A DNA stretch of 34,780 nucleotides from Methanolobus sp. (GTDB lineage Archaea; Halobacteriota; Methanosarcinia; Methanosarcinales; Methanosarcinaceae): contig JAASSR010000013.1 of assembly GCA_021767785.1 (NCBI GenBank), positions 1-34,780 of the forward strand, read 5' to 3'. The notes below the pieces were generated by a model. It was not told the origin of the DNA and did no database searches. It saw nothing but the letters and a program-made list of their open reading frames with translations. Each line of letters opens with the position of its first letter. Position 1 is the first letter of the stretch. Positions 1-34,780 of the stretch are shown piece after piece. The position numbers and the translations under genes are program-made.

Positions 1-83
1 AAAAATATCATCCCGATGGCAACTAGCATAACAGGTAATGTGATAGCTGCAATTATTCTCTCTTTTTTTCTGTCTATAAGCAT
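1..83 (-). CDS. ccmC: CcmC-like heme export protein, N-terminal fragment
   Basis: Only the first 27 codons lie in the window; the gene runs off the left edge. The ATG at 81-83 (minus strand) is preceded by a good Shine-Dalgarno site (GGGAG, 6 bases upstream). The visible peptide starts MLIDRKKERIIAAITLP and turns into a hydrophobic stretch, as expected for the first membrane helix of a cytochrome c biogenesis membrane protein. The family call rests mostly on context: it lies 52 bases downstream of ccmB on the same strand, and ccmA-ccmB-ccmC is the standard order. CcmC-type proteins handle heme at the outer membrane face. The fragment is too short for a sequence-based family assignment. Confidence 0.5.
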   Translation of the reverse strand, partial: MLIDRKKERIIAAITLPVMLVAIGMIF

Positions 84-135
84 GCTTATCTCCCTGCTAA
101 TTGAGATTCCTTATTTAAATGCTTTTCATACAGCA

Positions 136-810
136 TCAGTCTGCTATTGTATATTCAAACACTAACTGTCCTGCAACAAAGAATATCAGATCATATACCA
201 GAAGTAAACGGATCTCTGAAAGAATGTTTCCGGGATCACCATTAACAAGTATCTTTCCTGTTGCCATCACCGCAGGGATAATTACCGGAATCATCAAAGG
301 AAGCAATAACACAGGAAGCATTATCTCCCTTGTACGTGTACCCGAAGAAAGTGCTGAAAGCAGCGTTCCCACACTGACAAAACCAAAGGTTCCAAGAAAG
401 ATTACAAGTGCAAGTCCTGGAATACCACTGATGTTATAGTTGAAAAGCACAATGAATATCGGAATTGTAAGCAATTCCACAATGAACATCAGAAAAGCAT
501 TCGATATTGTCTTCCCGATGTAGATTGAGCTCCTGTCGATTGGTGAGAGTTTCAACCCTTCAAGACAGCCATTTTCCATTTCAGCTGCAAATGAACGTGA
601 AAGTCCCAGAGTGCCTGCGAAAGTAAAAGCTACCCAGAGTACACCGGGAGCAAGTTTTCCTACAAGTTCTGTCTGACTCAGAACTTCACCGAATGAGATA
701 CTGAAGATGACTATGACTATCAGCGAAAAGATGAGCATGGAATTGAGCATTTGTTTTGTGCGAAACTCCGACCTGAGGTCCTTTGCTGCAATGTAGAGGG
801 TTTTCATCAT
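136..810 (-). CDS. ccmB: CcmB-like heme exporter permease
   Basis: Membrane permease of the CcmAB transporter, which in c-type cytochrome maturation drives release of heme from its chaperone. The roughly 224-residue protein is close to the usual CcmB length and has about six hydrophobic segments. Near residues 65-85 it carries the CcmB-like stretch LGLSRSFAAEMENGCLEGLK, a region that normally follows the second helix. The gene overlaps the end of ccmA. A GTG at 817-819 would overlap the ccmA stop, but I prefer the ATG at 808-810, which has a GTGATC Shine-Dalgarno-like element just upstream. Co-transcription with ccmA and the ccmC-like gene is likely. In methanogens this pathway fits multiheme c-type cytochromes, though none is encoded here. 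Confidence 0.85.
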   Translation of the reverse strand: MMKTLYIAAKDLRSEFRTKQMLNSMLIFSLIVIVIFSISFGEVLSQTELVGKLAPGVLWVAFTFAGTLGLSRSFAAEMENGCLEGLKLSPIDRSSIYIGKTISNAFLMFIVELLTIPIFIVLFNYNISGIPGLALVIFLGTFGFVSVGTLLSALSSGTRTREIMLPVLLLPLMIPVIIPAVMATGKILVNGDPGNILSEIRLLLVYDLIFFVAGQLVFEYTIAD

Positions 811-815
811 TGTGA

Positions 816-1610
816 TCACAGAGCCCGGATATTGTCTGTACCTTCTGCATCAGTATCTTTTTCTATTATGGAAAGATACATTTCCCTGAACTGCTTCACA
901 CTTTCTATGTCTTTTTTCTTTCTGTCAAAAACTATATTTCCCATATCCATTATGAGCATGCGATCACACAATTCAAAAGCCCTTTCAATATTATGGGTTA
1001 TCATAATACGGGTTACAACTTCAGCACAGTCAGAAGTTTCAATATCTTTGCCTTTTCCGGCATTCAGCAGAACGAGTTCAAATTTTCCGGCTGCATGCTG
1101 ATCAAGTCCCGTATAAGGTTCATCCATAAGCAATATTTCTGGTTGATGAAGCAAGGCTCTTGCAATTGAAAGTCTTTGTTTCATTCCCCTTGAGAAAGAG
1201 GCAACCCTCTCATCGGCACGTTTGAACAGATCAACACTTTTCAGTAAACGATCAACCCTCTCATCAATAATACTTTTATCCATATTGTACATATGTGAAA
1301 AAAAAACAAGATTCTCCCTTGCTGTCAGTTCATGATAAAGATATGTTTCATGGGAAATCGCACCTAGCATTTTCCTTATTCCGGAAGGATCTTTTTTAAT
1401 ATCGATCTTATTTATGATCACAGTTCCCACGGAAGGCTCTATAATACTGGATATAATCTTGAGAAGAGTTGTCTTACCGGCTCCGTTCGGACCAAAAACA
1501 GCAATAAACTCACCTCTTTTTATCTCAAGGTTAATATTATGCAAAGCTTTTCTGCGGCCAAAGCTTTTTGTGAGATCCTTTATTGATATGATACTGTCCG
1601 TTGAAGCCAT
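816..1610 (-). CDS. ccmA: CcmA-like ABC transporter ATP-binding protein
   Basis: Cytoplasmic ATPase of the CcmAB heme-related exporter. All ABC hallmarks are present: Walker A GPNGAGKTT near residue 40, a Q-loop equivalent (AISHET) near 84, signature SFSRGMKQR near 138, Walker B ILLMDEP near 158, and the switch histidine in ITHN near 205. At 264 residues it is somewhat longer than bacterial CcmA (about 200-215). The extra length includes an insertion between Walker B and the switch histidine (near 180-197) and an acidic tail. The gene ends overlapping ccmB. No Shine-Dalgarno site precedes the ATG, but a TATA-like box sits at the right distance for a leaderless mRNA. It could belong to a generic ABC-2 exporter, but the adjacent CcmB supports the ccm call. 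Confidence 0.88.
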   Translation of the reverse strand: MASTDSIISIKDLTKSFGRRKALHNINLEIKRGEFIAVFGPNGAGKTTLLKIISSIIEPSVGTVIINKIDIKKDPSGIRKMLGAISHETYLYHELTARENLVFFSHMYNMDKSIIDERVDRLLKSVDLFKRADERVASFSRGMKQRLSIARALLHQPEILLMDEPYTGLDQHAAGKFELVLLNAGKGKDIETSDCAEVVTRIMITHNIERAFELCDRMLIMDMGNIVFDRKKKDIESVKQFREMYLSIIEKDTDAEGTDNIRAL

Positions 1611-1627
1611 CAGAGCTATATTTACGG

Positions 1628-1640
1628 CTTTTATAGATTA
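1628..1640 (-). promoter_or_regulatory. Putative promoter of ccmABC, leaderless
   Basis: Read on the minus strand, CTATAAA lies about 22-27 bases upstream of the ccmA ATG (1608-1610), the spacing of an archaeal TATA box from a transcription start. The ATG has no Shine-Dalgarno site, so transcription probably begins at or beside the start codon. Inferred from spacing only. Confidence 0.5.
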
Positions 1641-1716
1641 ACGTTTTGTCCCGAATTTCAAAACATCCGAAAAAAACATATTTTCAATTTTGTCAATATT
1701 GATCAATCATAACAGT

Positions 1717-2403
1717 TCAGTTCTCAAAAGCAGGTCCGCCAACATCTGCATTGTTACTATAGCCCACACTTTCCCAGTAACCCTTATAGGGCTCATCGGT
1801 GACCTCTATTGAAGTTATCCATTTCGCCCATTTATAGCCGTATTTATCTTCAGCTACAAGCTGAAGCGGAAAACCTCTGTCTGCAGGGAGAGTTACATCA
1901 TTTAACTCATATGCAAGCATGATTTCATTTTCCATAAGGTATTCAAGTTCAAGACTTGTGGAATACCCGTCTGCGGAATAAAATATAACATTGCTTGCAT
2001 TTGCGGTTATAACGGTCTCATTGAACAGTGTATTCAGGGTCACACCGGTCCATTTTGCATCGAATCCCCAGCCTTCGACACAATCCATACGCACAAATCT
2101 TGTAACAGAAGGATAAGCAAGAAGCTGATCATAACTCAGATTAAGTGGTTGTTCAACAAGTCCTTTAATCTGAAGCTCGTAAGTATCACGGTCTATATAC
2201 TGAGTCCCTTTAATTGCATTGTTACGTTGTTCGGATATGGGAGTCAGTTCTTTTCCCTGGAACTCTTTAGCCTCTTCTGACAGATCAAGATCCTCTTCCG
2301 TCACCGGTTCCTGTTCTTCAACACAACCTGTTGTGAATATCATAATGGTAAAAAAGGAAATTATAACAATACTTATGGTCACTGCATTTTTTTTCAGAGA
2401 CAT
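1717..2403 (-). CDS. Exported molybdopterin-dependent oxidoreductase lipoprotein (sulfite oxidase/YedY-like fold)
   Basis: Predicted extracytoplasmic oxidoreductase carrying a molybdopterin cofactor. Residues 1-26 form a lipoprotein signal (two lysines, long hydrophobic core, lipobox FTTGC with Cys27), followed by an acidic linker. The catalytic domain runs from about 70 to 220. It contains the family pattern FVRMDCVEGWGF, in which Cys108 would ligate molybdenum, and GYKWAKWI near 188, typical of the sulfite oxidase/YedY fold. There is no heme or dimerisation domain, so the electron partner must be separate. A Shine-Dalgarno GAGG lies 7 bases before the ATG. It follows a winged-helix gene with a 16-base gap, so the two are likely one operon. 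The substrate cannot be read from the sequence. Its position beside heme-export genes suggests surface redox chemistry. Confidence 0.85.
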   Translation of the reverse strand: MSLKKNAVTISIVIISFFTIMIFTTGCVEEQEPVTEEDLDLSEEAKEFQGKELTPISEQRNNAIKGTQYIDRDTYELQIKGLVEQPLNLSYDQLLAYPSVTRFVRMDCVEGWGFDAKWTGVTLNTLFNETVITANASNVIFYSADGYSTSLELEYLMENEIMLAYELNDVTLPADRGFPLQLVAEDKYGYKWAKWITSIEVTDEPYKGYWESVGYSNNADVGGPAFEN

Positions 2404-2419
2404 GTACCAACCTCTTTGA

Positions 2420-2716
2420 TCAAATACAACTTAGCAGCTCAAGTCCTTTATCACTAAGGAAATATTTATTTTCAAGAAGATTCAGAAATTCACCATTGAT
2501 CAGGAACTCAGAATGATATTTGAACACTTTCTCATCAAGCTCCGTTCTTTCCAGAAGTTCATCTCTTGTGGCCCCGAAAGCACCTATTTCACGTATCAAT
2601 TGTCGCCTGATCGGATGGGAAGCTGCCTTGTGTGCAAGCTCATGTTCTGTTCTTACCTTTTCCCTTTCAGAAACAACCGTTTCAGGAAGATAATCTTCTT
2701 CATCGTCATCCAGCAT
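2420..2716 (-). CDS. Winged-helix DNA-binding protein
   Basis: A 98-residue predicted regulator. After an acidic N-terminus (about 1-25) it shows the archaeal ArsR-like pattern AHKAASHPIRRQLIREIG (29-46). This is followed by a helix-turn-helix (ATRDELLERTELDEKVFKYHSEF) and a wing ending FLSDKGLELL. A strong GGAGGA Shine-Dalgarno site precedes the ATG. It is the first gene of a probable two-gene operon with the molybdopterin oxidoreductase lipoprotein and may control that enzyme. There is no obvious metal-binding cysteine pair, so the ligand is unknown. Confidence 0.75.
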   Translation of the reverse strand: MLDDDEEDYLPETVVSEREKVRTEHELAHKAASHPIRRQLIREIGAFGATRDELLERTELDEKVFKYHSEFLINGEFLNLLENKYFLSDKGLELLSCI

Positions 2717-2918
2717 AATCCTACTCCTCCAAATAAAAGGTATGAAATTATAGTTTAAAAAGTGTTATGCCACTGAACTGAAAATAAAAGAATAATAGAT
2801 CAAGAACTCAGATGCTTGCTTTCATTAAATAGAATATAAATGCTGGCTTGTTGAAAGCAAACAAAATGTTAATGCAAGTGTGCATTATCTGAGGGGATCG
2901 TTGTTGCCAGCATTTATA

Positions 2919-3272
2919 TCAATGTGATAAAGCCACTGCTTTTCCTGTATTCGAGACATGTGTCATCTCCATATCAGGTATCTTATGTGACTCTTTTGCT
3001 ACCAAACCGGGATCTGCAGGCAGGAACGTAAGGCTTCCTTTCTGGTATCTCATTGGAGAACCTATAGCTTTGTAATATTCATTTTTAAGGCTCTGTATTG
3101 CAGCTATCACGGTTTCGTTATCGTACTTAGAGTTTCCAAGGTTTGCAAATGCAACTCCGAGCAATACATTATTTGCATGCAGAGCAAGATGCAGATGCCA
3201 TGTATCCTTGTCAACGAATTCATGGACTTGTAGATCCATAACCAAATTGCTTTCATTTTCCCTCAAAATCAC
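2919..3272 (-). CDS. Conserved-looking protein of unknown function, 117 residues
   Basis: I do not recognise this protein. It is soluble, with no signal peptide or membrane helix, and appears alpha/beta: a strand region (VMDLQVHEF, WHLHLALHANN), a helix near 57-73 (ETVIAAIQSLKNEYYKAIG), then PADPGLVAKESHKIPD. A Shine-Dalgarno AGGAG lies at 3277-3281. The GTG at 3272 sits only 3 bases from it, while the in-frame TTG at 3266 is spaced more normally and could be the true start. It is a single gene with gaps of 202 and 130 bases on either side, so it is probably transcribed alone. Confidence 0.6.
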   Translation of the reverse strand: MILRENESNLVMDLQVHEFVDKDTWHLHLALHANNVLLGVAFANLGNSKYDNETVIAAIQSLKNEYYKAIGSPMRYQKGSLTFLPADPGLVAKESHKIPDMEMTHVSNTGKAVALSH

Positions 3273-3402
3273 AATCTCCTTGTAATTGACTGCAAGTATC
3301 TGTACTCATGAACTCTTATATAAGGAGTTTGTGTGTATTTTTAGAAAGATGTACAGGAATAAAATTACCATGTACTCAATACGGAACTTTATGTCCATAC
3401 GA

Positions 3403-4557
3403 CTACTCAAAATAATTTATAGGTAGCTTGTTGCTATAACGGTCATTTCTCTTAAGATACACTTCATAATTTTCAGAATCAACGTCAAAAACAAAAATAT
3501 ATTCGACCTTAAAGTAAGCCCAGTATTCTGCAAAAGGATTTCGTGCATCACTTAGAATTACTGTCACATTTTCCCGGGAAGTTGAAACATTATATACAAT
3601 ATAGTCGATCTCTCCCGGAAGACTGGAATAATAAAGATCCTTTGCTCTGGTCAGATAACCTGAAAATTCATCTTTATCATCCGGATATATTGGGATAAAA
3701 GCCGCTTTTTCTATTCCTGACCAATAATCGGATGTCAATATCCTATAGTGTGTATCATTGTACTGGTAAGCGGAAAGAAATTTACCAGGAGATATGGGAT
3801 AAGAATCCTGATAACTTATATTGTACCCTTCACTCTCTTCAACAGAACCGATAAGCATGGCTTTGGTAAAAGGATTGAGGATACACCATAATGTAAAAAT
3901 TATCAAAAGGTTCCTGTAAAGAGATCTGTGTTTGCCTTCTGATACTCCGGCAAACCAGTTATTACTGTTTTTCAAGATTCCGGTGATTTTCCCCACTTTA
4001 CTGAAAATAATATTCTGAATAGAATAACTGGTATTATCCTTACCATTTTTCCTGTTTTCCGGACTATTTTTTTTATTTCTGTTAATTCTATTATTCTTTG
4101 CATGTTCTGCAAGAATGTAAAATATAGGTACAAATGAAATGATAGTGACAACAGGATCAAAAAAATCAATTGCACCAATGGTTGAAGCCTCTTTTACAAA
4201 AGGAAAGAAAGGTCTCATTTTCCAGCTTGTGACATAATCCAGATATATGTGACTGAATATCGCAACCCCTGAAGCAAATGTAAGAATTTTATTTTTTTCT
4301 CTGTACCATACATAGAAGGTCATCAGAAAAACAAAAATAACGGAATGCATGAATTCACGGTGAGCAAGCAGATAATAGAATATATTATATGTCTGATGAC
4401 TGAGATTCTGATCAATTGCCAGTAATAAGACATTTGCTATGAAATCAAGATCAGGGAGAATAGCCATGAAGGCAACTATCTTAACCTGCCTGCTGTTCAG
4501 CCCTGCAACTGACGCTATCAGAAGCCCTATACCCAGATGAGACAGGGTATTTACCAT
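3403..4557 (-). CDS. Membrane-bound metal-dependent hydrolase (YdjM/DUF457 type)
   Basis: A 384-residue integral membrane protein. The N-terminal 150 residues match the membrane-bound metal-dependent hydrolase family: histidine in NTLSHLGIGLL (residue 7), ILPDLDF near 33, HREFMHS near 66 and HIYLDYVTSW near 104, separated by hydrophobic helices. These His/Asp residues are the expected metal ligands. A lysine/asparagine-rich linker (about 165-185) follows, then one membrane segment near 220-236 and a C-terminal beta-rich domain ending in NRYSNKLPINYF. The C-terminal part is probably on the outer face. No substrate can be assigned. The ATG follows GGTGA closely. The gene stands alone. Confidence 0.75.
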   Translation of the reverse strand: MVNTLSHLGIGLLIASVAGLNSRQVKIVAFMAILPDLDFIANVLLLAIDQNLSHQTYNIFYYLLAHREFMHSVIFVFLMTFYVWYREKNKILTFASGVAIFSHIYLDYVTSWKMRPFFPFVKEASTIGAIDFFDPVVTIISFVPIFYILAEHAKNNRINRNKKNSPENRKNGKDNTSYSIQNIIFSKVGKITGILKNSNNWFAGVSEGKHRSLYRNLLIIFTLWCILNPFTKAMLIGSVEESEGYNISYQDSYPISPGKFLSAYQYNDTHYRILTSDYWSGIEKAAFIPIYPDDKDEFSGYLTRAKDLYYSSLPGEIDYIVYNVSTSRENVTVILSDARNPFAEYWAYFKVEYIFVFDVDSENYEVYLKRNDRYSNKLPINYFE

Positions 4558-4615
4558 TTCACCAGCCTCTCATCATTAAAGAAGATGTAACTATTACTTT
4601 TTATATTTCTGGAAT

Positions 4616-5044
4616 TCAGTATTTGCCGAAGGCCTTTGCAACAAATCTGTGGAAACCGTGAATACTTGCACTGCTTCCAAGATACATCATCGGACATCTT
4701 CCTGTAATTATGCTCAGATCCGGATCGTATTCCAGATGGTCCACATCACAAGTATTGGTTTTCCAGTGTACCCAGAAATCAGTGATACCTTTGTCAGCCA
4801 GTTTTTCAATGATCCTTGCAGGTTCCCTTTTTGTAATTCCTATTACAACATTTTCCACAGTATCAGGCACCGATTCTGGCTCTTTAACAGAATCTGCCAA
4901 AGGTTTGTCTGAATAATCAAGGACAATGACTACTTTCCCTCTTTTTCGGAGCTCATCTATGGTCCATTTTACAGCAGGTTTAGTTCCGTCGGTCACTACA
5001 AGGAAATTATCCCTGTTCCAGAAATCTTCATGTTTTTGTGCCAT
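4616..5044 (-). CDS. CoA-binding domain protein (YccU-like)
   Basis: Small 142-residue Rossmann-fold protein of the CoA-binding family that includes bacterial YccU. The usual features are visible: an N-terminal strand-helix (FLVVTDGTKPAVKWTIDEL), a second strand VVIVLDY, the strand VVIGI near 68, a helix KREPARIIEKLADKGI, and the family-typical C-terminal GRCPMMYLG. The first glycine-rich loop is poor compared with classical members (VTDGTKP), so CoA binding is not certain. A strong GGAAGGA Shine-Dalgarno site precedes the ATG by 8 bases. It is transcribed singly, with a TATA-like TCTTATACGA near 5090. Confidence 0.75.
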   Translation of the reverse strand: MAQKHEDFWNRDNFLVVTDGTKPAVKWTIDELRKRGKVVIVLDYSDKPLADSVKEPESVPDTVENVVIGITKREPARIIEKLADKGITDFWVHWKTNTCDVDHLEYDPDLSIITGRCPMMYLGSSASIHGFHRFVAKAFGKY

Positions 5045-5200
5045 ACTTTAATTCCTTCCATTTCTTCCTGAAGAAAAATATTACTTCATCGTATAAGAGA
5101 ACTATTTTTGAGAAAATAAAAGACAGGTTTTAATTGAATATAATCTTTAGAGGTAATAATACCACATATTGTTTAAACAAATAATAGTAAAGAAATAATT

Positions 5201-5803
5201 ATGTCAATAATTTCCAAATATAATCACGTATCCTATATTTTCGACATCATGGAAACACCCATGGAATTAATATGGTTCCGAAAATGGAGAAAAGACCTTT
5301 TATCCGGATTGTCCGGGAGGATACTGGAAATTGGGATAGGAACCGGGAAGAACATACCATACTATTCTGAGAACTGCGAAATTGCCGGAATCGATATAAG
5401 TAACAAAATGCTGGCACATGCAAAAGAAAGAGCCGGTAAAAGAAATAATGTATCTCTGTTTCAGATGGATGCTGAAAATCCCGGATTCAAAGATGACAGT
5501 TTTGACTATGTAGTTACGACGTTTGTATTATGTTCAATACCAAAACCTGTTCCGGCACTCAAAGAAATGAAACGTGTGTGTAAACCTGACGGAATGGTCA
5601 TCAACCTTGAGCATATGAAAAGCGATAACACCCTCATTGCCTCTATTGAAGATCTGTTCAATCCGATAACAGCATCAATAACCGGTGTAAATATAAATCG
5701 GGAAACGGTAGAAAATGTTAAAAAAGCCGGGCTTAATATTATTGATGTAAAAAATATGGCTATGAAAGATGTTTTCAGATCTATAAGATCAAAACCTGAA
5801 TGA
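5201..5803 (+). CDS. Class I SAM-dependent methyltransferase
   Basis: A 200-residue Rossmann-fold methyltransferase. Motif I is ILEIGIGTGKNIPYY (about 41-55). The acidic residue of motif II is in IAGIDISNKML, motif III is NVSLFQMDAENPGF, and motif IV is FDYVVTTFVLCSI, followed by the helix KEMKRVCKPDG. This resembles the UbiE/phospholipid methyltransferase subgroup, so a lipid or small-molecule acceptor is more likely than nucleic acid, but the substrate is unknown. It is the only plus-strand gene in the first 10 kb. No clear Shine-Dalgarno site precedes the ATG. It converges on the PEF-CTERM gene and shares a hairpin with it. Confidence 0.85.
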   Translation: MSIISKYNHVSYIFDIMETPMELIWFRKWRKDLLSGLSGRILEIGIGTGKNIPYYSENCEIAGIDISNKMLAHAKERAGKRNNVSLFQMDAENPGFKDDSFDYVVTTFVLCSIPKPVPALKEMKRVCKPDGMVINLEHMKSDNTLIASIEDLFNPITASITGVNINRETVENVKKAGLNIIDVKNMAMKDVFRSIRSKPE

Positions 5804-5838
5804 AAAATAAACAAATAAATAAGGAAAAAATAAAAGTC

Positions 5839-5858
5839 AGGCGAATCTATCTTCGCCT
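5839..5858 (-). terminator. Hairpin terminator between convergent genes
   Basis: A perfect 7-bp inverted repeat AGGCGAA / TTCGCCT with a 6-base loop. Read on the minus strand it touches the stop codon of the PEF-CTERM gene and is followed by GACTTTTATTTTTTCC, a T-rich tail. It could also stop plus-strand transcripts from the methyltransferase, though the tail on that side is weaker. Confidence 0.65.
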
Positions 5859-6517
5859 TATTCTCTCTTAAAGATAAACGCAAGTCCTATTATAGCAGCT
5901 ATTGGAAGAGCAATAGTAGGGAATTCAGGGATTTCCTCTGTAGAAGGAACATTTGCAGTTACTTTGATATCAAGGAAACTTGCCGTTCCACGATCTTTTC
6001 CACGGACTGCCATCAGATTCTTACCATCATTAAGTATGCTGTCATCAACTGCAAACTCAAAGCTATCCCAGGCTGGACAACCATCGTGTATTTGCATACC
6101 ACCGGAAACATCCTGTCCGTTGACAAATACCTGAACATCATTATCTATTGCAACATAGACCTTCAGATCACTGGTCCCTGCAGGAATATAGAAATCTTTC
6201 CTCAAGAGAATATCTGAATTTGTCTCCCAGTCGGTCTTAACATATTCAGTGCTGGTAAGCAGACATCCGGAATATATAGAACCAAAACCAGCTTCACCTG
6301 AGAGGAAGTTTGAGTCATCAAAATCAGTTTCTTCGAAACCTCCACCATCTCCATGGTTCACAATCATATATTTGTAATCTGAGTCACCATAGGGGATGAT
6401 AACAGAATTATCAGAATCTGCCAGTGCTGTTAGCGACATTGTTGCCATAAACAGGAATAAACCTGCCATCGAGAGACAAAGCAATCTCTTCGTATTAAAA
6501 ATATTTTTCGTTTTCAT
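5858..6517 (-). CDS. PEF-CTERM sorting-domain surface protein
   Basis: Secreted protein of about 219 residues. It has an N-terminal signal peptide (MKTKNIFNTKR then a hydrophobic core ending near ALA). The central part is beta-rich (about 30-185) and resembles a galactose-binding-like jelly roll (KVYVAIDNDVQVFVNGQDV). The C-terminal sorting signal is a PEF motif in EIPEFPTIALP, a hydrophobic helix, and a terminal basic FKRE. Proteins with this tail are thought to be cleaved and anchored by archaeosortase; no archaeosortase gene is in the window. I chose the ATG at 6515-6517 because GGTGGT lies just upstream; a longer in-frame reading starts at weaker codons. The ligand is unknown. Confidence 0.82.
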   Translation of the reverse strand: MKTKNIFNTKRLLCLSMAGLFLFMATMSLTALADSDNSVIIPYGDSDYKYMIVNHGDGGGFEETDFDDSNFLSGEAGFGSIYSGCLLTSTEYVKTDWETNSDILLRKDFYIPAGTSDLKVYVAIDNDVQVFVNGQDVSGGMQIHDGCPAWDSFEFAVDDSILNDGKNLMAVRGKDRGTASFLDIKVTANVPSTEEIPEFPTIALPIAAIIGLAFIFKRE

Positions 6518-6826
6518 TCGTACCACCAACCGGAAATATAACTTATTGCTGTTATCTGTCCGATATTATATTTCATATGTGTCTGCAAAGTATATATCTT
6601 TTGTGACAATGTGCACCATATTAAATTAGTAAATATGATATTATATTTAATGTAATGAAGCAAAATATAGAAGTTTAACTCTATAGAACCTTGTTTTTAC
6701 AAATTAATTCGCAGAAAAAGAAAAAAAGGTCAATTAAAACAATCTGTCTTTTGTGCATTAGCCGGAATTAGAGGAGATAAATATATACATATCAATGATA
6801 AAAATATATATAGAAATTAATCTTTT
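6518..6826. other. Gene-free AT-rich stretch with promoter
   Basis: About 309 bases with no convincing gene. The left part holds the likely promoter of the PEF-CTERM gene: on the minus strand a TATA-like AAGATATATACTT at about 6588-6600, which would give a leader of roughly 45-50 bases. The right part (6780-6826) is very AT-rich, with runs such as atatatacat and aaaatatata just after the ArsR-type gene. I see no tRNA-like fold or long repeat. Confidence 0.4.
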
Positions 6827-7120
6827 TCAGTCAAATATCTGACTAAGATCATCTATATTTAATTCCACATTAAATTCTTTCAGTTTAAAGAATTTCTTAG
6901 CCCTGTTATCATTATCTTCAAGTCTCAGATCACTTTCAATAAAACCGGCCTTTTCCAGTCTTTTCAGATGCAACTGGACGACCTGGCGGGAAAGATCGAG
7001 ATCCTTGGAAAGCTCATAAATATATCTTTCTCTCTCAGAAAGTAAATAAAGAAGTTTTAACCTTACAGGATGAGATATAGCTTCCCCAATGGTTATTATT
7101 TGCTGAAGTGTTTGTGTCAT
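6827..7120 (-). CDS. ArsR-family transcription regulator
   Basis: A 97-residue winged-helix regulator. The ArsR pattern is clear: ISHPVRLKLLYLLSERERYIYELSKDL (15-41), the recognition helix SRQVVQLHLKRLEKAGFI (44-61), and a wing ending AKKFFKLKEF. There is no cysteine at all, so it cannot be a thiolate metal sensor and probably uses another signal. The genes downstream of it in its direction of transcription (PEF-CTERM) and upstream (the 74-residue membrane protein) have their own gaps, so it seems to be its own unit. Confidence 0.82.
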   Translation of the reverse strand: MTQTLQQIITIGEAISHPVRLKLLYLLSERERYIYELSKDLDLSRQVVQLHLKRLEKAGFIESDLRLEDNDNRAKKFFKLKEFNVELNIDDLSQIFD

Positions 7121-7198
7121 CTGATTTAACGTTTTTAGTCATATTTTCATAATAACTTTCATAATAACAGGATTCTATCCGATTACAACATACAATAA

Positions 7199-7423
7199 TT
7201 ATATTTCATCAAGTTTGTCTTTAATTTCCTGAACCATTTTTTTCACTTCTTCAACATCTTTTTCAACTCTTGTCAGACGTTCATTATCTCCAGAACCCGT
7301 AGACCCTGACTTGTTAAGAAGTGCAACCGCAACCCATACAACTACAACAATTAGTATTATATTTAAAAGAAGTCCAAATATCATAGATCCGGTACTATAT
7401 CCATACATACCGCTGCCCATCAT
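7199..7423 (-). CDS. Small membrane-anchored coiled-coil protein
   Basis: A 74-residue protein with a short glycine/tyrosine N-terminus, one strong membrane helix (about 12-38: FGLLLNIILIVVVVWVAVALL) and a C-terminal coiled coil with clean heptads (LTRVEKDVEEVKKMVQEI). Such a layout suits a membrane tether or oligomeric scaffold; no enzymatic motif is present. I placed the start at the ATG at 7421-7423, because GAAGGTGA lies 7 bases upstream; a TTG five codons earlier would bury that site. Its neighbours are a secreted PepSY-like protein and an ArsR regulator on the same strand. Confidence 0.7.
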   Translation of the reverse strand: MMGSGMYGYSTGSMIFGLLLNIILIVVVVWVAVALLNKSGSTGSGDNERLTRVEKDVEEVKKMVQEIKDKLDEI

Positions 7424-7547
7424 TGTTTTCACCTTCAAGATCTAAAACGTGTTTAACAAACATTATAACAGGAAGATGGGAAGGCATATATTAGTATTCC
7501 TGACCTTCCCGGAATTTAATAGATTTAGATTTACAGGAATCCTTTCA

Positions 7548-8030
7548 TTAGTATCCGTAGCAACCTGAACCTCTGTATCCGGCACCGCTCATTCCGCGTC
7601 TGCCCTGATAATACTGTCCCCGATATGCTGAACCTGTATAGAAGTCCTCAATAACTTCACCTGTGTATGCATCGATGCGTCCCTGCCTGATGGTATCAGT
7701 GTCATCAGTGTAGCTGAATACCCACCATCTGCCCATCAGGTAGATATTTGATTCTATTATCTCTTCACCGGTAGTATCTTCTGCGAGTTCTATTGCCTCA
7801 TCCATTGTTGCAACTTCAAGTTCAACGGTAGTACTATCTGAGGCATATGAATCATAGACAGGGCAACCATAGTAACCATATCCATTGCCATAGCCCATCC
7901 TGTCTGCTGCCCACCTGTGCATCTGTCCGAAGAACGTATTTTCATCGGCTCCGTTAGCACTTACTATACCAATCCCTGCAATGGCTGCAATGAGCATACC
8001 AGCAAGGAGTATTGACGTTGTTCTTTTCAT
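7548..8030 (-). CDS. Secreted PepSY-like protein with Gly/Tyr-rich tail
   Basis: A 160-residue exported protein. Residues 1-25 form a signal peptide ending at VSA. Residues about 68-130 resemble a PepSY-type alpha/beta domain: a strand, a helix MDEAIELAEDTTG, then strands GRWWVFSYTDD and RIDAYTGEVIEDF. The segment before it and the last 30 residues are rich in glycine, tyrosine and arginine (for example YRGQYYQGRRG), with one cysteine in each part (residue 56 and near the C-terminus). PepSY domains are associated with inhibition of proteases or with surface metal and redox proteins; which applies here is unknown. The start codon follows AGGTGT, which partly overlaps an inverted repeat and may be regulated by it. 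Confidence 0.7.
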   Translation of the reverse strand: MKRTTSILLAGMLIAAIAGIGIVSANGADENTFFGQMHRWAADRMGYGNGYGYYGCPVYDSYASDSTTVELEVATMDEAIELAEDTTGEEIIESNIYLMGRWWVFSYTDDTDTIRQGRIDAYTGEVIEDFYTGSAYRGQYYQGRRGMSGAGYRGSGCYGY

Positions 8031-8040
8031 TTTTTACACC

Positions 8041-8094
8041 TTCCTGAATTGCAGGAATTATTGTCCTGCATATGTAGTCTTAACACTACATATG
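8041..8094 (-). promoter_or_regulatory. Three overlapping inverted repeats in the leader of the PepSY-like gene
   Basis: On the minus strand, before the start at 8030, three dyads follow one another. The first is a perfect 10-bp repeat, CATATGTAGT / ACTACATATG (8069-8094), with a 6-base spacer. The second is a 7-bp repeat, TGCAGGA / TCCTGCA (8050-8070). The third is a 6-bp repeat, TTCCTG / CAGGAA (8041-8057), abutting the Shine-Dalgarno GGTG. The second and third share bases and cannot form together. A TATA-like TTAAATAAG near 8106-8114 would put the transcription start inside the first dyad, so that one may be a DNA operator. Confidence 0.5.
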
Positions 8095-8202
8095 TATGAT
8101 ATAGTCTTATTTAAGGATTATGTCAAACTTCCAATAATTCCATTACTTCAGCAGTAGTCAAAAAATTCTAATTTATATCAGAGATGTTAACAGTGAAGCC
8201 GA

Positions 8203-8844
8203 TCATTTCTTTCTTTCGATAAGCCATCCCACAAGAGGTGGTATCCAGCAAAGGTTTGCAACAATAGTTTCAAGTGCCGTAAAGGTCTGGTTAGCAGGGC
8301 TAAAACCTAAAAAACGTGCAGATAGAAGTCCTAAAGGTACTACCAGTATTATTGTCAGACTTGAAAGCATTACAGGATGATGAATGTACCTGTTAACAGT
8401 AGTACTCCATAAACCTTCTTTTTTCTTTAAAAAAAGCATACCAGATATGTTTGCTCCTATCTGGTCGCTTAAAGCGTAGAAATAAGGTATGTAAAAACCT
8501 TCTATTCCATAAACATCAATTCCGGCAAGTCGGCTTCCAATATCTATTAACCAGGGAATTACAATTCCGAAAAGTTTACCCCATCCATAGGCTTCTGCCA
8601 TTGTTCCGTCTGCATTACCCAGACGATGACGTATAGAATAGATGCCTTCAAAAATACTTTCTCCTTCACCTGAAAGAGTGCGTACCAGCCACTGGCCTAA
8701 TGCACTACGTTGGTACCCGTAATTATCCAGCAGTACACCGGCAAGCAGACCTGCAATGTACCCTGGTATAGTATATCTTACAAGTTCTGAAAAGTCCTCA
8801 GTTTCAAATTCTTCTTCAGAATCTTCTTCATTTACTTCATTCAT
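8203..8844 (-). CDS. Polytopic membrane protein of unknown function
   Basis: A 213-residue protein not assigned to a family. An acidic N-terminus (about 1-20) is followed by about four hydrophobic segments: near 25-42 ([15 protein letters not shown]), 90-105 ([11 protein letters not shown]), 155-180 ([19 protein letters not shown]) and 190-205. The hydrophilic loop at about 45-85 holds [20 protein letters not shown]. No catalytic motif stands out. The ATG at 8842-8844 has no Shine-Dalgarno site, but ATGTATAAT about 20-26 bases upstream could drive a leaderless transcript. It is probably monocistronic. Confidence 0.65.
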
Positions 8845-8952
8845 ATGCAATTATGATTCTATTATACATCAATATTTTAATTCCATAATTATGATGCAGA
8901 ATAAAATGATGGAAAGATATTTTCAGCCGGATTCAACATCATTTATGGTTGA

Positions 8953-9933
8953 TCAGAAAAGTTTCATCTTTTTACCGATGCCCATCTCAACTGCCTTTGT
9001 GTAAACAAGATCCGCAGTCACAAGATCCTGAACAGCAAGTCCTGTGGAATCGAATATAGTAATCTCCTCGTCCGATTGCCTTCCGGCTGTGACCCCTGCA
9101 ACCACTTCCCCTATTTCAGCATGGATGTCAGACTTTGAGATCATACCTTCTGAAAGAGAAACATTAACCTCACCCGAATGTGAAGCCTGTACCAAATCAT
9201 CAACAATTATCCTTGACCTTTTCAATAAAGCCGGATCAAGTTCCTGTTTGCCCACAGCATCAGCACCTATGGCATTTATATGTGTGCCTTCATTAACCCA
9301 GCCGGATTCAACGATAGGCTTCCTTACCGGCGTAGTAGTTACCAGTACATCACAGTCACACACTTCCTCTATACTCTCTTTTACGTAAAAATCACAATTT
9401 ACAAACTGCTTCATATCTTTTATAAAAGACTCGCAATGACTAATATTTCTGCAGGTGACCTTTACTTCTTCAATCTCAATTACCTCATTAAGCGCTAATA
9501 GCTGAGTGTGTGCCTGTCCACCCGTTCCAACCATACCAACAACATGAGAATCCGGACGGGCAAGATATTTTGTAGCAACTCCTCCGGCAGCACCTGTCCT
9601 CATATCAGTAATATGAGTACCATCCATCATAGCAAGCGGAGATCCTGTTTCAGTGGAATTGAGCACTATAACAGCCATCACAGTCGGAAGTCCCTTTTTT
9701 CTGTTATCAGGATGCACATTGACTATCTTCACGCCTGCAATATCCTTCTCTTCCATAAAAGAGGGCATTGTTCGCAGATCCCCATTGTGTTTATCAAAAT
9801 ACAAGTATGATTTCGGTGGCATCTGTACTTTCTTCAGACCATGTTCCCTGAATCCATTTTCAACTGCATCCAGAGTTAACGATATATCAATAACGCTTTT
9901 TACATCCGATTGATCAAGCCACAGGACTTCCAT
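8953..9933 (-). CDS. ala: Alanine dehydrogenase (ornithine cyclodeaminase/mu-crystallin family)
   Basis: NAD-dependent enzyme of the ornithine cyclodeaminase/mu-crystallin family, 326 residues, full length. The nucleotide-binding loop is VGMVGTGGQAHTQL near 132-145. The substrate-side lysine is in GVKIVNVHPDN near 67-77. The family signatures ITDMRTGAAGG (about 108-118) and FDSTGLAVQD near the C-terminus are intact. In archaea several members are alanine dehydrogenases interconverting alanine and pyruvate plus ammonia, which is why I prefer that name; ornithine cyclodeaminase or another imine reductase activity cannot be excluded. GGAGTG precedes the ATG. It is divergent from the next gene, and both appear to share a TATA-rich element. 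Confidence 0.8.
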   Translation of the reverse strand: MEVLWLDQSDVKSVIDISLTLDAVENGFREHGLKKVQMPPKSYLYFDKHNGDLRTMPSFMEEKDIAGVKIVNVHPDNRKKGLPTVMAVIVLNSTETGSPLAMMDGTHITDMRTGAAGGVATKYLARPDSHVVGMVGTGGQAHTQLLALNEVIEIEEVKVTCRNISHCESFIKDMKQFVNCDFYVKESIEEVCDCDVLVTTTPVRKPIVESGWVNEGTHINAIGADAVGKQELDPALLKRSRIIVDDLVQASHSGEVNVSLSEGMISKSDIHAEIGEVVAGVTAGRQSDEEITIFDSTGLAVQDLVTADLVYTKAVEMGIGKKMKLF

Positions 9934-9996
9934 AAAAACACTCCGGAAAATATGTCAGGGCTGATAGCATAAAACATTATGTATCAAGGATATTAT

Positions 9997-10019
9997 GGAT
10001 ATATATTATATATTATAAG
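9997..10019. promoter_or_regulatory. Shared TATA-rich element between divergent genes
   Basis: The 102-base gap between the alanine dehydrogenase gene and the plus-strand gene at 10036 has one strongly AT-rich core, ggatatatattatatatt and neighbours, readable as a TATA box on both strands. On the plus strand it would start transcription around 10030-10036, close to the GTG start. On the minus strand it would give a leader of about 45 bases. Confidence 0.45.
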
Positions 10020-10035
10020 TCCTTCATGATAATAA

Positions 10036-10977
10036 GTGAGCGTTAAAAAATCCAGAGTCACATCAAGAAAAGAACTATCTGAACTGATAAGAATCGGGGA
10101 TGATTTGCTGAACATAGTTGAAAAGATGACTATGTCAGATGATGACGAATACCAGAAAAAGCGCAATATATTCATTGCAGAATACGGAAAGTGGTACAGA
10201 CAATGTCTGCCTCTCATAAAAAGCTTAATTCCTGATAAAACATCCAGGTTCGAAAGCCTGCATCACACTGACAAACGCTCGGGAACCAATGAATATACAT
10301 ATACTATACAGGATTTCATCCACGGAAGATACTTTGAAAACAGACCAAAAAGCTATACGGATGAGATCACAGCCAAAAAGCTTAGAGAACAGAAATCCAT
10401 ATTAGAAATGGCCATGCCAAGAATGGATGATTTTTCCTTTGATATGGAGAGGTTTGTAAAGATCAACCCTATCCGCGCAGAACCCTCTTCTTCGATCTCA
10501 AAACAGAAAAAATTACTGAATACAGACTTTACTGATGAGCACTACAACCGAATCAAGGCAGAGATAAATTCAACCTACAAAAATGGATTTTTACTGGCTT
10601 CTATTTTGCTTTCAAAAGAATTAATACGAAATCTTCTCATTGATATGATAAGGAAAAGATTTCCCCCAACGTCTGATGAGCATATAGATCTTTTTTTCGA
10701 TTTCAACATTCAAGCCTTTAAAAGTACAGAAGAACTTATAGAAGTAGTAAAAGTCAACAAAAATCGGTTCGATCTGAATCCTGAAGCTATTGAACATCTA
10801 GTCAAAAGTATTCAAGCTATGGAACCAAAACTAAAACCTGATTCTCACACATTCAGGTCAATTTCCACACAAAAAGACATTATTGAGATGGAAATCAAAG
10901 AAATTGTCAACCTTCTGAATGATATCAATGAGTTTATGAAGAACAAATCCGATGAAAATTGGTCAACGATAATTTAA
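10036..10977 (+). CDS. Helical protein of unknown function, 313 residues
   Basis: Soluble, mostly helical protein that I do not recognise. It starts at a GTG with no Shine-Dalgarno site, consistent with a leaderless message. Residues 1-110 are helical and charged. A linker (about 145-170, with EPSSSISKQKK) separates them from a second helical domain. There, YKNGFLLASILLSKELIRNLLIDMI (about 182-206) looks like the long helix of HEPN-like or AbiV-like domains; this is a weak resemblance and the RxxxxH motif of HEPN nucleases is absent. The C-terminus has another long helix (KDIIEMEIKEIVNLLNDI). The next gene begins 28 bases downstream on the same strand, so the two may be co-transcribed. Confidence 0.6.
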   Translation: MSVKKSRVTSRKELSELIRIGDDLLNIVEKMTMSDDDEYQKKRNIFIAEYGKWYRQCLPLIKSLIPDKTSRFESLHHTDKRSGTNEYTYTIQDFIHGRYFENRPKSYTDEITAKKLREQKSILEMAMPRMDDFSFDMERFVKINPIRAEPSSSISKQKKLLNTDFTDEHYNRIKAEINSTYKNGFLLASILLSKELIRNLLIDMIRKRFPPTSDEHIDLFFDFNIQAFKSTEELIEVVKVNKNRFDLNPEAIEHLVKSIQAMEPKLKPDSHTFRSISTQKDIIEMEIKEIVNLLNDINEFMKNKSDENWSTII

Positions 10978-11005
10978 TTTACTTCCTGCCACGTACAATA
11001 ACCCC

Positions 11006-11944
11006 ATGTTCTCTGTTTTCCTTAAGGTAATGGATTTCGCTGTTCCCATTCTTATAATGATATTTTTAGGACTGTTTGGAACAGGCATCCTTATAGAACT
11101 CGGATTCATGCAAAAGTTCTCAGGAATCGTAAAACCTCTTTTTAAGCATACAAACCTTCCCGACACATGTGCATCGTCATTCCTGATAGCATTGGGTTCT
11201 ACTGTCGCTGCAAACGGTATGGTGGTCAATTTCAAGGAAAATGGTTGTATCAATGATAAAGAAGCGATACTATGTGCTATGCTCAATAGTACTCCTGCAT
11301 ACGTGAGGGAAATTATCACTTATCAGATCCCAATTGTGCTACCTGCACTGGGACCTGTTGTAGGTGGATTTTATGTGATGGTGTTTATTTTGACCGCCAT
11401 TGTAAAGGTCAGTATAATTATAATAGCCAGCAAAATATTCCTCACGAAAAACAAATGCGAATATGGTGAAACTGTCTCATCAAAGAAGGTAACTTTAAAA
11501 GATGCTGTAAAGAAGTCTCTGAAACGTAATCGCAGATTATTCACAAAGATCGCTGTTATCTATCTTTCAATGACAACAATTGTGTTCATTCTCAGGGAAC
11601 GCGGCGCATTCGAGATATTCAGTGTATTGCCGCTTGCAGACCTTTTCGGGATACCGGCAGAAAGTATTGTACCGCTGACCAGTTACGTTGCAAGCCCAAT
11701 TCTTGGCATATCACTTCTTGGTCCAATGATAAGTAGCAATGGAATATCTTATTTACAGGCAATGATCGTACTTATGCTCGGAAGTATGTTCATGCTTCCT
11801 ATATTCAGTATCAGAGCACTTTTACCACGATATATAGCAATATTCGGGCCGAAAGTGGGGATCAGGATCGTGGCCATATCATCAGGGATCAGTATTCTTG
11901 TCAGATTCTGCATACTATTGATACTATTATCGATTGCAGCTTGA
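11006..11944 (+). CDS. Nucleoside recognition (Gate) domain membrane protein
   Basis: A 312-residue integral membrane protein with two Gate domains, the module also found in FeoB, concentrative nucleoside transporters and spore maturation proteins. The first copy is near 10-120, with FGTGILIELGFMQKFSGIVKP and the typical GSTVAANGMVVNF. The second is near 180-310, with PLTSYVASPILGISLLGP. A basic cytoplasmic loop (about 145-180) joins them. The cargo is unknown; stand-alone archaeal members are not characterised as far as I know. No good Shine-Dalgarno site is visible. The gene lies 324 bases ahead of the chemotaxis operon and is probably not part of it. Confidence 0.78.
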   Translation: MFSVFLKVMDFAVPILIMIFLGLFGTGILIELGFMQKFSGIVKPLFKHTNLPDTCASSFLIALGSTVAANGMVVNFKENGCINDKEAILCAMLNSTPAYVREIITYQIPIVLPALGPVVGGFYVMVFILTAIVKVSIIIIASKIFLTKNKCEYGETVSSKKVTLKDAVKKSLKRNRRLFTKIAVIYLSMTTIVFILRERGAFEIFSVLPLADLFGIPAESIVPLTSYVASPILGISLLGPMISSNGISYLQAMIVLMLGSMFMLPIFSIRALLPRYIAIFGPKVGIRIVAISSGISILVRFCILLILLSIAA

Positions 11945-12268
11945 ATATTTTTTGAGAGCATTGAAGGTATCTTTATGGTATAATTACCCTGTCAGTATAA
12001 ACAATAATATAATATACTATAATAATATTAAGTTTTATATCGCTCATAAATATTTATCTATCGTGTAAACTGCACAAATGCAAATTTTGCTTTTCAGATT
12101 ATAACAGTTTGATATTAACCATTTGCCTGGTTCAAATTGAATAAACAATAAATTAATATATTATATTATACACTATATAATTACGTAGAAATACAATCCA
12201 TATTCTACTAATAAATAGTGCGATTTTTGCACAGATTATACAATACCAAATATGGGAGATATGAACAA
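11945..12268 (+). promoter_or_regulatory. Promoter and leader region of the chemotaxis operon
   Basis: A 324-base gene-free stretch of very AT-rich sequence. The best promoter candidate is CTATATAA at 12173-12180, which would give a transcription start near 12203 and a leader of about 65 bases before cheY. Across that start lies an inverted repeat, GTAGAAATA (12185-12193) against TATTCTAC (12201-12208), with one bulged A, a possible operator or hairpin. A second small dyad, GTGC / GCAC, is at 12218-12232. A Shine-Dalgarno GGGAGAT precedes the cheY ATG. I see no tRNA or small ORF here that I would defend. Confidence 0.5.
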
Positions 12269-12625
12269 ATGGTAAAAGTAATGATTGTGGATGATGCAGC
12301 CTTCATGCGAATGGTTATCAAAGACATATTAACAAAGAACGGCCATGAAGTCGTTGCCGAATGTGTCGATGGACTTGATGCCGTAAATAAATATCCTGAA
12401 GCTAACCCGGAACTTGTCTTCATGGATATTGTCATGCCAAATATGGAAGGGATTGATGCACTAAAAAAGATAATGGAGATGGACCCTGATGCAAAAGTGG
12501 TGATGTGTTCATCCATCGGACAACAATCTGTTGTCACTGATGCACTAAAAACAGGAGCGCTTGATTTTATAGTTAAACCGTTTGATGCAGCAAAGGTTCT
12601 GGAAGTAATTGGAAAAGTAATGTAA
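12269..12625 (+). CDS. cheY: Chemotaxis response regulator CheY
   Basis: Single-domain receiver of 118 residues that carries the phosphoryl signal from CheA to the motility output. The active site is complete: acidic pair Asp8-Asp9 in VMIVDDAAF, phospho-acceptor Asp53 in VFMDIVMP, the Thr/Ser switch position in VVMCSSIG (81-82) and Lys103 in IVKPF. The start is the ATG at 12269, 8 bases after GGGAGAT; upstream in-frame codons lack a ribosome site. It is the first gene of the operon, and cheB begins one base after its stop. Archaeal CheY normally acts on the archaellum through CheF, which is not in this window. Confidence 0.95.
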   Translation: MVKVMIVDDAAFMRMVIKDILTKNGHEVVAECVDGLDAVNKYPEANPELVFMDIVMPNMEGIDALKKIMEMDPDAKVVMCSSIGQQSVVTDALKTGALDFIVKPFDAAKVLEVIGKVM

Positions 12626-12626
12626 C

Positions 12627-13730
12627 ATGACTATCAATGCGCTTGTAGTCGATGACTCCGCTCTCATGCGTAAGGTTGTCTCGGACATACTAAAAGAAGA
12701 CCCTGATATTAGAGTTACAGCTGTTGCTAGGAACGGACTTGAAGCTGTTGAAAAGGTTGAGAAGTTCAAACCTGATGTAGTAACTCTGGATATCGAGATG
12801 CCTGTACTTGATGGACTGCATGCTCTTGGTTATATCATGAGCGAATGTCCGACACCAGTTGTCATGTTGACTGCGGTCGACTCAAGGTCAGCAGAAAGTA
12901 CATTAAATGCATTCGAGTATGGAGCAGTTGATTTCATACAGAAACCTTCCGGAAATATTAGTGTAAATATTGCGGACATTGCTATTGAGATCCGCAAAAA
13001 AGTAAAAATGGCTTCTAAAGTGGACCTGAAAAAACTTGGGTTCATGGAAGAACACGTGAAATCACGAGAAAATAAAGAAAATAATTTCCATACAAAACCT
13101 AAGAAGCAGACAAGCAAAAAGGCTCAACACCATGCAAATGGAAAGATCATTGCTATTGCTTCCTCTACGGGTGGCCCACGTGCACTTGAGCAGGTAATTC
13201 CTAAACTTCCAGGAAACCTGAAAGCTCCTGTTGTAATTGTCCAGCACATGCCTGCCGGATTTACCGCATCACTTGCACAAAGACTTGACGGACAATCACA
13301 ACTGAAAGTAACCGAGGCCAGAAATGGAGATATACTTCAAGCCGAACACGTATACCTTGCTCCCGGGAACTATCATATGGAGATAGTTTCTACTGAAAAG
13401 AATGGTGTCTATCATGAAGTAATTTCACTAAATCAAAAACCACGTGAACAGGGTGTCAGGCCCTGTGCAAACGTACTTTTCAGATCATTGGTACCCATCT
13501 ACGGATCAAACATCGTAGCTGCTGTTCTAACCGGTATGGGATCGGATGGTGCAGATGGTATTGAAGAAATTAAGACAGCAGGAGGAAAAGCAATTGCAGA
13601 GGATGAAAAATCCTGCGTTGTATACGGTATGCCAAAAGCAATTGTACAGAGAAAACTCGCTGATGTTGTTGTTCCCCTGAGGAAGGTATCAACTGAAATT
13701 GTACGTCTGCTGAATTCATCCGGTGATTGA
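12627..13730 (+). CDS. cheB: Receptor methylesterase/deamidase CheB
   Basis: A 367-residue two-domain enzyme that removes methyl groups from (and may deamidate) chemoreceptors for adaptation. The receiver domain (1-120) has Asp9-Asp10, phospho-acceptor Asp55 in VTLDIEMP and Lys106 in IQKPS. A lysine-rich linker (about 128-170) leads to the methylesterase domain with the full triad: Ser180 in IASSTGGP, His207 in VQHMPAGF, and Asp307 in GMGSDGADG. The linker is longer and more basic than usual. It sits directly behind cheY; cheA follows after 51 bases. Its activity should be opposed by the cheR gene of the same operon. Confidence 0.95.
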   Translation: MTINALVVDDSALMRKVVSDILKEDPDIRVTAVARNGLEAVEKVEKFKPDVVTLDIEMPVLDGLHALGYIMSECPTPVVMLTAVDSRSAESTLNAFEYGAVDFIQKPSGNISVNIADIAIEIRKKVKMASKVDLKKLGFMEEHVKSRENKENNFHTKPKKQTSKKAQHHANGKIIAIASSTGGPRALEQVIPKLPGNLKAPVVIVQHMPAGFTASLAQRLDGQSQLKVTEARNGDILQAEHVYLAPGNYHMEIVSTEKNGVYHEVISLNQKPREQGVRPCANVLFRSLVPIYGSNIVAAVLTGMGSDGADGIEEIKTAGGKAIAEDEKSCVVYGMPKAIVQRKLADVVVPLRKVSTEIVRLLNSSGD

Positions 13731-13781
13731 AATGTTAGTGGAAAAGATGAAAATAACGATGATCTCAGGGTTGGTGTGACC

Positions 13782-15827
13782 ATGGATATGTCAGAATATA
13801 AAGAAATATTTAAAGCAGAGTCAGATGAACATCTGCAGCAACTTAACGATTCATTACTGGGACTTGAACAAAATCCAAATGAGATGGAATACATTAATAC
13901 AATGTTCCGTTCGGCACATACCTTAAAGGGAATGTCAGCAACAATGGGATTCAGCACTATTTCTGAACTGACCCATGAAATGGAAAATCTCATGGATATG
14001 GTCAGAAAGTCACAGGTAGATGTGAGCAACGAACTCATAGATATTCTATTTGAATGCCTGGACACTCTCGAAGCACTTGTTGATACAGTCGACAGTGATG
14101 AAAAAGTGGATATCAGTCATCTTCAGGCTAATATGGCAAGTGCCATGGAAGGCACACTGTGCACGCAAGATATTAAAGAGACTGTTGATTCAAGTACCAA
14201 TATAATAAAAAATGAGATCATTAAAGAACTACCAGCTGAAAATGAAAGCGAAACAGAGATTAACGTAGAATTATCCGATAATGAAAAAAGGGCTGTAAAT
14301 GATGCATCTGCAGAAGGGAGCAGAGTCATATCTTTAAAAGTAATCCTGGATGAGTCATGCGTACTTAAATCAGCCCGTTCAACACTGGTTCTAATCAATA
14401 TCACAAAGATGGGAGAAATTATCAAATGTGAACCAAGTGAAGCCGAACTTGAAGATGAAAAGTTTGACCTTGAATTCACGGTTATATTTTCCACAAAATC
14501 CACTGATGAAGAAATAGTAGACACTATAAAGAAGATATCTGAAGTAAAAGATGTAATACCCACGACGGTTTCAGAGAGTAACGGAACCGAAAAGAAAGAG
14601 CAGGATAAAAAAGAAGCTGAAACTGAAGAGTCCAACAGCACAAATAAAACTGCTGTTAAAAGGCCGGATGCAGTCAAAAGTATACAGAGTGTCAGAGTGA
14701 ATATTGAAAGACTTGACAATCTGATGAACCTTGTGGGAGAACTGATCATTAATAAGATCAGACTGAATCAACTCGCTTCTGATCTAAAAGCAAAGGATCT
14801 TGACGAGTCACTTGCAAATCTGGATCGTCTTACGAATGAGATCCAGACAGAAGTCATGGAATCAAGAATGGTGCCTATTGACCAGATATTCAGCAGGTTC
14901 CCAAGAATGGTAAGAGATCTTGCAAAATCTGAAGGAAAACAGATCAATCTCATCATAGAGGGAAAAGAGATCGAACTGGACAGAACCGTTCTTGACGAAA
15001 TCGGCGATCCGCTTGTACACCTTCTTCGTAATGCCGTTGACCATGGAATAGAATCCCAGAAAGAACGTAAAGAACTGGGTAAACCAGTTGCAGGCCTTGT
15101 AAGGCTTTCCGCATCACGTCAAAGGAACAGTGTCCTCATCGAGGTGGAAGATGACGGTAAAGGAATGGACCCTGACAATCTCAGAGATATAGCTGTTAAG
15201 AAAGGAATTATCAGCAGGGAAGAAGTAGACAAACTTTCAGACACTGAAGCTCTCAATCTCATTTTCATGCCTGGCTTTAGCGGAGCTAAGGTCGTTACGG
15301 ACATCTCAGGCAGAGGTGTCGGAATGGATGCTGTTAAAACAAAGATTGAAGCACTTGGAGGAAGTGTAAAGATCAGTTCTGTTCAGGGACAGGGCAGCAT
15401 CATGAAACTCCAGCTACCTTTGACAGTAGCTATCATCCAGTCACTAATGGTTACAGTAGCCAATGAAACCTACGCTGTACCTCTGGGCAATGTGATCCGG
15501 GATGTAGGTATCAAGGCCAGTGACATAAAGACCATCGAAGGAAAAGAGGTAATACTTCTCAGAGGTGAGGTACTGCCATTATTGAGATTACACAATGTAC
15601 TTGATTGTCCCACTGAACAGGAAGAAAAAGAGAACCTTATCGTTGTTGTGGTCGAAAGAATGGGAAGCAACATCGGACTTGTAGTTGACGAACTCCTGGG
15701 ACAGCAAGAAGTGATCATAAAATCACTGGACAACAAACTTTTGAAAAACCTGAAGGGATTTGCTGGTGCAACTATTCTTGGGGATGGAAGTGTCGCACTT
15801 ATCCTGGATATTGCTACATTGATCTAA
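13782..15827 (+). CDS. cheA: Chemotaxis histidine kinase CheA
   Basis: Full-length CheA of about 681 residues. P1 phosphotransfer domain with His46 in RSAHTLKG; two acidic linkers around a P2-like domain (about 180-265, RVISLKVILDESCVLKSARS); P3 dimerisation (about 295-360, RLDNLMNLVGELIINK); P4 ATPase with N-box LLRNAVDHGIE, G1 box VEDDGKGMD and G2 box DISGRGVGMDAV; and P5 CheW-like domain (about 545-681). It autophosphorylates in response to receptors and passes phosphate to CheY and CheB. I prefer the ATG at 13782, because GGTTGGTG lies just upstream; a GTG two codons earlier is possible. P5 normally docks CheW, which must be encoded elsewhere. Confidence 0.95.
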   Translation: MDMSEYKEIFKAESDEHLQQLNDSLLGLEQNPNEMEYINTMFRSAHTLKGMSATMGFSTISELTHEMENLMDMVRKSQVDVSNELIDILFECLDTLEALVDTVDSDEKVDISHLQANMASAMEGTLCTQDIKETVDSSTNIIKNEIIKELPAENESETEINVELSDNEKRAVNDASAEGSRVISLKVILDESCVLKSARSTLVLINITKMGEIIKCEPSEAELEDEKFDLEFTVIFSTKSTDEEIVDTIKKISEVKDVIPTTVSESNGTEKKEQDKKEAETEESNSTNKTAVKRPDAVKSIQSVRVNIERLDNLMNLVGELIINKIRLNQLASDLKAKDLDESLANLDRLTNEIQTEVMESRMVPIDQIFSRFPRMVRDLAKSEGKQINLIIEGKEIELDRTVLDEIGDPLVHLLRNAVDHGIESQKERKELGKPVAGLVRLSASRQRNSVLIEVEDDGKGMDPDNLRDIAVKKGIISREEVDKLSDTEALNLIFMPGFSGAKVVTDISGRGVGMDAVKTKIEALGGSVKISSVQGQGSIMKLQLPLTVAIIQSLMVTVANETYAVPLGNVIRDVGIKASDIKTIEGKEVILLRGEVLPLLRLHNVLDCPTEQEEKENLIVVVVERMGSNIGLVVDELLGQQEVIIKSLDNKLLKNLKGFAGATILGDGSVALILDIATLI

Positions 15828-15843
15828 ATATGAGGGAAATAAT

Positions 15844-16461
15844 ATGGCAGAAATGGACGAAATGGCAAAAGGAGCATTTCAGGAAGCCGGAAACATTGGA
15901 ATGGGACATCTGGCCACATCTCTTTCAAAAATGGTTAGCAGAGATGTTAAGATCGACATACCGGTTGTTGAAATGCTAAGTCTTGATGACATAATCGCAA
16001 AGAGTGACGAAGATGGAAAAAACAAGAGTGTAGTGGGAATCCACCTACATATATCAGGTGATGTTAACGGCGGTACATTAATATTACTTCCAAAATTCTC
16101 AGCGTTTTCCTTTTCGGATCTCCTGATGAAAAAACCAATAGGTACAACAAACAAAATAGAAGAGACTCAGGTAAAAAAACTAAGGGAAATGGGAATCAAT
16201 CTCTGTAGTGCTTATATGAAAGTTGTTAATGAGTTTCTGGGTATCAACCTTAATGTAGGAGAACCAAGCATCCAGGTTAACATGGAGGGCGTTGGTGATT
16301 TCATTCAGGAGGAAATAGGAGATCTTGCTGATCAGTTCATTGTAGTTAAAGGCGAATGTCGCATCCCTTCAACGAATTCAAAAAATGAATTCAACATGCT
16401 TTTCGAACCCGGGGCCACGGATGTAATAATGGCAGCTATTATGAAAAAGATGATGGGATAA
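15844..16461 (+). CDS. cheC: CheC-family protein, copy 1
   Basis: A 205-residue member of the CheC/CheX/FliY phosphatase family, which dephosphorylates CheY-P and can bind CheD. The family signature (D/S)-x3-E-x2-N-x22-P occurs twice in typical CheC. Here site 1 keeps Glu14, Asn17 and Pro40, though the leading D/S is Gly10. Site 2 keeps Glu115 and Pro141, but the Asn position is Ile118, so that site should be inactive. A ribosome site (GAGGGAA) precedes the ATG, 16 bases after cheA. Its stop is one base before the FtsA-like gene, so the two are translationally coupled. Confidence 0.88.
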   Translation: MAEMDEMAKGAFQEAGNIGMGHLATSLSKMVSRDVKIDIPVVEMLSLDDIIAKSDEDGKNKSVVGIHLHISGDVNGGTLILLPKFSAFSFSDLLMKKPIGTTNKIEETQVKKLREMGINLCSAYMKVVNEFLGINLNVGEPSIQVNMEGVGDFIQEEIGDLADQFIVVKGECRIPSTNSKNEFNMLFEPGATDVIMAAIMKKMMG

Positions 16462-16462
16462 G

Positions 16463-18583
16463 ATGGATACTGCCCATTTTGCTCTTGATATCGGAACAAG
16501 GACCGTTGTAGGGCTCATTACAGAGTGTGAACACCTGAAGATTAAAGCTGCCTGCATACATGAGCATAATGAAAGAAGTATGCAGGACGGCCAGATACAT
16601 GATGTCGAAAAAGTAGCTAAAACGGTCGATGAGGTCAGGAAAGAACTTGAGGAAAAGATCGGGCAAAAGTTATCAAAGGTATCCGTTGCAGTTGCAGGTA
16701 GAGCACTAAAAACATCCAGGGTCAAACTTTCAGTAGAACTACCTTACAAAGAGATCACAAAAGAAGATATATCAGAGCTTGAATTTGAGGCTGTTGCACA
16801 TGCAGGGAATGAAGTAGATATTGACCAGGGTTTTAATTGTGTAGGCTATTCTGTGGTGAACTATGAACTGGACGGCCAGATAATCTCAAATGTGATCGGC
16901 CAGAAAGGAAGTTCAGTCTCAATAGAAGTTCTTGCTACATTCCTTCCCGATGCAGTAATAAGTAGCATGTTTGCTGTCCTTGACAGATGCGGACTGGAAG
17001 CTTCCAGTGTTACGCTTGAACCTATTGCTGCATTGAATGTTGCCATACCGACAGACATGCGCAAACTTAACATAGCTCTTGTGGATGTAGGGGCAGGTAC
17101 ATCTGATATAGCCATTACTGATAACGGAACTGTTATCGGATATGGAATGGTTCCTGAGGCCGGTGACGAAATAACCGATTTTATATGTGACTATTATCTT
17201 GTGGATTTCAAAAAAGGCGAGGGAATTAAAAAAGCCCTCACAACAGAAGATAAGATAGAGCTTGAAGACATCTTTGGAGTAAGTTCAGAAGTCCCCGTTG
17301 AACAGATAATTTCAGAGATAGAAGATGAAGTGGATAAACTGGCACAACATATTGCCGAAGAGATTAAAAAAATCAACAATAAAACTCCACGTGCTATTGC
17401 TCTTGTAGGAGGAGGTTCACAGACTGCAGGACTGAGAGAGCATCTTTCAAAGCACCTTGAAATTCCGATTCAGAGAATTGGATCCCGGCTACCAAAACAG
17501 GTAGAGGATTTTACAGATACTACCGGTGAGGTTACCGGTGCGGATATGATAACTCCTCTTGGAATTGCAAGCATGGCTACCTTTAATGATGGAATTGAAT
17601 TCATTGATGTCACTGTGAACGGCTCAGAAATGCATCTAATGGACATCAATGGTCTGTCTGTAATGGATACCCTGGTTGCAGCAAAGGTTAAGAAACTCTA
17701 TCCTCGTCCCGGAATGGCATTGACCTTAACTGTAAATTCCAGACCCCTTACAATACCGGGAAAGATGGGGGAGCATTCAAAGATAATCCTTAACGGTAAA
17801 GAAGCAAGCCTTGGGGATCCTGTTAAAAAAGGTTCTGTTATAGAATTTAAAGCTCCTGTAGATGGTAAAGATGCAGATCTGAAAATTGAGGAACTGATTA
17901 AAGAGCAGGATATACCTGCAATTTTCAAAGTCAATGTCAATGGAAAAGAGTTAGAATTAGAACCTTATGTCAGTATTAATGGTAAAACAGCATCTTTTCA
18001 AGACAGCATTCCCGACAGAGCTGACGTTATAATAAGAAATCCTAGCCTTGAGAATATCCTGAAAATAGAATATGGAACTGATATCGATGAAAAGATAACT
18101 CTTACAATTAACGACCAGATACGTCATTTTGACAGAATAGATTATAATCTCAGTCTGAACGGAGAGATTATAGACAGATCCGAATTCTCTACGCGAAGCA
18201 TTCAGGATAATGACATTATCATTGTGGAAAAGACCGAGTTTGAATACAGAATTGAGAATATAGTTGGCAGACCTGAAGAAGGGAAAAAGGTCTCTGTAAT
18301 GCTAAATGGTGACAAAGTCACATTCAAAGGGTCAAAATCACAGATTACCCTTAACGGAAAAAAAGCATCTTTTTCAGACAGGGTAAGTGACGGGGACAAT
18401 ATAGAATATAAATCCGGATTAGAAGCAGAACCTATTCTCTCAGATCTTTTTGAATTCATGGATATTAAGAAAGAGGAACTTGTTGGCAAGAGGATGAGAC
18501 TTCTTGTTAATAATGTTCCTGCCAGATTTACAACCCCTTTGAGGGATGGAAACAATGTGACTATAGAATTTGCAGAGGGATAA
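16463..18583 (+). CDS. FtsA-like actin-family ATPase with tandem C-terminal repeats
   Basis: A 706-residue protein in two parts. Residues 1 to about 375 form an actin-like ATPase of the FtsA/PilM type. Phosphate loop 1 is DIGTRTVVGLI (9-19), the FtsA-type 1C subdomain is about 72-160 (VSVAVAGRALKTSRV), phosphate loop 2 is VDVGAGTSDIAI (207-218), and the adenosine motif is ALVGGGSQTAGL (313-324); all are intact. Residues 380-706 hold four to five beta-rich repeats. There is no C-terminal amphipathic membrane helix as in bacterial FtsA. The ATG is one base after the cheC1 stop, and cheR starts one base after its own stop, so it is an integral chemotaxis-operon gene. The role is inferred only: a filament or scaffold linked to the chemosensory system. 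Similar long FtsA-domain proteins occur in Firmicutes as I recall. Confidence 0.85.
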   Translation: MDTAHFALDIGTRTVVGLITECEHLKIKAACIHEHNERSMQDGQIHDVEKVAKTVDEVRKELEEKIGQKLSKVSVAVAGRALKTSRVKLSVELPYKEITKEDISELEFEAVAHAGNEVDIDQGFNCVGYSVVNYELDGQIISNVIGQKGSSVSIEVLATFLPDAVISSMFAVLDRCGLEASSVTLEPIAALNVAIPTDMRKLNIALVDVGAGTSDIAITDNGTVIGYGMVPEAGDEITDFICDYYLVDFKKGEGIKKALTTEDKIELEDIFGVSSEVPVEQIISEIEDEVDKLAQHIAEEIKKINNKTPRAIALVGGGSQTAGLREHLSKHLEIPIQRIGSRLPKQVEDFTDTTGEVTGADMITPLGIASMATFNDGIEFIDVTVNGSEMHLMDINGLSVMDTLVAAKVKKLYPRPGMALTLTVNSRPLTIPGKMGEHSKIILNGKEASLGDPVKKGSVIEFKAPVDGKDADLKIEELIKEQDIPAIFKVNVNGKELELEPYVSINGKTASFQDSIPDRADVIIRNPSLENILKIEYGTDIDEKITLTINDQIRHFDRIDYNLSLNGEIIDRSEFSTRSIQDNDIIIVEKTEFEYRIENIVGRPEEGKKVSVMLNGDKVTFKGSKSQITLNGKKASFSDRVSDGDNIEYKSGLEAEPILSDLFEFMDIKKEELVGKRMRLLVNNVPARFTTPLRDGNNVTIEFAEG
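17726..18577 (+). repeat. Tandem beta-grasp-like repeats within the FtsA-like protein
   Basis: Protein-level repeats at residues 422-705. Each unit has a strand pair containing VNG-like turns, followed by a segment of the form LNGK-x-AS-x-x-D-x-x-x-x-G-D-x-I-E-F. Examples are ILNGKEASLGDPVKKGSVIE (442), SINGKTASFQDSIPDRADVI (504), SLNGEIID with IQDNDIIIVE (564-589), TLNGKKASFSDRVSDGDNIE (629) and a final half unit ending LRDGNNVTIEF. The units are about 58-69 residues apart. The fold is inferred as ubiquitin/beta-grasp-like. Confidence 0.7.
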
Positions 18584-18584
18584 C

Positions 18585-19406
18585 ATGCTTAAAACCGCTC
18601 AAAAAAAGGATGAAGACTATGAAATGCTTAAAAAAATGATCCATAGGAAACTTGATTTTAACAGTGATCAGTACAAGGATTCTCATTTTAAAAGAAGGAT
18701 AGATGTAAGGTTGCGTGCAACTAACGTCAGATCATACAAAGAATATGTAAAAATTCTTCAGAATGACAATAGTGAATATCCAAAACTTATGGAAACACTA
18801 ACAGTGAACGTCACCAATTTTTTCAGGAATCCCGAAGTCTATGAAATTGTGGAAAATGAAGTATTACCTGCAATAATAAAATCAAAGAATAGCGGATTGA
18901 GATCCATACGTATCTGGAGTGCCGGATGTTCCATCGGAGTCGAAGCTTACTCCATTGCAATGTTGCTGGATTATCTTCTTGGCAGACGTCTAAGCGAGTA
19001 CAATATTAAAATTACCGGGACTGATATTGATAAAGAGAGTCTTCTTAAAGCACAAAAAGGTGTTTATTCAGATGCCGAAATGAAAGATGTCAGGCCTGCA
19101 TTCCTTAAAAAATACTTCACAAAAGAAGATGGTAATTATATAATCTCCGAGGAACTGAAAAAAATTACACAGTTCAAAAAACAGGATCTCATATCAGGTC
19201 CTAAGATGAGCGGTTTTGATGCAGTGTTCTGTAGAAATGTCACCATTTATTTCCAGAAGGAGTTGCAGGAACAACTTTACATGGACTTCTATAACGCACT
19301 TGGAAAGGACGGCTTCTTTGTAATGGGTAAAACAGAGACTCTTATAGGTCCTTCCAAAGATCTTTTCAAGCCATATAATTCCAAGGAGAGAATTTACCAG
19401 AAATGA
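18585..19406 (+). CDS. cheR: Chemoreceptor methyltransferase CheR
   Basis: A 273-residue S-adenosylmethionine-dependent glutamate methyltransferase acting on chemoreceptors. It has the N-terminal helical CheR domain (FKRRIDVRLRATN), the signature TVNVTNFFRNPEVYE near 78-92, the SAM-binding motif IWSAGCSIGVEAYSIAM, the acidic ribose-binding region ITGTDIDKESL, and the hallmark FCRNVTIYF near 214. In the SAM motif the common GEEPYS reads GVEAYS, a mild divergence that keeps the second Glu. The ATG at 18585 follows GAGGGAT, which lies inside the last codons of the FtsA-like gene. It should balance CheB. Confidence 0.93.
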   Translation: MLKTAQKKDEDYEMLKKMIHRKLDFNSDQYKDSHFKRRIDVRLRATNVRSYKEYVKILQNDNSEYPKLMETLTVNVTNFFRNPEVYEIVENEVLPAIIKSKNSGLRSIRIWSAGCSIGVEAYSIAMLLDYLLGRRLSEYNIKITGTDIDKESLLKAQKGVYSDAEMKDVRPAFLKKYFTKEDGNYIISEELKKITQFKKQDLISGPKMSGFDAVFCRNVTIYFQKELQEQLYMDFYNALGKDGFFVMGKTETLIGPSKDLFKPYNSKERIYQK

Positions 19407-19461
19407 CTATAGACTTTTTCTGGAAGTCATGGCATCTAAAATACAAAACAGGAGGCTACAC

Positions 19462-20076
19462 ATGAAACACAAAATCTCAAGTCTGAGTGAATTACAGACC
19501 AGTGCATTGCGGGAAATAGTTAATATCGGTGTAGGAAATGCTGTTACCTCACTGTCAAAAATGATATCTACCGAGGTAAAAATAGAAGTTCCTGCACTCA
19601 AAGTTGAATTAATAGAAAAAGTTCCTGAGGTTGCCGGAGGGGCGGATACAATAGTATCTGGCGTCATAATGCATGTTAGCGGAGATATCGAAGGATACAT
19701 TATGATGCTGCTGCCTGAAGAAGCGGCCCGTACCATATGCAACATAATTTCCAGTGAAGAAGAGGTAGATATACTGAGCCCTTTTAACCAGTCACTCATA
19801 GAAGAAGTAGGTCATATCCTTGCAGGGTCATATGTAAGTTCATTGTCGGATTTCCTGGGGCTGGATATAAAAATATCCACACCTATGCAGACATTTGACA
19901 TGCTTGGCGCCATCATTGATCAGATACTTATAGAAATGAGTAAAAAGGCAGAATATGCGCTTCTTTTTGATACATTATTCATAATCCAGGGTAACAGGAC
20001 AAATGGTCTTTTCCTCACAATGTTCGATCCGGATTCCATGGATACCATACTTGAACGTATCGATAAAATGATATGA
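19462..20076 (+). CDS. cheC: CheC-family protein, copy 2
   Basis: A 204-residue CheC-family protein. Site 1 is a perfect signature: Ser14, Glu18, Asn21 and Pro44 at the expected spacing. Site 2 keeps Ser, Glu and Pro at the right spacing (SLIEEVGH ... STP), but Asn is replaced by His, so phosphatase activity there is doubtful. The start is fixed by AGGAGG six bases before the ATG at 19462; a slightly longer frame beginning at 19429 would place that site inside the gene. The stop overlaps an alternative start of copy 3. Confidence 0.88.
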   Translation: MKHKISSLSELQTSALREIVNIGVGNAVTSLSKMISTEVKIEVPALKVELIEKVPEVAGGADTIVSGVIMHVSGDIEGYIMMLLPEEAARTICNIISSEEEVDILSPFNQSLIEEVGHILAGSYVSSLSDFLGLDIKISTPMQTFDMLGAIIDQILIEMSKKAEYALLFDTLFIIQGNRTNGLFLTMFDPDSMDTILERIDKMI

Positions 20077-20090
20077 AAGGAGAGAGCTCA

Positions 20091-20702
20091 ATGAACATAG
20101 TACTTGAAAAATTTTACTATGACGCACTTAATGAAGTAGGAAACATAGGAATGGGAAATGCAACAACTGCCCTGTCTCAACTTGTGGACAAATCAATAAA
20201 GGTCAGTAGTTCTTCTCTCACACTGCTTAAAGCCAGAGATCTTAATGAAAATATAAATTCGGACAGGATAGGTGCGATAGTAAGAGTGATGGGGGACCTG
20301 AACGGAGGATTCATCCTCATGATCGAGCAGGATAATTCCGATATTCTTGCCGAAATGCTACTGAAAGAAAATCCTGGTGAAGATAATTACATGAAACGAT
20401 CTGCTTTTATTGAAGTGGCCAACATTCTTGCCGGAAGCTATTATAATGCTCTTTCAAAATTCCTGAATCTCTCTATTATTCCATCTATACCTGCAATATC
20501 CGAAGGAAACTCCGATGAGATATTTACAAAGGCAAGAAAAGTTACCAGCGGAAGAATGGATCATGTTTTCAGTCTAACGACACTTTTTGAGATCAAAGGA
20601 GAAGATCAGCACCGTAGCCTGAGCGGTGATATGTTCATGCTTCTGGATTCTACCTCTTTACAATCGATACTTGACAGGATAGAAGAAATGCGTACAAGAT
20701 AA
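20091..20702 (+). CDS. cheC: CheC-family protein, copy 3
   Basis: A 203-residue CheC-family protein and the only copy in which the Glu and Asn of both signatures are kept: site 1 Asp11, Glu15, Asn18 (but Ser41 instead of Pro), and site 2 SAFIEVAN followed at the right distance by Pro. On this basis it is the best candidate for a fully active CheY-P phosphatase. I start it at the ATG at 20091, preceded by AGGAGAG; an ATG at 20073 overlapping the previous stop is the alternative. cheD follows two bases after its stop, matching the known CheC-CheD partnership. Confidence 0.88.
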   Translation: MNIVLEKFYYDALNEVGNIGMGNATTALSQLVDKSIKVSSSSLTLLKARDLNENINSDRIGAIVRVMGDLNGGFILMIEQDNSDILAEMLLKENPGEDNYMKRSAFIEVANILAGSYYNALSKFLNLSIIPSIPAISEGNSDEIFTKARKVTSGRMDHVFSLTTLFEIKGEDQHRSLSGDMFMLLDSTSLQSILDRIEEMRTR

Positions 20703-20704
20703 AT

Positions 20705-21178
20705 ATGATCATAGTTGGAATGGCAGACAGTGCTGTGGCAAAAAAACCTGCAAAGATCACTACCCTTGGATTAGGATCATGTGTGGGTATTTCTCTCTAT
20801 GATAAAAGCACAGGTGTCGGTGGAATAGTGCATATAATGCTCCCAAGCAGAGAGCAGGCAAGATCTAAAGACAATATTGCCAAATTTGCGGATACAGGCA
20901 TCCCTTTACTTCTGGACACCATGGTAGATGAAGGTGCCTACAAACACCGAACCACTGCCAAAATAGCAGGTGGTGCAAGTATGTTCTCATTCAATTCACA
21001 AACCCAGCTTAATATTGGTGAAAGAAATATTGCGGCTACAAAAAGAACACTCAAGGAACTAAAAATACCAATTGCAGCAGAAGATACGGGAAAGAATTAC
21101 GGGCGTACAATAATACTTGACACGGAAAACGGGGAACTTACAGTTAAGAGTGCACTCAAAGGTATAAAAATATATTAA
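20705..21178 (+). CDS. cheD: Chemoreceptor glutamine deamidase CheD
   Basis: A 157-residue CheD, which deamidates receptor glutamines and is regulated by CheC. The catalytic set is present with the spacing known from Thermotoga CheD: Thr20 and Cys26 in TLGLGSC, and His43 in GGIVHIMLP. The C-terminal part keeps AKIAGGASMF, IGERNIAATKRTL and the GKNYGRTI segment used for substrate and CheC contact. It lies directly behind the most intact CheC copy, and together they imply a CheC-CheD-CheYp adaptation loop of the Bacillus type. Confidence 0.94.
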   Translation: MIIVGMADSAVAKKPAKITTLGLGSCVGISLYDKSTGVGGIVHIMLPSREQARSKDNIAKFADTGIPLLLDTMVDEGAYKHRTTAKIAGGASMFSFNSQTQLNIGERNIAATKRTLKELKIPIAAEDTGKNYGRTIILDTENGELTVKSALKGIKIY

Positions 21179-21227
21179 TAATTAAAAGAGAATAATATAT
21201 AGAAACTAAAATATAGGTGACTTCAGG

Positions 21228-22253
21228 ATGTTAACTCCGGATATAACAATAATACACATACTTTTCATTTCCATATCATTGGCATGTGGATTGGCAGCTA
21301 TATATTTCTGGGTGAAGGTTTATTTTGAGACTCAGAAAGGATCAATTGCATGGCTGCTCCTTGCGCTAACATCCATATTTCTGATAACAACAGCAATATT
21401 CCCTTCCATCGCGGTGAGCTTACAGAATACGAATATAACTGAAATGATATTTTTATTTCTGGGATTCTGGAGTGCTGTCTACACAAGTATTTTTGCTGCT
21501 GCCGGTTTTTTGATGTTTCAGGCATTCAGGACGATACCCCGAGATAAACTTGGAGACTTCCTTATAGAAGGAATGGTATTTACAAAGCCAGTCAGGTCTG
21601 AAGATGAAATGGAAGATGTGCCGGAAGTTGACCAGATGTCAACACTTCTCAGCAGGTCCACTTTGATCGAATATACTCCAAAAACCAGATATGAAGATTC
21701 TGTAATCGAGGTATGTCTGCGGCTTTATGGAGAAATGGTAAATACAGTTCTGGTATCCACACAGCCCCGTACTGCAATGTACAGGGAGAAGATAGGAGAT
21801 CTGATGGATATCGGTGCTATGAAATTCATAGAAATATCCTCGACATGTGAACAGGTGAACAATGAGGAAGGCATCATAAAACTGCCTACAGAAGAACTTG
21901 ATAAGTTCTTCGAGCTCACCAGCAAACTTCCCGAAGGGTGCGCAATTGTCTTTGAACCAGTCACTCAGCTACTGCTAACGGAAGGAGAGAAAAAGACCTA
22001 TGAATTCATGTCTGAAATGGCAGAGAGATTTGCTGCCAATGAATTACTTCTGGTAGGACTGATCAATAAAGATGCACATGATGAAAAAATCATCTCCAGA
22101 TTCGAAGGACTTTTCCTGAATCTTGCTGAAGAAGAAGGAGCAAAGATACGTGTGTTCAAGGGTGGAAAAGAAGAATACATTAGGTTTTACATGGGTGATA
22201 AATTCTTCATGGAAGAGGATGTAAGTGTTGAACTTGAAGAGAAGAAGGAATGA
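21228..22253 (+). CDS. Membrane protein with cytoplasmic DUF835/RecA-like domain, chemotaxis operon
   Basis: A 341-residue protein with three hydrophobic helices in the first 100 residues (about 8-28, 42-62, 77-99) followed by a cytoplasmic domain. The region 165-330 alternates strands and helices (VIEVCLRLYGEMVNTVLVST, GCAIVFEPVTQLLL, NELLLVGLINKDAH, KIRVFKGGKEEYIRF) in a pattern like the archaeal DUF835/KaiC-like alpha/beta domains, but no Walker A motif is visible. AGGTGA precedes the ATG. It sits between cheD and cheC copy 4 and overlaps the latter's upstream start, so it belongs to the operon. It could be a membrane input or anchoring component. The family assignment is tentative. Confidence 0.65.
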   Translation: MLTPDITIIHILFISISLACGLAAIYFWVKVYFETQKGSIAWLLLALTSIFLITTAIFPSIAVSLQNTNITEMIFLFLGFWSAVYTSIFAAAGFLMFQAFRTIPRDKLGDFLIEGMVFTKPVRSEDEMEDVPEVDQMSTLLSRSTLIEYTPKTRYEDSVIEVCLRLYGEMVNTVLVSTQPRTAMYREKIGDLMDIGAMKFIEISSTCEQVNNEEGIIKLPTEELDKFFELTSKLPEGCAIVFEPVTQLLLTEGEKKTYEFMSEMAERFAANELLLVGLINKDAHDEKIISRFEGLFLNLAEEEGAKIRVFKGGKEEYIRFYMGDKFFMEEDVSVELEEKKE

Positions 22254-22258
22254 ACTAT

Positions 22259-22885
22259 ATGAGCCGAGAACTGGATAATTTTTCAATTGATGCTTTTAAA
22301 GAAATAGGAAGCATAGGAATGGGAAATGCGACTACATCACTTTCTCTTTTGATAGAAAAACGAGTCCAGTTGAATCTATCTGATGCCAGGCTTTTTGAGC
22401 CGTCAACTATCATAGATACAATACCTGAATCCATAACTATGACGAGTATAATGATTCCTGTATACGGAGATATAAAAGGCCTTACCATACTTCTTTTCGA
22501 ATTCGGGAATGCGGTATATCTAAGTGATCTGTTATTGGAGAATATTGCTCACGATGAAGATCCGAGCATCTATGAATCTGCACTTCTCGAAACAGGCAAC
22601 ATAATAGCAGGATCTTACCTCAACTCATTGGCATCGTTCCTGGACCTCAAAATTCTACACTCTGTACCTGATATAAGTATCGGTACTATTGTGGATATTC
22701 TTGACAGGGGATTGAACATGATAGATAATAATCCGGAAGGGATCCTCAACATCGAAACAATGTTCATGGTATATTCTTCAGAAAAGGAAGTCGGGGCTGG
22801 TACGATCTATGGAGACATGTTCCTTCTTCTGGATTCAGGATCACTGGATAAACTACAGGATTCTATTCGGAGAATATTAGTATGA
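22259..22885 (+). CDS. cheC: CheC-family protein, copy 4
   Basis: A 208-residue CheC-family protein. Site 1 has Asp11 and Glu15, but Ser18 instead of Asn and Ser41 instead of Pro, so it looks dead. Site 2 is perfect (SALLETGN followed after 22 residues by Pro). The pattern is the reverse of copies 1 and 2. The ATG at 22259 has AAGGA nine bases upstream; an ATG at 22250 overlaps the previous stop but leaves no room for a ribosome site. It is the last recognisable chemotaxis gene of the operon. Confidence 0.87.
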   Translation: MSRELDNFSIDAFKEIGSIGMGNATTSLSLLIEKRVQLNLSDARLFEPSTIIDTIPESITMTSIMIPVYGDIKGLTILLFEFGNAVYLSDLLLENIAHDEDPSIYESALLETGNIIAGSYLNSLASFLDLKILHSVPDISIGTIVDILDRGLNMIDNNPEGILNIETMFMVYSSEKEVGAGTIYGDMFLLLDSGSLDKLQDSIRRILV

Positions 22886-22926
22886 TCTATATTGAAAAAA
22901 ATAAAGCAATTTAACGGTTGGCCTTC

Positions 22927-23442
22927 ATGAAAAATATATGGACACAGCATCTGGAAAGATCCAATAGAGAGGATCAGAATAGAAGAACTGAATTCACCCG
23001 GATGCTGCATTCTCTCGTAAAAATGGATAATAACTCTGAAAATACTGATGGCACCACATTGATGCTTTCAGGGAGTTCTTCATCTACAGATCTGTCTTTT
23101 TCTGTTGAGAATAATATGAATATCCAAACAGAAGAAATGGATCAGTCAAATGAAACAAAAAGCGAGGCAATATCTGCTACAGAGACTGAATTGGGAATCT
23201 GGACTGCAAAAAGTCAAAAAGGACACGAACTTGGGCTTGAATCTTTGGATAAAGACTATGTGAAGCTTTTAATGACAAAAAACGGAAAATTATTTCTCAG
23301 ATATGATGTTGTCGGTGAAAGTCCATTTGAAATGACGGTAAGGTCGGAAGAAGAAGCATTGCAGATAATCAAAGAGGACAACGAAACTACAGAACAGTTG
23401 TATCCTGATAACCCCGAATTAAAATGGATTAAAATAACTTAA
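22927..23442 (+). CDS. Small acidic protein of unknown function at operon end
   Basis: A 171-residue soluble protein that I do not recognise. Residues 1-35 are basic and probably helical. Residues 36-95 are serine-, asparagine- and glutamate-rich and likely disordered. Residues 96-171 look folded, with a beta-rich start (ELGIWTAKS, KLLMTKNGKLFLRYDVVG) and a final helix (SEEEALQIIKED). The ATG at 22927 is weakly preceded by GGTTGG. It lies 41 bases behind cheC copy 4 and ahead of an AT-rich gap, so it may be the last gene of the chemotaxis transcript. Confidence 0.6.
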   Translation: MKNIWTQHLERSNREDQNRRTEFTRMLHSLVKMDNNSENTDGTTLMLSGSSSSTDLSFSVENNMNIQTEEMDQSNETKSEAISATETELGIWTAKSQKGHELGLESLDKDYVKLLMTKNGKLFLRYDVVGESPFEMTVRSEEEALQIIKEDNETTEQLYPDNPELKWIKIT

Positions 23443-23498
23443 TTTTAATATAATTTTAATAATTCAATGGCAAAGAATAAAAACCATTAAAACAATTA

Positions 23499-23511
23499 AT
23501 ATATAAATATA
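23499..23511 (+). promoter_or_regulatory. Putative TATA-box promoter of the tandem Cys/His protein genes
   Basis: The sequence atatataaatata in the 114-base gap is a strong archaeal TATA candidate. It would start transcription near 23530, leaving a leader of about 27 bases that contains AAGGAG before the ATG at 23557. It separates the two paralogous genes from the chemotaxis operon. The gap also has T-rich runs just after 23442 that could end the upstream transcript. Confidence 0.55.
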
Positions 23512-23556
23512 GTATAATAACAAACGGACCCAATACGATAAAGGAGATCTGTAATC

Positions 23557-24183
23557 ATGATGGACATTGCAATATACTCGCTTGTTGATGATATGGTCAG
23601 CAAAGCCGGAACAGAAGGTGTCGTGGAATATTGGCTTCGCGTAGGTGAGAGCTATGCTGAAAGGATGGGGAAAGAAGCATACGTGGGATGGCCCGCTTTT
23701 AATGTGGCAATGAAGGACGGAAGGACATCCCTGACAGTTGAAGGAGCTGTCAGTGTCCAGACTGATCTGGCCATCACTGACAAGGACGGAGATGTCATTG
23801 GTTATGTATATGCACTAAAAACATGCCCCATATCACCGACAATGGAAAGATACATCTCCAGGATCGGACCTATTCCCGATTCAGATACTGACGTTGCAGA
23901 TAGCTATAACAACCGCATAAGAGATTCCGCAGTTTCAAATTATTGCATAACACACCAGAAATTCAGAGAAGTTGCAGCAAATAACATCACAGTTGCTAAA
24001 GAGGCACTTGAATGCCTTCAACTTGCAAATAAAGGAATGACAGGTGAAGTAAAGATGGTACCTGAGAACCTTGCCAGGATAAACGTTGATGAAAGGCATA
24101 TTAAAAGTATACTACGTAATGCATCCTGTGTTTTTGCACTTATTGTAAAAGGTAAGAGTGCCGGAGAAGAAATAATCGATTAA
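23557..24183 (+). CDS. Uncharacterised Cys/His protein, tandem paralog A
   Basis: A 208-residue soluble protein, paralogous to the next gene. Shared features include an N-terminal helix pair (DDMVSKAGTEGVVEYW), a central strand pair ending KTCP (Cys90), SNYCITHQKFRE (Cys130, His133), and a final NASCVFALIV (Cys191). The layout (CP, then a middle Cys, then C-x-F near the end) resembles V4R and L-2-amino-thiazoline-4-carboxylate hydrolase-like proteins, some of which bind metal through such cysteines. This is a motif-level resemblance only. It has its own promoter and a good Shine-Dalgarno site. Confidence 0.7.
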   Translation: MMDIAIYSLVDDMVSKAGTEGVVEYWLRVGESYAERMGKEAYVGWPAFNVAMKDGRTSLTVEGAVSVQTDLAITDKDGDVIGYVYALKTCPISPTMERYISRIGPIPDSDTDVADSYNNRIRDSAVSNYCITHQKFREVAANNITVAKEALECLQLANKGMTGEVKMVPENLARINVDERHIKSILRNASCVFALIVKGKSAGEEIID

Positions 24184-24193
24184 TGGTGATCAT

Positions 24194-24799
24194 ATGGCTG
24201 AAAATATAGAGTCAAACCCTTTTGTTGATGTATCAGTATTTCTCTTCTTCGAGGATATCTCTGATAAGCAGGGAGTAGAAGGATTTACAAATTATATGGT
24301 TGGACAGGCAGAATCACTTGCAAAGTCCGTTCCTGAGGAAGAATATCAGACATGGGACGATTTTGCAAATGCTGTTACTAATGGTGAATCTGTCCTTTCA
24401 TCATTCGAACACATCGGACAGATAAGTGAGTACGGTTTTGTTACCAAGGTATGTCCATTCTCAAAAGCGATCAGAGAATATATCAAGCGCATAGGGAATT
24501 TCAATCCTGTACATATGGAAGCAACCGATCACTATAATCACACAATCCAGCCTTCAGCTGCACACAGTGCATGTATGATGCACCAGACATACCGCAAGGA
24601 AGTAGCAAAGAGAATAAAGATAGCTGGAAAACCACTTCAATATGCACAGATAGCAGCAAAGGCATATACCGGAAAGATTGCACTACCTCCTGAATCATGG
24701 AAAAAGGTATTACTGGAAAAAGCCGGAATTACGGAAACCCAGGGATTCATGGAAATGAGAGAGAATAGTTGCCTGTATTTGCTTTATGTTGAAGATTAA
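24194..24799 (+). CDS. Uncharacterised Cys/His protein, tandem paralog B
   Basis: A 201-residue soluble paralog of the preceding gene, starting 10 bases after it with a GGTGATC ribosome site. The conserved positions line up exactly: Cys87 in KVCPFS, Cys127 and His130 in SACMMHQTYRK (40 residues after the first Cys, as in paralog A), and Cys193 in NSCLYLLYV. Overall identity looks modest, so the duplication is old, yet the Cys/His set is kept; these residues are likely functional. The two products may form a heteromer. An AT-rich segment and a long inverted repeat follow. Confidence 0.7.
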   Translation: MAENIESNPFVDVSVFLFFEDISDKQGVEGFTNYMVGQAESLAKSVPEEEYQTWDDFANAVTNGESVLSSFEHIGQISEYGFVTKVCPFSKAIREYIKRIGNFNPVHMEATDHYNHTIQPSAAHSACMMHQTYRKEVAKRIKIAGKPLQYAQIAAKAYTGKIALPPESWKKVLLEKAGITETQGFMEMRENSCLYLLYVED

Positions 24800-24814
24800 G
24801 TCTCAAAAAAAAAA

Positions 24815-24866
24815 CGGTTAAAGAGTAGACTGCCTCTCAGGGTAAGGTTTATACTACTCTAAACCG
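24815..24866. other. Long inverted repeat before the permease gene
   Basis: CGGTTAAAGAGTAG (24815-24828) pairs with CTACTCTAAACCG (24854-24866), giving about 12 pairs with one bulge around a 25-base loop. A run of ten A residues lies directly on the left. It may be the terminator of the upstream gene pair or an operator for the permease; the right arm lies between a TATA-like TTTATACT (24848-24855) and the permease ATG. Confidence 0.45.
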
Positions 24867-24877
24867 ATTTTCTATTG

Positions 24878-26164
24878 ATGCAGCCGTTAATTGTTTTTGT
24901 ATTTTCACTTATCTTAATATTAATACTTACAGCACGTTTTAGAATACATCCTTTTCTGGGCCTTCTTTTAACATCCGTTATAGCAGGATTACTCGCCGGC
25001 GAGGCGTCTGATACTATTGAAGCAGTAACAACCGGAATGGGAAATGTATTTTCCAATTTTGCTATAATTATTGCTGCAGGCAGTATAATCGGCATCATAC
25101 TGCACAGAACAGGCGGTGCAAGACTAATTGCAGAGGATATCATCAGAATTTCAGTCAAACCACTGTTCGGGCTGAATATTCTTGGTTTTATTTTCTCGGT
25201 ACCTCTTATGTGTTGCATTCTGGCCTATGTTATATTTATCCCGGTAGCCAGGGAGATCAAGGTCAAACAGAATCTGCCAAAAGTTCTTACTGCCTCTACT
25301 CTTGTTTTTGGAACACTGGCATCATATAACCTTGTCTATCCCTCACCTGTCATATATTCTGCTGCCTATGAATTAGGTATAATTCAGAGTGACATAATGA
25401 TTCCCGGAATCATTATTGCTTTTATTGTTTCTTTTATCTCTTACCTTTATGCTGTCAAATTCCTGAGTTCCGGGGATAAGAGCAGTTTCATTAATGATAT
25501 TCAAAAAAAGGACGAACATACAGATAGAAAAATGACCGGGAGAATCCCTGCCTATTCACCAATAATCATTCCTGTAGCATTCATTTTTACGGATGTGTTT
25601 ACAGATCTGGCTCTGTTTGATATTATCGGTGAACCGGATATGGCACTGCTAATCGGAGTGATTATATCATTCTTATTTGCTTCCTGGCAATTCGGGCTTG
25701 AAAATGCCAGAAACTGGATTGAAAAAGCAATAAAAAGAAGCGGAGTGGTTATCCTTGATATGTGTGGAGGTGGTGCACTGGGTGCCACTCTTGCAATGAC
25801 AGGAGTGGGAGGGGAGATGGGACGTTTACTGACTGTAATGCCACTGCCGGCAATTGTTGTACCTTTCCTTATCGCAGTTGCCATACAGAGTGTACAGGGT
25901 TCCCGCGTCGTTACAATGCTTGTTGCGCCTTCAATAGTAATACCCCTTGTACCTGAACTTGGAATGCCTCCTGAGATCGTGCTCTTTTCAATGGCTTCCG
26001 GAACTTTCCTGATCTCACATTTCAATGATCCTTTCTTCTGGATCTACAAGGATCTGGCAGAGCTGGAGACATCTGAAGTTCTGAAAAGTTATACCCTTGG
26101 TGGAGCTTTGATGGGAGTTACAAGTCTTGGACTAACAGGTCTAGCATATCTGCTGTTCTATTAA
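24878..26164 (+). CDS. GntP-family permease
   Basis: A 428-residue membrane transporter with about 11-12 helices, of the gluconate permease (GntP) type of the ion transporter superfamily. Family features include GMGNVFSNFAIIIAAGSIIG near 50-69, HRTGGARLIAED, a large cytoplasmic loop near 205-225, and the C-terminal SHFNDPFFWIYKDLAELETS. The substrate is probably a carboxylate but cannot be read here. No Shine-Dalgarno site precedes the ATG at 24878; TTTATACT 23-30 bases upstream suggests a leaderless message. It converges on the fpo operon, with a hairpin between the two. Confidence 0.8.
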   Translation: MQPLIVFVFSLILILILTARFRIHPFLGLLLTSVIAGLLAGEASDTIEAVTTGMGNVFSNFAIIIAAGSIIGIILHRTGGARLIAEDIIRISVKPLFGLNILGFIFSVPLMCCILAYVIFIPVAREIKVKQNLPKVLTASTLVFGTLASYNLVYPSPVIYSAAYELGIIQSDIMIPGIIIAFIVSFISYLYAVKFLSSGDKSSFINDIQKKDEHTDRKMTGRIPAYSPIIIPVAFIFTDVFTDLALFDIIGEPDMALLIGVIISFLFASWQFGLENARNWIEKAIKRSGVVILDMCGGGALGATLAMTGVGGEMGRLLTVMPLPAIVVPFLIAVAIQSVQGSRVVTMLVAPSIVIPLVPELGMPPEIVLFSMASGTFLISHFNDPFFWIYKDLAELETSEVLKSYTLGGALMGVTSLGLTGLAYLLFY

Positions 26165-26229
26165 GAGAATAATATCAAAAATACATATTGAAACAATTAT
26201 TGAATGTAATCACAAAAAAGAAAAGATAT

Positions 26230-26246
26230 GACCGGTCAGACCGGTC
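26230..26246 (-). terminator. Terminator of the fpo operon
   Basis: GACCGGTC occurs twice, separated by one base. On the minus strand it can fold as GACCGG / CCGGTC with a 5-base loop, and is followed by ATATCTTTTCTTTTTTG. It lies 14 bases after the fpoO stop codon. Being symmetrical, it could also limit transcripts from the convergent permease gene. Confidence 0.6.
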
Positions 26247-26260
26247 TTCTATTTTAATAC

Positions 26261-26623
26261 TTAATGGTGTTCGTGCTCTTCTTCAGCCTTCTGTTTTTCC
26301 CATGCCTCATATGCCTCATTGATAGAACCAAGGCATTTTTTACAGAGACCTACGATGTCTTCCTCAGCCCCTTTTGAGAATGAAGGCCTGCTGATAGTTA
26401 CATCGTAAAGTTGTGCTATTGTACCGCAGAGATCACATTTTCCTGCAACACCGCAACTTGGAGACTCTGCCTGTGAGTCATGGGTCTTTTTTCCAGCGTT
26501 AAGACATCCTTCACAAAGGCCCTGCCACATTCCATGTGGATAGGAATGGGCATATTTGGGTTTGTATACTCTTACAGGAACAACTGTTGGAATGGCGACC
26601 CCACAAAGATCACAATCTGCCAT
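26261..26623 (-). CDS. fpoO: F420H2 dehydrogenase subunit FpoO
   Basis: A 120-residue soluble subunit specific to the Fpo complex of Methanosarcinales and proposed to carry a [2Fe-2S] centre. The sequence shows four CxxC pairs: Cys4/7, Cys37/40, Cys63/66 and Cys94/97, plus Cys57. They fall into two similar halves, each with CDLCG followed about 30 residues later by LCxxCL, so the protein looks like an internal duplication of a zinc-ribbon- or rubredoxin-like module. The C-terminus is a charged EEEHEHH tail. It is the last gene of the operon; GGGAGGT in the end of fpoN serves as ribosome site. Confidence 0.88.
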   Translation of the reverse strand: MADCDLCGVAIPTVVPVRVYKPKYAHSYPHGMWQGLCEGCLNAGKKTHDSQAESPSCGVAGKCDLCGTIAQLYDVTISRPSFSKGAEEDIVGLCKKCLGSINEAYEAWEKQKAEEEHEHH

Positions 26624-26624
26624 A

Positions 26625-28076
26625 TTACATACCTCCCGGAATCAATACTTTTGCTGCTTCCATCGCCCAGTAGACAAATGGCTCTGACCAGAAACCAATT
26701 GCAAGTACGAAGATCACTGCAATCACCATTGCAACAGTGTATGGGAATGGTTCTGATACTTTCTCACTGTCTGTTGGAAGGAAGTACATGTACTTGACGA
26801 CTTTTGCATAATAATACAGTGAAATTGCACTGTTAAGTATTGCAATTACTGCAAGCCACACAAAACCTGCCTGGATGGTTGATGAGAACAATATGAACTT
26901 GCTCATGTAACCTGCTGTGAGCGGGATACCTGCCAGTGCAAATACGAACACTGTCATTGAAAGAGCAGTTATCGGCATTCTCTTACCAAGACCTCTGAAG
27001 TTATCGATGTGATCAGGATCATTTGAATCCTTATTCTCTGAAAGTACCATGTAGGTCACGGCGGCTGTTGCAATGAAAGCTCCTGCTTTCATGAAACCGT
27101 GCGACAGTGCATAGAATATGCCACCACCAAGTGCTATCGGCGTAAGTACAACAAATGCCATTGTGATGTAACCAGCCTGTGCAAGTGAAGAATATGCAAG
27201 CATTCTTTTGACACTTTTCTGGTTAAGGGCCACAACATTACCATATGTCATGGTAATCACTGCAAGTATTGCAAATGCTGTCTGCCATTCAGCCTGAAGA
27301 GCTATGAGTGCAATAATGAATACCTTAAAGGCTGCTACAATACCCATCTTCTTGGAGCCTGCTGCAAGCAGTGCAGATACAACTGAAGGTGAGCCCTGAT
27401 ATGTGTCGGGTGCCCACATGTGGAATGGTACAAGAGCTATCTTGAAACCGAATCCCGCTATCAGAAGAACAACTGAAACAAGACCTATCGGACTTGATAA
27501 AAGTACCCCTGCATTAGCTGCAACTTCAGGTATGCTGGTTGTGCCAGTTGCACCATATATGTATGATATACCAAGGAGCATAAGTGCTGCTGAAAGTGAG
27601 CCGATGATGAAATACTTCATTGCTGCTTCAAGTGATTTTGCATTCTTCTTCTCAAAACCTGCAAGAGCATAGGTTGCAAGACTTGCAAGTTCGAATGCAA
27701 CGAAGAGTACCATTAGGTCGTTTGCAGACGCAACGAACATCATACCGATGGTTGCGAATAAACCAAGGGTAAAGAACTCTTCTGTGTTACTGTGGCCCTC
27801 TGTGTACTTGATACCTGCGATGGTAAAAAGTAATGCGACCACAAGGAAGACTATCTTGAAGAACTGTGACAGGGCATCAATTGATACTGTGTCATAGAAT
27901 ACCAGTGCTTCTGTCCCAAGACTTGAGATCGTCAGGGCCAGAGCAATAAGCACACCAAGAGATGCCAGATAACCGAGGATCTTCTTTGAACCTGTTGGAA
28001 GGAACAATCCGATGATCAATACCGCCAGTCCTGTGACAGCAATGGTAATTTCAGGTGCTAATAGCATCAGATCCAT
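26625..28076 (-). CDS. fpoN: F420H2 dehydrogenase membrane subunit FpoN
   Basis: A 483-residue antiporter-like proton-pumping subunit (NuoN homolog) of the F420H2:methanophenazine oxidoreductase. About 14 membrane helices are evident. Typical features include FVAFELASLATYALAGF near 125-141, the lysine-containing YFIIGSLSAALML, and GFGFKIALVPFHMWAPDTYQGSP near 208-230, the conserved NuoL/M/N proton-channel segment. GGGGTGT precedes the ATG. Three bases separate it from fpoM, and the fpoO start follows its stop at once. Confidence 0.95.
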   Translation of the reverse strand: MDLMLLAPEITIAVTGLAVLIIGLFLPTGSKKILGYLASLGVLIALALTISSLGTEALVFYDTVSIDALSQFFKIVFLVVALLFTIAGIKYTEGHSNTEEFFTLGLFATIGMMFVASANDLMVLFVAFELASLATYALAGFEKKNAKSLEAAMKYFIIGSLSAALMLLGISYIYGATGTTSIPEVAANAGVLLSSPIGLVSVVLLIAGFGFKIALVPFHMWAPDTYQGSPSVVSALLAAGSKKMGIVAAFKVFIIALIALQAEWQTAFAILAVITMTYGNVVALNQKSVKRMLAYSSLAQAGYITMAFVVLTPIALGGGIFYALSHGFMKAGAFIATAAVTYMVLSENKDSNDPDHIDNFRGLGKRMPITALSMTVFVFALAGIPLTAGYMSKFILFSSTIQAGFVWLAVIAILNSAISLYYYAKVVKYMYFLPTDSEKVSEPFPYTVAMVIAVIFVLAIGFWSEPFVYWAMEAAKVLIPGGM

Positions 28077-28079
28077 ATT

Positions 28080-29567
28080 TTACACCCCCATTGCAGCCAT
28101 AAGGCTTATTATGTGTTCTGAGTTCGTCAACATCATATCAAGCACCGGGCTTGGATTAAGTCCGAAGTAAAGTACGAGTATTGCAATAACTCCCATTGAA
28201 AAGGTCTGATAAGTGCTGATATCAGTTACTGTACCGAGTCTTTCATTGTACACACCAAACATTGCTCTCTGAAGAGCCCAAAGATGATATGCTGCAGTTA
28301 TCACAATTGCAAGCAGTGCGATCATTACGTATACTGGAAGGTTAACAAAGCTTCCTGCAAGTACGGATACTTCTGCAATGAAACCACTAAGACCCGGAAG
28401 TCCCAGGGAAGCCATGAATATAAGTACCATAATGACTGCCAGTTTTGGCATCTTCTGTGCAAGACCTCCAAGGTCATTGATTATCCGTGTGCCTGTTGCA
28501 TTGTTAATGATACCACATGACATGAACATAACACTCATTATAAGTCCGTGTGAGAACTGCTGGAACATTGCTCCGGAAACGGATAATGATACCAGACCGG
28601 CTGCACCAAGTGTTACGTAACCCATGTGGCTTACACTGGAATATGCAACCATTCTCTTGAGGTCCTTCTGTGAAAGTGCTAGGAATGCACCGTAGAGTAT
28701 ACTTACAGAACCAAGAACTGCCATGATGCTTATCATCATGTTTGGCGATGCTGTAAATGGTAACATCGGAAGCATGACCTTAAAGAGACCGTATCCACCT
28801 ATCTTGAGCATGACAAAGAGCACACTGCCGGCAGTAGGTGCCTCAGTATATGCATCAGGAAGCCATGAGTGGAATGGGAAACTTGGGATCTTTACAATGA
28901 AACCGAAGAGCAATGCAAGGAATATAAGATCCTTTGCAATTCCTGATTCAATGAACTGGAACTGACTGATGAGTGTTGGTATGTCCAGTGTAGGGGTTCC
29001 GGTCATGTCCCATGCTGCGAAATAAAGTCCGAATATACCCAGCAGCATCACAAGGGAAGCTACATGAGTGTATATAAAGAACTTAATTGAGGCGTGATGT
29101 TTGTTGGGCCCTCCCCATATGCTCACCATAAAGAAGAGCGGTATGAGAGTAAGTTCCCAGAATATGTAGAACAGGAAAAAGTCCAGTGCGGTGAAAACAC
29201 CGATGACTGCACCCTCTGTAGCGAGAATAAGTGCGTAGAACTTGTTTGGTGATTTCCTGTCATCGTTCCATGTGAAGAGAACGAGCAACGGTAGTACAAT
29301 AGCATTGAGAAGTATCAATGGCATTGCGATTCCATCAACACCAAGATGATAGGTAATTCCAAGGGATGGAACCCATTCTACAAGTTCCTCGAATTGATTA
29401 GCTGCTATAGTGCTGTCGAAGTTAAAGTACATGTATACAGTGAGCAACAGTACAATAACAGTACCTGTAAGGGCTATTGCCCTTGCCTGTTCTTTTGTTT
29501 TTGTGAGTAATGCAAGTGCTGCAAATATCAGAGGAATCAGCACGATCATTGAGAGTATCGGCGCCAT
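28080..29567 (-). CDS. fpoM: F420H2 dehydrogenase membrane subunit FpoM
   Basis: A 495-residue antiporter-like subunit, homolog of NuoM. The channel hallmarks are present: FFLFYIFWELTLIPLFFM near 128-145 with the conserved Glu, and FIVKIPSFPFHSWLPDAYTE near 222-241. The later YSSVSHMGYVTLG with histidine and the AxxGLPG stretch are also typical. Its ATG overlaps the fpoL stop, and GGAGGT precedes it. It pumps protons as part of the membrane arm between FpoL and FpoN. Confidence 0.95.
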   Translation of the reverse strand: MAPILSMIVLIPLIFAALALLTKTKEQARAIALTGTVIVLLLTVYMYFNFDSTIAANQFEELVEWVPSLGITYHLGVDGIAMPLILLNAIVLPLLVLFTWNDDRKSPNKFYALILATEGAVIGVFTALDFFLFYIFWELTLIPLFFMVSIWGGPNKHHASIKFFIYTHVASLVMLLGIFGLYFAAWDMTGTPTLDIPTLISQFQFIESGIAKDLIFLALLFGFIVKIPSFPFHSWLPDAYTEAPTAGSVLFVMLKIGGYGLFKVMLPMLPFTASPNMMISIMAVLGSVSILYGAFLALSQKDLKRMVAYSSVSHMGYVTLGAAGLVSLSVSGAMFQQFSHGLIMSVMFMSCGIINNATGTRIINDLGGLAQKMPKLAVIMVLIFMASLGLPGLSGFIAEVSVLAGSFVNLPVYVMIALLAIVITAAYHLWALQRAMFGVYNERLGTVTDISTYQTFSMGVIAILVLYFGLNPSPVLDMMLTNSEHIISLMAAMGV

Positions 29568-31582
29568 CAGATTACCTCCATTACCACTTTAATAAGAATA
29601 ACCAGCAGACTTACTCCGGTTATTACCACGGTGGCATAATTCTGTACTACACCTGTCTGGAACTGACGTAGTGATTCACCAGCCTCCAGTGTAAGGTTAC
29701 TAAGCCAGTTAACTATCCAGTCAAATCCTCTTTCAATGGCACGTCCTGCAAAGGCGAATCCTTCATAGATCACCTTGACCGAGAAAAAGTCGGTGAATAT
29801 AGCATTCTGGTAGTACCTGTTATACAGTAGCTTGTAAATCGGGTTGTTTCTTGAAACAAGGCTGTCCATATTGACAATCTTAAGTCCGTATATAAGGAAA
29901 GCTATCAGGAAACCTACAAGTGCAACAATCAATGGCATCCAGAGGATGAGCATTGGTTCATGATGACCACCATGTGAGGCAAGATGATATCCACCGATCG
30001 ATGCAAGTTCATGAATGTTCAGGTTCACGAAATTGTTCACGAAGGTCTCACTTACGAAAGTATTGAATGTCTTTGATGTCAGACCACCGAAGAACAGTGC
30101 GAACAATGCAAGTATTGAAAGCGGAACTGTCATTGAACCAGGTGACTCATGACCCCCATAGTCAGTACGTGGCTTTCCGTAGAATGTCATGAAAAGTAGT
30201 CTGAATATGTACAGGGAAGTCAGAAGTGCTGCTACAATAGAGAGTGCATATGGTATCCATGCACCAGTCGTATCTCCGAAAAGGTATGCATTTTCGATTA
30301 TCGCATCCTTACTGAAGAAACCACTGGTACCAATTGATGTTCCTGGAATACCAATTCCTGCAAGTGCAAGGGATGCAGCCACCATTGTTGCTGCTGTTAT
30401 AGGCATTACCTTTGCAACACCTCCAAGCTGTCTCATATCATGTGTACCCACCGCGTGAATTACGCTACCTGCACACAGGAAAAGAAGAGCCTTGAAGAAT
30501 GCGTGGTTGATCAGGTGGAAGAGTGAGATACCTACTGCTTCAGCACCTATAGCTGCGCCCACACCAAGACCCAGCATCATATAACCTAGCTGGCTGATCG
30601 TGGAGTATGCAAGTACACGCTTGAGATCATTCATGACTATACCCATCGTTGCTGCAAATATTGCAGTGAAAGCACCAACATAAGCTACTACCATAAGAGA
30701 ATCGGGGGCTGCGATGAACATCGGGAATGTTCTTGCAACCAGATAGACACCAGCTGTAACCATTGTTGCTGCGTGTATGAGAGCTGAAACTGTTGTAGGA
30801 CCTTCCATTGCATCAGGCAGCCACACATGGAGTGGGAACTGACCTGATTTACCAATAGCACCACCGAAGAACAGGAGTGTTATCAGGGTGATGTGACTGA
30901 CCTCCATTCCGAAAATGTTTGCATTCATTGCTGCAATATCCGGAATGTGAGCAAAGATCTCGTCAAACCTGAGTATATAGATACCATCAGGAATCGTCCC
31001 ATTGAATATCTTGAAAAGATCTGAGAACAGGATAATAATTCCTGCAAGGAACATAACATCACCGACTCTGGTTGTCAGGAAGGCCTTCTTTGCTGCGGTT
31101 GCAGCGGATGGTTTCTCATACCAGAAACCGATTAGCAGGTATGAACAGACACCCACAAGTTCCCAGCAAACGAAGAGCTGGAGGATATTGTCCGAAAGAA
31201 CCAGACCTAGCATTGAAGCTGTGAACAGTGCGGTCTCGGCAAAGTACCTGGAAGGTGACTTGTCATGTGACATATAGCCTACTGAATAGATATGTATAAG
31301 CAGACTTACAAGTGAAACCATTGTAAGCATGACTGCTGCCAGAGGGTCAACAAGAATACCGATGTTGAGTATGGCAAACCAGCTATATGATTGATTTATG
31401 ACCTCTTCAGGGTTTGCAAGCAAGTTCAATGTTATTAGTAAAGATATTACGAATGATATAGTAATAGCTACTATTGGAATAATTGCACCACCCTTTGGAA
31501 GTTTCTTCCCAAGGAAGAAAGTCAACACAAAGGCAAGTGCAGGCAGGAGTGGTATTAAGAATGCATAATTTTCTACTGCCAT
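29567..31582 (-). CDS. fpoL: F420H2 dehydrogenase membrane subunit FpoL
   Basis: The largest membrane subunit, 671 residues, homolog of NuoL. It shows the antiporter-like core, with FVCWELVGVCSYLLIGFWYE near 132-151 and GKSGQFPLHVWLPDAMEGPT near 244-263. The C-terminal extension (about 510-671) corresponds to the lateral amphipathic helix and final anchor of NuoL. A histidine-rich loop (HLASHGGHH) lies near 530. AGGTGGT precedes the ATG. It follows fpoK by three bases. Confidence 0.95.
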   Translation of the reverse strand: MAVENYAFLIPLLPALAFVLTFFLGKKLPKGGAIIPIVAITISFVISLLITLNLLANPEEVINQSYSWFAILNIGILVDPLAAVMLTMVSLVSLLIHIYSVGYMSHDKSPSRYFAETALFTASMLGLVLSDNILQLFVCWELVGVCSYLLIGFWYEKPSAATAAKKAFLTTRVGDVMFLAGIIILFSDLFKIFNGTIPDGIYILRFDEIFAHIPDIAAMNANIFGMEVSHITLITLLFFGGAIGKSGQFPLHVWLPDAMEGPTTVSALIHAATMVTAGVYLVARTFPMFIAAPDSLMVVAYVGAFTAIFAATMGIVMNDLKRVLAYSTISQLGYMMLGLGVGAAIGAEAVGISLFHLINHAFFKALLFLCAGSVIHAVGTHDMRQLGGVAKVMPITAATMVAASLALAGIGIPGTSIGTSGFFSKDAIIENAYLFGDTTGAWIPYALSIVAALLTSLYIFRLLFMTFYGKPRTDYGGHESPGSMTVPLSILALFALFFGGLTSKTFNTFVSETFVNNFVNLNIHELASIGGYHLASHGGHHEPMLILWMPLIVALVGFLIAFLIYGLKIVNMDSLVSRNNPIYKLLYNRYYQNAIFTDFFSVKVIYEGFAFAGRAIERGFDWIVNWLSNLTLEAGESLRQFQTGVVQNYATVVITGVSLLVILIKVVMEVI

Positions 31583-31585
31583 TTT

Positions 31586-31888
31586 TTACCACCTCAGTAT
31601 GTTAATATGATCAAGACTAATCGTATCCTTCATTCTGTAAAGGGCCAATAGTATAGCAAAGCCTATAGCTGCCTCACAGGCTGCCAGTGCTATGGAGAAC
31701 AATGCAAATACCTGTCCTGTAAGATCATGGTGATAGCTTGAGAATGCCACAAGGTTGATGTTAGCGGCATTTAACATTAGTTCCACACACATAAGAATAC
31801 GGATACCACTGCGCTGTGTCATAAGCCCATAGAGCCCTATGGAGAAGATAATAGCTGCAAGAGCAAGATAAAGTGCGATCGGTATCAT
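31586..31888 (-). CDS. fpoK: F420H2 dehydrogenase membrane subunit FpoK
   Basis: A 100-residue, three-helix subunit homologous to NuoK. Conserved glutamates for proton transfer are present in [17 protein letters not shown] (about 33-49) and [14 protein letters not shown] (about 67-80). The ATG overlaps the stop of the preceding fpoJ fragment (ATGA), with GGAGATGAT upstream as ribosome site. The length is the usual one. Confidence 0.94.
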
Positions 31889-32193
31889 TTGTTATCATCT
31901 CCTTTTGCCATGTAGATAGCACCCATCAGTGAGGACAACAGCACAATTGATAATATTTCGAAAGGAATCACAAACTCTGTAAAGATCAGCACTCCTATAC
32001 CTTCGATATAACTCTGATCTTCAAGGTTCTGAGGCAGCTGATCCATAGTCGGCCAGCTTGTAAAAGCAATTGACACTACGATCACTGACAGGAATAAAAG
32101 TGCCAGGATCATTCCCCATATTCGTGGTTTAAGGTAGTTATACACAGATGTGATAACATCCATTGGTGTAAATGAGACTTCTTTATTCAGCAT
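31885..32193 (-). CDS. fpoJ: F420H2 dehydrogenase subunit FpoJ, C-terminal half
   Basis: A 102-residue membrane protein equal to the C-terminal half of NuoJ: one helix near 25-45, a loop with [17 protein letters not shown], and a second helix pair ([28 protein letters not shown]) containing the glutamates usual in this subunit. The start is most likely the ATG at 32193, with GGAG 11 bases upstream; it overlaps the end of the N-terminal half. NuoJ in bacteria is one protein of about 170-200 residues; here it is two overlapping genes, as I recall for Methanosarcina. Confidence 0.85.
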
Positions 32194-32461
32194 CTGTACC
32201 AAACTCCTTCTTTGTAAGCATTACAGCGAATAGTATCAATACTCCTACTGCACCGATATATACCAATACCTGAACAACACCAAGGAACTGTGCATTGAGT
32301 AGTATGTAAAATGCAGCAACAACGAACATTGTTACTACAAGAGCGATTGCCGCTCTTACTACATCCCTGGCTGTCACTACAAATATTGAGAACACGATCG
32401 ATACAAGGGCCAGAATCGCAAAGATAACCAATTCAATGATTGTGCTTATTGTGGCGTCCAT
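32183..32461 (-). CDS. fpoJ: F420H2 dehydrogenase subunit FpoJ, N-terminal half
   Basis: A 92-residue, three-helix protein matching the N-terminal half of NuoJ, including the segment ARDVVRAAIALVVTMFVVAA and the glycine-rich VQVLVYIGAVGVLILFAVML, whose pi-bulge helix is a key element of complex I. It ends with a soluble [16 protein letters not shown] precedes the ATG. It overlaps fpoI by 16 bases and the C-terminal half by 11. The clean ribosome site of each half suggests a true split and not a sequencing frameshift. Confidence 0.9.
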   Translation of the reverse strand: MDATISTIIELVIFAILALVSIVFSIFVVTARDVVRAAIALVVTMFVVAAFYILLNAQFLGVVQVLVYIGAVGVLILFAVMLTKKEFGTDAE

Positions 32462-32889
32462 CTGCTCACCTCTTCACCAGCTTCTTCTTCTGCATTAATG
32501 TCAACTTCCCTTGCCAGCATGTCCGGTGTAAAGAGAAGATCCTCGTGGTTCCAGCGTATCACACCTGTAAGATATACCTTAGTGCTTGAAAGTGCATCTT
32601 TTGGACACTGGTCGATACAAAGACCACAGAACAGACAGTGACCAATGTCTATTGCAGGGAACCATCTCTGCTTGTCACTGTCAGGACTTACACGTGCCCT
32701 GACAATCTTAATAGCATTGTTGGGACATGTGTTGGCACATATTCCACAACCTATACATTTACTTTTATCTAACTTTTGCAAGCCTCTGAACCTGTCTGAA
32801 AGCTTTGTGGGAACTTCCGGACACATTCTGGTGACAGGTGGGCCAAAGTAAATGTTCTTAACAGCTTTTACTAAATTTTTAATAACCAT
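32446..32889 (-). CDS. fpoI: F420H2 dehydrogenase iron-sulfur subunit FpoI
   Basis: A 147-residue peripheral subunit, homolog of NuoI, with two [4Fe-4S] clusters: CIGCGICANTCPNNAI near 41-56 and CLFCGLCIDQCPKDAL near 85-100. These pass electrons towards FpoB and the methanophenazine site. The N-terminal helix (NLVKAVKNIYFGPPVT) is the usual membrane-facing element. GGGGGTG precedes the ATG by 7 bases. It follows fpoH by four bases and overlaps the first fpoJ gene. Confidence 0.95.
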   Translation of the reverse strand: MVIKNLVKAVKNIYFGPPVTRMCPEVPTKLSDRFRGLQKLDKSKCIGCGICANTCPNNAIKIVRARVSPDSDKQRWFPAIDIGHCLFCGLCIDQCPKDALSSTKVYLTGVIRWNHEDLLFTPDMLAREVDINAEEEAGEEVSRWTPQ

Positions 32890-32893
32890 TCAT

Positions 32894-33919
32894 TTACACC
32901 CCCAGCAGACCAAGTCCGATCACCCATCCAAGATTAAGGAGGGACAATGGCAGAAGTTTTTTCCAGCTCAGGTCTACTACCTGATCGATCCTGAATCTTG
33001 GAACTGCCCATCTGATCGCTATAATTGCAAGAATTACCAGAACAACCTTCAAAAGGAAGAAAGCAGTCGGCAGGATAATACCAAGTATCGGGTTTGAGAT
33101 CAGGAAGGAAGGCAGATTCCATCCACCAAGGAACAACAGAGTCAGTATCATTGAACCAAGTATCAGGTGAATATATTCTGCAAAGAAACAGTAACCGAAT
33201 CTCATACTTGTGTACTCGGTCATCCATCCTGCAATGAGTTCTTCCTCTGATTCGTTCTGGTCAAAAGGAAGACGACCCATATCAGCCATAAGGGCAATGA
33301 AGAACACAACAAAGCCTATTGGCTGCTTTACAATAAACCACAGAGGACTTTGCGCCTCAGCGATCTCTATAATGTTCAGTGAACCTGCCATGATGGCAAC
33401 GCTTACTACACAGATACCAAGAGGGACCTCATATCCGATCATACGTGCAAAGTTCCTGAAAGCACCAAGAACAGAGAATTTGTTATTCGCACTGTATGCA
33501 ACCATGAAGATACCTATGATAGAGATTGCGGACATGGCTTCTATATAAAGAACACTTATATCCATATCAGTCGCCGCTATCGGATAACTCACACCATCGA
33601 TGACCACCGCACCAAAGGGAATTGCTACCAGCATAAGGAAAACAGATCCCATCAGTACAATAGGTGCTGAAACGAACAACAATTTATCAGCGTTTCTCGG
33701 GATGATATCTTCTTTAGTGAAAAGTTTGATGGCATCGGCAAAGAGCTGGAATAGTCCATGAGGACCTACTCTATAAGGACCATATCTCTGCTGGATATCT
33801 GCAGAAAGTTTACGTTCGAACCATACAGCTGCCATGGCACCTACAAATACGACACCCATGAGACACAGACCAAGGATACCTCTTACAAAAGGATTGAAAA
33901 GAATTTCCGGTAACTCCAT
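32894..33919 (-). CDS. fpoH: F420H2 dehydrogenase membrane subunit FpoH
   Basis: A 341-residue, eight-helix subunit homologous to NuoH, which forms the quinone-type (methanophenazine) entry path and connects the peripheral and membrane arms. Family motifs are clear: ERKLSADIQQRYGPYRVGPHG near 36-56, and DMGRLPFDQNESEEELIAG near 212-230, with the charged loop needed for coupling. I start it at the ATG at 33919, because AGGTGAT lies just upstream; a GTG at 33928 would overlap the fpoD stop. Confidence 0.95.
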   Translation of the reverse strand: MELPEILFNPFVRGILGLCLMGVVFVGAMAAVWFERKLSADIQQRYGPYRVGPHGLFQLFADAIKLFTKEDIIPRNADKLLFVSAPIVLMGSVFLMLVAIPFGAVVIDGVSYPIAATDMDISVLYIEAMSAISIIGIFMVAYSANNKFSVLGAFRNFARMIGYEVPLGICVVSVAIMAGSLNIIEIAEAQSPLWFIVKQPIGFVVFFIALMADMGRLPFDQNESEEELIAGWMTEYTSMRFGYCFFAEYIHLILGSMILTLLFLGGWNLPSFLISNPILGIILPTAFFLLKVVLVILAIIAIRWAVPRFRIDQVVDLSWKKLLPLSLLNLGWVIGLGLLGV

Positions 33920-33924
33920 GATAA

Positions 33925-34780
33925 TCACCTGTCAACCTCACTGGTACATGTGTCCATACTTCCGGCAATTGCTACGATATCCGCAACAGTAACACCCTTA
34001 AGAAGTGGTGGTAATGCCTGAAGGGTAGGGTACACAGGTCCTCTTATCTTTACACGATATGGTTTATCCGAACCATCTGAAACCATGTAGAATCCCATTT
34101 CGCCACGTGGATCTTCAACACGATGGAAAACCTCACCTGCAGGAATTCTCATTACTGGAGACCTTTTACCATATGGAGTATCCTCAGGGAACAGCGGTCC
34201 GGATGGGATCTGGTCAAGACATTGCTCGACTATATACATGCTTTCACGCATCTCATCAAGACGTACCTGGATCCTTGCAAATACATCGCCTTCTGTCCTG
34301 GTGCATACCTTGAAATCAAGATCATCATATACAAGATAAGGTTCATCCTTACGAATATCAAAATCAACACCTGTAGCCCTGAGTGGTGGTCCTGAGACTC
34401 CGAGGTCTTTTGCAACGTCGGCTGTAAGAACACCAATGTCTACAGTTCTTGCCCTGTATATATCATCGGTTCTGTAGAGCTCTTCATAATTATCAATAGC
34501 TTTCCTGAGGTTTCCAAATACATATTTCACATCGTCCTTGAAACCTTCTGGAAGGTCGTCTTTTACACCACCATAACGAAGATAACTGTGTGTGATACGT
34601 GCTCCTGTAACGGAGTCGATGAGTGACATCACATCTTCTCTTTCCTTGATGGTATACATGAACATACTCACGAAACCAACAAAGGATGCATATTCTCCCA
34701 TCCCAAGCAGGTGACTCTGTATTCTGGAAAGTTCTTCCATGATCACACGTATATACTGTGCTCTTTCAGGCACCTCTATA
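33925..34780 (-). CDS. fpoD: F420H2 dehydrogenase subunit FpoD, 5' end outside window
   Basis: The C-terminal 284 or so residues of the NuoD homolog (about 49-kDa-type subunit), which helps form the methanophenazine-binding cavity. The frame is open to the right edge, reading IEVPERAQYIRVIMEELSRI, so the GTG at 34773 is an internal valine and not a start. Recognisable parts are the helix region SLIDSVTGARITHSYLRYGG, GPPLRATGVDFDIRKDEPY, a long helix RIQVRLDEMRESMYIVEQCL, and the C-terminus SMDTCTSEVDR. The stop is adjacent to the fpoH start. fpoA, B and C presumably lie further right. Confidence 0.93.
   Translation of the reverse strand, partial: IEVPERAQYIRVIMEELSRIQSHLLGMGEYASFVGFVSMFMYTIKEREDVMSLIDSVTGARITHSYLRYGGVKDDLPEGFKDDVKYVFGNLRKAIDNYEELYRTDDIYRARTVDIGVLTADVAKDLGVSGPPLRATGVDFDIRKDEPYLVYDDLDFKVCTRTEGDVFARIQVRLDEMRESMYIVEQCLDQIPSGPLFPEDTPYGKRSPVMRIPAGEVFHRVEDPRGEMGFYMVSDGSDKPYRVKIRGPVYPTLQALPPLLKGVTVADIVAIAGSMDTCTSEVDR

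Follow-up and report, generated by a model that had tools for sequence, protein, structure and literature searches.

An actin-like protein with a beta-grasp tail encoded within the chemotaxis operon of Methanolobus, and its relatives in bacteria

What does a gene for an actin-like protein do in the middle of an archaeal chemotaxis operon? This question is raised by a locus in Methanolobus sp. (contig JAASSR010000013.1), of which we analyzed a stretch of 34,780 nucleotides, referred to here as the window. ORF reading of the window revealed an intact 706-aa ORF with zero internal stops at 16463-18583 of the plus strand, between cheC1 and cheR, which we call the actin–beta-grasp gene after the two parts of its product.

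The gene and its operon

Pfam confirmed CheY, CheB, CheA, CheC, CheR, and CheD around the gene, and the operon runs in the order cheY, cheB, cheA, cheC1, actin–beta-grasp gene, cheR, cheC2, cheC3, cheD, a gene for a 341-aa protein, cheC4, and further, unassigned ORFs. An FpoO gene in the window is consistent with a methanogen. A preliminary description of the locus had reported that a single base separates the gene from either neighbor, and we found the same spacing: cheC1 ends at 16461 and the likely start of cheR, judged by genome comparison, is the ATG at 18585, the TTG at 18570 that was called mechanically being an unlikely start. The features of the operon are as follows.

12218..15827, plus strand: cheY, cheB, and cheA (Pfam)
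15844..16461, plus strand: cheC1, directly upstream of the actin–beta-grasp gene (Pfam CheC)
16463..18583, plus strand: 706-aa predicted actin-like ATPase with a beta-grasp tail (intact ORF; ortholog in 24/27 Methanolobus genomes; dN/dS of ~0.11)
18585..19406, plus strand: cheR, directly downstream of the actin–beta-grasp gene (Pfam CheR and CheR_N; ATG by genome comparison)
19429..22885, plus strand: cheC2, cheC3, cheD, the 341-aa protein (N-terminal half hydrophobic), and cheC4 (Pfam; order kept in Methanolobus)

This single operon holds four CheC paralogs (15844-16461, 19429-20076, 20073-20702, and 22250-22885) versus one CheD. The 341-aa protein (21228-22253) combines its hydrophobic N-terminal half with a soluble C-terminal half; it matches no family, and the fetched operon regions of two sister genera (G030 and G031) hold no match to it. 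Promoter and terminator scans and a repeat search of the locus yielded nothing useful.

An actin domain with intact ATP-site motifs

Residues 1 to 375 score above the cut-offs of Pfam PilM_2, FtsA, and MreB_Mbl. An AlphaFold2 model of the protein built from 15 sequences (pLDDT of 81) was compared with the PDB using Foldseek, which placed FtsA at the top (E of ~1e-27, TM-score of up to 0.76 over FtsA), followed by PilM (up to 0.78 over PilM), EutJ, and MreB. The model has an actin fold in which subdomain 1C replaces 1B, and FtsA and PilM rank above MreB, so that the FtsA/PilM-type actin fold expected for these residues in the preliminary description is borne out. The 1C subdomain noted there is likewise supported by the model and by Foldseek, together with a weak, below-cut-off SHS2_FTSA match to residues 81 to 156.

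16463..17587, plus strand: FtsA/PilM-type actin fold, residues 1 to 375 (Pfam; AlphaFold2 and Foldseek; dN/dS of 0.08)
16487..16504, plus strand: phosphate-1 motif DIGTRT (essentially invariant in the genus, conserved in the family)
16706..16942, plus strand: 1C subdomain, approximate, residues ~82 to 160 (weak SHS2_FTSA match; strands and helices of the model)
17018..17023, plus strand: E186-P187, at the alignment position of MreB's EP motif (36/36 family members; absent from the true FtsA compared)
17081..17113, plus strand: phosphate-2 motif VDVGAGTSDIA (conserved in genus and family)
17405..17431, plus strand: adenosine motif VGGGSQTAG (conserved in genus and family)

The three ATP motifs, described earlier as intact, are indeed all present in order, nearly invariant in 19 Methanolobus orthologs, and conserved across the wider family. 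We infer from MreB-type actins that E186-P187 may have a catalytic role; the pair is found in all 36 family members compared and corresponds to the EP motif of MreB, which makes ATP hydrolysis plausible. Judged by its motifs, the actin domain is thus predicted to bind ATP and probably to hydrolyze it.

A tail of beta-grasp units

Residues 376 to 706, nearly half of the protein, lay outside the preliminary reading. Modeled separately with AlphaFold2, they gave a pLDDT of 85, with a pTM of 0.53 that leaves the arrangement of the units uncertain. Foldseek matched this model to tandem ubiquitin chains and to single ThiS/TGS domains, and Pfam ThiS matches the end of the protein, as it does in 14 of 15 members. 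The protein terminates in a beta-grasp strand, and a C-terminal amphipathic membrane helix is absent.

17588..18580, plus strand: tail of ~4 to 5 beta-grasp (ubiquitin/ThiS-like) units, residues 376 to 706 (AlphaFold2, Foldseek, Pfam ThiS)
18425..18580, plus strand: last beta-grasp unit, residues 655 to 706, the most constrained part of the tail (dN/dS of 0.058; constrained in the G018 remnant as well, see below)

Neither FtsA nor PilM

The earlier assignment to an FtsA-family ATPase is right in its fold and wrong in its family. The protein scores 114.6 bits with the NCBIfam model for FtsA (TIGR01174), whose cut-off is 175.85, and 55.5 bits with the one for PilM (TIGR01175), whose cut-off is 133; of the models for PilM, Pfam PilM_2 alone is matched above its cut-off. 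FtsA (PDB 7q6f and 1e4f) shares the actin fold with its 1C subdomain, but the Methanolobus protein lacks the membrane helix and instead carries a 330-residue tail and the E-P motif that FtsA does not have. PilM of type IV pili (PDB 2ych and 5eou) is also alike in fold, and bacterial homologs of our protein sometimes carry this annotation; the beta-grasp tail, however, sets the protein apart from PilM, as does its score. Moreover, its neighbors are che genes and not pilN, pilO, or pilP, and no PilN-type partner was seen within the che operon. Since curated models and architecture disagree with both assignments, we regard the protein as neither a division FtsA nor a PilM.

Its relatives are long proteins of Thermotogota and Bacillota, with which homology extends over the full length, tail included, at 35 to 39% identity. 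Architecture is shared within this group, as are the motifs RxMxDGQIHD, TLEPIAA, and GAGTSDIA. Based on sequence, the actin–beta-grasp protein is a member of a bacterial family without a Pfam or NCBIfam name, seen in Thermotogota and Bacillota, and our literature search found no paper describing this family.

Distribution, origin, and selection

Full-length copies occur in 24 of the 27 Methanolobus genomes, the window's own included, and named Methanolobus genomes hold the nearest orthologs of the window's copy. At every Methanolobus copy for which flanks were read, the order is cheA-cheC1-[actin–beta-grasp gene]-cheR, a constancy that argues against a chance arrangement. The one CheA-bearing system per Methanolobus genome is the operon holding the gene. 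Within the genus, dN/dS of intact copies is ~0.11 overall, 0.08 in the actin part, and 0.058 in the last beta-grasp unit; the gene is under purifying selection in Methanolobus. Pfam-confirmed neighbors, conserved order, and selection together uphold the earlier view of a stable member of a methanogen chemotaxis operon.

Across the archaeal phylum, the gene is present in 1 of 136 genera (393 genomes), namely, Methanolobus. A single scan of the genome collection with narrow search patterns returned Methanolobus and one Thermotogaceae metagenome-assembled genome (MAG). Among Thermotogota, 79 of 103 genomes are carriers, with some copies fragmentary or interrupted. The Bacillota, sampled via plasmid records only, contributed two homologs, one from Anoxybacillus (38% identity, full length, annotated as PilM) and one from Acetoanaerobium.

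In a tree to which the two Bacillota proteins were added, Methanolobus, Thermotogota, and Bacillota form separate groups, with Methanolobus joining Bacillota (96/98), although both Bacillota rows are long. An origin inside Thermotogota was rejected: it had been suggested by the nesting of Methanolobus in an initial tree, in which a single, very long FtsA branch served as the root. Both sister genera carry cheA-cheC1-cheR without the gene, i.e., an empty site. The simplest history would be a single transfer from a bacterium into the stem lineage of Methanolobus, with insertion between cheC1 and cheR; going by the tree, the donor is best described as a bacterium, perhaps a member of the Bacillota. 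Overall, the history of acquisition and the sequence-based assignment of the Methanolobus gene to the family are established or strongly indicated.

Losses within Methanolobus

Genomes that deviate from the common pattern are informative. In G012, CheA, cheC1, and the actin–beta-grasp gene are all absent and archaellum FlaD/E is retained, a combination that suggests a tie of the gene to the Che system and not to the archaellum. G020, in contrast, kept the che operon and lost the gene, which is therefore dispensable. We considered whether G020 represents an ancestral empty site and rejected this, given that it is nested inside Methanolobus in a tree of CheA and CheC1 (98/93) and that its cheC1-cheR gap holds what is likely left of the 3' end of the gene. 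The score of this relic was reached in 10 of 2,000 shuffles; by itself the relic is weak, because it overlaps a Shine-Dalgarno-like stretch.

A third genome, G018, carries an in-frame remnant of 216 aa (L045, 6001-6651) that joins about residues 1 to 104 to residues 599 to 706. Its first 100 residues have a dN/dS of 0.17, versus ~0.05 in intact pairs, and its last 52 residues one of 0.075, versus ~0.07; this is one short comparison in a MAG, and the ribosome-binding site of cheR overlaps the extreme end. With the end still constrained and the start relaxed, the remnant hints at a continuing role of the last beta-grasp unit in G018.

Co-occurrence with CheA in Thermotogota

The preliminary description had proposed a role in chemotaxis on the basis of the operon, and it had regarded homologs lying mostly outside chemotaxis clusters as evidence against its proposal. 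Because the bacterial homologs lie outside such clusters, half of this objection applies. In Methanolobus, residence in the cluster and gene order are conserved, whereas the bacterial copies examined stand next to mutS2 or other genes and none in a che cluster; among the Thermotogota, the gene comes after mutS2 in 14 of 16 fetched regions.

Independent support for a chemotaxis role came, however, from the near-perfect co-occurrence of the gene with CheA. The presence of the two agrees in 99 of 103 Thermotogota genomes (77 with both and 22 with neither). Two have the gene only (G074 and G133) and two CheA only (G142, where the CheA match is weak, and G158); as genome completeness is not given, these four mismatches may be assembly gaps. 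Fisher's exact test gave a P value of 5e-18, which ignores kinship. On an RpoB tree of the Thermotogota, we counted ~3 independent joint changes of gene and CheA and none to the contrary, too few events for a kinship-corrected test to reach significance.

In Thermotogota, CheA is expected alongside flagella. The two may be lost together, and Thermotogota alone therefore cannot separate chemotaxis from flagella. Methanolobus, in turn, combines a single che operon with an archaellum, which would make the Che system the factor shared by both lineages. Since the archaellum is not related to bacterial flagella, this is also the simpler choice. The near-exact match with the presence of chemotaxis in Thermotogota thus suggests that the family may be an unrecognized part of the chemotaxis system.

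What the protein may do

Taken together, the chemotaxis link of the family is moderately supported, and we consider it slightly more probable than its negation that the protein serves, in Methanolobus and in bacteria, as a nonessential accessory of the chemosensory machinery. A possible course of events is that a gene of a bacterial family was gained once by the Methanolobus ancestor, landed between cheC1 and cheR, and was held there by selection. Given its motifs, the actin domain would bind and probably hydrolyze ATP, and the beta-grasp tail might dock partner proteins, for which we propose Che proteins. ATP-dependent assembly or switching could then support the organization or placement of the receptor/CheA/CheC assembly. 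That the protein acts specifically as a scaffold or filament is a tentative suggestion, with the odds clearly against it. It is tempting to speculate further, though this is rather doubtful, that the family is an unrecognized cytoskeletal element of chemosensory systems in Thermotogota, some Bacillota, and, by transfer, one archaeon; bearing ubiquitin-like arms, such an actin-like polymer would organize or position CheA/receptor arrays regardless of the type of motor.

Alternatively, the protein might serve a motor or pilus and not the array, as a cytoplasmic coupler that resembles PilM, acts on the archaellum, the flagellum, or a type IV pilus, and is merely coexpressed with che genes. PilM is among its closest structures and is the label of the Anoxybacillus homolog, and the expected pairing of CheA with flagella in Thermotogota, like the FlaD/E genes carried by all Methanolobus, would fit this as well; yet the score with the PilM model stays below its cut-off, and G012 keeps its archaellum genes without the actin–beta-grasp gene and the che operon, so that we find such coupling unlikely. 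The position after mutS2 in bacteria, the small number of independent co-losses (~3), and the tolerated loss in the che-bearing G020 could instead betray an unrelated bacterial housekeeping gene that uses the che promoter, the pattern in Thermotogota then going back to a small number of shared losses among reduced or nonmotile clades. Such hitchhiking is hard to reconcile with an operon place perfectly retained across Methanolobus, with the joint loss in G012, and with the 99 concordant Thermotogota genomes free of any contrary independent pair, and we give it a small probability.

EutJ appears among both the structural and the NCBIfam matches, and the EP motif is common to ATP-hydrolyzing members and absent from the FtsA compared, as would suit a further alternative, in which the protein forms no filaments but uses ATP, in the manner of Hsp70 or EutJ, to assemble or remodel Che complexes as a chaperone or reactivating factor. 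Against this improbable role stand the structural ranking, which FtsA and PilM lead, and a 1C subdomain like theirs; nor is a substrate known. A cell-division FtsA acting with FtsZ, finally, could claim TIGR01174 as the best NCBIfam E value, but we rejected this identity on the sub-cut-off score, the lack of a C-terminal membrane helix, and the extra beta-grasp tail; the gene is moreover dispensable in G020, and one Thermotogota genome with a family protein encodes FtsA separately, next to an FtsZ-like ORF, which leaves this function with hardly any probability.

Should the reading as a chemosensory accessory hold, the chemosensory machinery of two domains of life would employ an actin-like ATPase missing from lists of Che components, and proteins now labeled FtsA or PilM would receive new labels. 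Methanolobus offers a natural experiment: a gene of bacterial origin resides in an archaeal che operon, one species has lost it, and another keeps only its two ends, so that actin part and tail can be tested separately for their roles.

Relation to known systems

Partial precedents exist. The magnetosome actin MamK is reported to interact with the chemoreceptor Amb0994 (cited in PMC6056624) and so shows that a chemoreceptor can have an actin-like filament as its partner, in a different system. MamK belongs to another actin branch, has no beta-grasp tail, and is linked to magnetotaxis. In the archaeon Haloferax, the ATPases MinD4 and MinD2 determine where chemosensory arrays and archaella are placed (PMC11588486). 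These are Walker-type ATPases of the ParA/MinD kind, without the actin fold, and again part of a different system.

CheF, the adaptor that connects CheY with the archaellum in archaea, gave no full-length match in the 27 Methanolobus genomes, with partial matches of 19 to 28 bits in 5 of them. The model may miss a CheF that has diverged too far, or else another adaptor is used. The actin–beta-grasp protein as a simple substitute for CheF was rejected, as G030 and G031, which lack it, also have no detected CheF.

Two further observations concern other genes. At 23557-24799, the window contains two adjoining ORFs (208 and 201 aa) that match no family, are highly conserved across Methanolobus (~89 to 97% identity), and also come after the che genes in G030 and G031. 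In addition, the same genome encodes a second actin-like protein (L002; G000:C139, ~4176-4613) of ~366 aa with a weak FtsA match, adjoining a 456-aa ORF that resembles a coiled coil.
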